Below are positions 1 to 64,000 of a stretch of DNA of 64,000 bases, piece after piece (positions within the stretch are counted from its first letter, which is position 1; each line of letters starts with the position of its first letter). This DNA comes from an uncultured Thermoanaerobaculia bacterium. Its GTDB lineage: Bacteria; Acidobacteriota; Thermoanaerobaculia; Multivoradales; Multivoraceae. Below the pieces are notes generated by a model. It was not told where the DNA came from, made no database searches, and saw only the letters and a list, made by a program, of their open reading frames with translations. Position numbers and translations under genes: made by a program. The stretch covers positions 62,001 through 126,000 of the forward strand of contig CATOTG010000004.1 of the NCBI GenBank assembly GCA_951813015.1, given 5' to 3'.

Positions 1-129
1 GCCCTGCGTGGCGAGATGCTGCTCCGGAACGGGCTGCAGGAACTCGCCGTAGTGGCTGAGGCGGATCAGCGGATCCTGGTACGGAACCGCCGTCCGCGCG
101 TACTCCTTGAAACCGGTGTCCTTGCCCAT
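1..129 (-). CDS. gltD: Glutamate synthase small subunit (GltD), N-terminal fragment cut by window edge
   Basis: Forty-three codons are visible, starting at an ATG read from position 129. The N-terminus begins MGKDTGFKEYAR, the usual opening of the GltD (beta) subunit of NADPH-dependent glutamate synthase, which passes electrons from NADPH through flavin and Fe-S centres to GltB. The start lies 55 nt beyond the gltB stop on the same strand, the expected gltBD order. The rest of the gene is outside the window, so no cofactor motif can be checked. Confidence 0.8.
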   Translation of the reverse strand, partial: MGKDTGFKEYARTAVPYQDPLIRLSHYGEFLQPVPEQHLATQG

Positions 130-184
130 GAACCCGCGTGCCCTCCTCGCTTGCGGTGTTCCGTTTCGCCGACAGCCGGCGGCC

Positions 185-5055
<4,871 letters not shown>

Positions 5056-5059
<4 letters not shown>

Positions 5060-5980
5060 GCGGCTTCTCCGTGGCTGGCGCTCCGCAGGTCGTCGGCGGA
5101 CATCGGGCCGGCGTTCTCGACCAGGAATGCGGCGAAGTCCTGCGCGGCCGGCCGCAGTCTGCGGCGGGCATGGACGATGCCGACGGGCCGTTCGAGCAGC
5201 GGTTCGAGAGGTACGGCGGCCAGTAGCCCGGCCAGGACCTCGGCGTGGAAGGTCCGCAACGGCAGGATCGCAGCGTAATCGGTCGCCTGCAACATGCTCT
5301 TGAACGTGTCGATGTTGTCGAGACGCTGGGCGAACACCGGCGCGGCGGCGTTGTCCGTGAGGTAGCTCCGTATGTGACGCGCCGCGGGGAGTTCGTGGGT
5401 GAAGTGGATCACTTCACGGCCGTCCGAGGTCGGCTGCCCGGACCTTCTCTGCGCCCGCCAGTTCGTGGTGCAGTCCGCAGGCGAGGCACATCCGCTCTTC
5501 CCGAAGCGACCGCGACTGCAGGCCCGGCCACTGTTTCGGGGGTAGGAAACGATGCCGAAGTCGCAGCGCCCGGTACGCGCCGATTCGGCCACCGCCGCGG
5601 GCGGTTCGTACTCGATCTGGACGTCCAGCGCGGGCCGCTGGCGCTGGAACTCGGTCCGCAGCTGGTTCAGCAGCGCGATCCCCGCGGAGTAGATTGCGTG
5701 GACGCGGACGGACCCGCCGCGTTCGGGGTCGAGGCGGGCGACGCTCCGCGCCAGGGCGTCATATCGCGCCACCAGCTGACGGCCTTCGCCGGACACCAGC
5801 TCGCCGGCCGGCGTGAGCACGAACGGGCGCTTCGATCGGTCCAGCAACTTCGTGCCCGAGCCGCTCCTCGAGGTGATGGATGCGCTGACTGACCGCCGAC
5901 TGGGTGATGCCGTGAAGCTCGGCAGCCCGGCTGAAGCTGCGCAGGTCGGCGACGTCGCAGAAGATCCTGAGCCCTTGCAT
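5056..5980 (-). CDS. LysR-family transcriptional regulator, frameshifted as read
   Basis: The N-terminus (ATG at 5980) is a classic LysR winged helix-turn-helix: IFCDVADLRSFSRAAEL, then QSAVSQRIHHLEERLG. The frame breaks near 5852, where an extra G in a GGG run turns the expected GTKLLDRSKR into GHEVAGP. It resumes as LLDRSKRPFVLTPAGE and continues through a periplasmic-binding-like effector domain (DFGIVSYPR, GREVIHFTHEL). A second, compensated pair of shifts lies at about 5425-5535. The stop overlaps the gltB GTG as GTGA, so it is probably the first gene of a lysR-gltB-gltD operon. By analogy with Bacillus GltC it may regulate gltBD in response to 2-oxoglutarate or nitrogen status, but that is inference. 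Confidence 0.82.
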
Positions 5981-6054
5981 CGTAAGAGGCGAATCTTACA
6001 TTAGGGCGATCTCATGAAGCAACCCTGGAGCATTAGTGATGCTGATGATAGGGC

Positions 6055-6097
6055 CGCGCCTCCCGTTCCCCGGATCAAAAGGGCGGCCCGATGTCGC
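6055..6097 (+). repeat. Partial copy of dispersed intergenic repeat (flank module, site E)
   Basis: The stretch cccgttccccggatcaaaa followed by gggcggcccgatg resembles part of the larger repeat at 30340-30380 (cttgttcccgggattgagg then gcggccccgatat). It lies just past the antiporter stop (6115-6117), beside the motif GGGCTGCTA read on the minus strand. The double hairpin found at other sites is absent here. The rest of 5981-6114 shows no gene. Confidence 0.4.
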
Positions 6098-6114
6098 CGC
6101 CGTGCCACGGGCTG

Positions 6115-7905
6115 CTAGCCCAGACGCCAGTAGAAGACCAGGAGGTACGCCGCGAGCAGGACGGCGACCCATAGGGCCATCGACGCGCTGAGCCAGGGAG
6201 CGGCCGAGCAGGCCCTGCGGGCCTAGATGACGCTGGGCGAGGGCGAGGGCGGTCGCGGCGAGGCGCCCGGTCACGGCGTAGCCGGGCCCGGTGGCAATGC
6301 GACGAAGGCCGTGGCCAGGCCGTCCTGGATTCGGAAGCCGACTCGCCGGTAGAACCAGTCGGCGTCCAGGTTCACCGAGCGCAGCTCCGGCGGGGTACAG
6401 ACCGGTACGCATCAGGGGTGGCGAAGGCCAGGGGCCGAGAAGAACAGGAGCTGGCTCTGGGTGATCACGTGGGTCGCCGTGTACACCTCGTAGTCGACCG
6501 GATAGGGCAGCAGCTCGTAGAAGGGATTCGGGAGCCCGAACGCCGCCTCGGCCAGCGGGAACAGGCCGATCGCCATGCTCGCCGCGGCGGCCAGCACCAT
6601 CGCGACGAGCATCGACCGCGGCGCCTCCTTGCAGCGGATGCCGGAATCGTGGTGGAAGAAGGCGAAGAACGGGATCTTGATCCCCGCGTGGTGGAAGACG
6701 CCGGCGGAGGCGAACAGCAGAACGAGCCACAGCCAGAAGTAGTGCTCGTGGGCGGCCGCGCTCATGATCAGCGACTTCGTGGCGAAGGCCGAGAACAGCG
6801 GGAAGGCCGAGATCGAGGCGGCGCCGACGATGCATAGCCCGGTCGTGATCGGCATCGACTTGTAGAGGCCGCCCAGGTCCGATCCGTTGACGTGGCCAAC
6901 GCGGTAGAGCACGGCGCCCATCGCCATGAACAGGAGCCCCTTGAACAGGATGTCGGCGAACGCGTGGGCGACGGCGCCGTTGATCGCCAGCTCCGTGCCG
7001 ATGCCGATGCCGACGACCATGAAGCCGAGCTGGTTCGTCATGCTGTAGGCGAGCACGCGGCGCAGGTCGTTCTCGATTACCGCGAAGAAGATCGGGAAGG
7101 CGGTCATCAGCCCGCCGATCCAGATCAGTTCGGACTGGCCGGGAAAGGCGCGCGCCAGGGCGTAGATGGCGAACTTCGTCGTGAAGGCCGAGAGGAACAC
7201 GGCGCCCGCCGGCGTCGACTCGGGGTAGGCGTCGATCAGCCAACTGTGGAGCAGCGGAAAGGCCGCCTTGAGTCCGAAGGCGAGCAGGATCAGGGTCGGC
7301 GCCAGGTTCGAGAAGCCGAGTCCGCCGTCCTCGAGGAGGCCGGTGAGATTGCGGAACTCGGCCCAGCCGGGCGCGGCGCCGAGTTCGTGGCGCAGCAGGA
7401 CGATGCCAGCCAGCAAAAGGACACCCGAGACCATCTGCATGCCGAGATAGCGCAGGCCGGCGGCCAGAGCCCGGCCGTCGCGGCGGACCCAGACCAGCAG
7501 GGCCGACGACACCGCCGCCACCTCCCAGAACAGGAACAGCGTCCACAGGTCGCCGGCCAAGACGACGCCAAGAGCCGAGCCGGCGTAGAACAGACCGACC
7601 AGCGGCTGAAAGTTGTCCTTGACGTAGAAGGAGTAGATGCTGCCGATCAGCGCCGCCAGGTGGAAGATGACGACGAAGATCCGGGAGAGGCCGTCGATCC
7701 GCATCAGGGTCAGGGTCTGCCCGAAGAGGTCGAACTGGAGGTGGTTGCCGAGGTCGAGGCCCCAGAACCGCCACAGCGACCAGGCCGGCAAGGCGAGCAG
7801 GAGCGCCCTCAGCACGCTCCGCGGCAGCACGGAACGCGGCGCCGCGGCGAGCGCGACGCTGCCGAGCATCAGGAGCAGGGGCGGTGACAGCAGGAACTCG
7901 AGCAT
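6115..7905 (-). CDS. Mrp/complex I-type proton-conducting antiporter subunit D, 3' end frameshifted as read
   Basis: This is a polytopic inner-membrane protein of the NuoM/NuoN/MrpD family. The intact part (7905 down to about 6412, 497 residues) has many hydrophobic helices and the family signatures FFWEV-like (LFLFWEVAAVSSALL), AFGLKAAFPLLHSWL with its conserved Lys, and AHAFADILFKGLLFM. After LLFFSA the frame breaks near 6415. The other frames then supply a family-like C-terminus (LRSVNLDADWFYRRVGF, ending FYWRLG with TAG at 6115). This predicts about 595 residues, like the long MnhD form. No other Mrp subunits are adjacent, so a role in a complete Mrp complex is unproven. ATG 7905 was chosen as the first start after the upstream gene. 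Confidence 0.8.
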
Positions 7906-7912
7906 CGGGGAC

Positions 7913-8218
7913 TCAGGAGCTCCCGGACCGCTCTTCGCGGTCGTAGTAGTCCTCGGGCCGCATCAGGACCCGACGCATCTGCTTGGCCGCCAGCACGAGC
8001 AGGAAGGCGCCGACGAAGCCGTACACGGGGTAGAACCCGATCCCGCCGTCCGCCCAGCCGCCCAGGCCCTCGAACTCCGCCTTCTTCTTGTAGAAGAAGT
8101 CGGCCGCCAGCCACAGAACGTCGATGGCGATCAGCGCGTAGAAGACCTTGGCGACGTTTCGCTTGCTGTCGAGCCAGTACCGCTTGCCGCGGGGCGTCCT
8201 GTGGTCGTGGTGGGCCAA
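7913..8218 (-). CDS. Small two-helix membrane protein, partner of the antiporter
   Basis: This 101-residue protein starts at TTG 8218 with GAGATCGGA just upstream; no ATG gives a better start. It has an N-terminal basic segment (HRTPRGKRYWLDSKRN) and two predicted membrane helices (VFYALIAIDVLWLAADFFY and the later GIGFYPVYGFVGAFLLVLAA). It ends in a charged tail (LMRPEDYYDREERSGSS). The stop is 8 nt before the antiporter ATG, so the two are almost certainly cotranscribed. I do not know a named family; a role as an accessory or assembly subunit of the antiporter is inference from position. Confidence 0.65.
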   Translation of the reverse strand: MAHHDHRTPRGKRYWLDSKRNVAKVFYALIAIDVLWLAADFFYKKKAEFEGLGGWADGGIGFYPVYGFVGAFLLVLAAKQMRRVLMRPEDYYDREERSGSS

Positions 8219-8329
8219 TCCGATCTCGATCGTCGACGTTGCCGGTTCGCTTTGAAAGGCCGTCGAGAGTAACAGCGGTAAAGGGGACCCAAGAGGATCC
8301 ACGCCCCGGATGCGTGCGTAGGATGCCCC

Positions 8330-11300
8330 ATGGACTCGTTCTCCGTGCCGGTGCGCCGGTGGTTCGACGACGCGTTTGCGGCCCCGACGCGGGTGCAGGA
8401 GCTGGGCTGGCCCGTGCTCACCCGGGGCAGGAACGCTCTGCTGGTTGCGCCGACCGGGAGCGGCAAGACGCTCGCGGCGTTCCTCTGGGCGATCGACCGC
8501 CTGAGTTTCGGCGCCGGCGGCGGCGAACCGGGCTGCGGCGGCGAGCGGGGATCGGACGGCGTCGCGAACGGGGGCGGAGAGGTCCGGGCGCCCGAGCCGG
8601 GCGTCCGCGTGCTCTACGTCTCGCCGCTGAAGGCCCTGGTCCACGACATCGAGCGCAATCTCCAGGCGCCCCTCGCCGGGGTCCGCAAGGCGGCCCGGAA
8701 GCTCGGGCGGCCGGTGCGGCCGATCACCGTCGACGTGAGGACCGGCGACACGACGCCCCATGAGCGTCGCCGTCAACTCCGCCGGCCGGGCGAGATCCTC
8801 GTCACGACTCCCGAGTCGCTGTTCCTCATCCTGGGGTCGCGGGCGGCGGCGAACCTGCGCACGGTCGAGACGGTGATCGTCGACGAGGTCCACGCGATGG
8901 CGGCGACCAAGCGGGGCGCGCATCTCGCCCTGTCGCTGGAGCGCCTCGCCGAACTGACGGGTGACCGGGCGCCGCAACGGATCGGCCTCTCGGCGACCGT
9001 TCGGCCGATGACGCTGGCGGCGGAGTTCCTTGGCGGCGACCGGCCGGTGGAGATCGTGGACGCTTCCGAGCCGCCGCACATCGACATCGAGGTCGTTGTG
9101 CCGGTGGCGGACATGGAGGCGCCGCCGCCGGCAAGAGCGCTCGGTGACGGCGACGAGCCGCCGCCAGGGTCGGAGACGGCCGGTCTGTGGCCCTCGGTCT
9201 ACCCGCGCATCCTTGAGGCGGTCAAGAGCCACAGGTCGACGATCGTCTTCGTCAACAGCCGTTCCCTCTGCGAGCGGCTCGCCCGGCGGTTGAACGACCT
9301 GGCGGTCGGCGTCGACGGTGACGCGGACGGCGACGCAGAGGACGCTCTGCCGCTGGTCCGGGCCCACCACGGCAGCATCTCCCACGAGCAGCGGCGGGAG
9401 ATCGAGGAGTCCCTCAAGGCCGGGCGCCTGCGCTGCATCGTCGCGACGAGCTCGCTGGAGCTCGGGATCGACATGGGCAGCGTCGACCTGGTCCTGATGG
9501 TCGAGGCGCCCGGTTCGGCCGTCCGCGGTCTGCAGCGCGTCGGCCGTGCCGGCCACGCGGTCGGCGAGCGCAGCCGCGGCCTGATGTTCCCCAAGTTCCG
9601 CGGCGATCTGCTGGAGTGCACGGTGACCGCAATCCAGATGGAGCGGGGCGCGATCGAGTCCATGCGGCTGCCGGAGAATCCGCTCGACGTACTGGCGCAG
9701 CAGATCGTCGCGATGTGCTGCGACCGGGAGCGGACGATCGAGGACCTGCTGAACGTGGTTCGGCGCGCGCGGCCGTACCGCGGCCTGACCCGCGGCGTGC
9801 TGACCACGGTGCTCGACATGCTGGTCGGCCGCTATCCCTCGGAGGAGTTCGCCGACCTGCGCCCGCGACTCTCCTGGGATCACGGTCGCGGAGTGCTGAC
9901 CGCGCGCCGCGGCGCCGCCCTGCTCGTGCGGATGAACGCCGGCACGATTCCCGACCGCGGGCTGTTCACCGTCCATCTCGGTCCGGAGGGTCCGCGGCTG
10001 GGCGAACTCGACGAGGAGATGGTCTACGAGTCCCGCGCGGGCGACACGTTCCTGCTGGGCGCCGCCGCCTGGCGGGTCACGGAGATCACGCGCGACCGCG
10101 TGATCGTCCGGCCGGCGCCCGGCGAGCCCGGCCGGATGCCCTTCTGGCACGGCGACGGCCCGGGCCGGCCGGTGGAGCTCGGCGAGGCCCTCGGTGCGTT
10201 TCTGCGCGAACTCGGCCGCCGCGACGGCGACGACGCCCGGCGCTTCCTGGCCGAGGAGGCGCCGCTCGACCGCTACGCCGCGGCGAACCTCTTCGCCTAC
10301 GTCGATGAGCAGCGGGACCAGACGGGCGTCTTGCCCACCGACCGCGCCTTGACGATCGAGCGGTTCCGGGACGAGATCGGCGACTGGAGGGTGTGCATCC
10401 TGACCCCCTTCGGCGCCCGCATCCACGCCCCCTGGGCGATGGCCCTGGAGCGTCGCTTCAGCGAGCGCTCCGGCGTCCAGGTCCAGGCCCACTGGACGGA
10501 CGATGGCATCGCCCTCCGCTTCGCCGACGTGGACGCCCTCCCGCCGGCGCGGACGTTCCTGCTCGATCCGGACGAGGTCGAGGATCTGGTCACGGACCAG
10601 GTCGCGTCGACGCCGATGTTCGCCGCCCGGTTCCGGGAGAACGCGGCCCGCGCCCTGCTTCTGCCACGCAACCGGCCGGGCAAGCGGACACCGCTCTGGC
10701 AGCAGCGGCAGCGCTCGAAGAACCTGCTGTCCGTGGCGCGCCGCTACCCGGACTTCCCGGTGCTGCTCGAGACCTACCGCGAGTGCATGAGCGATCTCTT
10801 CGACCTGGCCGGCCTCGTGGACCTGATGAGGAAGATCGAGGACGGCTCGATCCGCATCGACGACGTGGAGACTCCGGGGCCGTCGCCGTTCGCCCGCTCC
10901 CTGGTCTTCGCCTACGAAGAGCGGTTTCTCTACGACGACGATGCGCCGGCGGCGGAGCGCCGGGCGCAGGCGCTGACGCTGGACCGCGAACTGCTGCGCG
11001 AGCTGCTCGGCACGTCCAGTCTGAAGGAGTTGCTGGACGAGGAGGTGATCCAGGCGGTGGGCGAGGAACTGCAGGGGCTGGCGCCGGGCCGGGGTCCGCG
11101 GCACGAGGACGATCTCTACGACCTGCTTCGGCGTGCCGGCGGGCTGACGCGGGCCGAAGTCGGCGCGCGTGCGCCGGGCGACGCGGACGACTGGCTGTTG
11201 GAACTGGAACGCCAGAAACGCGCGGTCGAGGTCGAGTCAGGCGATGGCCGCCGGTTCTGGGTGGCGGTCGAGGATGCGGCGCTCCACCGCGACGGCCTCG

Positions 11301-13114
11301 ACGCGAGCTTGCCCGAAGGTCTGCCGCGCGATCTGCTGGCGACCCGGCCGTCGCCGCTCAAGGCGCTGGTCGTGCGCTTCGCGCGCAGCCGGGGACCGTT
11401 CGCGAGCGGCGACGCCGCCGGCCGCTTCGGTCTGCCGCAGGGAGCGGTCGAACCCGTGCTCGAGGCTCTCGAAGATGCCGGTTCGCTCGTTCGCGGTGAG
11501 TATCGGTCGGGCGGCGCCGGGTTCGAGTGGTGCGACCGGGAGGTGTTGCGGCAGATCAAGCGCCGCACCCTGGCCAAGCTGCGCCGGGAGGCGGCGCCGG
11601 TCGACGGGGCGGCGCTGGCGCGGTTCCTGGGACGTTGGCAGGGCGTCGATGCGGCGGCGGCGGTCCCGACTCGTCCGGCGTCGGGAGACGGCGCTGCCGC
11701 GGTTGTTCCGCGTCACGACCCGGTAGCCTCGGCCGGCGCGGCAGGTCGCCCGCGGCGCGGGAGGGCAGTCGCGTCGGCGCCGTCGGATGGCGCCTTGGTT
11801 CGTCTCCGGGAGGCCGTGGCGCAGCTCGAAGGCGTGCCGCTTTCCTGGCGGACCCTGGTCGGTCACGTGCTGCCTGCCCGGGTGCCGGGCTTTCGCGTCG
11901 ACATGCTGGACCGGCTGGCAGCGGCCGGGGAGCTGCTCTGGGTCGGCAGCGGCAGGCTCGGATCGAAGGACGGACGGGTCGCGATCTACCGTCGGCAGAA
12001 GTTCCGGGTGCTGGCGCGCGAGAGCGGGTCGAGCGAAGCTGCGGCTGAGTGGCCGGCCCGCGCGCCGCACGCTGCGATCCTCGAGCGACTGGAGGCGCGC
12101 GGCGCCTGCTTCACGTTCGACCTGGTCGGCGGCGTGGCCGGCGATGGCGACTGGGGCGAGACGGAAGTCGAGGCGGCGATCCGGGACCTCGTATGGGCCG
12201 GACGGATGACGAACGACACCTTTCTGCCGCTTGCGGCTCTGGGCAGGCGGCGACGGTCGACCGCCGGCGGTGTGCCGCGCGGACTCCCCCGTGGTTGGCG
12301 TCGCGGGCCGCGGGCCGGGACTGCGCCGGCCGGCACGCGCTCCGGGACCGCGCCGGCTGGCGTGCGCTCCGGTGTTCCGGGCGCCCGCCGGGGCCGGGCC
12401 GGGATGCTGGCCGGCGGCCGTTGGTCTCTGGTCGGCGATCTGGCCGCGCCGGACGGGCCGGTGAGCGACACGGAGTGGGCGCACGCCACGGCAACGATGC
12501 TGCTCGACCGCCACGGCGTGGTCGCGGCCGAGACCGCCCGCCACGAGCACGTGCCGGGCGGGTTCGAGGTTCTCTATCCGGTACTGCGCGAAATGGAGGA
12601 GGCCGGCCACATCCGCCGCGGCTACTTCGTCGACGGTCTGGCCGGCCGCCAGTTCGCCGTGCCGGCGGCGGTCGAGCGCCTGCGGCGGGAGCGGCGGGGT
12701 CCGGCAGAGCGCGGGCCGATCGAGGTCCTGCCCGCCGTCGATCCGGCGAGTCCCTGGGGCGCCGTGCTTTCCTGGCCCCGGCTCGGAAGCGAGATCGATC
12801 CCCGAAGGCGAGGTCCCCGCCGTGTTCCCGGCGCCTGGCTCGTCCTCCGGGCCGGCTCTCCCCGTCTCTACCTCGAGGCCGGCGGCCAGGGCGTCCGGAC
12901 CTTCGCCGCCCTCGGCGATGACCCGGAACCCGGGGACGTCTGGGGCGCGCTCCGTGACCTCGCCGGCCGCCGTCGGCGCCGGACCCTCAGGCTGCTGCGC
13001 ATCGACGGCCGCCCGGCACGCGAGGCCCCGTGGACCGCGACCCTCGACGACTGTGGCTTCGAGAAGGACCCGGACGGATATCGCGTCAGCCGACTGCTCC
13101 CTGCAGTGTCGTGA
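8330..13114 (+). CDS. lhr: Lhr-type ATP-dependent helicase, long form
   Basis: This 1594-residue superfamily 2 helicase is intact. Motif I is APTGSGKT (residues 40-47), motif II DEVH (about 185-188), and motif III SAT in IGLSATVRP. Motifs V and VI lie in SSLELGIDMGSVDLV and LQRVGRAGHAVGE. Lhr-core enzymes are 3'-5' DNA translocases/helicases with a winged-helix and Lhr-specific domain. The long bacterial form adds a C-terminal region, here about 700 residues, Arg/Pro/Ala-rich in places (around 12240-12400). Its role in DNA repair is known for some actinobacterial homologues but not assigned here. It is divergent from the antiporter pair, with a 111-nt shared intergenic region. The very long open frames on the opposite strand are codon-bias shadows. 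Confidence 0.93.
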   Translation: MDSFSVPVRRWFDDAFAAPTRVQELGWPVLTRGRNALLVAPTGSGKTLAAFLWAIDRLSFGAGGGEPGCGGERGSDGVANGGGEVRAPEPGVRVLYVSPLKALVHDIERNLQAPLAGVRKAARKLGRPVRPITVDVRTGDTTPHERRRQLRRPGEILVTTPESLFLILGSRAAANLRTVETVIVDEVHAMAATKRGAHLALSLERLAELTGDRAPQRIGLSATVRPMTLAAEFLGGDRPVEIVDASEPPHIDIEVVVPVADMEAPPPARALGDGDEPPPGSETAGLWPSVYPRILEAVKSHRSTIVFVNSRSLCERLARRLNDLAVGVDGDADGDAEDALPLVRAHHGSISHEQRREIEESLKAGRLRCIVATSSLELGIDMGSVDLVLMVEAPGSAVRGLQRVGRAGHAVGERSRGLMFPKFRGDLLECTVTAIQMERGAIESMRLPENPLDVLAQQIVAMCCDRERTIEDLLNVVRRARPYRGLTRGVLTTVLDMLVGRYPSEEFADLRPRLSWDHGRGVLTARRGAALLVRMNAGTIPDRGLFTVHLGPEGPRLGELDEEMVYESRAGDTFLLGAAAWRVTEITRDRVIVRPAPGEPGRMPFWHGDGPGRPVELGEALGAFLRELGRRDGDDARRFLAEEAPLDRYAAANLFAYVDEQRDQTGVLPTDRALTIERFRDEIGDWRVCILTPFGARIHAPWAMALERRFSERSGVQVQAHWTDDGIALRFADVDALPPARTFLLDPDEVEDLVTDQVASTPMFAARFRENAARALLLPRNRPGKRTPLWQQRQRSKNLLSVARRYPDFPVLLETYRECMSDLFDLAGLVDLMRKIEDGSIRIDDVETPGPSPFARSLVFAYEERFLYDDDAPAAERRAQALTLDRELLRELLGTSSLKELLDEEVIQAVGEELQGLAPGRGPRHEDDLYDLLRRAGGLTRAEVGARAPGDADDWLLELERQKRAVEVESGDGRRFWVAVEDAALHRDGLDASLPEGLPRDLLATRPSPLKALVVRFARSRGPFASGDAAGRFGLPQGAVEPVLEALEDAGSLVRGEYRSGGAGFEWCDREVLRQIKRRTLAKLRREAAPVDGAALARFLGRWQGVDAAAAVPTRPASGDGAAAVVPRHDPVASAGAAGRPRRGRAVASAPSDGALVRLREAVAQLEGVPLSWRTLVGHVLPARVPGFRVDMLDRLAAAGELLWVGSGRLGSKDGRVAIYRRQKFRVLARESGSSEAAAEWPARAPHAAILERLEARGACFTFDLVGGVAGDGDWGETEVEAAIRDLVWAGRMTNDTFLPLAALGRRRRSTAGGVPRGLPRGWRRGPRAGTAPAGTRSGTAPAGVRSGVPGARRGRAGMLAGGRWSLVGDLAAPDGPVSDTEWAHATATMLLDRHGVVAAETARHEHVPGGFEVLYPVLREMEEAGHIRRGYFVDGLAGRQFAVPAAVERLRRERRGPAERGPIEVLPAVDPASPWGAVLSWPRLGSEIDPRRRGPRRVPGAWLVLRAGSPRLYLEAGGQGVRTFAALGDDPEPGDVWGALRDLAGRRRRRTLRLLRIDGRPAREAPWTATLDDCGFEKDPDGYRVSRLLPAVS

Positions 13115-13346
13115 CGTTGCGCCATCGAGCACCTCAGCCCTCGCAGTCGCCGACGAGTTCGAAGCCACGCAGGTTTGCCCTGTACCGCGGGCGGGTCCCG
13201 CGGTGGCGAGAGGAGATGCGACCGCGGCCGGGAGCACGTTCCAGCCGGAAGGCGCTGTGGCGCCGGGAGCGGTCGGACACCCGTCCAGCAAGGCGCGCCC
13301 AGGGAGGTTCTCGCCGGGTTCGGCGTGCGTTTGCACGGGCTGTCGC

Positions 13347-14339
13347 TCAGAAGCGGCCTTCGCGGACCTGGTTCCGGTCCGGGCCCAGCCTGATCACGCG
13401 CCTCGCCGGTGCGGAGTGCCCTTCGTGGTCGCTGGCCGGCGCCTGTCCTTCCTTGACCTGGCGGACGGCGACGCTGTCCAGGGCGGCAAGCGTTGGCGCG
13501 CCCTCGAGGGCCTTCAGATCCTCGTTGTAGTACTCGAACCACGGCAGTCCGGCGCGGTCGTAGTCCTCGGCGGTCGGCGGTTCGTGCGGCGGCCGTCCGC
13601 CCGTGACCTCGCGGTACTGGCCCGAGTTCAGAATATGGACGAAACAGCGCGAACGGGAGTCCGTCGACCAGGCATCGAGGCCGTAGGGATCTTCGTGGAT
13701 TTCCTGTCGCATCATGCCGCCGGGGGCCAAGCCCATCTCCTGGGGCGGAGCGGAGCAGGGCATCGCCCTCTCCTGGAGGCAGTCGACTGCACGGCGCTCC
13801 GACATCATCTCTTCGTAGCGCGACGCCTTCATCGGGTATACGGCGAGCTGCAGGCCGCCGTGTTCCGCCTTGCCGGTCAACTGCTCTTCGGCGGTGTAGC
13901 CCTCGCCGAGCGGCATGGCGACGAACTGCCGGATCAGTCCCCTGCGGATGCAGAATCCGTCCAGCCAGGGCTGGTTCGGCACGACGACGTAGTCCTGCTC
14001 GGCATGCAACTCGTTCTGGAACGGCTTCCCGGTGACCGCGTCGATCTTCCCCGCGGCGACCTTGACCGCCATCGGGTAGTCGGCGGTGAAGTTGAGCCAC
14101 AGAGCCTCGGCCTGGTACATCGGCAGGAAGACGCCTCCGTGCGGCTGCCAGTCCGCCGGCACCCGGGCTGCGTAGTCGTCCACATGGTGCAGCGGGAACC
14201 GGCTGAAGCCGGGCGGCAGCGGATGGGAGCGGTTGTCGTCCGGAATGCGCAGTGTGCGGATGAACGAGATGGACGCCTGCGCATCCTCGTGGACCTCGGG
14301 GAAGCTGAATCCGAGTTCGTTGTTTCGCAATTCAATCAC
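13347..14339 (-). CDS. Conserved-looking hypothetical protein, operon partner of XRE regulator
   Basis: The protein is a 330-residue soluble protein with no signal peptide or membrane helix. It starts MIELRNNELGFSFPEVHEDA and is rich in aromatic and acidic residues. Recognisable blocks such as GGVFLPMYQAEALWLNF, EQDYVVVPNQPWLDGFC and YGLDAWSTD suggest an ordered fold, but I cannot name a family. It starts 16 nt after the stop of the XRE regulator gene on the same strand, so the two form an operon probably controlled by that regulator. The tail after residue 300 is low-complexity. The 232 nt between its stop and lhr hold no gene that I can support. Confidence 0.6.
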   Translation of the reverse strand: MIELRNNELGFSFPEVHEDAQASISFIRTLRIPDDNRSHPLPPGFSRFPLHHVDDYAARVPADWQPHGGVFLPMYQAEALWLNFTADYPMAVKVAAGKIDAVTGKPFQNELHAEQDYVVVPNQPWLDGFCIRRGLIRQFVAMPLGEGYTAEEQLTGKAEHGGLQLAVYPMKASRYEEMMSERRAVDCLQERAMPCSAPPQEMGLAPGGMMRQEIHEDPYGLDAWSTDSRSRCFVHILNSGQYREVTGGRPPHEPPTAEDYDRAGLPWFEYYNEDLKALEGAPTLAALDSVAVRQVKEGQAPASDHEGHSAPARRVIRLGPDRNQVREGRF

Positions 14340-14355
14340 TTGGTTCTCCTCGTCG

Positions 14356-14706
14356 TTACCAGTCGCCGTCTCTCACTTCGCGGACGATCCGCAGCAAGGC
14401 GTGGTCGGGCGCGCGCCGAAGCTGGCGCAGCAACTCCGCGAAGAGTTGCGGCCGGCGCATGATGATCTCCTGAAGCTCACGGGAGACCTTGCCGGCCATC
14501 GCCAGGAGGAGATCGGGTTCCTCGCTCAGCTCGGCGGCGATTCGCCGGATCGTCGCCTCGGACGGAGGCGCTACCTGCCCGCGCTCCACCTTGCTCAGGT
14601 ACGCCGGTTCGATTCCGACTCGCTGCGCCACCTGGCGCAACGAGAACGAAGGGTCGTCCCCGCGCAACGCTTCACGCCGCTCCCGGATGTGGCTCCCGAA
14701 TGTCAT
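14356..14706 (-). CDS. XRE-family helix-turn-helix regulator
   Basis: This 116-residue protein has an N-terminal Cro/CI-type helix-turn-helix: FGSHIRERREALRGDD, then SLRQVAQRVGIEPAYLSKVE and PSEATIRRIAAELSEEPD. The C-terminal helical part (MAGKVSRELQEIIMRRPQLF) resembles single-domain XRE regulators paired with one effector gene. ATG 14706 is preferred over the in-frame GTG at 14724 because an 18-bp perfect palindrome occupies exactly the interval between them. Autoregulation through that palindrome, and control of the downstream 330-residue gene, is a strong inference. Confidence 0.82.
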   Translation of the reverse strand: MTFGSHIRERREALRGDDPSFSLRQVAQRVGIEPAYLSKVERGQVAPPSEATIRRIAAELSEEPDLLLAMAGKVSRELQEIIMRRPQLFAELLRQLRRAPDHALLRIVREVRDGDW

Positions 14707-14724
14707 GTGTACTACATAGTACAC
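14707..14724. promoter_or_regulatory. Perfect 18-bp palindrome abutting the XRE start codon; putative operator
   Basis: GTGTACTACATAGTACAC has two 8-bp arms (GTGTACTA / TAGTACAC) around a CA centre and is AT-richer than its surroundings. It touches the ATG at 14706, occupying the place of a ribosome binding site, so the mRNA may be leaderless or start within the palindrome. This is the classic arrangement for an autorepressor operator. Confidence 0.65.
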
Positions 14725-14896
14725 ACTCGGATCCCGCCGTCAAGGGCCGGTCACGCCGCTGTTGGCGGATAATCTCGTCGGTTGCGGTCACGGGGCGTCT
14801 CGTCGGGTCCGAATCGAAGCCCGTAGTTTGCCGCCAGTCGCTGGGGAGGGGTCGAGATTCTTGAGCCTTTCCGCTTCGCTTCAGGCGTCGAAACGC

Positions 14897-15848
14897 TCAG
14901 GCGGTCCTTGGGCCGAACGCCTCGCGCAGCGCGATGCAGGCCTCGTCGACCGCCTTGCGGCCGCCGTCGAGGATGGGGGAGAGCTGGAAGAAGACGTGGA
15001 CCTGGCCTTCGTAGTTCGAGAGCGTCGCCTCGATACCGGCGCCCTGAAGCGTTTCTGCGTAGTCTCGGCCTTCGTCGCGGAGAGGATCGAACTCGGCGGT
15101 GATGACGAGGGCCGGCGGCAGGCCGCTGTGGTCGGAGGCGAGAAGCGGCGAGGCGCGGAAGTCGGCGCGGTCAGCGTCGGATCGCAGGTAGTGACCCCGA
15201 AACCAGATCATGTGGTCCTTGGTCAGGACGTAGCCGTTCGCGTTCTCGTCGATCGATGGGCGGCTGAAGTCCATGTCGACGGCCGGGTAGACGAGGAGCT
15301 GGAAGGCGAGCGTCGGACCACCTGCGTCGCGGGCGAGGATGCTCATCACGGCGGAGAGATTGCCGCCGGCGCTGTCGCCGCCGACCGCAATTCGGGCCGG
15401 GTCGCCGCCGAGGCTTTCGGCGTTGGCTGCGACCCATTGCAGGGCGGCCCAGGAGTCGTCGACGGCGGCCGGGAAACGTGCCTCCGGCGCGAGCCGGTAG
15501 TCGACGGAAACAACCAGACAGCCGGCGCCGTGCACAGTTCGCGACAGGCGTAGTCGTGGGTGTCCAGGTCGCCGATCACCCAGCCGCCGCCGTGGTAGTA
15601 GACGAGGATCGGCAGGCCGGCGCCGGCGCCGGCGGGGCGGTAGATGCGAACCGGAATGTCACCGGCCGGGCCGGAACGACAGCGTTCTCCGTGTCCACGT
15701 CGGGGCCCCGACCGAGCATCTCGGCGACGGCGAGATAGCCGGCCCGAGCCATCTCCACGGTTTGCTCCGTGATCGGCGGAACCTGGTTCTCGATGGCGGC
15801 CTGCGCCTGGGCTTCCAGGAAGGCTTGCACCTGGGGGTCGACTGGCAT
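14897..15848 (-). CDS. Alpha/beta hydrolase, hormone-sensitive-lipase family, frameshifted as read
   Basis: This is an esterase/lipase-like enzyme of the HSL (bHSL, GDSAG) group. The oxyanion-hole motif [20 protein letters not shown], the nucleophile elbow GGDSAGGN, the acid Asp region [10 protein letters not shown] and the catalytic His in GQVHVFFQL are all present, but in three frames. Breaks lie near 15670 (between VPARP and [11 protein letters not shown]) and near 15545 (between RELCT and [16 protein letters not shown]). ATG 15848 has CGGAG 8-10 nt upstream and is preferred to TTG 15875. The expected length of about 317 residues fits the family. The substrate is unknown. Confidence 0.82.
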
Positions 15849-16013
15849 CTGCACACTCCGTGGGTCGTGAGACAAAGCGGCTAGACTACGCCACGCCGAG
15901 TGGGCGATTCGTGCGCGACGGCCGCGCCGCTCGCTACGCGTCGACCGAGTCGACCGCCTCTTCCCGCGCTCTTCCGCGGCCAGGGCCGCTTCTTCGGCCG
16001 CCTCGGCTGCTGT

Positions 16014-16640
16014 TCAGCCGCTTTCTTCGGCCGCCTCGGCTGCCTCCTCGGCGGCTTCCGTCGCTTCCTCGGCGTGCTCGACCGCCTGCTCCACGGTCTC
16101 GCTGACGAGATCGGCGAAGCCGCTCCAGTCGGCGCCTTCGACGCTGGCCGCGATCAGTTCGGCGAGTTCGCCCATCTGCTCGCCGAACGCGCCGATTGCC
16201 TCGCCGAAGGCCTCCCAGTCGGCGCCTTCCAGGGCCTCGCCGAGAGAGGCGCCGAAGCGCTCGCCGAACTGGTCCAGGAACTCTTCGAGGCGCTCCCGGT
16301 CGAACTCGCCGTCCGGGTGCTCCATGTCCTCGAACTGCTCGGCCCAGGCGTCCCATTCCTCTTCGTCGAAGGCGTGCTCGAAGGAGGCGGCGAACTGCTC
16401 GCCCCATGCCTCCCAGCGCTTGCCGACCTCTTCCCAGTCCTTGCCGTGGGCCTCCAGTCGGCGTCCTCGAAGCTGCGGCCGAAGCTCTCGCCCCATTCCT
16501 CCCAGCGTTGACCGAGTTCTTCCCAGCGCTCGTCGTGACCTGTATCGGCCTGGTCCTGGGCCAGGAAGCGCTGCGGGAGCGACGGCGATCAGGAGGGCGA
16601 ACGCCAAGGTCGCCCAGCGATGGTGGTGGAGGTTCTTCAT
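16014..16640 (-). CDS. Secreted, highly acidic Trp/Glu helical-repeat protein, frameshifted as read
   Basis: The start at ATG 16640 gives a signal peptide (MKNLHHHRWATLAFALLIAV, then APAAL). After an apparent frame break near 16570 the mature part reads AQDQADTGHDERWEELGQRW, then EEWGESFGRSFEDADW. A second break near 16460 leads into DWEEVGKRWEAWGEQFAASF, an alternation of W-E-E/W-G-E-x-F units about 10-20 residues apart. Further DW-containing units follow (GADWEAFGEAIGAFGEQ, EGADWSGFADLVSE). It ends in an EAAEEAAEAAEE tail. The protein is strongly acidic and predicted to be all-helical. I do not recognise a family; periplasmic or extracytoplasmic location is inferred from the signal peptide. 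Confidence 0.6.
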   Translation of the reverse strand: MKNLHHHRWATLAFALLIAVAPAALPGPGPGRYRSRRALGRTRSTLGGMGRELRPQLRGRRLEAHGKDWEEVGKRWEAWGEQFAASFEHAFDEEEWDAWAEQFEDMEHPDGEFDRERLEEFLDQFGERFGASLGEALEGADWEAFGEAIGAFGEQMGELAELIAASVEGADWSGFADLVSETVEQAVEHAEEATEAAEEAAEAAEESG

Positions 16641-16829
16641 ATGTTCGGTCTCCTTGGCTGTCGGACGAAAAGGGGCGGGCGGCCTGTTCGTGGGCCGTCC
16701 ATCTCTACAACGCGGCAACGCTGCCGGAGTTTCAGGATCGTCCGGAGCGGAAGGGTTGGCGCCAATCTCGACGTTGCTGTGGTCAACTAACGCCCCGATG
16801 GCAACTATCTCCGCGACGGGGGGCATCCG

Positions 16830-18155
16830 ATGGAAGTAGCCGGACACCCGCCACGTTCCCGGTTCGTCATCGAGGGCGGCCCGACCGATTGCCGGGACGC
16901 TGGAAGCGCGCGGCAACAAGAACGCGGCCCTGCCGCTCCTGGCCGCTACGCTTCTGACAGGCGAGGAGGTCACGCTCCGCAACCTGCCGCGCATTCGGGA
17001 CGTGGAAGCGCAGATCGGGTTGCTGCGTCAACTTGGCGCCGAGGCCGAGTTCGTTGATCACGACGCGGTGCGCGTCTGTGCCGCCGGCCTCGGCGACGAC
17101 GATCCGGATCCGGAACTGTGCCGGGCGATCCGGGCGTCGATCCTGCTTGCGGGGCGCTGCTCGCGCGGCGCGGAAGGGTGAGGATGCCGCCTCCGGGCGG
17201 CGACGTGATCGGCCGCAGACGGCTCGACACCCACGTGCTGGCGCTCGAGGCCCTGGGCGCCGACGTCACGCTCTGTCCCCGCGGCGGTCTCGAGTGCCGT
17301 GTCGAGGACGCCGACGGTCGGCTGCGCGGCGCCGAGATCTTCCTCGACGAGGCTTCGGTCACGGCGACGGAGAACGCGGTGATGGCGGCGTCGCTCGCCG
17401 AGGGCGAGACCCGGATCCTCAACGCGGCGAGCGAACCCCATGTGCAGGACCTCTGCCGGCTGCTGCGATCGATGGGGGTGCGCATGGACGGCATCGGGAC
17501 GAACGCGTTGACCATCGAGGGCGCCGACCGGCTGAGTGGCGCCGACTTCACCATTGGGCCGGACTACATCGAGGTCGGATCCCTGGTCACGCTGGCCGCC
17601 GTCACGGGCGGCGAACTGCGCATACCCAACGCCCGCCCGAAGGAGCACCGCGCCACGCGGCTAGCGTTCGGACGTCTTGGGATCGACTTCGAGATCTCCG
17701 CCGATGGCCGGGAACTGTTCGTTCCGGGCGGTCAGGAACTGAGTGTGCGCACCGACCTTCAGGGCGCGATCCCGAAGATCGAGGATGCGCCGTGGCCCGG
17801 TTTCCCCGCCGACCTGACCTCGATCGCGGTGGTCGGCGCGACCCAGAGTCGTGGCTCGGTGCTGATCCACGAGAAGCTGTTCGAGTCGCGCATGTTCTTC
17901 GTCGATCGGCTGGTGGCGATGGGGGCGCAGATCGTGCTCTGCGATCCGCACCGGGTGGTCGTCAGCGGGCCGTCGAAGCTCTACGGGCGGGACATGGTGA
18001 GCCCGGACATCCGGGCCGGCATGGCGATGTTGATCGCCGCCCTGTGCGCCGAGGGCCGCAGCGTGATCGACAACGTGCAGCAGATCGACCGGGGCTACGA
18101 ACGGATCGACGAGCGGCTGCGGTCGCTCGGCGCCGACATCGAGCGGGTCGGCTGA
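16830..18155 (+). CDS. murA: UDP-N-acetylglucosamine 1-carboxyvinyltransferase (MurA) with Asp at the catalytic Cys position; frameshifted as read
   Basis: MurA catalyses the first committed step of peptidoglycan synthesis, transferring enolpyruvate from PEP to UDP-GlcNAc. The start at ATG 16830 leads to FVIEGG; the frame then breaks near 16890 and continues as [20 protein letters not shown], with the conserved GNKNAALP. It breaks again near 17153, where one G appears missing, and runs intact from 17160 to 18155 ([37 protein letters not shown]). The active-site loop reads [15 protein letters not shown]: Asp (17202-17204) replaces the usual Cys of PGGCAIG. The span of 442 codons matches the family. 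Because the enzyme is essential, the frame breaks are probably sequence errors. Confidence 0.88.
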
Positions 18156-18266
18156 CCGCGTCCGCTTCCATTGGGAACGCGGGCATCCCGCCCGTCTCCG
18201 CATGCCCGGCTTCCCCCGGGCGAGAGCGCGGCGAATACGCTGCGAACGCTGCTAGGGTTCAGGCCA

Positions 18267-18731
18267 GTGGCGGGCCTCTACTACGAACAGTTCGAAGTCG
18301 GTCAACTCTTTGACCACGCCCTGCGGCGCACGGTGACCGAGGCGGACAACGTCTTCTTCACCGCGATGACCCACAACCCGGCGGCGCTTCACCTGGACGC
18401 CGAAGCGATGAAGAACAGCGAGTTCGGCGAGCGGATCGTGAACAGTTGCTTCACGCTCAGCCTGATGGTCGGCATCTCGGTCGGCGATACGACGCTCGGC
18501 ACGACGGTCGCCAACCTGGGCTGGAACGACGTCGTCTTTCCACGGCCCGTGTTCCACGGCGACACCCTGCGGATCGAGACCGAGGTCAAGGACAAGCGCG
18601 AGAGCCGTTCGCGGCCCAACGCCGGCATCGTGACCTTCGAGCACCGCGCCTACAACCAGCGTGGCGAGCTGGTGGCGCGATGTACCCGGCTGGGGTTGAT
18701 GTTGAAAGTCCCGGAGGGAGAGGACGCGTGA
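18267..18731 (+). CDS. MaoC-family hydratase/dehydratase-like protein
   Basis: This hot-dog-fold protein starts at GTG 18267 ([16 protein letters not shown]), 154 residues. Motifs typical of MaoC/enoyl-CoA hydratase-2 proteins include [20 protein letters not shown] and [17 protein letters not shown]. The spacing with Asn-Pro in place of the usual Asp-x-Asn-Pro-x-H suggests the mesaconyl/beta-methylmalyl-CoA hydratase-like branch, which I cannot confirm. It follows murA by about 110 nt and its TGA overlaps the next gene's GTG (GTGA), so it is translationally coupled to the small downstream gene. The longer upstream frame lacks a start with similarity. Confidence 0.72.
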
Positions 18732-18985
18732 AGTTCGTTGAACTCGCCAAGTTCGATTCCCGGCTGGAGGCCGAAGCGATCGGCCATGCCCTGGATCAGT
18801 ACGACATCCCGTTCCTGGTGCAGAGTGCCGGAGTCGGCATGTTCGGCATGGGGATGGTCGGGAAGTCGCCCGTTCCGGTATCCCTGTGCGTGCCGGACAA
18901 CCGGCTGGACCAGGTGAAGGAACTGCTGAGCTGCTTCGCCGAGCCGCTTGGGGAGGGCGAGGAGCCGCCGGGCGGCAACGACTGA
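18728..18985 (+). CDS. DUF2007-like small putative signal-transducing protein
   Basis: This protein has 85 residues and starts at GTG 18728, overlapping the MaoC gene stop by four bases, with GGAGGGAGAGG directly upstream. It opens [20 protein letters not shown] and continues [14 protein letters not shown]. This is the pattern of DUF2007 proteins (a ferredoxin-like small fold that begins with a residue-pair 'moving up to a paralogous chain' motif). A short acidic Gly-rich tail follows ([11 protein letters not shown]). Function is unknown for the family. Confidence 0.6.
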
Positions 18986-19010
18986 ACGCCTTCGGCGGGT
19001 GGTGGCCAGA

Positions 19011-19078
19011 ACCCGGGGGCGCTATCCGCGCCACCCGTGAACCAGTCCGAGCGCCCGCCATCGGGCGCACGGATGGGG
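19011..19078 (+). repeat. Dispersed twin-hairpin repeat, site A
   Basis: The copy contains cgcgccacccgtgaaccag followed by tccgagcgcccgcc and atcgggcgcacggatgg. It has two inverted repeats: GGGGGCGC-tatcc-GCGCCACCC and GCGCCCG-ccat-CGGGCGC. The same arrangement occurs at 58892-58962 (same orientation) and at 30262-30327 (reverse). It fills the gap between the DUF2007-like gene and the convergent phosphatase gene, so it may act as a bidirectional terminator. Confidence 0.7.
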
Positions 19079-19097
19079 GTCCGGGGCATCCAGTCTT

Positions 19098-19922
19098 CTA
19101 GTCGCCGAGCAGTTCCAGGACCGCGGGCAGCAGCGGCCTGGTGGTACTGAACGCCCGGTCGCAGTGGATCGTCTCGTTGCCGTCCCAGTCGCCGAAGTAG
19201 CCGCCGGCTTCCCGCAGGATGACCGGGAAGGGCCCGCAATCCCAGGCGCTCATCTGCGGATCGACCATGAGTTCCAGCCGGCCGGTGGCGACCAGGGCGT
19301 GGCCGTAGGCATCGGACCAGCCGACGCGGTAGGCGGTGTTCTCCATCATCCGTCTCCAGGCTCTGCGGTGCCGGGCGTCGACGAAGAGCGCCGGATCGCC
19401 GAAGGAGACGTATCCCTCGCTCAGGCTGTCCGTCGAGGCGGACCCGGGCGGGCTCGCCGTTCAGCGTGCAGCCGTGACCGGAGGCGGCCGCCACGGTCTC
19501 GCCGATGCCCGGGAAGTGGGCGACGCCTGCTTCGACCCGTCCGTTGACCTCCAGGCCGATCAGGATGCCGTAGAGCGGCACGCCGCGGACGAAGGAAGCG
19601 GGTTCCGTCGATCGGGTCCACGTACCAGCGGCGTTCGCCCGGCGCTTTCCGAGTCCGCCGCCTCGTCTGGCTGCCGGGCCTGCTCGCTGGGGTCCACGGA
19701 GCTCGTCCCGAACTCCTCGCCGACCACGATGTCGTTGGGGAACGTCTCGGCGATTCGCGAGCGGATCAGCTCCTCCGCGCCCCGGTCCGCCGCGGTGACC
19801 GGCGTCATGTCGCTCTTGAGTTCCGTCTCGACGCCTGGCCGGAAGAACTCGAGGGTCAACTGGCCGGCGATCCAGGCGGTCTCGACCGCGAAGTCGAGTT
19901 CGGCTTCGTATTGCGCTGCCAA
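19098..19922 (-). CDS. Inositol monophosphatase-family phosphatase (possibly histidinol-phosphatase type), frameshifted as read
   Basis: Metal-binding motifs of the IMPase family are all present: VVGEEFG (the Glu site), VDPIDGT (DPIDGT, seen across a break) and MSAWDCGPFPVILREAGG (the C-terminal W-D motif). The N-terminus reads AAQYEAELDFAVETAWIAGQ, then ELKSDMTPVTAADRGAEELI. Breaks fall near 19650, 19590, 19440 and 19350. TTG 19922 is preceded by GGGAG and precedes the conserved region directly; the in-frame ATG at 19997 lies in a repeat fragment and is less likely. The WDCGP and GGYFGDWDG pattern is closest to the HisN-type group, but substrate cannot be decided from sequence. Confidence 0.75.
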
Positions 19923-19978
19923 GGGTTGCTCCCGGACCTCTGCCGCCGGCGGCAGACGTCGCGCCGCATTCGCGCGGC

Positions 19979-20000
19979 GGTGCATCCCGTCCGGCATCGT
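19979..20000 (+). repeat. Short fragment of dispersed repeat flank (site F)
   Basis: tgcatcccgtccggcatcgt differs at one position from tgcatcccgcccggcatcgt in the full repeat at 30242-30261. It lies in the 180-nt gap between the phosphatase and MBL genes. No hairpin module is present. Confidence 0.4.
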
Positions 20001-20105
20001 CGCTGCCCGGTCGAATATAGCCCGACCTGTTCCCTCGTTGCGCCTCGCCGGACCGAGGGCGCTCTGGACCGCTTTCCATGCGCCGCGGACGTTGACCGCG
20101 GGTCG

Positions 20106-21160
20106 CTAGAACGTCTCGATCGTCCGTTCGTCGCTGTTGGCGGGGAGTGCGATGTGCATGCCATCGACGGCGACCACCGCCTCGTTCGGGCGCGTCCTCG
20201 GCTCGCCCGCGCATGAACACGCTCTGTGCCTGTGCCGCGGGCAACGGCGGCACGAGGTGGCTCAGGACCAACAGCTCGACCTTCGCGTCGGCGGCCAGCG
20301 CGTGCACGTCGGCGGGGAAGGTGTGGTAATCCAGCGTGTCCCGGAGCATCGTCGCGGTTCGTTCGTTGCCGGCGCTTGCGAGCGCCTGCGCCGCCCCGCC
20401 GATCAGAGCTTCGGAGAGGACCTCGTGGACCAGGACGTCGACGCCCCGGCTCGCCGCTTCGAGGTTTGCCGAGCGGATCGTGTCGCCGCTGACGACGACC
20501 GAACGGCCGCCGTAGTCGATCCGGTAGCCGACCGCCGGCGAGATCGGTTCGTGTTCGACGAGCAAGGCGGTGATCTTGAGCCCGTCCTCGTCGTAGAAGA
20601 CGCGCGTGGGCGCTTCCTCAGAGAGTTCGATGGGATGGGACGTGGCCTTGGCGGCCCTCCGCCCGGCAACAGATCGGCGCCGTGGTGGGCGATCCGGTAG
20701 GAGGCGTCCAGTTCGTAGGCGGCCTGGAAACCTGCGACGACCCGATCCACGCCCACCGGGCCGTAGACGTCCAGCGGCTCGGCCCGTCCGCCCGTCCAAC
20801 TCGCGAAGACGACCTCGCCGAGTTCGCCGATGTGGTCCGAGTGGAAGTGGTCAGCAGGACGCCGACCAGAACTGCCCATGGGCAGATTCCAGAGCCGCAG
20901 GTTCTCCGTCGAACCGGGGCCAACATCGATCAGGAACATCCGCCCCCCGGCGATCACCGCCGTGCAAGGGCCCGCGCGCTCGGCGCTCTGGCAGCGGTGA
21001 ACTGCTGCCGCAGATGACGACGTGCAGGGCGCCGTCGTCGAGCAGGGAGGACCGGTTGGGCGGCCGCGCTCCGAACTGGGCGTCGGCGGCGGATGCGAGA
21101 AGGAGGCACGCCGCGACGACGGCTGACGCGGTTGCGGCCGGAGTGGTGTTCGGGTCTCAT
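20106..21160 (-). CDS. Exported MBL-fold metallo-hydrolase, frameshifted as read
   Basis: ATG 21160 opens a short basic segment. After an early frame break it continues as SAVVAACLLLASAADAQFG, a signal peptide. The enzyme part resembles RNase Z/arylsulfatase-type MBL proteins: HVVICGSSSP, MFLIDVGPGSTENLRLWNLP, the metal motif FHSDHIGELGEV (HxHxDH with one frame break just upstream), YRIDYGGRSVVVSGDT and the final ELLVLSHLVPPLP. It ends near AVVAVDGMHIALPAN with TAG at 20106. At least five breaks are needed. The hydrolytic substrate is unknown; export suggests a periplasmic enzyme. Confidence 0.75.
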
Positions 21161-21432
21161 CGTCGGCCTTTTGAAGTAGCGCTGGACGCCAGGTGCGGGT
21201 GGCGTCGGAAGATAGCAGCCAGGCCCCGGTTACCGCGGTCGACCGTCGCCGGCTCGGGTCCGGCCCGGCTCCCACGGCCGCTCCACCAGGAGTCGCCTCG
21301 TCGCAGGCGCCGTGTTTGGCCCCAGCCCACCTCGCCAAGAGGCCGTGCCGCAGAATCCGCTTCCTCTCGAGGACCCCGCGCCGCGTCGCTTGCCGTGCCG
21401 CGCGAGCCGTGCAAGCTCTAGAATCGCCCGCG

Positions 21433-22640
21433 ATGGCGGAGCAGGCGCTGATCAACGATCCGACCGCGCTGCTCGTCTTCTTCGCCGGCTTCGTCGCGCT
21501 GATCTTCGCGCTGGCGCAGACCCGGCGTTCGAGCGGCTGTTCAGGACCCTGCCGCCGATCGTCTGGAATCTACCTGCTGCCCGTGGTGCTGACCACGGTC
21601 GGCATCACCCCCGCCGCGTCGCCGTTCTACGACTGGTGCACGGACTACCTGATGCCGTGCGCCCTGCTGCTCCTGGTGCTGGCGACGGACGTTCCGGCGA
21701 TCAAGCGCTTGGGACCGCTGGCGGCGGCGATGCTTCTCGCCGGCTCCGTCGGCATCGTGATCGGCGGCCCGATCGCCCTGGCGATGTTCCAGCCCTTCCT
21801 CGACCCGCAGGCCTGGAAGGGTCTGGCGGCCCTCTCGGGCTCTGGATCGGCGGCCTCTCGAACATGATCGCGATCAAGGAGGGCGTCGGTGCTCCGGACG
21901 ACATCTTCGCTCCGATGATCATCGTCGACTCGGTCGTCGGCTACGGCTGGATGTCGATCATCATCCTGCTGAGCGGCCACCAGAACCGGATCGACCGCCG
22001 TCACCGGGCACGGCGCGAGGAACTCGACCGGCTGAACGTGCGGCTGCTGAAGGTCCGGAAGGAGAAGGCCCGACCGATCACCCTGCCGGCCTTCGCCACG
22101 ATGCTCGGCGTCGGCCTGGTCGGGAGCTGGCTGTGCATGCGGGGCGGCGAGCTGTTGCCGCAGGTGGGTTCCGTGCTCTCGCACTTCACCTGGGGCATCC
22201 TGCTCGTCGTGGCGTTCGGCCTGGGACTGTCCTTCACGCCGATTCGCCGCCTGGACCACCGGGGCGCAACCCCGGTGGCCTACGGCGGCCTCTACCTGAT
22301 GGTCGCGACGATGGGCGCCGGCGGCAACCTGGCCGCGATCGCCGAGGCGCCCTTCGTCCTCGCGGTCGGCGCGGTGTGGATCGGCATCCACGTGGCCTGT
22401 CTGTACGTCGCCATGCGCCTGCTGCGGGCGCCGCTGTTCCTGTTCGCCACCGGCAGCATGGGCAACGTCGGCGGCGTGATCTCGACGCCTGTGGTTGCGG
22501 GCGTCTTCCAGCCCGCCCTGGCCGCGGTCGGCGTGCTGATGGGCGTGCTCGGCAACCTGGTCGGTACGCCGCTGGGGCTCCTGTGCGCTCAGCTCATGGC
22601 TTGGGTGGCGCGGGCCTACCACGGCGCGGCCTCGCTGTAG
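21433..22640 (+). CDS. DUF819-family integral membrane protein, frameshifted as read
   Basis: This polytopic membrane protein of about 400 residues starts MAEQALINDPTALLVFFAGF at 21433. Family-like blocks are AFERLFRTLPPIVW, YLLPVVLTTVGITPAASPFY and GGLSNMIAIKEGVGAPDDIF, the last followed by APMIIVDSVVGYGWM. Conserved later segments are GGNLAAIAEAP and GSMGNVGGVISTPVVAGVFQ. DUF819 (YjcL-like) proteins resemble carboxylate/glutamate-type antiporters, but the substrate is unknown. Breaks near 21510, 21560 and 21843 are compensating single-base changes; 21850 to the stop is intact. Confidence 0.75.
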
Positions 22641-22651
22641 CTGCAGGCGGC

Positions 22652-22674
22652 GGCGAGGCCGGATCCGCCTCGCC
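22652..22674 (+). terminator. Hairpin after DUF819 gene, possible terminator
   Basis: GGCGAGGC-cggatcc-GCCTCGCC forms a perfect 8-bp stem with a 7-nt loop, 11 nt past the stop. No U-run follows, as is common in GC-rich genomes, so intrinsic termination is uncertain. Confidence 0.4.
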
Positions 22675-22714
22675 GACGACGGTGTGATTCGCGTCAGCGA
22701 GTAGGATCGTCGGC

Positions 22715-23317
22715 ATGACGATGGCCGTGCGAAGCACGAGTGCGGAGGGGACGCCGCCAGTCATGCCCGCCAGACGGTTGTTCACCGTGGACGACTACCA
22801 CGCGATGGCGCGGGCGGGAATCCTGGGCGAAGACGACCGGGTCGAGCTCATCGAAGGAGAAATCGTCGTGATGTCCCCCGTCGGCAGCCGCCACGCGGCC
22901 TGTGTCGACATCCTTGCCGAGTTGCTCATCCGCGCGGTTGACCACCGCACCGCCATCCGGGTTCAGAGCCCGGTCCGTCTCGACGACTCCACGGAGCCTG
23001 AGCCCGACGTAACCGTGCTCGTCAGACGCGACGACGCGTACAGCGAACGTCTCCCACAGCCCGAAGACGTGCTCCTGGCCATCGAGGTCTCGGACACGAC
23101 CCTCGACTACGATCGCCGAGTCAAGGCGCTTCTCTATGCCCGCCATGGCTTACGGCAGTTCTGGCTGGTCGATCTGGGCAGTCGCACTATCGAAGTGCAC
23201 CGCGCGCCTGGGCCGGAAGGCTATGGGGAGCGCTCGGTCCACGACGATGGCGATCGCCTGGAGGTGCCGGGCGTGGAGATCGATCTCGAAGTACGGGCGC
23301 TGTTTCCGTACCGGTAG
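22715..23317 (+). CDS. Uma2-family (DUF820) putative endonuclease
   Basis: This protein has 200 residues and starts at ATG 22715. Uma2 features are clear: [20 protein letters not shown] then RVELIEGEIVVMSPVGSRHA; PDVTVLVRRDDAYSER; VLLAIEVSDTTLDYDRRVK then ALLYARHGLRQFWLVDL; and VPGVEIDLEVRALFP. The PD-(D/E)xK core is formed by Glu of ELIEGE, EPDV and the EVSDTTLDYDR...K segment. The family is abundant in cyanobacteria, Chloroflexi and other GC-rich environmental genomes; activity is presumed nucleolytic but largely unproven. A broken second copy lies at 27845-28032. Confidence 0.85.
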   Translation: MTMAVRSTSAEGTPPVMPARRLFTVDDYHAMARAGILGEDDRVELIEGEIVVMSPVGSRHAACVDILAELLIRAVDHRTAIRVQSPVRLDDSTEPEPDVTVLVRRDDAYSERLPQPEDVLLAIEVSDTTLDYDRRVKALLYARHGLRQFWLVDLGSRTIEVHRAPGPEGYGERSVHDDGDRLEVPGVEIDLEVRALFPYR

Positions 23318-23329
23318 AGTGCCGGTGGC

Positions 23330-23660
23330 CGCGGCAGCTATGTGGCGGGTTCGCGATCTTGCGAGCATCTTCCGAACGCATCTCGAGGATCGGCTTCTGG
23401 TGGTGGCGAAGCGATCTCGTGCGTATCTCATCGTCGGGAAGATAGGCATCGGACACATCCGTGACGATCTGGAAGGAGCGAGGCCTGGTGCGGACGAGGA
23501 ACCGCCCCGGGAGCCCGCGGTCGGGGTCCAGATGCCTCCAGGCATGGCGGACCTGCCCGGCCTTCGGTCGGCAGAAAGATGACGAATGCGCCGGGATCCG
23601 GCGATTCCGTGTCCTGGACCGCCACACCGTTCCTGGAATCGCCACCATCAGCTTCAAGGC
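23330..23660 (-). pseudogene. Possible degraded or frameshifted minus-strand gene, unrecognised
   Basis: Three frames on the minus strand each give a protein-like stretch in succession: AVQDTESPDPGAFVIFLPTE, then KAGQVRHAWRHLDPDRG, then RSFQIVTDVSDAYLPDDEIR followed by ILEMRSEDARKIANPP. This suggests one small gene broken by indels rather than random sequence, but I recognise no family and no clear start. Treat as a hint only. Confidence 0.25.
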
Positions 23661-23694
23661 AGTTCGGGCAGTTCCGCCAGGACCGCGCCCGGGA

Positions 23695-24234
23695 TCAGAC
23701 GGCGCTCGGCTCGACCGGGTCGGCGGAGGCCGGCGCGGCGCCGCTGCCGTTGGTCGTCAGAGCCCTGAAGAGATCGATCTCGGTCTTGCAGGTCTTGACC
23801 ACCCAGGCGATGACGGCAGCGTCGTCAAGGAAGCCCGCCACCGGGATGAAGTCCGGGATGACGTCGATGGGAATCACGAAGTAGAGGACGGCGCCGGCGA
23901 TGAGAATCAGGGTTTCCTTCCTGACGCGGTAACAGCCCCGGGCGACGGCTCGAAGCAGCTCGAACATCGTCTTGAGGTCTTCGATGACTCCGGCGAGGGG
24001 ACGGGATGAAGCGCCAGTGGCGTTCGCCTTTTCTCTTGCTTCCTCGACCATTTCCCGGAGCTTGTCGGGCGACTTGACGAGTTCGGCGGCGCGGTTGCGG
24101 GCGTGAAGCGGGAGTTCCATCTCCCCGGCCTGCCGGCTTGTCTCGGCCGGCGTGCCAGCTGGCGCCTCGCTGGCGCCGTTCTCGTTCTGAGTGCGCGAAG
24201 CCGCGCCTTCATCTAACTCCCGATCGGGTGCCAT
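23695..24234 (-). CDS. YkvA-family (DUF1232) membrane protein
   Basis: This protein has 179 residues. A variable hydrophilic N-terminus (to about residue 110) precedes the DUF1232 domain. That domain holds LILIAGAVLYFVIPIDVIPD and FIPVAGFLDDAAVIAWVVK, including the conserved PxDxIPDFIP signature. The function of the family is unknown; it is a small inner-membrane protein. Its ATG lies 22 nt inside the end of the upstream ALDH-like gene, so it is translationally linked to the deoC operon. Confidence 0.85.
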   Translation of the reverse strand: MAPDRELDEGAASRTQNENGASEAPAGTPAETSRQAGEMELPLHARNRAAELVKSPDKLREMVEEAREKANATGASSRPLAGVIEDLKTMFELLRAVARGCYRVRKETLILIAGAVLYFVIPIDVIPDFIPVAGFLDDAAVIAWVVKTCKTEIDLFRALTTNGSGAAPASADPVEPSAV

Positions 24235-25091
24235 GTCGTCTTCACTTCCTGCAGGTCGGCGATTTCGTAGGGGCTCTGAACGTTCGTCCAGTCCTCGTGA
24301 GGCCGAACTGCGACCCGTTTCAGGTTGTGGACCGCCTCGATCTCGGCGGACCTGGCGACGTCCGGGTCGGCGGTGCAGAGGACCAGAGCATCGACGTCCC
24401 GGTGAGCGGCGAGCGGGGCGAGCATCTCCTCGCGCCGACCGGTCAAGATGTTGACGACGCCTCCGGGTACGTCGGAGGAGTTGAGGACCTCGCCGAAGGT
24501 CACCGCCGGCAGCGGTTGGCTGCCGGTGACCAGCACGACCGTCGTGTTGCCGCCGGCGATCGCGGGCGCGGTGGCCGACACCAGGCCGAGCAGGGGCGAC
24601 TCGGGCGCCAGCACGCCGACGACGCCCGTCGGCTCGAGGATCGAGAAGTTGAAGTGGGAACTGGCGACCGGGTTGACGCTTGAGAACACCTGGCCGTACT
24701 TGTCCGTCCAGCCGGCGTAGTGGACGAGCCGGTCCGTGGCGGCCTGGACTTCGGCAGCGGCTTCGTCCGGGGTCGCGTTGCCGGCCGCGAGCAGAGCCTC
24801 GAACTGCGCGCTTCGGCCTTCCAGCATCTCGGCGATCCGGTAGAGGATCTGGCCGCGGTTGTAGGCGGTGCGGGCGGCCCAGCCGGCCTGGGCGGCGCGG
24901 GCGGCGGTCACCGCGTCGCGGACGTCCTTGCGCGAGCAGCGGCAGACGTTTGCGAGCGGCGTTCCGTCCGGCGCCAGCGCCCGGTCGAAGCGCCCGGACT
25001 CGGAGCGGGGGAACTTGCCGTCGACGTAGACCTTGTGGGTCTTGAGCACGGGCAGCCGCTTGGCCGCGGCAACAGCTCTCGATTCGCTCAA
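24213..25091 (-). CDS. Truncated aldehyde dehydrogenase-like protein lacking the catalytic Cys
   Basis: The protein has 292 residues against about 480-500 for an active ALDH. The N-terminal cofactor domain is recognisable (KTHKVYVDGKFPRSESGR; TDRLVHYAGWTDKYGQV; TGVVGVLAPESPLLGLVSA; PAIAGGNTTVVLV; VPGGVVNILTGRREEML). The catalytic Glu motif and the Cys loop are missing: the chain passes from DALVLCTADPDVARS straight to a distinct tail. Such ALDH-like partners are known downstream of an active ALDH and deoC in other bacteria; a structural or regulatory role is inference. TTG 25091 is the chosen start, placing a duplicated segment upstream; an earlier start cannot be excluded. Confidence 0.7.
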   Translation of the reverse strand: MSESRAVAAAKRLPVLKTHKVYVDGKFPRSESGRFDRALAPDGTPLANVCRCSRKDVRDAVTAARAAQAGWAARTAYNRGQILYRIAEMLEGRSAQFEALLAAGNATPDEAAAEVQAATDRLVHYAGWTDKYGQVFSSVNPVASSHFNFSILEPTGVVGVLAPESPLLGLVSATAPAIAGGNTTVVLVTGSQPLPAVTFGEVLNSSDVPGGVVNILTGRREEMLAPLAAHRDVDALVLCTADPDVARSAEIEAVHNLKRVAVRPHEDWTNVQSPYEIADLQEVKTTWHPIGS

Positions 25092-25171
25092 GGTCGTGCC
25101 CTGTCCCGCGTGTTCGGATTCAGCCGTTTGACCCCCTCGGCGACAGCTCTCGATTCGCTCAAGGCCGTGCC
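25072..25171. repeat. Direct repeat around the start of the truncated ALDH gene
   Basis: A 29-bp unit beginning acagctctcgattcgctcaa occurs at 25072-25100 and 25143-25171 with one mismatch, 71 bp apart. Weaker similarity extends about 20 bp further (cagccgcttggccg against cagccgtttgacc). It duplicates the beginning of the ALDH-like reading frame (LSESRAVA). The remaining 25172-25337 shows no gene. Confidence 0.7.
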
Positions 25172-25337
25172 TCCCGGCACCGCTCGCCTGCGCCCGCCTG
25201 CCGCCAGTAGAGACGGTGCGGCACTGGCAGGTGACGGTGAAGCTGCCGAGGCCGGTGGCCACGGCGCAGTAGCCTCGCGCGGCGCGCGGCGCGCGATTGC
25301 AGTCCGTCGGGCGGAACCGTGCCCGTGGAGTGCGGTC

Positions 25338-26843
25338 TCATGCCGCCTCCTCCGGTTGCAGGTAGGCGTGGAGTCCGCTGAGGCCGCCCTCACGGCCGAT
25401 GCCGCTCTCCTTGTAGCCACCGAACGGCGCCGTCGGATCGAACTTGTTGTATGTGTTCGCCCACAGAACCCCGGCCCGGATCCGGCTCGTGACCCGGAAC
25501 GCCTTGGCCCCCTTGTCGCTCCAGACGCCGCCCGAGAGGCCGTAGGGCGTGTTGTTCGCCATCGCGATGCCCTCATCCACCGTGCGGAAGGTCTGGACCG
25601 CGAGCACGGGGCCGAAGATCTCCTCCTGGACCACCCGGTGGGACTGCGACGCCCGCAGGAACAGGGTCGGCCGGCACCAGTAGCCGCGTTCGGGGACCGG
25701 GCATGACGTCCGGAATGGCACAGCGCCCTCTTCTTCGCCGATCTCGAGATACTCCTCGATCCTGTCGAGCTGGGCACGGGAGTTGATCGCGCCGATGTCC
25801 GTGTTCTTGTCGAGCGGATCGCCGACGATCAGGGTCTCCATCCGGTCCTTCAACTTCGAGATCACCTCGTCGGCGACCGATTCCTGGACCAGCAGGCGCG
25901 ACCCGGCGCAGCAGACGTGGCCCTGGTTGAAGAAGATGCCGTTGACGATTCCCTCGACCGCCTGGTCGACGGCCGCGTCCTCGAACACGAGGTTCGCTGC
26001 CTTGCCGCCGAGTTCCAGCGTGTAGTGCTTGCCGCTGCCGGCGAGCGCGCGCCGGATCAGCTTGCCGACCTCGGTGGAGCCGGTGAAGGCGACCTTGTCG
26101 ACGTCGTCGTGCTGGACGACCGAGGCGCCCGTCTCGCCGGCGCCGGTGACGATGTTGACGACCCCGGGCGGCACGCCCGCGTCGCGGATGATCTCGGCCA
26201 GCTTGAGCGCTGTCAGCGGGGTCGTCTCGGCCGGCTTGAGCACGACCGTGTTGCCGGCGGCGAGAGCCGGCGCGATCTTCCATGCCGCCATGAGCAGCGG
26301 GAAGTTCCATGGGATGACCTGGCCGGCGACGCCCAGCGGTCTGGCGCCGCGGCCGGGGAAGGCGTAGTCCACCTTGTCGGCCCAGCCGGCGTAGTAGAAG
26401 AAGTGCGCCGCCGCCAGCGGGATGTCGACGTCGCGCGATTCGCGGATCGGCTTGCCGCCGTCGAGCGACTCGGTGATCGCGAGTTCCCGGCTCCGTTCCT
26501 GGAGCACGCGCGCGATCCGGTAGACGTACTTGCCGCGCTCCTGGGGCGCCAGCTTCGACCAGACCTCGTCGTACGCGCGGCGCGCCGCCGCCACGGCCGC
26601 GTCGACGTCGACGTCCGAGGCCAGGGCGACGTCGGCGATCTTCTTCTCCGTGGCCGGGTTCGCCGTTTCGAAGGTCCGGCCGTCGGCCGCGTCCGTGAAC
26701 TCGCCGTCGATGAACAGGCCGTAGCGGTCGCGCAGTTCGACGTGGTCGGTCGATTCGGGCGCCGGAGCGTAGCGCCAGCCGTCGTCGCCGCCGAGGCGGA
26801 GCCTCGGAGCCGCTGTCCCGACGGCTGAAGTGGAGCTTGTCAT
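25338..26843 (-). CDS. NAD(P)-dependent aldehyde dehydrogenase
   Basis: This intact 501-residue ALDH has VIPWNFPLLMAAWKIAPALA, FTGSTEVGK (nucleotide binding), the general base Glu277 in TLELGGKAANLVFEDA, and catalytic Cys311 in NQGHVCCAGSRLL. The C-terminus PFGGYKESGIGREGG is typical. It starts 21 nt after the deoC stop and is followed by the truncated ALDH-like gene. In this operon it would oxidise the acetaldehyde released by DeoC to acetate, allowing deoxyribose catabolism; this assignment comes from context. A substrate cannot be read from the sequence. Confidence 0.9.
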   Translation of the reverse strand: MTSSTSAVGTAAPRLRLGGDDGWRYAPAPESTDHVELRDRYGLFIDGEFTDAADGRTFETANPATEKKIADVALASDVDVDAAVAAARRAYDEVWSKLAPQERGKYVYRIARVLQERSRELAITESLDGGKPIRESRDVDIPLAAAHFFYYAGWADKVDYAFPGRGARPLGVAGQVIPWNFPLLMAAWKIAPALAAGNTVVLKPAETTPLTALKLAEIIRDAGVPPGVVNIVTGAGETGASVVQHDDVDKVAFTGSTEVGKLIRRALAGSGKHYTLELGGKAANLVFEDAAVDQAVEGIVNGIFFNQGHVCCAGSRLLVQESVADEVISKLKDRMETLIVGDPLDKNTDIGAINSRAQLDRIEEYLEIGEEEGAVPFRTSCPVPERGYWCRPTLFLRASQSHRVVQEEIFGPVLAVQTFRTVDEGIAMANNTPYGLSGGVWSDKGAKAFRVTSRIRAGVLWANTYNKFDPTAPFGGYKESGIGREGGLSGLHAYLQPEEAA

Positions 26844-26864
26844 GAGCTGGATGTCAACCTCCCT

Positions 26865-27791
26865 TCACATGGAGAAGTCGTCGAACGACTGGTAGATGCC
26901 GCTTCGCTGCTTGACGATCTGGCGCAGGACGTCGTTGGCCAGCGAACTCGCGCCGAACCGGTAGAGGTCCGGGTCGAGCCAGTCCTGGCCGAGCGTCTCG
27001 CGCACCATGACCAGGTGGCGGATCGCGTCCTTGGCCGCTCCGATGCCGCCGGCGGGCTTCATGCCGATCCGCCGTCCCGTCCGCAGGTAGTGGTCGCGGA
27101 TCGCCTCCAGCATGACGAGAACGACCGGCATCGTCGCGGCGGGCTTGATCTTGCCGGTCGAGGTCTTGATGAAGTCGGCGCCCGAGCGCATCGCGAGGTC
27201 CGAAGCGCGGCGAATCGCGTCGAGGGCGCCCAGTTCGCCGGTCTCGAGGATCACCTTGAGGTGAGCGTCGCCGCAGGCCTCCTTGACGGAGGCGATCTCG
27301 TCCGCGGTGCAGGCGTAGTCGCCGGCCAGGAAGCGGCCGCGGGAGATGACCATGTCGACCTCGTCCGCGCCGGCTTCGACGGCTCTTTTCACCTCCAGCA
27401 GCTTGATCTCCAGCGGCGCCTGCCCGGCCGGGAAGCTCGTGGCGACCGAAGCGACGTGAATGCCGCTGCCTTCAAGCGCCCGCTTCGCGACACCGACGAG
27501 CGCCGGATAGACGCAGACCGCGGCGACGTGCGGCAGGTCGGGCAACGCCGCGTGAAGCTGGAGCGCCTTGGCGCAGAGCTGCCGCACCTTGCCTTCCGAG
27601 TCGGCGCCCTCGAGCGTCGTCAGGTCGATCATCGACAGCGTCAGATGGAGCGCCTGGAGCTTCGCCTCCTTCTTGATCGAGCGCGAGCAGAGCCGGGCGA
27701 CCCGCTCCTCGACGCCGACCGCGTCGATGGACGGCGACTCGAACGAGGCGCCTCGAAGTGCGCCGTGCGCTGTCCGCGGGTGAGGCTCCAT
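26865..27791 (-). CDS. deoC: Deoxyribose-phosphate aldolase
   Basis: DeoC splits 2-deoxy-D-ribose 5-phosphate into acetaldehyde and glyceraldehyde 3-phosphate through a Schiff base. The 308-residue protein has the Lys209 Schiff-base motif in DFIKTSTGK, VDMVISRG with the conserved Asp, LKVILETGEL with the second conserved Lys179, and GMKPAGGIG. It is the long class with an N-terminal extension, typical of high-GC bacteria. It is first in a minus-strand operon with ALDH, an ALDH-like protein and a YkvA protein. Confidence 0.93.
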   Translation of the reverse strand: MEPHPRTAHGALRGASFESPSIDAVGVEERVARLCSRSIKKEAKLQALHLTLSMIDLTTLEGADSEGKVRQLCAKALQLHAALPDLPHVAAVCVYPALVGVAKRALEGSGIHVASVATSFPAGQAPLEIKLLEVKRAVEAGADEVDMVISRGRFLAGDYACTADEIASVKEACGDAHLKVILETGELGALDAIRRASDLAMRSGADFIKTSTGKIKPAATMPVVLVMLEAIRDHYLRTGRRIGMKPAGGIGAAKDAIRHLVMVRETLGQDWLDPDLYRFGASSLANDVLRQIVKQRSGIYQSFDDFSM

Positions 27792-27844
27792 CCGTACGAG
27801 TGTACGCCCGATCCGGCCCGCTCAGGGAGCCATGATCTCGAACC

Positions 27845-28032
27845 ATGACTGTCGCGGCACGCGAGCAGGAAAGATGTCTGGTCGGCGAGGGGCCGGCGAG
27901 GCGACTGTTCAACGTGCGCGAGTACTGCGCGATGGCGCGGGCGGGCATCCTTCATCACGAAGAGAAGCTGGATTGGCCGTTCCCGGCCTCGGCCTGGAGA
28001 TCGAAGCGGGCGAGGTCGTCCCCGGCAGGTAA
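27845..28032 (+). pseudogene. Remnant of a Uma2-family gene with internal deletion
   Basis: The 5' part reads [20 protein letters not shown], then EEKLDWPFP, which aligns with the intact Uma2 protein at 22715 ([20 protein letters not shown]). In another frame the 3' part reads [17 protein letters not shown], matching its C-terminus VPGVEIDLEVRALFPYR. Roughly 130 codons of the middle, including the catalytic core, are missing, and the two ends are out of frame. Confidence 0.6.
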
Positions 28033-28076
28033 GGCGGTCGCCGCGCCGCGCCGCGGCTGTGGCAGAGTGCCCCGTC

Positions 28077-29162
28077 ATGGCCGGGAACACGTTCGGAAGC
28101 GCGCTGCGGCTCACCACGGCCGGCGAGAGCCACGGGCCGGGGTACGTCGGCATCCTCGACGGGATGCCGCCCGGTCTCGAGCTGTCGGAGGCCGATCTGC
28201 AGCCGGACCTCGACCGTCGCCGGCCTGGTCAGTCGCGATTGACAACCCAGCGGAACGAACCGGACAAGTGCCGCATCCTGTCCGGCGTCTTCGAAGGCAG
28301 GACGACCGGCACGCCGATCGCGTTCCTGATCGAGAACCGGGACCAGCGGCCGAGGGACTACAGCGAGATCAGGGACAAGTACCGTCCGGGCCACGCCGAC
28401 TACACGTTCGACGCGAAGTACGGCTTCCGCGACTATCGTGGCGGCGGCCGGTCCAGCGCCCGCGAGACCTCGGTGCGGGTGGCGGCGGCGGCGGTGGCGA
28501 AGAAGCTCCTGCGGGAGCGGTGGGGGGTGGGAATCGTCGGTTACGTGAAGAGCATCGGCGACATCGAGGGACGAATCGACGATCCGGCCGCCGTCACGTT
28601 GGATCAGGTCGAGGCGAACCCCGTGCGCTGCCCGGACCAGGAGGCCGCGGCGCGGATGGCGGAGCTGATCGAACGGATGCGTTCGCAGCGCGACTCGGTC
28701 GGCGGCATCTCGGAACTCGTCGCGACCGGCGTGCCGCCGGGCTGGGGCGAACCGGTGTTCGACAAGTTGAAGGCGGACCTGGGGAAGGCGCTGTTCAGCC
28801 TGCCGGCGGTCCTCGGCGTCGAGTACGGCGCCGGCTTCCGCGTCGCCCGCGCCCGCGGCAGCGAGAACAACGATCCGTTCGAAATGCGGGAAGGCAGCGT
28901 TTCCACCCGGAGCAACCGCCACGGCGGCATGTTGGGAGGTATCTCGTCGGGCCAGCCGATCGTTCTGCGCTGCGCGGTGAAACCGACCAGCAGCCTGCCG
29001 CAACCCCAGGACACGGTGACCCGGGCCGGCGAGCCGACAACGATCGCCACGAAGGGCCGGCATGACCCCTGCCTTCTGCCCCGCTTCGTGCCGATGGGCG
29101 AGGCGATGATCGCCCTGGTGCTGGCCGACCACGGCCTGCGCCAGGTCGCGGTCAGCGACTGA
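28077..29162 (+). CDS. aroC: Chorismate synthase
   Basis: This enzyme makes chorismate from 5-enolpyruvylshikimate 3-phosphate using reduced FMN, the last common step of aromatic synthesis. The 361-residue protein from ATG 28077 carries [18 protein letters not shown], the second signature [20 protein letters not shown], and [16 protein letters not shown] followed by ATKGRHDPC. The in-frame GTG at 28059 is less likely. All motifs and length are normal. Confidence 0.95.
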
Positions 29163-29207
29163 GACTCGTCGTGCCGGCGGGCGCAGGCCGGAGTCCCGGT
29201 GTAGCGG

Positions 29208-29630
29208 CTACGGGTCGATCTTCGCGGTGGCCTTGCCCATCACGACGACATCCCCATCCTGGTTCACCGTCGTGACGGACAGGTCTACCAGGCTCTGGCC
29301 GTCCTCCTCGCGGACTGCGTCGACCTTCGCCGTCGCGGTCAGGGCGTCGCCCGGCCACACCTGGCGCGTGAAGCGGACGCCGTAGGCGGTTAGCCGCCCG
29401 TCGCCGACGAAGTCGGTGACCATCCGGCCGGTCATGCCCATCGTCAGCATGCCGTGGGCGAAGACGGTGGGGTACTTCGCTACCTTGGTCGTGAAGATCT
29501 CGTCGGAATGGAGCGGGTTGTAGTCGCCCGAGGCCCCCGCGTACTGGACGATCTGGGTGCGGGAGAGATCTTCCGTGAGCTTCTGGGTGTAGGTGTCGCC
29601 GACCTGGACCTTGCTTGCCTGAAGTGCCAT
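29208..29630 (-). CDS. MaoC-type (R)-specific enoyl-CoA hydratase / HadB-like dehydratase
   Basis: This 140-residue single hot-dog protein has the catalytic motif YAGASGDYNPLHSDEIF (D-x-N-P-x-H). FAHGMLTMGMTGRMVTDF and VWPGDALTATAKVD are also typical. It starts at ATG 29628-29630, 11 nt after the stop of the partner gene at 29642, so the two are one operon. Together they look like a two-subunit 3-hydroxyacyl dehydratase as in mycobacterial HadA/HadB; the partnership is inference from order and family. Confidence 0.85.
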   Translation of the reverse strand: MALQASKVQVGDTYTQKLTEDLSRTQIVQYAGASGDYNPLHSDEIFTTKVAKYPTVFAHGMLTMGMTGRMVTDFVGDGRLTAYGVRFTRQVWPGDALTATAKVDAVREEDGQSLVDLSVTTVNQDGDVVVMGKATAKIDP

Positions 29631-29641
29631 CTGTTCTCTCC

Positions 29642-30133
29642 TCAGTCGCTTTCCACGACCTTCTCGGTGCGCACGCCGACGCCGGTGGCGCGCACGACGA
29701 GTTCGCCGGATTCGTCGAAGTACTCCACGATGTTCTCGCTGAACGTGAGCTTGCCGCCACGCTTGCCCTGCCGCTCCCAGGTCTTGCCGGGGCGGGCCTT
29801 GAGGGTCAGGGTCTCGCCCGGGTTCACGTGCCGGAAGTACTCGAAGCGCTGCTCCGCGTGCAGGCCCGTACCGCCGTCGCCGCCGGTGCGTGTGGGCGGC
29901 ACGCCGGTGGGCTCCTTGCCGGAGCCGAACCACGGTTCGCCGATCTTGGGGCGCAGGAAGTAGTCCGGGTCGTACTGCGCCGAGGCCTGGTAGAAGGTCG
30001 GCGGCGCGATCACGTTGCCGGGCTCCGTGTCGGCCGCCGCGTCCGCGTCGTGATAAATGGGGTTCGGGTCGCCGACCGCGCGGGCGAACATCATGATGTG
30101 TCCGGCCTCGATCGGGAACTTCTCTGCTGCCAT
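29642..30133 (-). CDS. FAS1-like MaoC N-terminal dehydratase domain protein (HadA-like)
   Basis: The protein has 163 residues. The N-terminus PIEAGHIMMFARAVGDPNPI and the following YHDADAAAD, PPTFYQASAQYDPDYFL and RPGKTWERQGKRGGKLTF are characteristic of the non-catalytic hot-dog half (PF13452-type). It carries a loop rich in Gly/Thr (PPTRTGGDGGTGLHAEQRF). It is the first gene of the pair and pairs with the catalytic MaoC subunit downstream. Role in (R)-3-hydroxyacyl-thioester dehydration, either in fatty acid or acyl-CoA metabolism, is likely but the substrate is open. Confidence 0.8.
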   Translation of the reverse strand: MAAEKFPIEAGHIMMFARAVGDPNPIYHDADAAADTEPGNVIAPPTFYQASAQYDPDYFLRPKIGEPWFGSGKEPTGVPPTRTGGDGGTGLHAEQRFEYFRHVNPGETLTLKARPGKTWERQGKRGGKLTFSENIVEYFDESGELVVRATGVGVRTEKVVESD

Positions 30134-30239
30134 ACCGTTCCGTCCTCCTCTGCCAGTGGTCTCTGGAGCGCACTCGCTGCGTCGTTTGATCGCGTGACTG
30201 TAGCAGCCCGTGGCGAAGGTGACGTTGCACTCGAGCGGC

Positions 30240-30385
30240 CATGCATCCCGCCCGGCATCGTGCCATCCGTGCGCCCGCTGGCGGGCGCACGGACTGGTTC
30301 GCGGGTGGCGCGGAGCGCGCCACCCGGGCAAGCTCCTCGGTCGCCCTTGTTCCCGGGATTGAGGGCGGCCCCGATATGCTCCTTG
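30240..30385 (-). repeat. Dispersed repeat with twin hairpins and both flanks, site B (fullest copy)
   Basis: Outer flank catgcatcccgcccggcatc (30240-30259) is followed by gtgccatcc and the double hairpin at 30267-30325. The two stems are GTGCGCCCGC-tg-GCGGGCGCAC and GGGTGGCGCG-gag-CGCGCCACCC, both nearly or fully perfect 10-bp stems. The second flank, ctcctcggtcgcccttgttc and on (30332-30361), recurs at 53834-53863. It lies between the divergent dehydratase and rsmE genes, inside a 320-nt gap that has no other feature. Confidence 0.75.
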
Positions 30386-30456
30386 GTCGCGCCTTGCCGG
30401 AGGGCGCCTGACCGCTCTTGGTGCGACGCGTACTTCCGCCGCGGGCTGCTGGCAGC

Positions 30457-31182
30457 ATGAACCTGCTTCTGTTGGTGGACGAGGACCTCGATCGGGGCGC
30501 CGGCGCGGCCCGACGGGCGGTGGTGGGCGGCGAACGCCTCCGGCACGTCCGCAAGGTGCTGCGGTCGGCGGTCGGCGACACGCTGGCGGTGGGACGGCTG
30601 GGCGGCGGCATCGGCCGCGGGCGGATCGTCGAGATGAACCGGGAGCGCGTCGTGCTGGAGCCGGGACCACTGGACGGCGAGCCGCCGCTGCCGCTTCCGG
30701 TCACGCTGGTCCTGGCGTTGCCAAGGCCCAGGTTCGTGGGGCGCACGCTGCAGGCGGCTACGGCGATGGGCGTCAAACGGATCCTGCTCGTCCACACGGC
30801 CCGGGTGGAGAAGAGCTACTGGCAGAGCCCGGTGATGCGGCCGGAGGCGCTCCGTCGCCATCTGATGCTGGGATTGGCTCAGGCGCGGGACACGATGCTG
30901 CCGGAGATCGAGTGTCTGAGAGGACCGCGCGATCTGACGGAGTCTCTACCGGGCCTGGTTCGACGCCACGACGAGGTGCTGGTCGCCGACGCCGGGGGCG
31001 CCGAACCGTGCCCGCTGGGCATCGATGGACCGACCGCGCTGCTCGTCGGCCCCGAAGGCGGCCTGCTGGACGAGGAGCTCGATCGGCTCACGGCGGCTGG
31101 TGCGCGGTCGGTCAGTCTTGGTCCGCGGGCGCTCCGGGTGGAGCATGCCGTGGTGGCGCTGCTGTCGCGCCTGGCGATCTGA
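30457..31182 (+). CDS. rsmE: 16S rRNA (uracil1498-N3)-methyltransferase
   Basis: RsmE is a SPOUT-class methyltransferase. The 241-residue protein starts at ATG 30457 and has the N-terminal PUA-like domain (RAVVGGERLRHVRKVLRSAV, GDTLAVG). The knot domain contains QAATAMGVKRILLVHTARVE, WQSPVMRPEALRRHLMLGLAQ-type helix, and the SAM-binding LLVGPEGGLLDEELDRL. LGPRALRVEHAVVALLSRL closes the fold. All are typical. The direct repeat and pheT lie just downstream, convergent. Confidence 0.9.
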   Translation: MNLLLLVDEDLDRGAGAARRAVVGGERLRHVRKVLRSAVGDTLAVGRLGGGIGRGRIVEMNRERVVLEPGPLDGEPPLPLPVTLVLALPRPRFVGRTLQAATAMGVKRILLVHTARVEKSYWQSPVMRPEALRRHLMLGLAQARDTMLPEIECLRGPRDLTESLPGLVRRHDEVLVADAGGAEPCPLGIDGPTALLVGPEGGLLDEELDRLTAAGARSVSLGPRALRVEHAVVALLSRLAI

Positions 31183-31194
31183 GACCGGGAGGGT

Positions 31195-31306
31195 GGCGCC
31201 TGGGGGCCTGCTCCCGTAGCCTGGCGCCGACCCGGACCCTGCGCTTCCCGCCGTGCTGAGCATGGCCAGGGCGCCTGCGGGCCTACTCCCGTAGCCTGGC
31301 GCCGAC
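31195..31306. repeat. 37-bp direct repeat duplicating the end of pheT
   Basis: A 37-bp unit, ggcgcctg-ggcct-ctcccgtagcctggcgccgac in outline, occurs at 31195-31231 and 31270-31306 with two mismatches, 75 bp apart. Both ends of the unit are GGCGCC. The second copy is the coding 3' end of pheT; the first lies in the intergenic space before the convergent rsmE stop. It may form a hairpin and could serve as a shared terminator. Confidence 0.7.
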
Positions 31307-33829
31307 AGCCTGTTCGGCCTGTCCCAGGATCCGCCGCCGCAGCTTCTTGACGTCCCGGTCGCGCAGCGTGCGATTCGGGGCCCGGAAAGTCAGGTGGTAG
31401 GCGAGGCTCTTCGAGCCGTCGCCGATCGTCTCGCCGCGGAAGACGTCGAACAGCTCCACGGCGCAGAGCAGGGGCTTGCCGGCCGCGAGCAGGGCCGCCT
31501 CGACGGTCGCGGCAGGCGTCGCTTCGCCGACGATCAGGGCCAGGTCCTCGCGCACTTCCGGATAGACCGGCACCGGCTCGACCTGGAGGGAGTCGGGGAT
31601 GCGCTCGAGGATGCGGTCGAGTTCGAGTTCAGCGGCCAGCACGGGCTGTCCGGCTGCCGGCTCGATGTCGAAGCTCGCGGCGACCGTCGGGTGGACTTCG
31701 CCGAGCGCCCCGACCGGTTCCGGGTCGCCCGCGAGCAGGACCGTGGCGGTGCGTCCGGGGCAAAAGACGGTTGCCGCCGAGTGCGCCTCGGGCTCGCCGA
31801 ACTCGACCGTCAGGCCTAGGCGGTCCAGGAGCGTCTCGACCACGCCCTTGACGTCGAAGAAGTCGAAGCAGTCGTTGGGGTCGGCGTGCGCCTGCCAGTG
31901 GTCTCCACGGCGCGGGCCGGTGAGTGCCAGGGCGGCCCTCTGGCGTTCCTCGGGAAGGGAATCGCGTTCGTTCACCGGGAACACGCGGCCGACCTCAAAC
32001 AGGGCAAGCCGGTCTTCGAAGCGGCTGTTCGAGGCAGCGGCCTCCAGCACCGACGCGAGCAGGCTGCGGCGCATGACGACGCGGTCGAGAGTCGAGGGGT
32101 TGGCGAGGCGGATGTAGGAAGGAGGCTCGGCCTCTTCGAGTTGAAGTTTCGCTTCCGCTTCCGGCGTCGTCAGCCGGTAGCTCACGATCTCCTGAAGTCC
32201 AAGGTCGGCGAAGGTGTCCTTGACCCGGTTCTCGAAGGACTGCTCGCGGTTGCCGCGTTGGGGCGGCAGCACGTCGCTGAGCACGGTGGAGGGGATGCGA
32301 TCGTAGCCGTAGATGCGGCAGACCTCCTCGATCAGGTCGTGGGGGCCCTCGATGTCGAGGCGGTGGTCGGGAACGGTGACGCTCAGCTTGTCGGTACCGT
32401 CCGCCGGCTCGGCTTCGAAGTCCAGCCGCCGTAGCAGAGCCGCCGTCTCCTCGGCGCCGAGGTCGAGGCCGCTCAGTCGGCGCAGGTAGCCGAGGTCGAA
32501 GTCGACGGTGACATCAGGCGCCGGTTGCGGATAGTGATCGACGATGCCCTCGGCGATCGTGCCGCCGGCGTGAAGCCGCAGCAGTTCGGCGGCGCGCCGG
32601 GCGCCAAGCAAAGCCTGGCTCGGATGGACGCCGCGGCTGAAGCGGAAGCCGGCCTCCGTGTGGACGCCGAGTTGGCGCTGGGCGCGCCGGATGCTTCCGG
32701 GCGCCCAGGCCGCCGCCTCGAGCAGCACGTTGCGCGTCTCCTCGCCGATCTCGCTGTTTCGGCCGCCCATCACCCCGCCGACGCTGAGGGCGCCGGCCGG
32801 ATCGGTGACCAACATCTGGTTCGGCCGCAGTTTCCGCTCGGCGCCGTCGAGCGTGGTCAGGCGTTCGCCGTCGCGCGCCAGCCGCGTGACGATCTGCACC
32901 GGGCCGCCGTCCGCGTAGCCATCCGCTCGCTGGCGCAGCAGGTCGTAGTCGAAGGTGTGGTTCGGTTGGCCGACCTCGAGCATCACGTAGTTGCTGATGT
33001 CGACCACGTTGCCGATCGGCCGCTGGCCCGCGAGTTGCAGCCGGTGTTGCATCCAGTACGGCGAAGGTCGTTGCTCGATGCCTTCGATCAGAAGGCCGAC
33101 GAAGCGCGGATTGAGTTCCGGGTTCTCGGTAGCGATCTCGACCCGGCCCGCGACCGGCGGTCCGTCCATCGTGAGCGGGACGGCGGGCGGCCGGAACGCG
33201 GCTTCCGTGAGCGCCGCGACCTCGCGCGCGACCCCCAGGATCGAGGCGCAGCGGGCGATGTTCGGGATCACGTCGATGTCGAGCACGACGTCGCCGAGCA
33301 CCTCGGTCAGTGGCCGGCCGGGTCGGAGCTCCGGCAACTCGGCGGCCGGCTCGAACAGGATGATGCCCTCGTGGTCTTCTCCGAGTCCGAGTTCCACCGC
33401 CGAGCAGAGCATCGCGTCGCTGGTGATGCCGCGCAGCTTCTTCGGCTTGAGGCGCGTGATCTTCAGGTCGCGGTACGGATTGCGGTAACTCGCGCCGGCG
33501 AGCAGCAGGGCGCCCCAGAGGTCGGCATCGCCCAGGTCCTTGCCGAGGTGCGGGAACAGGTTCGGCGCTCCTGTGACCACTTGGCGCGTCGAGTCTGCGC
33601 CGTAGTCGACGGTCGCCAGCACCAGGCGGTCGGCGTCCGGAACCGGGTCGACGCGCAGGATCTTCGCGGCGATGACCAGGTCGGCCGGCCACGGCAGTTC
33701 GGCGCCGGCGACGCCGAGGCGGTCGATCGCCTTGACCTCGAGGCCGGCGTTGGTGAGCAGCTCGGCGAGTTCGTCCGGCGAACCGTCGAGCTCGACGAAA
33801 TCGCCGAGCCAGTTGAGCGGAACGCGCAT
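31283..33829 (-). CDS. pheT: Phenylalanine-tRNA ligase beta subunit
   Basis: This 848-residue subunit of the heterotetrameric enzyme is intact. It starts MRVPLNWLGDFVELDGSPDE, with the EMAP-like tRNA-binding domain (DLVIAAKILRVDPVPDADRL then ATVDYG; NLFPHLGKDLG), the B3/B4 editing region (PELNPRFVGLLIEG, YVMLEVGQPNHTFDYDLL), the B5 domain and the C-terminal anticodon-binding fold (VYPEVREDLALIVGE). The ATG overlaps the pheS stop (TGATG), so it is translationally coupled. No frame break, unlike other parts of the window. Confidence 0.96.
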   Translation of the reverse strand: MRVPLNWLGDFVELDGSPDELAELLTNAGLEVKAIDRLGVAGAELPWPADLVIAAKILRVDPVPDADRLVLATVDYGADSTRQVVTGAPNLFPHLGKDLGDADLWGALLLAGASYRNPYRDLKITRLKPKKLRGITSDAMLCSAVELGLGEDHEGIILFEPAAELPELRPGRPLTEVLGDVVLDIDVIPNIARCASILGVAREVAALTEAAFRPPAVPLTMDGPPVAGRVEIATENPELNPRFVGLLIEGIEQRPSPYWMQHRLQLAGQRPIGNVVDISNYVMLEVGQPNHTFDYDLLRQRADGYADGGPVQIVTRLARDGERLTTLDGAERKLRPNQMLVTDPAGALSVGGVMGGRNSEIGEETRNVLLEAAAWAPGSIRRAQRQLGVHTEAGFRFSRGVHPSQALLGARRAAELLRLHAGGTIAEGIVDHYPQPAPDVTVDFDLGYLRRLSGLDLGAEETAALLRRLDFEAEPADGTDKLSVTVPDHRLDIEGPHDLIEEVCRIYGYDRIPSTVLSDVLPPQRGNREQSFENRVKDTFADLGLQEIVSYRLTTPEAEAKLQLEEAEPPSYIRLANPSTLDRVVMRRSLLASVLEAAASNSRFEDRLALFEVGRVFPVNERDSLPEERQRAALALTGPRRGDHWQAHADPNDCFDFFDVKGVVETLLDRLGLTVEFGEPEAHSAATVFCPGRTATVLLAGDPEPVGALGEVHPTVAASFDIEPAAGQPVLAAELELDRILERIPDSLQVEPVPVYPEVREDLALIVGEATPAATVEAALLAAGKPLLCAVELFDVFRGETIGDGSKSLAYHLTFRAPNRTLRDRDVKKLRRRILGQAEQAVGARLRE

Positions 33830-34866
33830 CAGACGAAGCGCTGGAACTGGCGCAGGAAACGCAGGTCGTTCGACCAGAAATAGCGGATGTCGCGGATCCC
33901 GTGCCGCAGCATGGCGATCCGCTCGGGGCCCATGCCGAAGGCGAAGCCGCTCCACTCGTCCGGGTCGTAGCCGCCGTTTTGGAGCACGGTCGGGTGGACC
34001 ATGCCGCAGCCGAGGATCTCGAGCCAGCCGGTCTCCTTGCACAGCTGGCAGCCCTGTCCGTCGCAAAGCAGGCAGGCGATGTCCATCTCGGCGCTCGGCT
34101 CGGTGAACGGGAAGTAGCTGGCCCGGAAACGGGCGCCGCGGCCTTCCCCGAACAGGCGGCGGGCGAACTCGGTCAGGGTGCCCTTCAGATCGGCGAAGGT
34201 GATCGCCGGTCCGACCGCCAGTCCTTCGATCTGGTGGAACTGGATCTCGCTTCGGGCGGTGATCTGCTCGTTGCGGTAGCACATGCCGGGCAGGATGACG
34301 CGGATTGGCTCGGGGTGGCGCTCCCGCATCGCCAGGATCTGCCCGCCGCTGGTGTGGGTGCGGAGAACCGCGCTCGGATCCGTCGTGTAGAAGGTGTCCT
34401 GCATGTCCCGCGCCGGATGATCGGGGGGCATGTTCAGGTCGCCGAAGTTCAACTGGTCCGTGACCACGTCCGGGCTGCGGTAGGTCTGGAAGCCCATGTC
34501 GCCGAAGATGCGCTCGATGCGGCGCATGACCAGGGTCGACGGGTGCAGGCTGCCGAGAACCGGCCGGCGTCCGGGCAGGGTGACGTCGATCCGGTCCGTG
34601 TCGCCGTCGGTTTCGTGCACCGATCGCTTCAAGGCCTCCTGACGCGCCTCGAAGGCGGCCTGCAGCGAGGTCTTGATCTCGTTGATCCGCTTGCCGAACG
34701 CGGGGCGGTCGGCGGGCTCGATCTCGCCCATCCGGCGGGTCAGGAGCTGGACTTCGCCCTTGCGACCGATCGTCGCCCGGCGCCACTCCTCGAGTTGCTC
34801 CGGATCGGCCGCCTGGGCCAGCGCGGCAGAGACCCGCGCTTCGATGTCGTCGAGCTGGTCGATCAT
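33829..34866 (-). CDS. pheS: Phenylalanine-tRNA ligase alpha subunit
   Basis: The 345-residue catalytic subunit has the class II synthetase motifs. Motif 2 is in GMCYRNEQITARSEIQFHQI, followed by the conserved EGLAVG. Motif 3 is in GGYDPDEWSGFAFGMGPERI. The N-terminal coiled coil (MIDQLDDIEARVSAALAQA) is typical. The order pheS-pheT is standard; rpmI/rplT are not upstream here, a membrane protein gene is. Start ATG 34866. Confidence 0.96.
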   Translation of the reverse strand: MIDQLDDIEARVSAALAQAADPEQLEEWRRATIGRKGEVQLLTRRMGEIEPADRPAFGKRINEIKTSLQAAFEARQEALKRSVHETDGDTDRIDVTLPGRRPVLGSLHPSTLVMRRIERIFGDMGFQTYRSPDVVTDQLNFGDLNMPPDHPARDMQDTFYTTDPSAVLRTHTSGGQILAMRERHPEPIRVILPGMCYRNEQITARSEIQFHQIEGLAVGPAITFADLKGTLTEFARRLFGEGRGARFRASYFPFTEPSAEMDIACLLCDGQGCQLCKETGWLEILGCGMVHPTVLQNGGYDPDEWSGFAFGMGPERIAMLRHGIRDIRYFWSNDLRFLRQFQRFV

Positions 34867-34971
34867 GGCGGCGTCAGGCGGGTCTTCGTTCGGCGCCCTT
34901 TCTCGGGCCCGGTACGGCGCCCGACTCTACTAGGAGGCTGTGCAAGGGAACGGATGAGGTTCCGCCCGCGG

Positions 34972-35700
34972 TCAGGGGCCGGCGCCCTCCGCGCCAGCAA
35001 TAGCGAGGCGACTCAGAAGCGACAAGAGCGACAGGAGGGGCAGGATCGTGGCCAGGACCGCCGCTCTGACGGCCCCCACTCTCTGGACGACGTGGAGTCC
35101 TATTCCGAACAGCACAGCGTTGCCGATGATCGCCAGGTACTCGCCCGCGACGGGCATGATGCCAAGGAGACTGGCGCCGTGCGCATAGCAGATCGCGGCC
35201 CAGGTACCCCTGAACCCGTGTGGCCTCGAGGTGCGAGTGACGACCAGAAGAAGGTGGAGGAGCGCACCGAACACCAGCATGAAGAACAGAGTCAGAGCAA
35301 AGAGGACGGGCAGGAAGAGCAGGAGACCCTGGACGGCGATGAAGGCGTTCAGGACAGGCCCGAAGGACAGTGCCTCCGGGCGGCGGAGCGTGTCCGGATC
35401 GATCCAGAACTCCGTCAGATACACGAGATCGAGTGCTGGCTCCGGCAGGGTCAGGGCAAGGACCGTGAGCAACACGCCATTCACCAGGAATCCGAGCACT
35501 GTGACGAGGCCCACGAACAGGAGCGGACCCCAGATGCCCGCATCGGCCCGGGTTCCCTCGAAGAACCTCCGGGGAGAGGTGACCAGGAGAGCCAGAGCGG
35601 AGACCAGAGCCGACACTCTGCCGCGGTCCTTGCGTTCCTCCCACGGATTGACGATGTCCGTACCGGCCCAGGAGGCGGTGTTGTCGCGATCGGAGTTCAC
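34972..35700 (-). CDS. Yip1-domain integral membrane protein
   Basis: The protein has 242 residues with about five membrane helices. The N-terminal WEERKDRGRVSALVSALALL and SPRRFFEGTRADAGIWGPLL match the start of bacterial Yip1/PF04893 proteins; LLVVTRTSRPHGFRGTWAAI then CYAHGASLLGIMPVAGEYLA is the conserved central region. Function is not established in bacteria. It lies 106 nt upstream of pheS on the same strand. The 205 nt between its start and the next gene hold a short unexplained stretch (KAVEFQDKACRAFAEEGLSC, plus strand) with no start. Confidence 0.72.
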   Translation of the reverse strand: MNSDRDNTASWAGTDIVNPWEERKDRGRVSALVSALALLVTSPRRFFEGTRADAGIWGPLLFVGLVTVLGFLVNGVLLTVLALTLPEPALDLVYLTEFWIDPDTLRRPEALSFGPVLNAFIAVQGLLLFLPVLFALTLFFMLVFGALLHLLLVVTRTSRPHGFRGTWAAICYAHGASLLGIMPVAGEYLAIIGNAVLFGIGLHVVQRVGAVRAAVLATILPLLSLLSLLSRLAIAGAEGAGP

Positions 35701-35905
35701 GACGAGAACACTACCGGAGCAGCCCCCCGGATTGTCGGAGGCGCGACAAGGCGGTCGAGTTCCAGGACAAGGCCTGCCGCGCCTTCGCCGAAGAGGGCCT
35801 GTCCTGTGTCTACAAGCGCCGCTCCCGGCGAATCGCCGCTGAAACGTCTACAGGCGCCTCGCATGCCTCTTCAAGGGCCGCCGCGAAAGCGGAAGGGGCC
35901 CGTCC

Positions 35906-36943
35906 TCAGGCGACGCGAGGCAGCACCTCGTCCGTGAACAGGACGAACGAGCTGTGGCTCAGCGGCGCCAGCAGCAGGTAGTCGAGGAACATCTCTTCCT
36001 TGAGCCGCTCGATGTCGTCGACCAGCTCGTCCGGCGTGCCGTAGAGGATCACGCCGTTCATGTAGCGGTCGATCGCGGACTGTTCCGCCGAATCGACGAA
36101 GATCCGGTCCTGTGCCAGGTCGCTGAACTCGCGGTTGAGCCTGGTTTGGACCTTGGCTGCGCGCACGCCCTTCTTGCGGTGTGAGCCGACGGTCCATTCA
36201 GCCCCCTGGCGCGCGATCCGCTCCGCTTCGGCCCGGGTCGGTGCGCAGGCGATCAGGCGCGCCATGGGGATCTCCCGCCCCTCGATCGAGTGGCCGTGCT
36301 GTTCCAGGATCTGCCGGTACAGCTCCCGTTTCTCGGCGATGCGGCCGTGGTCCGCGTGCGGATCGAGCATGATGGAGAACCCGTTCGCGGCGGCCCAGTT
36401 CATCGCTTCCGGGGATGAGGCGGCGAGCCAGACGGGCGGATGCGGCTCCTGCGCCGGCTTCGGCAACACCTCGACATCCTCGCACTGGAAGTGCTCGCCC
36501 GCAAAGGTGACGCGCTCCTCGGTCCAGGCGGCAATCACCGTCTGGACGTGCTCGCGGAACACGTCGTAGCTGTGCTGCGGGTCGACGCCGAAGGCCTTGA
36601 ATTCGCCCTCCTGGTAGCCGCGGCCCACGCCCCAGTTCACGCGGCCTCCGGACAGCACGTCGAGCAGCGCCACCTCCTCGGCCAGCCGCAGCGGGTTGTA
36701 GAAGGGCGCCAGGGAGACGCCGGTGCCGATGCGGAGGGTCTTCGTCCTCGCGGCCACGTGGGCGCCCATGATGTGGATCGACGGGCAGATGCTGAACGAG
36801 CTGAAGTGGTGCTCGGCCAGCCAGACGGCGTCGTAGCCGCTCTGCTCCATCATGTCGATGCGTTGGAAGGCCCGGCGGTACACCTGATCCAGCGGAATCC
36901 GCCGATCGGGCCAGGAAAAGAACTGGAGGACGCCGAGCTTCAT
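35906..36943 (-). CDS. LLM-class flavin-dependent oxidoreductase
   Basis: This 345-residue luciferase-like monooxygenase has the (beta/alpha)8 signatures DAVWLAEHHFSSFSICPSIH, IGTGVSLAPFYNPLRLAEEV and LSGGRVNWGVGRGYQEGEF. AASSPEAMNWAAANGFSIM follows. These bind FMN or F420. Substrate is unknown. The 266 nt between it and pdxH (divergent) probably carry both promoters; I see nothing else certain there. Confidence 0.9.
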   Translation of the reverse strand: MKLGVLQFFSWPDRRIPLDQVYRRAFQRIDMMEQSGYDAVWLAEHHFSSFSICPSIHIMGAHVAARTKTLRIGTGVSLAPFYNPLRLAEEVALLDVLSGGRVNWGVGRGYQEGEFKAFGVDPQHSYDVFREHVQTVIAAWTEERVTFAGEHFQCEDVEVLPKPAQEPHPPVWLAASSPEAMNWAAANGFSIMLDPHADHGRIAEKRELYRQILEQHGHSIEGREIPMARLIACAPTRAEAERIARQGAEWTVGSHRKKGVRAAKVQTRLNREFSDLAQDRIFVDSAEQSAIDRYMNGVILYGTPDELVDDIERLKEEMFLDYLLLAPLSHSSFVLFTDEVLPRVA

Positions 36944-37209
36944 CGGCCGGCAATCGTTTCACAGATCGGGCATCCGCAATGCGCGATGCGGGGAGGAGGA
37001 CGGGGCCGTTGCAAAGTCGGAAACTTCGGTGACCGAGGTGAGGAAACCACTCCGGAATCGGCAACTCCGCACCGGCACGGCTCTCGACCCTCGGGAATGA
37101 AGGCCTCCCGCCCGCGCCCGGCGTGGAGGGCAGGACCAAAGGAATGGTCCCGTGGGGAAAGAGGATGCGGGTGTTGCCGAACGCGGACCACATCGGTCAG
37201 AGTGCAGCC

Positions 37210-37794
37210 ATGCCGTCCGCCGCCGATCCGTTCGACCGTTTCCGCGACCTCTTCGAGCGCGCCGCGTCCACGGGTCTCACCGAGCCGAACGCGATGGTCG
37301 TCTCGAGCGCTGACGACCGCGGCCGCCCTTCGTCCCGGGTCGTGCTGCTCAAGCACTTCGACCGGGAGGGCTTCGTCTTCTACACGAACCTCGAGAGCCG
37401 CAAGGGCCGAGAGATCCTGGCGCGCCCGGACGTGAGCCTGAACTTCTTCTGGCGCGAACCGAAGGAGCAGGTGTCCATTTTCGGCCGCGCCGGGCGGGTG
37501 TCCGACGCCGAGGCCGACGCCTACTTCGCGACCCGCAGCCGGAACAGCCAGCTCGGCGCCTGGGCATCGCAGCAGAGCCGGCCGCTCGAAAGCCGCGAAC
37601 AGCTCGTAGCCGACTTCGAGGGGGTCAGCCGGCGCTTTGACGGGCGCGACGTGCCGCGGCCGCCGCACTGGACGGGGCTGCGGGTCGTGCCCCGTCGGTT
37701 CGAGTTCTGGGTCGGGCGGGATCACCGGCTCCATGACCGGACGTACTACGAGCGGGACGGCCCCGGTTGGGCGGTCGGGAAACTGTACCCGTAG
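37210..37794 (+). CDS. pdxH: Pyridoxamine/pyridoxine 5'-phosphate oxidase
   Basis: This FMN enzyme makes pyridoxal 5'-phosphate. The 194-residue protein starts at ATG 37210. Typical blocks are NAMVVSSADDRGRPSSRVVL, LKHFDREGFVFYTNLESRKG, the helix RSRNSQLGAWASQQSRPL, PPHWTGLRVVPRRFEFWVGR and DRTYYERDG, which bind FMN phosphate and PLP. The last residues are GWAVGKLYP where many homologues end with RL(A/Y)P, so the C-terminus is slightly diverged. It stands alone. Confidence 0.93.
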   Translation: MPSAADPFDRFRDLFERAASTGLTEPNAMVVSSADDRGRPSSRVVLLKHFDREGFVFYTNLESRKGREILARPDVSLNFFWREPKEQVSIFGRAGRVSDAEADAYFATRSRNSQLGAWASQQSRPLESREQLVADFEGVSRRFDGRDVPRPPHWTGLRVVPRRFEFWVGRDHRLHDRTYYERDGPGWAVGKLYP

Positions 37795-37853
37795 CCGCCG
37801 GCTGCACCGGTCCCGGCCGGCGTGGACGCAGACGAGGCGATGCAGCCTCCATG

Positions 37854-38333
37854 TCAGGCCGCGATGGCGGTCGGGGCCGCGTGCTGGGCGGGTGCGTTCG
37901 CGTTCACGGAGGGCTTCTCGACGAGCTGGACCTTGATGCCGAGCCTGGGATTCGATCTCTCGACCCGCAGATTCAGGTCGTTCGGGAGTTCCCCGTCACG
38001 GGCGCGCGACCGGGCCGTTTCCCACCGCGCCTTCGTGTGCGGAGCGGTCGTATCGAAGAAGTCCGCCGCCTCCCGGCGGAAGTCGTCGACGCTCGCCGCC
38101 TCCGATGCAATGTCGATGAGGATGCATCGCAGCGACTCGACGAGGCCCTGATAAGCCTCGTTGAGAGTGCTGCCGAAGCCGAGAAGACTGCCCGGATTCA
38201 CGCCTCTGAGCTGGAACTCGCCGTTCTTCTCGTCCCGGATGAACAGAAGTCGCCCATGCACCCGAACCGAGACGATGTACCCGTTGCCGAAGACGGGACC
38301 GCCGCTCTCGAAGAACAGTGCGAACTCGGTCAT
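37854..38333 (-). CDS. HicB-like protein, orphan paralogue
   Basis: This 159-residue soluble protein starts at ATG 38333 with CAGGAGACGAC upstream. It is about half identical by eye to the protein at 53031-53504: MTEFALFFESGGPVFGNGYI then VSVRVHGRLL, RGVNPGSLLGFGSTLNEAYQ, VDDFRREAADFF, LNLRVERSNPRLGIKVQLVE. The segment TLNEAYQGLVESLR resembles the HicB TLEEAL helix. Unlike its paralogue no HicA-like gene follows; the next gene downstream is pdxH on the opposite strand. The tail (NANAPAQHAAPTAIAA) is low-complexity. Function unknown. Confidence 0.6.
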   Translation of the reverse strand: MTEFALFFESGGPVFGNGYIVSVRVHGRLLFIRDEKNGEFQLRGVNPGSLLGFGSTLNEAYQGLVESLRCILIDIASEAASVDDFRREAADFFDTTAPHTKARWETARSRARDGELPNDLNLRVERSNPRLGIKVQLVEKPSVNANAPAQHAAPTAIAA

Positions 38334-38421
38334 GTCGTCTCCTGGAGAGAAGCGGCGGCGATCTGGTGGTTCAGGCGCCGTCCGGAACGGCGTGTCGGGG
38401 TCGTGAGTATAGTCACGGCTC

Positions 38422-39564
38422 GTGAGTGCTCCGGGACCTCAAGATGGCGGCGACAGCCGAGCTCCACATATCGAGTTCGTTGGGGTCGACAAGAGCTACG
38501 ACGGCCGGAACCTGGTCGTGCGCGGTCTCGACCTCGCCGTGGAGCGGGGCGAGTTCCTGACCCTGCTCGGGCCGTCCGGCTCCGGCAAGACGACCTGCCT
38601 GATGATGCTCGCCGGATTCGAGGCGACGACGGCGGGCACGATCCGGATAGGCGGCCGGCCGATTCACGATCTGCCGCCGCACAAGCGGGGCATCGGCATG
38701 GTGTTCCAGAACTACGCCCTGTTTCCGCACATGACGGTGGGCGGCAACCTGGCCTTCCCGCTCGAGGTCCGCGGAGTCGGAGCGGCTCTTCGGCGGGAGC
38801 GGGTGGAGCGTGCACTCGGCCTGGTCCAGCTCGAGGGCCTGGAGGACCGGAAACCGTCGCAACTGTCGGGCGGCCAGCAGCAGCGGGTGGCGATCGCCCG
38901 CGCCCTCGTCTTCGAACCGGAACTCGTCCTGATGGACGAACCGCTGGGCGCTCTCGACCGGCGGCTGCGCGAGGAGATGCAGTACGAGATCCGGCGCATC
39001 CACTCGACCCTGGGGGTGACCGTCGTCTACGTGACCCACGACCAGCAGGAGGCGATGACGCTGTCCGACCGGGTGGCGGTGTTCCACAACGGGATGATCG
39101 AGCAGGCGGCATCGCCGGAGGTTCTCTACGAGGAACCGGAAAAGGCCTTCGTCGCCCGCTTCATCGGCGAGAACAACCGCCTGGACGGCGTCGTCGTGAG
39201 TGAGGGCGACGGGGTGTGTGAGGTCGACGTCGATGGTTTCAGGATTCGGGCGATGAGCCTTGGATTGTGCCCCCCGGGCGCGCCGGCGACGGTCGTCATT
39301 CGGCCGGAACGCGTCAGCGTCTCGGCGCTCCCCGGTCGCTATCGCAACGAGGTCGAAACGAAGATCGACGACATGATCTTCCTCGGTGACCACCTGCGCG
39401 TGCGCATGACGGTGGGCGGTCGCTCCGACTTCATCGCCAAGATCCCGAACGTCGTCGGCCACGGCGCCGTGTTGCCCGGAGATACCGTGACGGTGGGGTG
39501 GGCGGCCCTGGACTGCCGGGCGCTCGTGCCCGAGGAGCTTCGCGAGGGCGAGGAGGAGTGGTGA
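38422..39564 (+). CDS. Polyamine-type ABC transporter ATP-binding protein (PotA-like)
   Basis: This 380-residue ATPase has Walker A GPSGSGKT (50-57), a Q-loop MVFQNYALFPHMTV, signature LSGGQQQR (148-155), Walker B LVLMDEP (168-174) and switch His in VTHDQQEAM. The TOBE domain (about 290-375, PATVVIRPERVSVS) closes it. It is the first gene of a five-gene operon in which every stop overlaps the next start. The likely substrate is spermidine/putrescine or another amine, by family. Confidence 0.88.
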   Translation: MSAPGPQDGGDSRAPHIEFVGVDKSYDGRNLVVRGLDLAVERGEFLTLLGPSGSGKTTCLMMLAGFEATTAGTIRIGGRPIHDLPPHKRGIGMVFQNYALFPHMTVGGNLAFPLEVRGVGAALRRERVERALGLVQLEGLEDRKPSQLSGGQQQRVAIARALVFEPELVLMDEPLGALDRRLREEMQYEIRRIHSTLGVTVVYVTHDQQEAMTLSDRVAVFHNGMIEQAASPEVLYEEPEKAFVARFIGENNRLDGVVVSEGDGVCEVDVDGFRIRAMSLGLCPPGAPATVVIRPERVSVSALPGRYRNEVETKIDDMIFLGDHLRVRMTVGGRSDFIAKIPNVVGHGAVLPGDTVTVGWAALDCRALVPEELREGEEEW

Positions 39565-40709
39565 GAGCGGCCGCCGGCCGCATCCTCCCGTCCGGTCTCG
39601 TCGTTGCTCTGGCGGCGGCCGCGATGGCTGGTTGCGGGCCCTCGGGAGGCGCGCCGGACATCCAGGCGCCGGTTGCTGACGCGGACTCGGGCGATCGATC
39701 GATCACGGTCGTTTCCTGGGGCGGGTCCTACGCCCGCGCCTGTGTCCTCGGCTACCACGAGTCGTTCACCGCGGAGACGGGCATCGAAGTGAACCTGGAG
39801 GACTACAACGGCGGCCTGGCGCAGATTCGCGCCCAGGTCGATGCCGGTTCCGTCCACTGGGACGTGGTCGATCTGGGAGTCTCCGAGTCTGTGACCGGCT
39901 GCGACGAGGGCGTCCTCGAAGTGATTGATCCGGCCGTCCTGCCGCCCGGGCCGAACGGCGAACCGGCGGCGGAGGACTTCCTGCCCGAGACGAACACCGA
40001 GTGCGGCGTGGGCACGCTGCTGTACTCGACGATCTACGCGTACAACCCGGAAACCCTGACCGGTCCGCCGCCGACGTCGATCGGCGACTTTTTCGACCTG
40101 GAGCGCTTTCCGGGGCGCCGGGGCATGCGGCGGGTCCCCGACGTGAACCTGGAGTTCGCGTTGCTGGCGGACGGTGTGCCGAATGAGCAGGTCTACGACC
40201 TGCTGTCGACTCCAGAGGGCCTCGATCGGGCGTTCCGCAAGCTGGACACGATCAAGGACGAGGTCGTCTGGTGGGAGGCCGGCGCCCAGCCGCCGCAACT
40301 GCTCGCCGACGGTGAAGTCGTCATGAGCACGGCCTACAACGGCAGGATCTTCAACGCCCAGGTTCTGGAGGGGCAGCCGTTCGAGATCGTCTGGGACGGC
40401 CAGGTGTTGGACCGCGGCCAGCTTGCGGTCGTTGCCGATACGCCTCGCCGCGAGGACGCCCTGCGGTTCATGAGCCATGCCGCACGGTCCGAGTCGATGG
40501 CGGGCGTTGCCGGCTACATCGCCTACAGCCCTGCGCGCCGCTCGGGGCAGGCGCTGATCGATCGGCAGGTGGAGACCGGCGCGGAGATGTGGCCCCACAT
40601 GCCGACGAACCCCGAGAACATGAAGAACTTCCTGATGGCCGACTGGGAGTGGTGGTCGGACCACAAGGACGAGATGCAGGAGCGGTTCGCCGCCTGGCTG
40701 GCGCGATGA
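39561..40709 (+). CDS. Polyamine-type ABC substrate-binding lipoprotein 1
   Basis: This 382-residue lipoprotein starts at GTG 39561, overlapping the PotA-like stop by GTGA, with GAGGAGG upstream. The signal peptide ends at the lipobox AMAGC (Cys25). The binding-protein fold shows SITVVSWGGSYARACVLGYH and VDAGSVHWDVVDLGVSESV, followed by TECGVGTLLYSTIYAYNPE and FFDLERFPGRRGMR. This pattern resembles PotD/PotF-type proteins. A near-twin gene follows directly. Confidence 0.88.
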   Translation: MRAAAGRILPSGLVVALAAAAMAGCGPSGGAPDIQAPVADADSGDRSITVVSWGGSYARACVLGYHESFTAETGIEVNLEDYNGGLAQIRAQVDAGSVHWDVVDLGVSESVTGCDEGVLEVIDPAVLPPGPNGEPAAEDFLPETNTECGVGTLLYSTIYAYNPETLTGPPPTSIGDFFDLERFPGRRGMRRVPDVNLEFALLADGVPNEQVYDLLSTPEGLDRAFRKLDTIKDEVVWWEAGAQPPQLLADGEVVMSTAYNGRIFNAQVLEGQPFEIVWDGQVLDRGQLAVVADTPRREDALRFMSHAARSESMAGVAGYIAYSPARRSGQALIDRQVETGAEMWPHMPTNPENMKNFLMADWEWWSDHKDEMQERFAAWLAR

Positions 40710-41875
40710 GTGTCCGAGGAGGACTCGCGTCGTCGTTGGGCTCCCGTACGGCGCGGCTCGGCGCCGCGGCGGCCTTGAGCACCGGTCTGATGGCCGGCTG
40801 CCGGCTCGCCGCGGATCCGCGTCCCGAAGGGATGGCGGCGGCTGCCCCCGAGTCGGAGGAGCGATCGATCACCGCGGTCTCGTACGGCGGTTCCTACGCG
40901 CGTGCCGTTGTTCGCGGCTACCACGAGTCCTTTACCGCCGAGAGCGGCGTCAGGGTGGACCTGGCGGACTTCATGGGCGGGCTCGCTCAGGTCCGTGCCC
41001 AGGTGGATTCCGGCTCGGTGTACTGGGACGTGGTGGATCTCAGCGTCGCGGAAGCGGTGAACGGCTGCGATGAGGGCGTCCTGGAGCTGATCGATTCGTC
41101 GATCCTGCCGCCCGGTCCGAACGGCGAACTGCCCGAGGACGACTTTCTTCCCGAGATGAACACCGAGTGCGGCGTGGGGAGCCTGCTGGGCTCCTCGATC
41201 TTCGCGTACAACCGGGAGGTCTTGACGGGACCGCCGCCGACCCGACTCTCCGACTTCTTCGATCTGGAGAGGTTCCCCGGCCGGCGCGGAATGAGGCGGT
41301 CGCCGCAGGCGAATCTGGAGTTCGCGATGATGGCGGACGGGGTTCCCAAGGATCGGCTCTATGACGAGCTGAGTACTCCGGAGGGCCTCGCGCGGGCGTT
41401 CCGCAAGCTGGACACGATCAAGGATCAGGTCGTCTGGTGGGAGACGCCCGCCCAGGCCCCGCAGTTGCTGGCGGACGGCGAGGTCCTGATGACCACGGCG
41501 GCGAACGGGCGGATCTTCAATGCTCAGGTGCTGGAGGGGCAGCCCTTCGTCATCGTCTGGGACGGCCAGGTGATGGATCGGGGCCAGCTCGCGATCGTTG
41601 CCGGTACGCCGCGGCTCGAGGACGCGATGCGGTTCCTGCGGCATGCCGCGACCGCCGAGTCGATGGCGGGCGTCGGCCGCCACATTGCCTACAGTCCGGC
41701 GCGCTACTCGGCCCAGGCGTTGATCGAACGGCACGCGGAAACCGGCGTCGAGATGTGGCCCCACATGCCGACGAATCCCGCGAACATGAAGAACCACCTG
41801 ATGGCCGACTGGCGGTGGTGGGCCGACCACGGCGACGAGATGCTGGAGCGTTTCACCGCCTGGCTGGCCCGGTGA
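40706..41875 (+). CDS. Polyamine-type ABC substrate-binding lipoprotein 2 (tandem paralogue)
   Basis: This 389-residue lipoprotein starts at ATG 40706, overlapping the previous stop (ATGA). Lipobox LMAGC (Cys32). It aligns with the preceding gene almost end to end, with clearly more than half the positions identical by eye: shared blocks include YGGSYARAVVRGYHESFTAE, CDEGVLELIDSSILPPGPNG, MWPHMPTNPANMKNHLMADW. A tandem duplication is therefore clear. One ABC operon with two binding proteins suggests different ligand preferences or dosage; the pocket residues were not compared in detail. Confidence 0.87.
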   Translation: MSVRGGLASSLGSRTARLGAAAALSTGLMAGCRLAADPRPEGMAAAAPESEERSITAVSYGGSYARAVVRGYHESFTAESGVRVDLADFMGGLAQVRAQVDSGSVYWDVVDLSVAEAVNGCDEGVLELIDSSILPPGPNGELPEDDFLPEMNTECGVGSLLGSSIFAYNREVLTGPPPTRLSDFFDLERFPGRRGMRRSPQANLEFAMMADGVPKDRLYDELSTPEGLARAFRKLDTIKDQVVWWETPAQAPQLLADGEVLMTTAANGRIFNAQVLEGQPFVIVWDGQVMDRGQLAIVAGTPRLEDAMRFLRHAATAESMAGVGRHIAYSPARYSAQALIERHAETGVEMWPHMPTNPANMKNHLMADWRWWADHGDEMLERFTAWLAR

Positions 41876-43170
41876 GAAGCGAAAGTGAAGTCGTGACGCC
41901 TGAAGACACGTCCACCAGGCAGCAGCCGGTGGCTCGGCCACGATGGCGGCGGGCTCTCGGCCCGCGGTTGCGTGCCGCGGGCCTGGCCTTGCCGCTGGTC
42001 GCGTTCGTTGTCGTCACCTTCGCCGGCCCGATGGTCAGCCTGCTGACGAAGAGCTTCCACGAGCCGGAGATCGCCGACGCCTTGCCGGAGACGATGGCGG
42101 CGCTGCGTCAGTGGGACGGCGAAGGCGCGCCGCCCGACGACGTGTTCGCGGCGACCGCCGGCGAGTTCGTGGCGGCCAGGAACGAGCGCACGCTCGGACG
42201 CACGGCGAACCGGGTCAACCGGGTCGTCAGCGGCATGCGCAGCGTGATCATGGGCGGCTCGCGGCTGATGGTCGAGGCGGCGGCCGAGGCGGAGGCGGCC
42301 GGGGTGACGACCGACGGCGCCTTCTGGCGTGAGACGATGATCGGGATCGACGTCCGCTGGGGAACGCCCGAGCCCTGGCGTGCGCTTCGGGACGCCGGAC
42401 AGCGCTTCACCGCTCGCCACTACCTGAAGGCCCTGGACTTCGAGCGCGGTCCCGAGGGCGGCTACGTCCGCCAGGCGGAGGAGTGGCGGATCTACGTACC
42501 GTTGTTCTGGCGCACCCTGAAGGTGAGCCTGGGGGTCACGATGCTGTGCCTGGTGGTCGGCTATCCGATCGCGCATCTGATCGCCACTTCGCCGCCGCGG
42601 CGGGCGAACGTGCTGCTGCTGCTCGTCCTGCTGCCGTTCTGGACCTCGCTGCTTGTGCGGACCACCTCGTGGATCGTCCTGCTCCAGAACCAGGGCGTCG
42701 TGAACGATTTCCTGGTGGCGATCGGAGTGATCGACGACGACGGCCGCCTCGCGATGATCTACAACATGACCGGCACCTTCATCGCGATGACCCACGTCTT
42801 GCTGCCGTTCCTGGTGTTGCCGCTCTACTCGGTCATGCGCTCGATCCCGCCCGCCTACATGAGCGCGGCCGCGTCCCTGGGCGCGACTCCGCTCCAGGCG
42901 CTGCGGCGCGTCTACTGGCCGCAGACGCTGCCTGGCGTCGGCGCCGGCTGTCTGCTCACCTTCATCCTGGCGATCGGTTACTACATCACCCCGGCCCTGG
43001 TCGGCGGCCAGAGCGGTCAGTTGATCTCGAACATGATCGCCTACCACGTGCAGACCTCCCTGAACTGGGGTCTGGCTGCCGCGCTGGCGGCGCTGCTGCT
43101 CGGCGGCGTCACCGCGCTCTACGTCGTCTACGACCGCCTGGTCGGCATCGACCGGATCGGGCTCGGCTGA
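41872..43170 (+). CDS. Polyamine-type ABC transporter permease (PotB-like) with long extra loop
   Basis: This 432-residue protein starts at GTG 41872 (GTGA overlap). Helix 1 is ALPLVAFVVVTFAGPMVSLL. The permease core (about residues 215-430) has the PotB-like pattern, including EAA-loop SIPPAYMSAAASLGATPLQA followed by LRRVYWPQTLPG. A stretch of about 150 residues between helix 1 and the core (EPEIADALPETMAALRQWDG and on) is longer than the usual loop and is rich in Ala/Glu/Arg. It may be a periplasmic insertion. Confidence 0.85.
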   Translation: MRSESEVVTPEDTSTRQQPVARPRWRRALGPRLRAAGLALPLVAFVVVTFAGPMVSLLTKSFHEPEIADALPETMAALRQWDGEGAPPDDVFAATAGEFVAARNERTLGRTANRVNRVVSGMRSVIMGGSRLMVEAAAEAEAAGVTTDGAFWRETMIGIDVRWGTPEPWRALRDAGQRFTARHYLKALDFERGPEGGYVRQAEEWRIYVPLFWRTLKVSLGVTMLCLVVGYPIAHLIATSPPRRANVLLLLVLLPFWTSLLVRTTSWIVLLQNQGVVNDFLVAIGVIDDDGRLAMIYNMTGTFIAMTHVLLPFLVLPLYSVMRSIPPAYMSAAASLGATPLQALRRVYWPQTLPGVGAGCLLTFILAIGYYITPALVGGQSGQLISNMIAYHVQTSLNWGLAAALAALLLGGVTALYVVYDRLVGIDRIGLG

Positions 43171-44027
43171 TGGCCGGCACGGCAATCAGCCCGGGGTACC
43201 GCGCAGCTCGCTGGGGCTACCTGGCGTTCTGCGTCGCCGCGTTCATCTTCCTGATCGCGCCGATCCTGGTCCTCGTCCCGCTCAGCTTCAACGCCGAGCC
43301 GTACTTCACCTTCACGGAGGGCATGCTGCGGTTCGACCCGGACGCCTGGTCGCTGCGCTGGTACCGGAGCATCTTCGACGGCGACGAGTGGACCCGCCCT
43401 CTCCTGAACAGCCTGGTCATCGGCATCTCGGCGACCGTGGTCGCCACCGTGCTGGGCGCCGCGGCCGCCCTGGGACTCGCCCATCCGGCGATGCCGGGCC
43501 GGCGCATCGTGTCGGCCCTCCTGATTTCACCGATGATCACGCCCGTGATCATCGCCGGCGTCGGCATGTTCTTCTTCTATTCGAGCCTGGGGCTGGCGCA
43601 GACCCATCTCGGGATCATCCTCGCGCACGCCGTCTTCGGCGCGCCCTTCGTCGTGATCACCGTGAGCGCGACCCTGGCAGGCTTCGACTGGACCGTGATG
43701 CGCGCGGCCGCGAACCTCGGCGCGAATCCGCTCGTCGCTTTCCGCCGCGTCCAACTGCCGCTCATCCTGCCGGGCGTCATCTCGGGCTCGCTGTTTGCCT
43801 TCGCCGCGTCGTTCGACGAGCTCGTGATCGTCCTGTTCATGGGCGGCCTCGAGCAGCGCACCCTGCCGCGCCAGATGTGGTCCGGCATCCGTGAGGAGAT
43901 CAGCCCGACTCTGCTGGCTGTCGCTACCTTCCTCATCCTGTTCGCGTTGCTGGCGCTGAGTACGGTGGAGTGGCTGCGCCGGCGGGGCGAGGCGGCAGGC
44001 GAAGGGGCAGGGTCGGGAAGGACGTGA
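43170..44027 (+). CDS. Polyamine-type ABC transporter permease (PotC-like)
   Basis: This 285-residue protein starts at ATG 43170, where the previous stop gives TGATG. The core has FIFLIAPILVLVPLSFNAEP, PMITPVIIAGVGMFFFYSSL and the EAA loop AAANLGANPLVAFRRVQLPL followed by ILPGVISGSLFAF. The C-terminus is Gly/Arg-rich. It is the last gene of the operon; 486 nt then separate it from res. Confidence 0.87.
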   Translation: MAGTAISPGYRAARWGYLAFCVAAFIFLIAPILVLVPLSFNAEPYFTFTEGMLRFDPDAWSLRWYRSIFDGDEWTRPLLNSLVIGISATVVATVLGAAAALGLAHPAMPGRRIVSALLISPMITPVIIAGVGMFFFYSSLGLAQTHLGIILAHAVFGAPFVVITVSATLAGFDWTVMRAAANLGANPLVAFRRVQLPLILPGVISGSLFAFAASFDELVIVLFMGGLEQRTLPRQMWSGIREEISPTLLAVATFLILFALLALSTVEWLRRRGEAAGEGAGSGRT

Positions 44028-44269
44028 GAATCCGGACCTCCCTGGTTGGCCGGAGGAGAGTTGGTGATCCGGGACTTCCTGGACCGGTCGGATGCACGGT
44101 TCAACTGGACCGTCCACTGGGCGCAGTGCTGAGGCGGCGGCTGCGGGGCCGTTCAGCGTCTCGCCCCGTTGCCTTGGCGCCGGTCGTCGTGTGGGCCGCC
44201 GGCGTGTTCACGCTCTTCTGGGTCTGCCACTTCGCGGTCTGGGCCGCCAGCGTTCCGTTCGAGGGCGAT

Positions 44270-44430
44270 GCCGGAGTTCGCGCCGTTCGATTCGATGTCG
44301 TCAAGGCGCCAGTGGGTCACGTTCCGAGCACGTTGATCGACCAGTTGGCTGTGGGTGGCAGGTCGATCCTGCAGGTCGGTCCTCCAGGAGAACCGCAGGA
44401 ACGCCAGGTGCTGACCGTGCGGACGACGGC
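44270..44430 (+). pseudogene. Fragment of a protein-L-isoaspartate methyltransferase C-terminus
   Basis: FDVVKAPVGHVPSTLIDQLA, followed by VGGRSILQVGPPGEPQERQV, lines up with DHVPEPLIDQLATGGRLVLP of the intact PCMT gene at 55277-56155. It is about 50 codons, has no start or SAM-binding motif, and lies in the 486-nt gap between the ABC operon and res. The rest of that gap holds a hydrophobic stretch (VVVWAAGVFTLFWVCHFAVW, about 44180-44245) with no clear gene. Confidence 0.5.
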
Positions 44431-44513
44431 TCGATGGACCGGATGTCAGTGCTCGAGCGGAAGTTGGCCCAACTCACGAGCCGGTTGGGCCGGCAGGACT
44501 GCGGACCTCCGAA

Positions 44514-47500
44514 TCAAGGCCCCGGATAGCCGTCGGCGCCGACCTCGATCGGAATCAGGCCGGCGTCGCTGAATCCCAGCCGCTCGAACAGTTCGGCGAC
44601 GTAGCAGGCGCTCGCCTGGAACAGGACGTGGCGGTCGGCCAGGTCGGCTCGGCTCAGCTCCCGGCCACCGGCTCGCCATCTCTCGTCCAACTGCCCATGG
44701 GGCGTGACCGAGACGATGAAGGACTCCAGACGGACCGAGTCGTCTCCCAGCCGTTGTTCCACGTCCTTGATTCTCCTGTGGAGCATCACCTTCGGATCGT
44801 TCGGGCCGCCCAGGTGGACGAGCCCCTTGGGGTCGACGAACGCGATGTGCTGACGGCCGTTCCTGAGCGCCCAGAGGATGAAGTCGGGGTGGAAGTTGTT
44901 CGCCTCGAAGAAGGCGATGCCGCGGCCGCGGCTCTGGTTGCGCATCAGATGGATGCGGATGCCGGCGAGTCGTTCCGCGTTCGCTCGGAGGAACGTCTGG
45001 ATGTCTCGTACGAACTTGAACTCGCCGTCGTTGAGGGCCGGCGGCGACACTCTCAGCTGGTCGTTCTCGATCGACAGCAAGGGCCAGTACAGGTGCTCGT
45101 CCAGCCGGAGCGCCTTGACCTCGCGGTCATTCCAGTTCGCCAACTGGCCGGAATCGATCGCGGCTTTCAGCTTGTCGAGGCTCTTGCGCAGTTTGGCAAC
45201 CTGGACCTTCTTGGTCGCGGCTGCGATCCCGACGAGGAAACCGGGTGCCGAGCTGCCCGTCCCCTTGACCTGGAGGTTCAAATCGTCGTCGTCGAGCGGC
45301 TGGATCTCCAGGTGCTTTGCTTCCCAGGCCTGCCGGCAGAGGCCGTAGTAACGGATCGTGTACTTGCGGAGCAGCGCCGCGGCGATCTCCTGCCAGTGTC
45401 GCGGGTTGGACCAGTCGTCGAGCTTGAAGAGGGCCGCCGGCGCCTGAAGCCGGTACCAGGAGGCGTCACACAGCAGGCGGCGGATCGCGGATCGCGGCAC
45501 GGTCAGGTTGTGCCAGCCGCGTTCCGCCTTGAAGCGCGTCAGCGAGAACCAGAGGTCGTCGAGGTCGAGGTGATCGATGTGCCGGCGGGTCAGCTTCGAG
45601 TCGTGCGTGACGGTCACCTCAGCTTCCGGCTGGTGAGAGGCGAGCATTCGCACCTTCGGGTTCCAGTCGAGGCGAACCGCCGGGCGGAGCCGGCCTCTGA
45701 TCGGCTCTGGCGCTTCACCCGGCGGCAGGAGAATCGGCATCGGTCCGCTGCACCTGAAGGCGGCGTCCGGCTTGTCGCCCGCCACCGCCTCGGCCAGTCG
45801 AATCGTCGACAGCGGTGGGTCGGTCGGCAGTTCGTTGCGGTGGATGGGCAGCACGATCTCCTCCCGCTCGGCGGCGAGGCCTTCCTTTTCCAGGAAGTCG
45901 CGGAACTGGGTCATGTAGTTCGCCCGGACGCCGAACACCTGGAGCGTTTCGAGGTGTGGCAGCGCCTCGGGCGCCTCGCGAGCAGCGTCCGGCAACGCGG
46001 AGCTCCGCTTGAGGCTGGTACCGCGGCCCTTGAGGCGGACGCCGCGGCCGAACATCTGGATGATCTGGGCGCCTTCCGTCGTGCCGACGTTCATCAGCCC
46101 CATCGAGCTGACCCGCCAACTGTTCCAGCCCTCGATGAACTTGCGGGCGCCGACGACCAGGTTGATGGGTGAATCGGGCTCGTTGACGCGATCGAAGACG
46201 GAGTGCTTGAACTCGCTTTCCGTGACGTCGAAGCCGGCCTCCGCGCACTTCTTCGCCAGCGCTCCGGGGTCGCCCACGTTGATCACTCCGAAGTGTTCCG
46301 AGTCGCCGAGTCGGAGGGTGAGCTCGCCGGCGCTTCCCTTGAGCCGCTCGATGCGCAGAGCGCCTCCGCCGCTGGCATGAAAGCTCGTGGCCAATGTCTC
46401 CTGGAAGATCGCCCCGGCACTCATGCCCGAGCGTTCGAGCGGCTCGAAGCGGCCCGCGAACAGGTTCTTCCCTCCGGTCGTCGCAAGGCCGTCCCGCAGA
46501 AGCCGCTCGATGTGCCCCGTGCTTGCCGAAGGGCTGCTCGCGTAGTCGGAAAGGAAGCGCAGGACGCGGATGACGTCCGAGATGTCCTGGTTCCCCTTCT
46601 TGATCACCCTGCTGCCGACAAAGACCCACAGCGGCGGTTCGATCTGCCACGGTGCGAGTTCCCGGCAGCTCCGCCGGTAGAGCCACTGCTGCTGGAAGAA
46701 GGCGAGCAGGGCCGCGGTCAGGTAGCGCCGCTCCCAGTCGGGGTTCGCCCGTCCTTCCAGGTTGAAGATGCGGTAGTCCTTGCCGTAGCCGTCGCCGTGG
46801 AACCAGCGGTACGAGTAGTCGAACAGCGTGGCGCGGGCGTAGGTGTCCGCGAGTTGCCTGTTCGCTGCCACCGCCTGGCCGAACGTGGCCGAGTACTCGA
46901 AGGAGAAGCCCCGTTCGCAGAGCTCGTCGCGGCGCCGCATCCACTGGCCCTGCTGGCCTGAAGATGCGCCGCGGTGTCCTTCGTCGACGAGAACCAGGTT
47001 GTTGCCCTCGAACGAAGAAACGGCCACGGTCCTCTGGCCCATCTCGTCGGCCAGTTTGTGCATGTCGAGGACCTCGACGCCGGCCCCCGGGAGACCGTTC
47101 CGATCGAACAGGCGGGCGTGGATGCCGGCCGCCCTGAACTCGTCCAGATGCTGGTGCGACAAGCCCTCGTTCGGCGTCAGCAGGATGATTCGGTTCAGCT
47201 CGTGCTGACAACCATGGATGCCGAGCCACTCCTGGTAGAGCAGCAGGTGCGCGTGCATGAGCAACGTCTTCCCGCTGCCGGTCGCCATCCAGAAAGCCAG
47301 CTTGTTCAGGCGGTTAGCGGCGTCCTTCTTCGTGCCGGTCTGATCGAGCGGCTTCAATCGTTCGCGCTCAGGCAGACCGTCGTTCAGGCGTTCGATGGGT
47401 TCGATGGCCCGGTTGAGGTCGGCCAGTAGCTGTTGCGGCTCGCTGAACCAACGGTCAAGGTAGATGTCGGTGGCGAGCAGCGCCAGATACTGGAAGTACA

Positions 47501-47807
47501 GCCATTGAATCTCTGCTTCGCCGCGGCGGAGTCGAGGCTCGTTGATCCTCTGGGTGACCGCGACGATCCGGCTGTCGGCGTCCATTAGCCGATCGTCGGA
47601 CAGTTCGGGCCGTTGGTTGCTGGCGATGTGGAGGCGAAGCGCGCTTTGGAAGCGATGAACGTTGTCGGCTTCGAGCCCGACGAGCTCGTCGTCCTTCAGG
47701 TGCCTGGCGAGATCGTTCAGGCTCGTGCAGCCGAACAGGCCGAGCAGCCACTGGTTGAGAACCAGCTTGCGCGAGAGCGGAACGGCTGTGGTCTTCCGCT
47801 TTGCCAT
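44514..47807 (-). CDS. Type III-like restriction enzyme Res subunit (helicase-nuclease)
   Basis: This intact 1097-residue protein has a superfamily 2 helicase: Walker A MATGSGKT (174-181), motif II VDEGH (274-278), motif III EYSATFG (304-310) and a late motif VI QMFGRGVRLKGRG. Near the C-terminus, HPDFILWALRNGRQHIAFVD followed by PKGL has the PD-(D/E)xK pattern (Asp, then Asp-Pro-Lys). It lies 75 nt downstream of mod on the same strand. Together with the beta-class methyltransferase this matches Type III R-M organisation. Recognition sequence and cleavage are not predictable. Codon use looks slightly lower in GC than neighbours. Confidence 0.85.
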   Translation of the reverse strand: MAKRKTTAVPLSRKLVLNQWLLGLFGCTSLNDLARHLKDDELVGLEADNVHRFQSALRLHIASNQRPELSDDRLMDADSRIVAVTQRINEPRLRRGEAEIQWLYFQYLALLATDIYLDRWFSEPQQLLADLNRAIEPIERLNDGLPERERLKPLDQTGTKKDAANRLNKLAFWMATGSGKTLLMHAHLLLYQEWLGIHGCQHELNRIILLTPNEGLSHQHLDEFRAAGIHARLFDRNGLPGAGVEVLDMHKLADEMGQRTVAVSSFEGNNLVLVDEGHRGASSGQQGQWMRRRDELCERGFSFEYSATFGQAVAANRQLADTYARATLFDYSYRWFHGDGYGKDYRIFNLEGRANPDWERRYLTAALLAFFQQQWLYRRSCRELAPWQIEPPLWVFVGSRVIKKGNQDISDVIRVLRFLSDYASSPSASTGHIERLLRDGLATTGGKNLFAGRFEPLERSGMSAGAIFQETLATSFHASGGGALRIERLKGSAGELTLRLGDSEHFGVINVGDPGALAKKCAEAGFDVTESEFKHSVFDRVNEPDSPINLVVGARKFIEGWNSWRVSSMGLMNVGTTEGAQIIQMFGRGVRLKGRGTSLKRSSALPDAAREAPEALPHLETLQVFGVRANYMTQFRDFLEKEGLAAEREEIVLPIHRNELPTDPPLSTIRLAEAVAGDKPDAAFRCSGPMPILLPPGEAPEPIRGRLRPAVRLDWNPKVRMLASHQPEAEVTVTHDSKLTRRHIDHLDLDDLWFSLTRFKAERGWHNLTVPRSAIRRLLCDASWYRLQAPAALFKLDDWSNPRHWQEIAAALLRKYTIRYYGLCRQAWEAKHLEIQPLDDDDLNLQVKGTGSSAPGFLVGIAAATKKVQVAKLRKSLDKLKAAIDSGQLANWNDREVKALRLDEHLYWPLLSIENDQLRVSPPALNDGEFKFVRDIQTFLRANAERLAGIRIHLMRNQSRGRGIAFFEANNFHPDFILWALRNGRQHIAFVDPKGLVHLGGPNDPKVMLHRRIKDVEQRLGDDSVRLESFIVSVTPHGQLDERWRAGGRELSRADLADRHVLFQASACYVAELFERLGFSDAGLIPIEVGADGYPGP

Positions 47808-47882
47808 CAGGCGGAACCGGGTCTGCGGGAGGTCCGGAACCTCTGGCCCGCCGCGCCGAACTTGCCGCGGTCAGCCGTCGTC

Positions 47883-50800
47883 TCAGACCGGCTCATCGTC
47901 CTCGAACATCAGCCGAAGAAAGTGCTCCTCGAGGAGGTGCGCCGTCCACGTTGCCCCCACCGGCCGAGCGTTCTGCAGGTTGTGATCTCCGTTGGCGTAC
48001 ACGACATCGAGTGCGGTCGCGAAACCGACGGATGTCCCAGCCCAGTTCTGGGCCTTGAACCACTCGTTGAGAACGAGGTTGTCCTGCTCGACGCCGTCAA
48101 CCGCGTCGCCACCCGGCCGCTTGCGCCAGATCACCAGCGCCCGACGGTCGTCCGGCAGCAGACCCTCGACCGCCCGAAACCACCATCCGCCGCTCGGCGT
48201 CTCCCGGAGCGAGTTCCTGAGCCTCAGCCGGCCTTCGCTGTCACGCTCGAAGTCGGCATCGACCTGCCGGGGCGCCCAAAGCCGGGAGACCCGGAGCCCG
48301 AGAAGCCAGTTGAAGGTCTCAACCAGGTCCACCGGCGTTTCCCGGCTCTCGTCCGACCCGGGCCGCTTGACCTTGAGCGCGTACGCCGTCGGATCCATGA
48401 ACCGCTCCACGTCGAGCAGCGAGGTGGCCCGTCCGACGTCGACGTCGAGCAGGTAGCGGAGAAGGTACCGCTCGCGCTGCGCAAAAGCTCTCTTTGCATC
48501 TTCAAAGATTTCCGGGGGGGGGGGGGGGGGGTAGGCGTTTGGTCGCGTGTCGCTCCGGCCGCAGCCGTCGGAACATGAAGATTGTTCAGCGTGTCCTCGT
48601 ACGACTCGAGGCGAATTACCTTCATGAACCGGGGCGACCGTTCCGCCTCTTCTTCGGTCGCCTGACGTATCGGCCTGCCGTTCTTCCACTCCGGCGAGTA
48701 CGTAACCTTCTTGAGGCGCGGGACAAGCACCGTGTCGAAGTGCTCGCCCATCTCGACGAGAATGAACTTGCGGTCGCCGCCGTCCTCACCGTTCAGGTTG
48801 ATGACGGCATGGCCGGTGGTCCCGGAACCGGCGAAGTAGTCGAGAATAGTGCCGGAGTCTCCTTGGCACGCCGCCCGCAAGAGACGACCATAGAAACGGG
48901 CTGAATGCGAGTACGGAAAATCTCGCAAGCCAAGACGTTTGAGATCCGTACGGCCGCGTGTGGCGTCCTGCAAGATCGAAGGCAGTTGCCTCCTGGTCTC
49001 CTTAGAAAGGTACATAATCTGTCGTGGTTGGGTCTTCTCGTCCTTGCCGAACTGAATCTCGCCGGCACGTAGCATTCCGGCAAGCGTGGATGGAGTCCGT
49101 GAGAAACCGTTGGGAGGCACTTGACAAGGTCTACCCGTCGTAGGGTGGATGAGCGGAACAAAGAACTTGGGGTCAGATCGCGGCTCCGGAGCTCGCAGGC
49201 TGACGCTCTGAAAGATACGTCCCGTTTCGTCGATGTGCCTGTATGCCTTCTCGCCACCGGTCAGGCGGGGGTTACTCCGCAGCCATGACCGGTACTTCGC
49301 CCTGACCGTATCAGTCACCTTCCCGGCTTCGCGAACGAGATGTGCAGCCTTTTCAGCCATCGCTCGCTGAGACACGTTGGGAAGTTGCACAGGCACAGTA
49401 CTCCACGATCGCCAGATCACGTACTCATGCTGAGTGGCGATGCCACCGCCTCCTGTCATGGGATTCCTCTTGTCCCAGACAAGCGTGCTTGCGTGACCGA
49501 GAGACAAGCTGTCGCAGAGAAGATGTAGCCGTTCGTACTCGTTCTCGTCGATGTGACAGAGAAATCTAGCTTCCGGCGACAGGAATGAGCGTACAAGTGC
49601 AAGTCTCTCAGCCATCATAGCCATCATTGTTAGCCAAGTCGAGTGGCGGTAGTCGTTTTTGTAAATGAAACCGCTTGTGGCAGTGTTGTACGGCGGGTCA
49701 AGGTGTACGCAGTCAAGGCGGCTAGAAAAGCGGCGAAAGAGCGTCCTGAGAGCTTGGGAGTTCTCGGCGTGGATGAGAAGGTGACGGCGCGGACCAGCCG
49801 GCGGATTGCCCAAGGCTTCGCGCAGTCGTGAAGCAAAGTTGCTGTCGGTGTGCCGCGTGTCGACCATCAACGTCGGCTGCGACCGCAGGAACTCCACGGT
49901 CAGCGGCTCGGTGTAGCCGGGAGAGGATAGATCGCGCTCGATGGCGTCGATCCCGCAGAGGTTGGCCCATTCCCGCCGCTGCGCGTCGTTCGCAGCAATC
50001 TCCGGCAGGAACTCGTCCGGGATACAGCCGAGGCGGATGCAGTACGAGGTTTCGACGACGAACCTCTTCTTGAGCCAGAGGCGCTTCTGAAAGTTCTCCA
50101 GAGAGGCGAGGAAGTCGATGACGGGCAAGGCGGAGCGGCGGATGGCGCGGATGCGGGAGAGGTACTGCTCGGCCCGCGGGGCGTCCTGGTTCTCGATGTC
50201 GTCGAGGCGCATGACCTCGTTCTTGATGTAGAAGTCGAGTTCGCGTCTGAGGAAGCCGCCGAGGTCCTTGTGGATGAAGTAGTCGAAGGTGTTGCGGCCG
50301 GTGTAGCGCTCGAGGTGGACCCGGAGGCGGGACTTGTCGCTCGGTTCGCCGCTCGGTTTGACGTGCTCTTGCTCGAGGTTGGCGAGCCAGCGCCGAAGGC
50401 TGGTCCGGGACACGGCGAGTGCGGCGATGCGGGACTCGGCGTCATCGAGGAGAGGCTTCTGCTTCGGCGGTGTGGCCGTGTCCGCCCGCAGGTTGGCGGG
50501 CCAGTCGTTCGTGGTGGCGGGCCGATACTCGAAGCGGAGGGCGAGTTCGCTGACACCGTTTGGGCGGTTTCTTCGGACGCGAAGTCGCCATCCGCCAGCA
50601 CGAACACCCGAGTCTTTCCCGCGGCGGGCTTCACGTTGCCGTGCTCGCCCTCGGCCGCATCGACCAGCCGGAAGTGAACCCGCATCGGGTCGTCGGCGTC
50701 GTCGGGGCGCAGCCGGAAGCTGTAGTTCCTCAAGTACTCGTCGGTCTTGATGTAGTACTGGTCGGCATTGGCCCAATGCAGCTTGACTTCCTCGCCTTGG

Positions 50801-51225
50801 TAGGGGAGCGCATAGACGCCGTCCTTGTAGACGCGCTGGTTGATGAAATCGCCATCCTTGTAGTAGCGGCGGAAGAACCGGTAGAGGTGGTCGTAGACGT
50901 CCGTTTCGATGGCGTGAAGGTCGTCCGCTTCGTCGAGCCTGGCTCGGAGCTTGCGGACCGTCTCGGCGGCTTCGGGCGCGACGCCGAGCGCCTTTGCCTG
51001 TTGCTCCGCCTCCCGGAGTTCCTGCTTCGTCCGGTCGCGGTCCGCCGAGCCGTACTCGCGCAGGGCCTCTCGTACCTTCGTCTTGAGGTCCTCTTCAAGG
51101 AACCGCGTCACCTCCGCGCTCCGGGCGTGCATGATCCGGTAGAACCCGAAGTCGAGTTCCGGCTTGTCGAGTTGGAAGAGCTCCTTGAGGAGCTTGACGA
51201 GCTTGTCGAAGCGGGAGGTCATCAT
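47883..51225 (-). CDS. Type III-like DNA methyltransferase (Mod), out of frame at an 18-base G/C tract
   Basis: The expected length is about 1110 residues. The N-terminal domain starts [20 protein letters not shown] at ATG 51222 or 51225 and includes [20 protein letters not shown]. Motif IV is DPPYNT, in the segment starting [20 protein letters not shown] (about 49660). Motif [18 protein letters not shown] lies later (about 48810), so it is the beta-class order of Type III Mod. The conserved C-terminus [18 protein letters not shown] through [13 protein letters not shown] follows a poly-C (coding) tract. As read, C18 puts that domain out of frame. A second break near 50570 (GAAGAAACCGCCCAAACG) also splits the N-terminal part. 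N6-adenine modification is the family's known activity. Confidence 0.85.
48514..48531. repeat. 18-base G homopolymer inside mod; candidate phase-variation tract
   Basis: G18 on the plus strand is C18 in the mod reading direction and encodes a proline run. From the upstream frame, C16 or C19 continues into the conserved domain ([16 protein letters not shown]). C18, as here, gives RKSLKMQ and about 96 foreign residues to a stop at 48224. C17 reads G-N-L then TGA. No other homopolymer of this size occurs in the window. Observed length depends on sequencing accuracy. Confidence 0.8.
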
Positions 51226-51266
51226 GGCGCTGCTTGCTGGTCGGAGTGCGCGGAGGGCTGATGCGC

Positions 51267-52042
51267 TCAGCCGAGGAGGGCCTTGTTGATGAACGTTTCG
51301 ATTCGTTCGCGGTTGGCGCCCAGATTCGAGTACTGTCTGTCGCAGACATCGGTGAAGCGAGCCAGAACCTTGCGGCCGATCTTCTCCTGATCCTCGAACA
51401 CGCCGAGAGTACGGAACTGCGCTCCCCGCTTCTCGAAGTGGTGGATGGCGATCGTGGCGGCGTTCGTCCGATTGTCGTTCGTCAGCCCGTAGATGAACAG
51501 CGGCTTGTCGATTCCGTTCACGCGGCAATCGACGGCGTAGTTTCCCTGGGGATCCGCCTCGGGATCGCGCCAGTCGAAGACTCTTCGCTCGGCCGGTATG
51601 CACTCCTTCAGGAATCCTCGCAAGTCGTCCTTGAAGGTGGTGAGCACGCGCTCGCGAGACAGGTAGTTCACGTCGAAGACGCGGAGAATCGCCTGGACGA
51701 AGGAGAAGAGTGCATCTCCGAAGCGCGCATCGGCACAGGCATGACGAGCTCTCCGTCGTGATCCTCGACTCCAAACATGTCCAGCGCGTTCGAGATCAGT
51801 TTCTGGCGCGTACCGCGATGAAGGTCGGCCGTGTCGCTGTCGTATGACAGGCGCATGAACGTGTGGGCCTCGTCGGTCAGTTGCCACCCGGAGCCCTGTT
51901 GCTTCAGCACGATGACGAGGCCGTCCCCGTCGTCGAACTCGAAGGGCGTGACGACCCGGTACCGGTTGATGCCCTCCGGCATGACGTCGATCTGGCGGCA
52001 GACCTTCCGCCGGAACTCGTCGCCGATCCGCTCGCCGTTCAT
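51267..52042 (-). CDS. DUF1828/DUF1829-like protein, frameshifted as read
   Basis: The expected length is about 258 residues. The N-terminal half (FEFDDGDGLVIVLKQQGSGW, QLTDEAHTFMRLSYDSDTAD, GTRQKLISNALDMFGVED) matches DUF1828. The C-terminal half, one base out of frame near 51742 (FGDALFSFVQAILRVFDV; LSRERVLTTFKDDLRGFL; DCRVNGIDKPLFIYGL; ARFTDVCDRQYSNLG), matches DUF1829. The ATG overlaps the preceding stop as ATGA. It lies 41 nt upstream of mod. Family function is unknown; position suggests a defence-associated role. Confidence 0.7.
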
Positions 52043-52527
52043 GGTCGTTCCTCCGGGAAGAGCCTGGCCTGGAAATTGAGGCGCGGGGCAATTGCCAGCT
52101 TGGCCTCCGCTATCAAGCAGCGCAGGGCGCCCTCGTAGTCTCCGTACGTCGTCGCGGATTCCGCGTACGCGTCTTCGCGACGGCCCGAGCGTTGGTAGCG
52201 TTCCGTGGCTGTGTGGATGTGGAAGCCGGTGACGGTCGTTCCCTCGATTCGGTTCCGGTGGATGTGGCTTCTGCCGTTGTACCGTCGAAGCCGAAACCAG
52301 CGGTTCGATCGGGGCACGCGAACGGCCAGGATGACCGAGAAGTCCAGGGCGTTGGCGCGACTTCGCCGGAGTACCACCCTGAACTCGTTGCCGTCGTCGC
52401 CACAAGACAGAGCGGTCGCACGGGCGTGCATCCCCGTGTCGCGCAGGCGGGGCAGGTCGGTGCGGTCGCCGACCGGCGCCTTCGGAGTGTGGATGAGGTC
52501 GTCAATCTCCTCATCAGTGTACGTCAC
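52039..52527 (-). CDS. DUF6978-like protein, first gene of the R-M operon
   Basis: This protein has 162 residues from GTG 52527 (or the adjacent GTG 52530). It opens TYTDEEIDDLIHTPKAPVGD, with EFRVVLRRSRANALDFSVIL, WFRLRRYNGRSHIHRN and FHIHTATERYQRSGRREDAY as its most conserved-looking parts. I recall DUF6978 proteins with a similar H-T-A-T-E-R-Y motif next to DUF1828 genes, but this is memory rather than a search. It overlaps the DUF1828 gene by ATGA. No enzyme motif is obvious. Confidence 0.5.
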   Translation of the reverse strand: MTYTDEEIDDLIHTPKAPVGDRTDLPRLRDTGMHARATALSCGDDGNEFRVVLRRSRANALDFSVILAVRVPRSNRWFRLRRYNGRSHIHRNRIEGTTVTGFHIHTATERYQRSGRREDAYAESATTYGDYEGALRCLIAEAKLAIAPRLNFQARLFPEERP

Positions 52528-52740
52528 CACTCTAGTACGTCCCAACCACCGCGACGCGCGAGTGTACTTGAGCCGCGGGCAAGCTGCGCTGTCGCGCAGG
52601 GAACAGGCGGCGGGCTTCTTGGCGGCGGCTGGTCCACGGGAGTCTGGCGCGCTGCCCAGCGGGGAGGTCTCCTCAACCACGAGGAGCGATACCGGGGTCT
52701 TAGGGGCTCGCCACACCGCGCAACCGGAGTTCGCCCGGAG

Positions 52741-53034
52741 CTATCGCCGAGAGCCTCGAGGCGCCGGAAGCTGCGGGATGTACTTCCGGGCGCAGTCGGC
52801 ATCGATACCCAGGACGTCCACGAGTTGCTCGACCTTGCCCGTCCAAAGCTCGTAGAGCTGGCCGCGGCCGGGTCCCTTCGGCAGCCAGGGATAGGTCTTT
52901 CCCCGGTATGTCACTCGCCAGTGGTGCGTTCGCAGCGTTCGCTCGTGGCCGGGAGCGCAGCGATCCAGCATCTTCCAGACGCGATTGATTCGAACGGCGC
53001 CCCTGGTGCTCAGGCCCTGCTCCTCGGCACTCAG
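52741..53034 (-). CDS. HicA-like small protein starting at a CTG overlapping the HicB-like stop
   Basis: This 97-residue frame ends at 52741. It contains INRVWKMLDRCAPGHERTLR, THHWRVTYRGKTYPWLPKG and GKVEQLVDVLGIDADCARKY, a pattern like HicA (a short dsRBD-like mRNA-targeting toxin) with His-His near the middle. The only start overlapping the previous gene is CTG 53034, giving CTGA; a start further in cannot be excluded. It is read after the HicB-like gene, the reverse of the usual hicA-hicB order. Confidence 0.5.
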   Translation of the reverse strand: MSAEEQGLSTRGAVRINRVWKMLDRCAPGHERTLRTHHWRVTYRGKTYPWLPKGPGRGQLYELWTGKVEQLVDVLGIDADCARKYIPQLPAPRGSRR

Positions 53035-53504
53035 GCCGCCAGTGCCGCCGGCGCCTGGACCTGCGGAGCGGGGTTGGCCGCTGGCGTCGCTTCGTCGAGA
53101 AGCTCCACTTCGATACCGAGTTCGGGATCGCGCCGCTCGATGCGCAGGCCGAGTTCCGCGCCGATCTCGCCGCGCCGGGCCCGGGCTCGGGCGTCGTTCC
53201 ATCGCGCCTCGGTGCGGCTTCCGGCGGTGGCGAACAGCTCCTGCGCCTGGCGACGGAAGTCGTCGAACGCGCATTGTTCGGCGGCAATATCGACCAGCAC
53301 GAGCCGGAGGTCCTCAACGAGCTTGGCGTAGGCTTCGTTCAGCGTCGGGGCGTGCACCGCTGCGCCGCCCGGGTTGACGCCGTACAACTCGAAGTCGGCT
53401 TCGGTCCTCGCCGCGAGGAGCCGACCGCGAACGCGGACGAGGGCGACGTAGCCTTCGCCGAAGACCGGCCCGCCGGTTTCGAAGAACAGGGCGTACTCCG
53501 TCAT
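53031..53504 (-). CDS. HicB-like protein, partner of the HicA-like gene
   Basis: This 157-residue protein starts at ATG 53504 with GAAGGAG upstream. Blocks: MTEYALFFETGGPVFGEGYV, GVNPGGAAVHAPTLNEAYAK, FRRQAQELFATAG, LGLRIERRDPELGIEVELLD. The TLNEAY helix is HicB-like. The first 40 residues and the ERRDPELGIEVEL block match its paralogue at 37854-38333. An antitoxin role is inference from the overlap with the HicA-like gene. The tail (NPAPQVQAPAALAA) is low-complexity. Confidence 0.6.
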   Translation of the reverse strand: MTEYALFFETGGPVFGEGYVALVRVRGRLLAARTEADFELYGVNPGGAAVHAPTLNEAYAKLVEDLRLVLVDIAAEQCAFDDFRRQAQELFATAGSRTEARWNDARARARRGEIGAELGLRIERRDPELGIEVELLDEATPAANPAPQVQAPAALAA

Positions 53505-53804
53505 GTGTTGGCTCCTTCTTGCAGCGCGACAGGCCGCACTGTCGCGTGGCTGGGTTGCCGGGATCGCCCGCGATGCGGCAGACGCGGAAGCAGACTATAC
53601 GCCTACCCGGCACAACTCCGGTACGGATCGGGATCGACTCGCACGACGGGCCCTGTTCACGGTCGCTTCAGAACTGGAAGACACTCTGCGGGGACGGCGC
53701 GGAGCAGGTCCTGGAGATCCTCTGGCGTCACCTGCCGACGGGCGAGCGCCGGCACGACCCGGAGCTCTTGACCCGCACACGGAGCGGTTCCTGGTTCAAG
53801 CGGA

Positions 53805-53863
53805 CATGCATCCCGCCCGGCATCCTGCCAGTTGCTCCTCGGTTGCCCTTGTTCCCCGGATTG
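53805..53863 (+). repeat. Dispersed repeat lacking the double hairpin, site D
   Basis: catgcatcccgcccggcatc (53805-53824) and gctcctcggttgcccttgtt (53834-53853) match the two flanks of site B. Between them there are only about nine bases where site B has about 72. Thus this copy looks like the flanks without the twin-hairpin module. The surrounding 53505-54046 holds no gene I can support; QVTPEDLQDLLRAVPAECLP (minus) is an isolated protein-like stretch at about 53680-53740. Confidence 0.6.
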
Positions 53864-54046
53864 GCCGAAGCCGGTGGCCTGGAGCAATGACTTGAAGGGG
53901 CCGGCATCTGACAGCGCCGCCCGCGTGGACGCCGTACACGGCCCGCGCGCCACGTGTCGTTGATCCCGGTTGCGGCGACGGCAACTCTTGAGCATGGGCG
54001 GCGGCCGGGAGGCGACGTGGTTGTTGACCGTCCTCGTCAAGGCGGA

Positions 54047-55218
54047 CTATGGCTGAGCGAGGCTCCGATACCGCCAGAGGCCCGTCGCGGTCATGCTGTA
54101 GACGAACAGCAGGACAGACGCCGCCATGCCCGGAACCAGGCCTGCGAGCGGTCCGTACTCCGCGACGATCTTGCCCAGGATGACGGCGCCGATCAACGGC
54201 GCGCCGAGCAGGCCGAGGCCGAAGACGGACATGACGCGACCGCGGGTCTGCGGTTCGGCGGCTTCCTGGACGATGGCGCGGGCCAGGGTGGTCGTGACGC
54301 CCATGTTGAAACCCCAGGCGATCACCGCGGTGACGACCAGCCACCAGGCCGGTTCGATCCAGATCAGGAACAGGACGACGACTCGGGAGAGCTGGAAGAG
54401 GATGAACCAGCGCCCGGGCCGTGCCAGCGGCATGAAGCGGAACATGATCAGGTTCGAGACGCCTGCGCCGGCGAAGAAGACGATCATCAGCCAGGACAGG
54501 AGTGCCGTGTCGCCGTCGTACACCTGGAACACGATGAAGGGAAACGCGGTCAGAAAGCCGCCGGCGTTGAAGATGGCGGAGACGAAGTTCACGATCATCC
54601 CGTCGAAGACCGCTCGCTGGCGATGGGAGGCGCGGAAGCCCTCAAGAATGCGGCGCCAGGCGGGTTGGCCGGGTTCGGCATCGTGCGCCGCGTGCGATCC
54701 GATCCGGCGGATCCACAGGGCGGCGGCAGCGAGACACAGGCTCTGCGCCAGCAGAACCGGGCGCAGACCGGTCCGGTCGAGCTGACCGGCCGCGGCGAGA
54801 CCGACGATGTAGGTGAACATGTTGATCGCTGTCGCTGCGGTCACGGCCCGCTGCAGCTGTCGTCCCGCGATCCGGCTCAGTACGGCCTGCTGGGCCGGTC
54901 CCGAGAACGACATGGCGGCGCTGACGCCCAGGCCCCAGGCGGTGACCGTCCAGACGTTGAACTCGCCGAGCTCGAGCGCCAGCACGAGACCGAGGGGGAC
55001 GATCGCCGCGGCGCCGAAGACGCGGGTCAGCACGGCGCGGGCGTCCGTGCGGTCGGCGCTGGCGCCGCCCCAGAGCATGATGATGACGCCGGAAGGCCGA
55101 CCGCCGCCTGCAGCGGCCCCACACGGTCGGCGGAAAGGGCGAGGACGCCGATCAGCAGCGCGGGGAGCAGGAGCTGCTGCATGGCGAAGCCGGAACTGGA
55201 GCAGGCCAGCGACCCCAT
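54047..55218 (-). CDS. Major facilitator superfamily transporter, frameshifted near the N-terminus
   Basis: A first helix MGSLACSSSGFAMQQLLLPA (ATG 55218) shifts frame near 55088 (VGLPGVIIMLWGGASADRTD expected), then 343 residues run intact to 54047. The DRTDAR motif matches the MFS loop 2-3 signature. About eleven to twelve helices follow, with the repeat-half signature TRGRVMSVFGLGLLGAPLIG. Homologues usually have a few residues before this first helix, so the start may be further upstream. Substrate unknown. Confidence 0.8.
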
Positions 55219-55276
55219 GTACGCTGGGAGCCCCGGGCGCCGCGATGAGCGGCCGCCCGAAGTGGCGGGAGAGACG

Positions 55277-56155
55277 ATGACGCGGACCTCGCTTGCGGAG
55301 AATTGGCTTCTGAACGTGCGAAGGCTACACGCGCGTCTCGGGCGCGGTTCGGTTCGGGCTCGGCCGGGGCTTGCGCGGAAGGGCGGCGGAGACCGTCGGG
55401 GCGCGGGTCGACGAGGGCGGGTTCCGGGCTGGCGGCTTGGCCTCGCGGCGGCCGCGGCCGCGGTGTTGGGCTTCGTCGGCTCGACGGCGCCGGCCCAGGA
55501 GCGGGTCGACTTCACGGAGCTTCGGCGGCGCATGGTGCGCGACACGGTTTCCGAGCCCCGCGATGGTCGGCCGCCGGTGCTCGACGTCCGCGTGATCGAT
55601 GCGATGGGCAAGGTGGAGCGCCACCTGTTCGTACCGGAGGAGATCCGCGAGTGGGCGTACCGGGACTCGCCGCTTCGGATCGGCTGGCAGCAGACGATTT
55701 CCCAGCCCTACATCGTGGCGCTGATGACCGAACTCGCGGCGCCGTCCCCGGAGGACAGGGTGCTCGAGATCGGCACCGGCTCGGGCTACCAGGCCGCCGT
55801 GCTTGCCGAGATCGTCGATCACGTCTACACGATCGAGATCGTTGAGCCCCTTGGGCTGCGGGCGGCTGCGGCGCTCGATGCGGCCGGGTACGGGAACGTG
55901 ACGACCCGGATCGGCGACGGCTACGTCGGTTGGCCCGAACAGGCGCCGTTCGACGCAATCGTGGTCACCGCCGCGCCGGACCACGTGCCCGAGCCGCTGA
56001 TCGACCAGTTGGCGACGGGCGGTCGGTTGGTGCTGCCGGTGGGCCCGGTGGGCGGCCGTCAGGAGCTCCAGGTGCTGGAGAAACAGGCCGACGGCGAGGT
56101 GGAGCGGACCCGGGTGATTCCGGTGCGGTTCGTCCCGCTGACGCGGAAGCGCTAG
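55277..56155 (+). CDS. pcm: Periplasmic protein-L-isoaspartate O-methyltransferase
   Basis: The protein has 292 residues from ATG 55277 (GGGAGAGACG upstream). It has a basic N-terminus of about 50 residues and a hydrophobic stretch LGLAAAAAAVLGFVGSTAPA that looks like an export signal. The enzyme part has IREWAYRDSPLRIGWQQTIS followed by QPYIVALMTEL, the SAM motif VLEIGTGSGYQAAVLAEI and the C-terminal DHVPEPLIDQLATGGRLVLP. PCMT repairs isoaspartyl residues; secreted versions are known in Gram-negative bacteria. The long n-region could mean a later true start. Confidence 0.85.
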   Translation: MTRTSLAENWLLNVRRLHARLGRGSVRARPGLARKGGGDRRGAGRRGRVPGWRLGLAAAAAAVLGFVGSTAPAQERVDFTELRRRMVRDTVSEPRDGRPPVLDVRVIDAMGKVERHLFVPEEIREWAYRDSPLRIGWQQTISQPYIVALMTELAAPSPEDRVLEIGTGSGYQAAVLAEIVDHVYTIEIVEPLGLRAAAALDAAGYGNVTTRIGDGYVGWPEQAPFDAIVVTAAPDHVPEPLIDQLATGGRLVLPVGPVGGRQELQVLEKQADGEVERTRVIPVRFVPLTRKR

Positions 56156-56168
56156 CGCTAGCAGCCCG

Positions 56169-56831
56169 CTACAAGGGCACTTCTTCGCCCTGGCCTTCGA
56201 TCACCAGCCCCAGAGTCACGTCGCCGAGGGGCACCGCCAGGGTCGGCTGATCGAGGTCGTTCCGGAACATGCCCGCGGCGCCCAGGTCGTCGTAGTTCTG
56301 AAACAGCGCCATCGTCATCGGGTGAGTACCGCCCTCGATGATCGTGTTGCTCGCTTCGACCAGGGGTTCCTGCTCGGGCACGCCGTAGGGATCGAAGTTG
56401 TCGAGCGCTACGGGAATGAGCAGCAGGAAGTCGCGGAACCAGGTCTGACCGGTGTGATCGCCGTCGGCCGGCTGTACCGCGTAGCGGAGCGTGTAGGTGC
56501 CCGGCGGCACGATCTGGGCCTTGTACGTGCTCCAGGAACCGGTCGTCCGCACGACCCCGACCAGACCGCCTGGCGGCAGAGTGGGGTACTCCACGCCGAG
56601 TTCCCCGGAAGGGTCCTGCATCGGCAGAGCCGGCGGAAACCAGAACTCGACCGGCTCGCCTGCGTCCCGGACCACCCGGTAGCCGGCTGGATCGAGCAGT
56701 GGCGAGAGCCAGTCCGGGAGATCGGGCGGCAGGCCGTCCGTGCGCTCCATCGTCGGCTCGGCGCCGAGGGGCGCCGCGAGCAGGAGCGTTGCCAGGAGCG
56801 GGCCGATCAGTTGCGGGCCGTCTGCCCGCAC
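56169..56831 (-). CDS. Secreted protein, unknown function, linked to the cytochrome gene
   Basis: The protein has 220 residues from GTG 56831 with AGGAG upstream. The signal peptide is RADGPQLIGPLLATLLLAAP, then LGAEP. The mature part contains YRVVRDAGEPVEFWFPPALP, then LPPGGLVGVVRTTGSWSTYK and IVPPGTYTLRYAVQPADGDH, predicted mostly beta. It starts 11 nt after the cytochrome gene stop, so it is cotranscribed. I recognise no family; a role in the periplasm with the cytochrome is inference. Confidence 0.65.
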   Translation of the reverse strand: MRADGPQLIGPLLATLLLAAPLGAEPTMERTDGLPPDLPDWLSPLLDPAGYRVVRDAGEPVEFWFPPALPMQDPSGELGVEYPTLPPGGLVGVVRTTGSWSTYKAQIVPPGTYTLRYAVQPADGDHTGQTWFRDFLLLIPVALDNFDPYGVPEQEPLVEASNTIIEGGTHPMTMALFQNYDDLGAAGMFRNDLDQPTLAVPLGDVTLGLVIEGQGEEVPL

Positions 56832-56842
56832 GACGGCGCTCC

Positions 56843-57973
56843 TCACTCGAAGTTGATCAGGTAGTAGCGGAAGTCCTCGGGATCCACCTCGTCCAGCATC
56901 AGGAGGTACTGGACCAGCGGCTCGACATCGGCCTCCGAGATCCGGATCTCGCCGAAGAGCGGGTCGACGCCCTCCTGTTCGGCCCGGGCCGCCTCGGCCA
57001 GCTCCATGTGCCCCTGGAGCACTTCCTCGATCGTCGCGGCGCTGCCGTCGTGGAGGTACGGGTCGGTGCGCGGCAGGTTCCTGAGCGGAGGCGTCTTGAA
57101 GTTGCCGCTGCCGATGCCGTGAAGCGAGTAGTCGCTGAACGTGGGCGGCACGTGGCAGCGGACGCAGTTTCCCACCGACTCCAGGTCGAACACGCGGAAG
57201 AACGTCTTGAAGCCTTCGTAGGCCGTCTCGGTGAACCCCTCCGGCCGTCGGATCAGATTCCGCCCTTCCTGGTTGAAGATCCGGCTCTCGATGCTCGCCG
57301 CGTAGTTCAACATGTCTTCGTCGGCGTTCGGTTCCTTGCGGAAGCGGTTCTGCTCGGTGAACGCGTCCCAGCGCGAGGTCATCGAGAAGTCGATCGTGCG
57401 CGTGTAGTCGGCCAGGGCGCGGGCGGCCGCCGCGGCGACTTCCTCCCGCTCGAGCGACTCCAGATCGAGGCCGTAGACCTCCTGGAACTGCTCGAGGTAG
57501 GGCACGCCAGAGATCGCGTTGTGGCCCTCGTCGAGCAGTACGTAGGCCGCGTTGTCGATCGCCTCGGCGCGGGCGCCGGGCTTCCAGCCGTACTGCTTGC
57601 CGATCAACTTCTCGAGGATCATGTCCTCCATCGAGTCCCAGGCGCCGTCCCAGCCGAACACGTCCGCCCGGAAGACGCCGGCCAGCGTCTGGGCGTTGCG
57701 ATCGGTCGTTTCGCGCCCCGCGGTCAGGCTGGTCGGCGTGTGGTCGGCGTAGAAGCGCTCCCCCTTGCCTGCCACCGATTCGCCGAGGCCGTGGCACACC
57801 GAGCAGGCGATCGCGTAGTCGGTGCCCTGGTTGTTGAACAGAAGTTCGGCGAACAGATCGGTACCGAGCTGGTCGAGTCCTTCCGGCGGGTCCTGCGCGG
57901 CTGCGCTTGCCCCGAACAGGAGTGCCAGTACGATCGGCGGAGCTGCCGAACAGGCCACTTTGGTTCCCTTCAT
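56843..57973 (-). CDS. Di-heme cytochrome c peroxidase-family protein
   Basis: This 376-residue periplasmic protein starts at ATG 57973. The signal peptide (MKGTKVACSAAPPIVLALLF, GASAAAQ) precedes heme motif CSVCH (57-61), then CVRCH (270-274). MauG/CcpA-family order and spacing are right. The pattern DPYLHDGSAATIEEVLQGHM near the C-terminus is typical. It may reduce hydrogen peroxide or modify a partner; the downstream secreted protein is a candidate. ATG 57973 is preferred over the earlier start at 58039, which would put residues before the signal peptide. Confidence 0.87.
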   Translation of the reverse strand: MKGTKVACSAAPPIVLALLFGASAAAQDPPEGLDQLGTDLFAELLFNNQGTDYAIACSVCHGLGESVAGKGERFYADHTPTSLTAGRETTDRNAQTLAGVFRADVFGWDGAWDSMEDMILEKLIGKQYGWKPGARAEAIDNAAYVLLDEGHNAISGVPYLEQFQEVYGLDLESLEREEVAAAAARALADYTRTIDFSMTSRWDAFTEQNRFRKEPNADEDMLNYAASIESRIFNQEGRNLIRRPEGFTETAYEGFKTFFRVFDLESVGNCVRCHVPPTFSDYSLHGIGSGNFKTPPLRNLPRTDPYLHDGSAATIEEVLQGHMELAEAARAEQEGVDPLFGEIRISEADVEPLVQYLLMLDEVDPEDFRYYLINFE

Positions 57974-58048
57974 GATCGTCCTCCGGTTGCCGGTCAGTCC
58001 ATGAGAGGTGGAGAATAGACGATCGACCTGGTGGCACACTATGCCGCC

Positions 58049-58795
58049 ATGACGAGCCCCGGTGCGATCCCATGGACGGAACTCGACACGGTCTTCTTCG
58101 ACGCGGGCAACACGTTTCTGTCGATGGACTTCGACCGGGTCGCCGCGGCTGCGGCCGATTTGGGCTTCGGTTTCTCCGGGAGCGAGTTGGAGCGTGCGGA
58201 AGCAGCGGCCCGCCCGGCGATCTCGGCGGCGCTCGCCGAGGGGAGGTCCACCGAGGGCGGCGCCGCTTTTGGTCTCTACCTGGAGGAGATGCTGCGCTAT
58301 CTGCCGTCATCCCGCCGTGACGGGGTCGAACTCGCGTCGGCGACCAGCTCGCTGGCGGATCGGCTCTTCTCGCCCGGCCGGAACGACCTGCTGTGGAACC
58401 GCCGGCTGCCGGGCCGACGGGAAGCGCTGGAGCGCATCCGGGCTCTCGGCTATCGCATGGCCGTGGTCAGCAACTCCGACGGCACGATGCGGCGAACCGT
58501 GTCGCGGCTCGGCCTTGCCCATCTCTTCGACGGCCTGATCGACTCGACCGTCGTCGGTTTCGAGAAGCCCGATCCACGGATCTTCGAAGTCGCGCTCGAG
58601 ACGATCGGCGCCCGGCCGGAGCGTACCGTCCACGTTGGCGACCTCCATGCGGCCGACGTCGTCGGCGCGCGAGCAGCCGGAGTTCACGCCGTTCTGCTCG
58701 ACCCCTGGGCCGACTGGCCGGACGTCGACTGCCCCAGGGTGGCCGACCTGACCGAGCTGGCCGCTCTGCTTCCCGGGCCGGCGGCCACGGGCTGA
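58049..58795 (+). CDS. HAD-superfamily hydrolase with a DxG catalytic variant
   Basis: This 248-residue protein starts at ATG 58049. The first motif is TVFFDAGNTFLSMDF: the nucleophile Asp18 is present, but the usual second Asp (DxD) is Gly20. Motif II Ser in MAVVSNSDGTMRR, motif III Lys in FEKPDPRIFEVAL and motif IV Asp in VHVGDLHAADVVGARAAG are all present. This DxG form occurs in the HDHD3/REG-2-like branch. Substrate unknown. Confidence 0.82.
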   Translation: MTSPGAIPWTELDTVFFDAGNTFLSMDFDRVAAAAADLGFGFSGSELERAEAAARPAISAALAEGRSTEGGAAFGLYLEEMLRYLPSSRRDGVELASATSSLADRLFSPGRNDLLWNRRLPGRREALERIRALGYRMAVVSNSDGTMRRTVSRLGLAHLFDGLIDSTVVGFEKPDPRIFEVALETIGARPERTVHVGDLHAADVVGARAAGVHAVLLDPWADWPDVDCPRVADLTELAALLPGPAATG

Positions 58796-58891
58796 ACGGC
58801 GCCTGGCAGCCCGTCCCCGGAGAAGCGCAACGGAAGCGGGCGCGGCGCCAAGGTCCGGAGGCCGGCGCTTCGCGCCGAATGCCGGCCGGAA

Positions 58892-58962
58892 CCCGAGTGG
58901 CGCGATCCGCGCCCCCCGTGAACCAGTTCGAGCGCCCGTCGTCGGGCGCACGAATGGCAGGC
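58892..58962 (+). repeat. Dispersed twin-hairpin repeat, site C
   Basis: The copy contains gtggcgcgatccgcgcc, ccccgtgaaccagttcg and agcgcccgtcgtcgggcgca. Stems are GTGGCGCG-atc-CGCGCCcCC (one mismatch) and GCGCCCG-tcgt-CGGGCGC. Orientation is that of site A. It separates the HAD gene and the convergent actin-like gene, again in a convergent gap. Confidence 0.7.
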
Positions 58963-58979
58963 CGGCGCACCCGGGCCGC

Positions 58980-60014
58980 TTAGGGGGAGAGGCGCTTCCA
59001 GTACTCGTCGTCGGCGTCTCTGGCCAGGCTCAGGCCGCCGTCGGAGCCGACGAAGACGGGATCCTTGACAACCCGTACGCGGCCGCCTCCGAGTTCGCCG
59101 AGGGCGCGCTGCAGTTCGGCGCCGAGGCCCCGAATCAGTCCGGAGCCGCCGGTGAGGATCACGTTGTTGCGGATCCGGCTCTGGTACTCGGGTTCGACTC
59201 GGGCGATCAGGTCGAGCATCGTCTCGCGCAGCGGCTCCAGCAGGCTCTCGCAGGCTCGACGCATCGGTTCCGTGATGTCGATTCGGGTCGGCTTGCCGCG
59301 GACCGGCACGTCGACGACGACCGGGGCGCTCTCGCCGACGAAGGAGTGGCGTTCCTTCCAGGCCCGCACCATGTGGATGGACACGGAGGCGTCGGTATAG
59401 CGCTCCTCGATCAGGCCGTGGAGGTGGCGGTCCACCGCGTCCCCGGCGGCGCTCAGGGTGCGTTGGTCGTCCTCGGTCGGGAAGCGGCCCATCAGGACGC
59501 AGAAGTCCGTCGTGCCGGCGCCGATGTCGATGACCATCGTGTGAACCAGGGAATCCAGTCCGTAGGCGACGGCGAACGGCTCGGAAACGATCATCGTGCT
59601 CGCGACCTGGCCGGCGAGGATTCGGCGCAGGTTCTGGCGGTTGACCCGGAGCGTCTCCGCGGGAACGCCGACGACGGCATGGATCGCGAGCGCCGGGCTC
59701 GAACCGGCGGGGACCGCCAGCTCCAGGAGCCTGCGGACGAGCTCGCGCACTGCTTTCTCGTCCTGGTCCGACCCCTCCTTGATCAGGCCTCGCTCCAGCG
59801 GCCGGCGGAGGTTGAGCATGGGGCGGTGTTCCAGCGCTTCGGCGCCGACCAGCACGTCGCGCCCGAGCACCTTCCTCGCCACCATGTCGCTGGGCCAGCC
59901 GACGTAGCTCTGCACCATGTGTCGCTGGCCGTTCGCCGCCGAAATCGAGCTCCGCGACGTCCCCAGATCGATGCCGACCTTGAGCACTTCGCTGTCGGAC
60001 GTGGCTCTGTTCAC
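58980..60014 (-). CDS. MamK-like bacterial actin homologue
   Basis: This 344-residue protein starts at GTG 60014, overlapping the amidase stop as GTGA. It has the actin ATP-binding blocks VGIDLGTSRSSISAANGQRH (phosphate 1), MVIDIGAGTTDFCVLMGRFP (phosphate 2) and NVILTGGSGLIRGLGAEL (adenosine). SYVGWPSDMVARKVLGRDVL and RTLSAAGDAVDRHLHGLIEE are very like MamK of magnetotactic bacteria rather than typical MreB. No other magnetosome gene is nearby. With a preceding amidase it more likely organises the cell envelope; that is inference. Confidence 0.78.
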   Translation of the reverse strand: MNRATSDSEVLKVGIDLGTSRSSISAANGQRHMVQSYVGWPSDMVARKVLGRDVLVGAEALEHRPMLNLRRPLERGLIKEGSDQDEKAVRELVRRLLELAVPAGSSPALAIHAVVGVPAETLRVNRQNLRRILAGQVASTMIVSEPFAVAYGLDSLVHTMVIDIGAGTTDFCVLMGRFPTEDDQRTLSAAGDAVDRHLHGLIEERYTDASVSIHMVRAWKERHSFVGESAPVVVDVPVRGKPTRIDITEPMRRACESLLEPLRETMLDLIARVEPEYQSRIRNNVILTGGSGLIRGLGAELQRALGELGGGRVRVVKDPVFVGSDGGLSLARDADDEYWKRLSP

Positions 60015-60117
60015 GGTTCTTCCCCTGCTGCCTGAGGCGCGGGTGCGTGTTCGCGGCGGGGAGACCCGCGTGAGCCTCGACCGTTCACGGTTCCTTCCCG
60101 GCCTCGAAAGGCGCGGA
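60008..60117. repeat. Direct repeat at the amidase/actin gene junction
   Basis: gttcacggttcttccc (60010) and gttcacggttccttccc (60083) share a unit, with weaker similarity over about 37 bp, 73 bp apart. It duplicates the actin gene's GTG and ribosome-binding region into the 3' end of the amidase gene. Confidence 0.5.
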
Positions 60118-61180
60118 GCTTACCGTTGCCTCGGCCTTCCCCCTCCGCCGGCGACTCGACCGGCTGGAGAAGCGAGACGGCGTAGCTTCGGATGCCTGCG
60201 TCGAGGGCTTCGGCGATCGACTGGAGGTGTTTGTCGTCGCGCAACCGCTCGATCTCGCCGGTGTCCGAGAGGCAGGACACTTCGGCCAGGATGGCCGGCA
60301 TTTCGGCGTCGATCAGGACGACGAAGGGCGCCGACTTGACGCCGCGATTCCGCAGTTCCGGGTTAGCCGCCCGCAGCTTCTCGAACAGGGAGTCCTGGAC
60401 CGCGTCGGCGAGAGCGCGACTCTCGTCCTGCATGTGTTGGCCGTAGACGCCGTCCACAAGGCTCCTCAGGTCGGCCAGGGAGTAGCCGTGCGCCTCGGCG
60501 TTCTCCCGCTCGGCGAGCGCGGTGAGCTCGGGGTCGTCGGTGGGTCCCAGGTAGTAGGTCTCGACGCCGCAGGTCCGGTTCCGGGGCAGCCAGTTCACGT
60601 GAATCGAGACGAACAGGTCGGCGCCGGCCCGGTTGGCGATGCCGGACCGCCGGTCGAGTTCGACGTCGATGTCCGCCTCGCGGGTCATCGCGACCCGGTA
60701 CCGGTCGGACAGCAACTCGCGGACGCGGACGGCGATGTCGAGCGCGAGCTCCTTCTCGGTCAGGCCGCCGGCCACCGTGCCGGAAGCGGATCCGCCGTGA
60801 CCCGGATCGAGCACGATCCTCCTGACGGGCAGCGGGAAGACGCTGAGGTCGAGGGACTCCGGCAGCTCGGTGAAACGGATTTCGGCCTCTGGCGGCGCGG
60901 CTTCGGCGGGAGGCTCGGCCTGCGTAGCCTTCTCGGAGCGTTGCAGTTCCAGGTAGCCGAGTCCGGCGGCGGCGGCGATTGGCGCCAGAAGGAGCAGGCT
61001 CCAGGGTCGAAAACGACGCCGCTGCCGTTTCGGGGTGGCGTTCGCCCCGGGTTCGGGGCCTCTCCGGCCGAGTTCAGCCTCGTTCTCGCGCACCGCGGCT
61101 TCGATCAGGTCGATCCGAAGCCGTCGGTCGGCCCGGCTCCGCCCGGAAGGCGGACTGGCGGCGCGATCCTCGGGGGGCAT
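60011..61180 (-). CDS. N-acetylmuramoyl-L-alanine amidase (AmiC-like), membrane-anchored
   Basis: The protein has 389 residues from ATG 61180. A cytoplasmic Arg-rich N-terminus precedes the helix SLLLLAPIAAAAGLGYLELQ (about residues 65-85). The Amidase_3 domain follows: IVLDPGHGGSASGTVAGGLT (Zn-binding His), then EKELALDIA, FVSIHVNW and AILAEVSCLSDTGEIERLR. These are the zinc and catalytic residues. It cleaves the stem peptide from MurNAc. It is transcribed with the actin gene, whose GTG overlaps its TGA. The last 30 residues carry a Gly/Arg-rich tail. Confidence 0.85.
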   Translation of the reverse strand: MPPEDRAASPPSGRSRADRRLRIDLIEAAVRENEAELGRRGPEPGANATPKRQRRRFRPWSLLLLAPIAAAAGLGYLELQRSEKATQAEPPAEAAPPEAEIRFTELPESLDLSVFPLPVRRIVLDPGHGGSASGTVAGGLTEKELALDIAVRVRELLSDRYRVAMTREADIDVELDRRSGIANRAGADLFVSIHVNWLPRNRTCGVETYYLGPTDDPELTALAERENAEAHGYSLADLRSLVDGVYGQHMQDESRALADAVQDSLFEKLRAANPELRNRGVKSAPFVVLIDAEMPAILAEVSCLSDTGEIERLRDDKHLQSIAEALDAGIRSYAVSLLQPVESPAEGEGRGNGKLRAFRGREGTVNGRGSRGSPRREHAPAPQAAGEEP

Positions 61181-61190
61181 CGCCTTGACG

Positions 61191-61305
61191 GTAGCGGATT
61201 CTGTCCGGTAACAGCCCGTTGCGGAATGCGAGGAGGTTGGCGTGCTCATGCCGATCGCCCGTCGGCTCGTAGCGGATTCTGTCCGGTAGCAGCCCGTTGC
61301 GGAAT
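61191..61305. repeat. 37-bp direct repeat upstream of the amidase gene
   Basis: gtagcggattctgtccggta and the 17 following bases occur at 61191-61227 and 61269-61305, differing at one base, 78 bp apart. On the minus strand the unit reads GCAACGGGCTGCTACC within it. It lies between the divergent amidase and outer-membrane factor genes, so it may affect their promoters. The rest of 61181-61428 shows no gene. Confidence 0.75.
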
Positions 61306-61428
61306 TGGGGGGCGGTGGTCGTACCATTCGGTCTGCCGTAACATCGGTCGGAGGTCGAACCCCGCTTGATCGCCCGTACCCGACAACCAGCCGATGATGG
61401 TTCCCCCGATGGTGGCGCTCAGGGCCGG

Positions 61429-62985
61429 ATGCGCTGGTCGCTGTCGCTGATCGCCGCTTCGATCTCCTGGCTCGGTTGCAGCTTTGTGGGGGCGCCGCCG
61501 GCCTTGGAGGTGCGCCCGCCGCCGGAGTACGGCGCCGCGGCCGAGGCGCAGGTCGGCGACATCGCAGCACGAGGAGGAGGCGCGCCTGGTGATGCCGGTG
61601 GCGCAGCAGGAGGCCGCAGCGACGATCCCGGCGCCGGCGTCGCGGTCAGGGCGGACTGGTGGAGCGACTTCGACGATCCCCTGCTTGCACAGTTGATCGT
61701 CGAGGGTCTGGAGCACAACGCCAGCCTGCGCGCGGCGGCCGCGAACGTCGAGACGGCGTTCGCGCAGGCCCGGCTCGACGGCGCGGCCCGGCGACCCGAA
61801 CTGGAGGCGGCGCTCGATCCCGGCCGGCGCAAGCAGAACACGGCCCAGAGCGGGTTGACCGAGGCGATCCCGATCCCGATTCCGGGCTTCGAGCCCGGCG
61901 GCGTCCGCAGCTTCGCCTTCACCAGCTACGGATTGTCCCTGAACGTCAGTTGGGAGGTCGACCTGTGGGGCCGGCTCGGCGCCCTCACCGCAGCATCGCT
62001 GGCCGAGGCGGCCGCCGGCGAGGCAGACTTCGAAGGCGCCCGCCTGTCGATCGCCGGTCAGGTCGCGAAGGTGTACTTCGGCGTCGTCGAGGCGATGCAG
62101 CAGGTGGCACTGCTCGAGCGCACCCTGGCGAGCCGCGAGCGGACGCGCGACCGGGTCGCGGCGCGCTATCGGCGGGGCGTGGCGACCGCGCTCGAGGTAC
62201 GGCAGGCGCGGACCGGGATCGCAACGGTCGAGGCCTCGCTGGCGGCACAGAGGCAGGCGGTCGACGGGCTGCGCCGGCAGATGGAGGTCCTGCTGGGCCG
62301 CTATCCGGCCGGTGAGATCGAGGCGGCCGCGGGTCTTCCCGATCTGCCGCCGCTGCCCGAGGCCGGTGTGCCGGCCGACCTGCTGGCGCGCCGCCCGGAT
62401 CTGCGAGCGGCGGAGTACCGCGCGATCGCTTCGTCCCAGCGGATACGGGCTGCCCGGCGCTCTCTCTACCCGACCTTCCGACTCGACGGCTCCTCCGGCA
62501 CGTCGAGCGGCGCCTTGAGCGATCTGGTGGATGGCGACTTCTCGGTCTGGAGTCTCGCGGCTGGACTGCTGCAGCCCCTGCTTTCGGGCGGCCGCATCCG
62601 GGCTGGCCTGGACCTGGTCACCGCCGGTCTCGACGCGGCGGAGACGAACTGGCTGCAGACCGCGCTCGCGGCCTTCGCCGAAGTGGAATCGGGTCTCGTG
62701 GCGGAGAGGATGCTGGCTGAGCGGACGGGGGCGCTGGAACGGGCGGCCGCCGAGAGCCGTGAGGCGGAACGACTGGCCGAGGGTCGCTACAGGCAGGGTC
62801 TGGTCGGCTATCTGCAGGTGCTCGACAGTCAGCGGACGTCGTTTCAGTCGGAGAGCCAGTTGCTCGCCTCCCGCCGGGAGCAACTCGAATCGCGGACGGA
62901 CCTGATCCTGGCATTGGGTGGGGGCGTCTATCCGGAACGGGTCGCGGCGGCCGCTGCCACGGGCGGCGGAGGCCAGACGTGCTGA
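61429..62985 (+). CDS. Outer-membrane efflux lipoprotein (TolC/OprM-type)
   Basis: The protein has 518 residues from ATG 61429. The lipoprotein signal peptide ends at the lipobox SWLGC. The TolC-like repeats include ADWWSDFDDPLLAQLIVEGL, YGLSLNVSWEVDLWGRLGAL and GVPADLLARRPDLRAAEYRA, typical of NodT/OprM-like RND outer-membrane factors. It forms the exit duct with the periplasmic adaptor encoded next, and a downstream pump outside the window. ATG 61366 is too far upstream to be the start. Confidence 0.9.
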   Translation: MRWSLSLIAASISWLGCSFVGAPPALEVRPPPEYGAAAEAQVGDIAARGGGAPGDAGGAAGGRSDDPGAGVAVRADWWSDFDDPLLAQLIVEGLEHNASLRAAAANVETAFAQARLDGAARRPELEAALDPGRRKQNTAQSGLTEAIPIPIPGFEPGGVRSFAFTSYGLSLNVSWEVDLWGRLGALTAASLAEAAAGEADFEGARLSIAGQVAKVYFGVVEAMQQVALLERTLASRERTRDRVAARYRRGVATALEVRQARTGIATVEASLAAQRQAVDGLRRQMEVLLGRYPAGEIEAAAGLPDLPPLPEAGVPADLLARRPDLRAAEYRAIASSQRIRAARRSLYPTFRLDGSSGTSSGALSDLVDGDFSVWSLAAGLLQPLLSGGRIRAGLDLVTAGLDAAETNWLQTALAAFAEVESGLVAERMLAERTGALERAAAESREAERLAEGRYRQGLVGYLQVLDSQRTSFQSESQLLASRREQLESRTDLILALGGGVYPERVAAAAATGGGGQTC

Positions 62986-64000
62986 AGTGGATCCTGCCCA
63001 TCGCGATCCTGGCCGTCGCCGCGGTGATCGTCGTGGCTCTGGTCTCGTCGCGGCCGGCGGTGGAGACGGCGCCGCGTCAGGTCGCGCCGCCTCCGGTCCG
63101 GGTCGTGACCGCGGAGCCGACATCAGTCGAACTCAGGGTGCGGTCGCAGGGATCGGTGGTCCCGGCGACCGAGGCGGATCTGGTGTCGGAGGTCGCCGGC
63201 AACATCGTCCGGGTGGCGGAGAGCTTCGAGGTCGGCGGCTTCTTCGACGCCGGCGACGTGCTGCTGCGCCTGGACCGCCGCGACTACGAACTGGCGGTTG
63301 CGAGCGCCCGGGCGTCCGTGGCCCAGGCCCGGGTCGCGCTGACGCGGGAGGAGGCGGAGGCCGAGGTCGCGCGAGAAGAGTGGGAGGATCTCGGGGAGCC
63401 CGGCGAACCGGGACCCCTGGTGCTTCGGGAGCCCCAGTTGGACGAGGCGAGGGCTCGCGTCGAGGCCGCGCTGGCCAGCCAGGCGCGGGCCGAGCTGGAT
63501 CTTTCGCGAACGGCGATCCGGGCGCCGTTCGCGGGCCGGCTGCGAGCCAAGCGCGTCGACCGCGGCGAGTTCGTGAACCGCGGCGTGCCCCTGGCAACGA
63601 TCTACTCCGTCGACGCTGCGGAGGTCACCCTGCCGGTACCCGACTCGGAACTCGCCTTCCTCGACCTGCCGCTGGGCGCGGAACTGCGAGGCGCCGGGCC
63701 GCGGGTCGTGTTGCAGGCGCGGTTCGCCGGCGGGCTGCATCAGTGGGAGGCCCGGATCGTTCGCGTCGGCGGGGAGATCGACCCGGCGACGCGCATGGTC
63801 AACCTGATTGCCCGGGTGGAGGCCCCGTACCGGGCGATGGGCGATCGCCCGCCGTTGTCCGTGGGTCTGTTCGTCGACGCGGAAATCGTCGGCCGCTCGG
63901 TCGACTCGGTGTTCGAGGTGCCGCGAGGCGCCCTGGTCGGCGCCGATCGCGTGTGGGTGGTGGAGGACGGTCGGCTGGCGCTGCGCCAGGTCGGGATTCT
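62979..64000 (+). CDS. RND-type efflux periplasmic adaptor (HlyD family), cut by window end
   Basis: The protein starts at GTG 62979, overlapping the previous stop; 340 codons are visible. N-terminal anchor LKWILPIAILAVAAVIVVAL is followed by VRSQGSVVPATEADLVSEVA (first beta-lipoyl), a coiled coil (about residues 110-170, AEAEVAREEWEDLGEPGEPG), DLSRTAIRAPFAGRL (second lipoyl half) and barrel parts TRMVNLIARVEAPY. It bridges the outer-membrane factor and an inner-membrane transporter. The C-terminus is beyond the window. Confidence 0.88.
   Translation, partial: MLKWILPIAILAVAAVIVVALVSSRPAVETAPRQVAPPPVRVVTAEPTSVELRVRSQGSVVPATEADLVSEVAGNIVRVAESFEVGGFFDAGDVLLRLDRRDYELAVASARASVAQARVALTREEAEAEVAREEWEDLGEPGEPGPLVLREPQLDEARARVEAALASQARAELDLSRTAIRAPFAGRLRAKRVDRGEFVNRGVPLATIYSVDAAEVTLPVPDSELAFLDLPLGAELRGAGPRVVLQARFAGGLHQWEARIVRVGGEIDPATRMVNLIARVEAPYRAMGDRPPLSVGLFVDAEIVGRSVDSVFEVPRGALVGADRVWVVEDGRLALRQVGI

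Follow-up and report, generated by a model that had tools for sequence, protein, structure and literature searches.

A poly-C tract in the late linker of a Type III-like mod gene of Acidobacteriota: a probable contingency element

Does a base repeated 18 times in a methyltransferase gene switch part of the enzyme on and off, or does it mark a gene that is broken or wrongly assembled? The question is raised by a mod gene in the window, i.e., the whole stretch of 64,000 nucleotides that was analysed. Read directly, the plus strand has 18 G here with no interruption. Among the G/C runs of the 64-kb window, 47 are of length five, nine of length six, none of 7-17, and one of 18. Extrapolation with a ratio of about 0.17 per added base predicts about 6e-9 runs of at least 18 in the window. 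Origin by chance is rejected on this distribution, as a preliminary description of this DNA had held; the next-longest G/C run in the window is only six. The frames read in that description are confirmed by translation. With C18, as here, the catalytic frame enters RKSLKMQ and about 96 foreign residues; with C17 it reads G-N-L and stops; with C16 or C19 it joins the 209-residue C-terminal frame. The features of the locus and the other tracts discussed below are listed in Table 1.

Table 1. Features of the mod locus and other long tracts of the lineage (plain positions are those of the window; L numbers are loci outside it)
Feature	Location	Strand	Evidence or remark
C18 tract in mod linker (G18 on plus strand)	48514..48531	-	place conserved in four relatives
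AT-rich 8 bases, +2 to +9 past the C run	48505..48512	-	common to long tracts
Mod catalytic part	48224..50776	-	Pfam N6_N4_Mtase 6.2e-19; PADLOC MTase_III 2.8e-162; frame lost past tract
Mod C-terminal domain, 209 residues	47883..48513	-	PADLOC MTase_III 6.6e-13, profile 897-958; frame differs from core
Mod N-terminal part	50559..51225	-	split from core by 1-base deletion vs G019; start codon read by eye
res, 1097 residues	44514..47807	-	PADLOC REase_III 2.3e-188; Pfam ResIII 5.9e-8
DUF1828 gene, upstream of mod	51668..52405	-	Pfam DUF1828 2.2e-18; interrupted near 51733 vs G019
SspB/DUF4007 gene of an Ssp-type system, C28	L057 8125-8152		out of frame; beside SspC-family gene
Second Type III-like Mod, run of 19 (G on coding strand)	L064 7915-7933		behind methylase match; out of frame
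Second Mod of G019, run of 31	L090 4099-4129		same place; out of frame; diverges 173 residues later
PglX-family gene of G019, G12	L089 3495-3506		between two matched parts; out of frame
Type ISP C-terminal fragment, 251 residues, C16	L059 7997-8752		in frame
PDC-M33A-like gene, C17			in frame; 56-residue match to candidate family PDC-M33A, 6e-11
Two LRR proteins, C14 each			own genome
Region ahead of repetitive protein, C22			own genome

The locus is best described as a Type III-like restriction-modification operon, whose activity is predicted from sequence. Mod has the beta-class motif order, with DPPYNT before FAGSGTTG in the window and in the orthologues. The Res encoded next to it has helicase and PD-(D/E)XK-like nuclease motifs (GSGKT, DEGH, and PD...DPK in the window) and is a single open frame in the window and in four other loci, whose Res aligns over 1079-1097 residues at 62-94% identity. 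The assignment to Type III-like Mod in the preliminary description is thereby upheld by Pfam, PADLOC, and matches to solved Type III Mods. The DUF1828 gene probably belongs to the same operon as mod. No RNA element is found between 44000 and 53000 among Rfam families at the gathering threshold.

The preliminary description had also cautioned that indels in the window make the exact tract length uncertain, and rightly so, because single bases are missing near 50558 and 51733 relative to G019, which is 94.8% identical. The first of these lies in the N-terminal part of mod and places about 250 N-terminal Mod residues in another frame; the second lies in the neighboring DUF1828 gene. They may be assembly errors or real frameshifts, and the window copy may accordingly be misassembled or broken.

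The search for the Mod family covered 21 genomes of the genus, including the own genome, and gave matches in 12. In the five best-scoring long Mods the match halts near profile position 880 and restarts near 897, and a C run stands at this break in all five: 27 in G019, 17 in G004, 9 in G006, 13 in G013, and 18 in G000. Orthology of these copies is based on scores and identity, without a tree. The tract length sets the reading frame of mod, and both lengths and frames differ across the five species. The G004 copy is in frame and fully open, and the other four are out of frame, each one C too few or two C too many for the in-frame reading. Next in score come two paralogues, from G019 and G016, whose domain is continuous and which have no G/C run of at least 7, i.e., the tract is present in five of the seven long Mods of the genus.

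Among the loci compared, the tract is not seen outside the genus. In a genome contig scan of the best 80 of 472 relatives, a C run of at least 9 is found at the linker in four, which are the four congeners. From the other 76, 35 full-length loci were picked by hand and aligned with the in-frame copy. At the linker, three consecutive prolines are found in none of these 35 homologues, and between two fixed columns it has 49-65 residues, versus 86 in the in-frame copy. The check proposed earlier, a search for homologues that are in frame without any tract, thus gives a divided answer: they are found in 35 of 35 aligned cases outside the genus and in two paralogues inside it, but the five orthologues all have the tract. 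Since it is absent from the loci aligned from outside the genus and from two paralogues, yet present in five orthologues, the tract appears to be a lineage-specific addition. We take this lineage to be one that lives in sponges; of the papers listed nearest to it, one is by its title on freshwater-sponge Pseudomonas, and in the others listed (10 of 158 matches) neither Acidobacteriota nor sponge appears. In L170 (8535-8542), a Mod homologue from a Gammaproteobacterium, the frame is broken at a run of eight G within the C-terminal domain.

The domain beyond the tract is under purifying selection. For the last 201 residues past the tract, read in their own frame, dN/dS is 0.255-0.308 in all ten pairs of the five species; for the Mod core it is 0.225 in the one pair computed, window versus G019. 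Four of five species have the domain out of frame, yet it is selected in every pair, i.e., selection persists beyond the repeat despite off states, and this is what a reversible switch predicts. That a C-terminal domain of about 209 residues is conserved, as had been claimed, is evident in a 52-row alignment. The idea that a length-variable tract gates this domain is therefore supported by the other lengths in four congeneric species, by selection, and by seven further long tracts in the genome, several of which are in defence genes. We assign a probability of roughly 0.75 to the tract being a contingency (phase-variation) element in a Type III-like operon, whichever consequence switching has.

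Some observations count against a contingency element. All four out-of-frame copies are in the same phase, for which the chance is 1/8. Upstream of the tract, a second frameshift interrupts the window copy. Loss of mismatch repair was considered and rejected, as MutS1 and MutL are found above the curated cut-off in five of five genomes; with both present, slippage should be damped.

In a contingency locus of this kind, slipped-strand mispairing would alter the number of C, so that the length of the run would be expected to change within a population. One residue class (C16 or C19 here) would connect the methylase core to the C-terminal domain. In the other two classes the protein would end immediately or after about 96 foreign residues. 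Target recognition in Type III Mods lies between the catalytic motifs, and a truncated Mod would retain these motifs and the region between them.

The structure of the in-frame orthologue of G004 (L160) was modelled from a 36-row alignment, with a mean pLDDT of 73.7 and a pTM of 0.47. Residues 868-943 have pLDDT below 50, residues 941-970 have 54-64 by tens, and residues 971-1110 have mostly 79-93, with one block at 61. Modelled alone, the C-terminal domain has a mean pLDDT of 84 and a pTM of 0.80. The models thus place the tract in a probably disordered linker, past the whole methylase fold and ahead of a folded domain. For the methylase part, structural matches are 6k0w, 7dsu, and 4zcf (Z 28.9, 27.1, and 26.5; rmsd 2.9, 3.7, and 8.8, respectively). 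The likeness to EcoP15I and Mbo45V is one of sequence and structure in this part, with a C-terminal domain following the core; the present Mod differs in having about 480 residues ahead of the methylase motifs and a poly-C linker. The C-terminal domain of the in-frame orthologue has no family in Pfam (E up to 0.1) or NCBIfam (E up to 0.01). Its best structural matches are to an unrelated chain in 8q3k (Z 6.2), EndoMS (5.0), and, lower, EcoT38I (4.0), all set aside as common arrangements, and EcoP15I (4zcf) is absent among the 50 matches listed. A Res-coupling role of this domain is suggested by its position.

In EcoP15I, as described in the available part of the report, the CTD of ModA touches Res, and the Mod dimer is formed via NTD and MTase (PMC4490356). 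Because the EcoP15I CTD contacts Res, a Mod cut in the linker could methylate without recruiting Res, an argument from position and not from a shared fold. A full-length Mod would then recruit Res and restrict, and a truncated Mod could not couple, so that restriction would be off while methylation may persist. We favor this consequence tentatively, at slightly less than even odds. If the domain is indeed the Res-coupling part, restriction would be switched off and protective methylation kept, and methylation kept in the off state would avoid self-cleavage upon switching back.

The main competitor agrees that the tract is a contingency element and differs in the consequence. Without its C-terminal domain Mod may be unstable or inactive, and methylation and restriction would be lost together, i.e., this would be an ordinary on/off mod with the tract in an odd place. 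The domain is conserved across the aligned homologues, so possibly it is required by the whole enzyme, and known phase-variable mods are described as switching the entire protein in the part available of PMC3498834. The tract lies, however, past a complete methylase fold in what is modelled as a disordered linker, and the part available of PMC4490356 places EcoP15I Mod dimerisation in NTD and MTase, not in CTD. Loss of both activities is a real contender, though we would sooner bet against it than for it.

Constitutive recoding is an unlikely explanation. It supposes that polymerase or ribosome slips steadily on the C run and yields a fixed mix of long and short Mod at any tract length. All four out-of-frame copies want one extra base, as would result from a -1 slip. 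But the G004 copy is in frame without any slip, the run varies from 9 to 27 between species, and in the same lineage the SspB of the own genome and the PglX of G019 want the other correction.

Decay, in which mod is a pseudogene in most species and the tract a neutral expansion, would agree with four of five copies being out of frame and with the additional N-terminal frameshift in the window copy. It is very improbable, given that the gated domain evolves under purifying selection in ten of ten pairs, that Res is open in five of five loci, and that the G004 copy is fully open. Least credible of all is a G run made or much lengthened in silico: two further single-base deletions lie less than 3.3 kb from the tract and poly-G junk occurs beside N and contig ends in some short-read assemblies of relatives, but in four other named assemblies a run occupies this same codon position, on which grounds artefact is rejected as the source, and in the own genome each tract is single and internal and the genes concerned are of few kinds. 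A reversible contingency locus is a better fit than decay or artefact. Note that the raw run counts (at least 12 G in 36 of 60 genomes and 16 of 20 congeners) are too high to serve as a rate, since they include junk next to N and at the ends of contigs.

Phase-variable Type III mod genes, or phasevarions, are already known, and their repeats are mostly towards the 5' end; here the tract is in a late linker and would gate a terminal domain. As far as the available parts of the reports describe them, the known genes resemble the present one in having a repeat inside mod, beside res, whose length decides the frame (PMC3230613, PMC3498834). Examples are the poly-G repeat of Helicobacter pylori modH (PMC3230613) and the AG repeats of Mycoplasma MmyCI (PMC3498834). 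The present locus differs in having C9-C27 in a linker past the catalytic fold, with the C-terminal domain alone gated, and in belonging to GC-rich Acidobacteriota. Another homopolymer in a gene body is found in hsdS of NgoAV from Neisseria gonorrhoeae, where, in the portion of the report available, a mid-gene poly-G removes the distal part and the enzyme still works; this gene encodes a Type I specificity subunit, and the switch alters specificity (PMC6789123). The preliminary description had said that such a setting would be unusual. Streptomyces coelicolor Pgl is a precedent in a GC-rich environmental bacterium: a G tract in the defence methylase gene pglX is described, in the part available, as expanding and contracting (PMC4365076). 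It differs in having 8 G versus 18 here and in belonging to another enzyme family. A PglX-family gene with a G tract is also present in the relative G019 (Table 1). If the contingency reading holds, such tracts, which are familiar mainly from pathogens with small genomes, also occur in an environmental phylum of high GC content.

Homopolymeric tracts in genomes have been surveyed, presumably by Orsi and colleagues. The available part of the survey describes homopolymers within coding genes as switches that inactivate them, with poly-A/T over-represented and near 5' ends and poly-C/G generally under-represented (PMC2831843). The own genome has one A/T run of at least 9. Its G/C runs of at least 9 number 17, namely six of 9, two of 10, one of 11, none of 12-13, and eight of 14-28. 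Three of these eight long tracts are in defence genes in the strict sense (SspB and the two Mods), and two more are in weaker candidates (the Type ISP fragment and the PDC-M33A-like gene). If 5% of genes are assumed to be defence genes, the chance is about 0.006 for three of eight and about 1.5e-5 for five of eight. The ISP enzyme itself is a separate ORF of 1557 residues downstream of the fragment, and the ORF beside the fragment is presumably an IS110-type transposase.

Genes aligning with SspB also have tracts in G013 (C13, L191) and in G001 (C25, L197, in a stretch with N). Past the tract, dN/dS is 0.19-0.31 for SspB in three pairs and 0.245 for the second Mod. In both Mods and in PglX the tract lies behind catalytic motifs. 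One could imagine a defence phasome of the genus, in which poly-C linkers of Mods, SspB, PglX, and perhaps others switch coupling or target reading and leave the core alone; we regard this as speculative and doubtful at present. Contingency tracts would then cover several defence systems of one genome. Tracts are also found before or near the starts of large secreted-looking, LRR, or PKD proteins (L097, L104, L107, L061, L062, L199, and L201), which form a second class of tract carriers. In L097 the tract is about 15 codons ahead of a start with a signal-like stretch. In G001, a C16 stands ahead of an AraC-type helix-turn-helix domain (L108, 3521-3536).

The long tracts also have a common flank. 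On the C strand, the AT content at +2 to +9 is 68% for 25 non-redundant runs of at least 13 (orthologues included) and 32% for 276 runs of 5-8 (Mann-Whitney p 3e-13). From +10 to +17 there is no AT difference between long and control runs, and upstream, at -2 to -9, AT is 40% versus 31% (p 0.025). With one site per group (22 groups picked by eye, runs of at least 12, 288 controls), the mean is 5.0 AT of 8, a value reached in none of 100,000 draws, versus 2.5 of 8 in the controls, and an A precedes the tract in 14 of the 22 groups versus 23% of controls. This grouped test omits apparent kin (L090, L091, L093, L094, L095, L100, L103, L190, L191, L193, L201, and others) and tracts lying close to the end of a contig, to N, or to junk (L102, L105, L189, L194-L198, and L202). 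The flank is not universal; L096 and L200 have only 2 of 8.

The signature, often an A, then C12-31, then about eight AT-rich bases (e.g., GRAAWTYT), is seen in non-homologous genes (the window and L057-L064, L089-L108, L192, L199, and L200), implying that a single process may create or maintain the tracts. Off-frame stop codons, slippage, and tract generation are candidate causes of the AT-rich flank. It opens a test of how long homopolymers persist in genomes with MutS and MutL. Past some tracts there is also a 24-base stretch, once in G000 and three times in G019, where the copies are alike by eye. A search of four genomes with at most three mismatches finds it nowhere in G004 and G006, in one place in G000, and in two places in G019; all three places are beside a tract, so that a dispersed repeat is rejected.

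Follow-up and report, generated by a model that had tools for sequence, protein, structure and literature searches.

Non-autonomous elements derived from IS200/IS605 carry two terminal hairpins, produce no target duplication and use a single-stranded target. Some ERIC elements contain inserts at fixed places, and we know of no partner insertion sequence (IS) for this family. MITEPsy1 from Pseudomonas syringae generates a 4-nt duplication of CTAG or YTAA (PMC3189936), and IS1272, a member of the IS1182 family, replaces stem-loops without target duplication (PMC5678879). The BOX elements of Streptococcus pneumoniae are composite, with boxB arrays in tandem (PMC3049150), while the REPINs of the REP-RAYT system are short, dispersed double hairpins made of two inverted REPs (PMC3116915).

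The repeats described here were found in a window of 64,000 nt (C4:62001-126000) from a 4.32-Mb Thermoanaerobaculia genome of the Acidobacteriota (G000, a MAG that is 95.6% complete); named relatives with the same repeats point to this class. A sequence-only reading of this window had reported a site, B, with a central twin hairpin between two flanks, and a second site, D, with the same flanks and almost no hairpin. The recurrence of the flanks was borne out, with identity at 25 of 26 positions to the left (from 53805) and at 28 of 32 to the right (from 53833), while the best matches in the reversed window, the control for window searches, reached only 18/26 and 21/32, respectively. The flanks are the arms of a palindromic MITE inserting at CTAG-like sites, termed MITE-1, whose inverted ends were invisible to that reading. 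An alignment of 30 genome copies showed the flanks and the hairpin to be parts of a larger element bounded by the inverted ends CTAGCAGCCCGTGGCAGAAGTC.

MITE-1 is a near-perfect palindrome of 160 nt with 19-nt inverted ends (GCAGCCCGTGGCAGAAGTC); at this length it folds into a single long palindrome (z = -7.0). With up to three mismatches allowed, the inverted ends gave 117 matches in the 4.32-Mb genome versus 2 for the reversed pattern used as a control, and they pair at distances of about 160, 230 and 247-250 nt. The family thus combines the features of a MITE, namely a short length (160-250 nt), inverted ends, a high copy number (the 117 end matches) and no internal transposase. Copy counts derive from pattern searches, fetched stretches and listed ends, and constitute a partial census; site B used as a query against the whole of G000 returned at least 41 places with substantial matches, 40 of the 237 first-look candidates having been scored, so the family is larger than the places returned.

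Site B (30203-30449, + strand) is a complete MITE-1 of 247 nt, delimited by inverted ends at 30203-30221 (+) and 30431-30449 (-). Its apical loop harbors the twin-hairpin unit (30261-30328, +, 68 nt), recognized by its junctions and by covariation, and a second loop module, CCCTTG (30344-30366, +), which takes the place of the AATAT stretch present in the hairpin-less form. A MITE-1 profile search of the window recovered both arms of B together with three other sites: D (53796-53863, +; E = 5e-6), an internal fragment that also matches B directly, with the CCCTTG module and devoid of the hairpin and of either end; E (19942-20102, +; E = 5e-23); and F (13248-13312, -; E = 8e-6), the 3' part of an element. 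Site E had been taken for a flank piece only, which is wrong, since the profile and the alignment reveal a nearly full-length, although decayed, hairpin-less element of the AATAT form; F was likewise confirmed by alignment. Sites A (18980-19098, -; hairpins at about 19015-19075) and C (58851-58976, -; hairpins at about 58893-58959; E = 1e-35) were correctly read as twin hairpins without MITE-1 flanks: a second profile finds both, and they belong to another palindromic family, MITE-2. Neither profile, that of the B/D/E/F family or that of the A/C family, had a match in the reversed window. Two divergent genes flank site B (window 30135-30457), and 7 nt separate its end from the start codon of an RsmE-like gene, whose start region the element may affect.

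In 17 relatives the target of site B stands vacant and reads GACTGTARCAG..., whereas G000 reads GACTGTA[element]TGGCAGCATG. The reverse case was also found, one MITE-1 copy of the genome G009 being vacant in G000. Among the flanks of 96 complete MITE-1 elements, the peak is CTAG on both sides. Target duplications are frequently imperfect, and the two vacant sites that were examined closely accommodate a duplication of 2 bp (TA) no less well than one of 4 bp. In the local tree at site B, the filled genomes do not form one clade; an ancestral insertion followed by losses, two insertions at the same target, or exchange from one lineage to another are all possible histories. MITE-1 resembles MITEs of the MITEPsy1 type that target CTAG in its size range (about 100-160 nt for both), its inverted ends, the sharing of these ends with an IS and its CTAG-like sites (PMC3189936), but differs by being palindromic over its full length, by its exchangeable loop modules and by its IS1182-like partner. 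With ERIC it shares the architecture of a palindromic intergenic MITE, although the sequences are unrelated (reviewed in PMC10969869).

The candidate partner comes from the sister genome G019, which contains a 1493-nt element with ends matching those of MITE-1, flanked by 4-bp direct repeats (CTAT/CTAT, CTAC/CTAC). It encodes a transposase of 462 amino acids with DUF772 and DDE domains, whose best NCBIfam match is NF033551 (IS1182; E = 2.5e-51) at 175 bits against a curated cut-off of 270, so the element is named IS1182-like only. The transposase resembles that of the IS1182 family in type, with this match under the cut-off, whereas the direct repeats differ from the absence of target duplication in IS1272; our literature search found no paper on CTAG duplication by IS1182 elements. 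G000 retains only the last 296 nt of the element, as a 3' remnant, and in another Acidobacteriota MAG, MITE-1-type ends border the beginning of a reading frame similar to the start of such a transposase, the middle being unassembled. Because ends and target are shared, the IS1182-like element is likely the autonomous partner of MITE-1, as judged from sequence comparison, and MITE-1 is probably a small transposon copied by the enzyme of a larger one. Two other candidates were rejected. Firstly, IS630 fits the CTAG target, but the ends of the IS630 element (GTGTCATGTCAC) are unlike those of MITE-1. Secondly, a 2.13-kb span between two ends (C2:516027-518160) consists of two partial MITEs around other DNA in which no transposase was recognized. 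The IS630-type transposase gene in question, which has an internal stop codon, lies about 6 kb past the right end of the window (C4:131829-132278, locus L229), and its element also sits at CTAG.

The twin-hairpin unit measures about 68 nt (TGCCATCC...CACCCGGG) and is present in MITE-1, in a second MITE-1 subfamily and in MITE-2. The empty MITE-1 loop, CATCG-TTGCTCC, becomes CATCG[unit]TTGCTCC in the cleanest filled copies. Across the genus, MITE-2 is commonly found without the hairpin, its loops then being, for example, C-TTCTG, G-TTCCC or G-TTCTC; the filled counterparts are C[unit]TTCTG, G[unit]TTCCC and G[unit]TTCTC, respectively. The unit ends are thus identical in four loop contexts, one from MITE-1 and three from MITE-2, with zero loop bases lost or duplicated. 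The unit lies in the apical loops of both families. Its right junction varies (TT, TC, CAA, CTCA or CTAG), TT following the unit in the cleanest copies and other dinucleotides elsewhere. The presence of the unit also differs between genomes at single loci: at site B, G012 has MITE-1 without the unit while G000 and G019 have it, and the aroC-maoC gap (window about 29160-29205) contains a unit-bearing MITE-2 in G009, MITE-2 tips that lack the unit in other relatives, and neither MITE-2 nor the unit in G000. One array of G000 (C2:158114-158290, locus L091) comprises five tandem 33-nt hairpin-less MITE-2 tips and, after them, a tip that bears the twin hairpin.

With hairpin and second loop module each present or absent, all four combinations occur, and the hairpin is precisely placed in a second family as well. 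Flanks and hairpin can thus be separated, as had been proposed, the twin hairpin being a structured unit distinct from the MITE arms. MITE-1 resembles BOX in this exchange of inner modules between end modules, but BOX has tandem boxB arrays whereas a single hairpin unit is found here, also in another repeat family. That hairpin and flanks form one element, hairpin-less copies, including D, being deletions of it, is hardly tenable: apart from the TGCCAG of the unit kept at D, which this reading explains, the hairpin-less form is the sole full-length MITE-1 seen in G008, G009, G012 and the Gammaproteobacteria relatives, its loop (CATCGTTGCTCC) is scar-free, and the unit is present in MITE-2 too. 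This reading is refuted for the family and is the best one for site D alone.

The stems of the unit covary, with 9 compensating pairs where shuffling gave 3.3 and no shuffle out of 500 reached as many, which indicates that the fold of the twin hairpin is maintained. Such compensatory changes in both stems, together with one solo unit located close after a TGA (C4:226236), could reflect a host-selected RNA signal, a transcript end or stabilizer, riding on MITEs. We regard this as unlikely to be its main role, since Rfam gave no match within the window, no T run follows the unit in the copies read, and homogenization of the palindrome can also yield compensatory changes. The sequence-only reading had instead linked the twin hairpin to RAYT (TnpA_REP) transposases, which would make it a REPIN. 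The two are alike in being short, dispersed, high-copy double hairpins with mostly intergenic surroundings (PMC3116915), but two defining features of a REPIN are lacking. First, a Y1_Tnp (PF01797) search of the whole of G000, a 95.6% complete MAG, gave no match, while the same search was positive in 5 of 14 control genomes. Secondly, the two hairpins differ in sequence and follow each other in tandem, rather than being inverted copies of one REP. Movement by a RAYT is accordingly very doubtful.

Regarding the way the unit reached the tips, two routes deserve consideration. The unit may have entered the single-stranded tips of extruded palindromes, as IS200/IS605-derived elements target single-stranded DNA, which would account for its common boundaries, the absent target repeat and its tip position. 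Like those elements, it occurs without target duplication, as seen from filled and empty loops of MITE-1 and MITE-2, with a plausible single-stranded target; unlike for them, no fixed target tetranucleotide emerged, and no Y1 transposase was found in G000. For SbcCD, which might cut such tips, a search for SbcD returned matches below the cut-off only.

Alternatively, the hairpin may have entered MITE-1 by recombination, breaks or template switches at extruded tips copying the MITE-2 loop and gene conversion spreading it. This would account for the half-and-half chimeras at C4:199981 and C8:210282, in which the left arm is of MITE-2 type and the right arm of MITE-1 type, with the hairpin in between, for the variable right junction, and for the CCCTTG module, a second tip module that was never found free; at site B, moreover, both modules change together between G012 and G000/G019. 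The equal boundaries of the unit across several loop contexts and the retention of all empty-loop bases argue against it, although, given the microhomology flanking the unit (left CG, right TT), crossovers would produce identical junctions. As MITE-2 exists with and without the unit, its origin there would still require insertion. We consider recombination a serious contender, albeit at somewhat less than an even chance, and slightly favor an insertion of the unit's own over recombination between tips.

Taken as a whole, our preferred account, which we hold to be reasonably probable, is that MITE-1 is moved in trans by the IS1182-like transposase, that the hairpin unit would enter the tips and then be multiplied as a passenger when MITEs moved or recombined, and that site D would derive by deletion. 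The more specific proposition that the twin hairpin is a non-autonomous element of the single-strand type, entering the loops of two MITE families and multiplied by their transposases, is put forward tentatively; if true, the unit would be a parasite of MITEs that are themselves parasites of insertion sequences.

Site D is not a clean, uninserted copy. It alone reads GGCATCCTGCCAGTTGCTCC, in which TGCCAG (53826-53831, +), the six bases that open the unit, remains as a putative deletion scar, and both ends are gone; real hairpin-less copies occur elsewhere, as at E. Among the copies in fetched sequence, GGCATCNTGCCAGTTGCTCC occurs in D only, and a hairpin-bearing variant, TGCCAGTCCGTG..., exists. 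Because TGCCAG is retained, D is, from its sequence, probably a secondary deletion remnant of a hairpin-bearing copy. The earlier reading had set against separable modules the case of hairpin and flanks always found together and D a simple deletion; D does read as a deletion, but hairpin and flanks are not always together, hairpin-less copies being common. The stretch containing D is absent at the corresponding place in G019, and adjoining D is a 106-nt piece (53689-53794), conserved across the genus, with 94% identity to C2:387653-387759 and 76-94% in all relatives, so the surroundings are a rearranged, mosaic intergenic stretch. It is there that a hairpin-bearing MITE-1 would have lost both ends and most of its hairpin.

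Beyond these genomes, full-length MITE-1 relatives were found in a Gammaproteobacteria MAG (OX639965; 81-84% identity, 14 matches) and in another Acidobacteria MAG (73-81% identity, at least 40 matches). Other lineages (L137, L130, L148, L217, L189 and others), further Acidobacteriota among them, have these 19-nt ends around unrelated interiors, some of these elements being hairpins of 30-60 nt made of the ends only. Matches of the 19-mer in Mycobacterium were rejected as a repeat, as they look like one shared gene sequence. The 19-nt ends on varied interiors and the MITE-1 relatives in Gammaproteobacteria MAGs bear on the transfer of MITEs between lineages. The system offers a worked case of small bacterial repeats layered as IS, MITE and hairpin module. 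Vacant sites, chimeric intermediates and a likely partner transposase are all available, so that one can test whether palindromes expose their hairpin tips in cells as targets or as recombination points. For annotation, composite repeats should be divided into modules before they are counted. Two further repeats were observed in the window: a 300-nt direct repeat (39670-39969 and 40836-41135; the copies share 76% identity at a distance of 1166 nt), which probably reflects a gene duplication, and a degenerate short tandem repeat with 9-nt steps resembling GGCTTCGGC (3371-3623).
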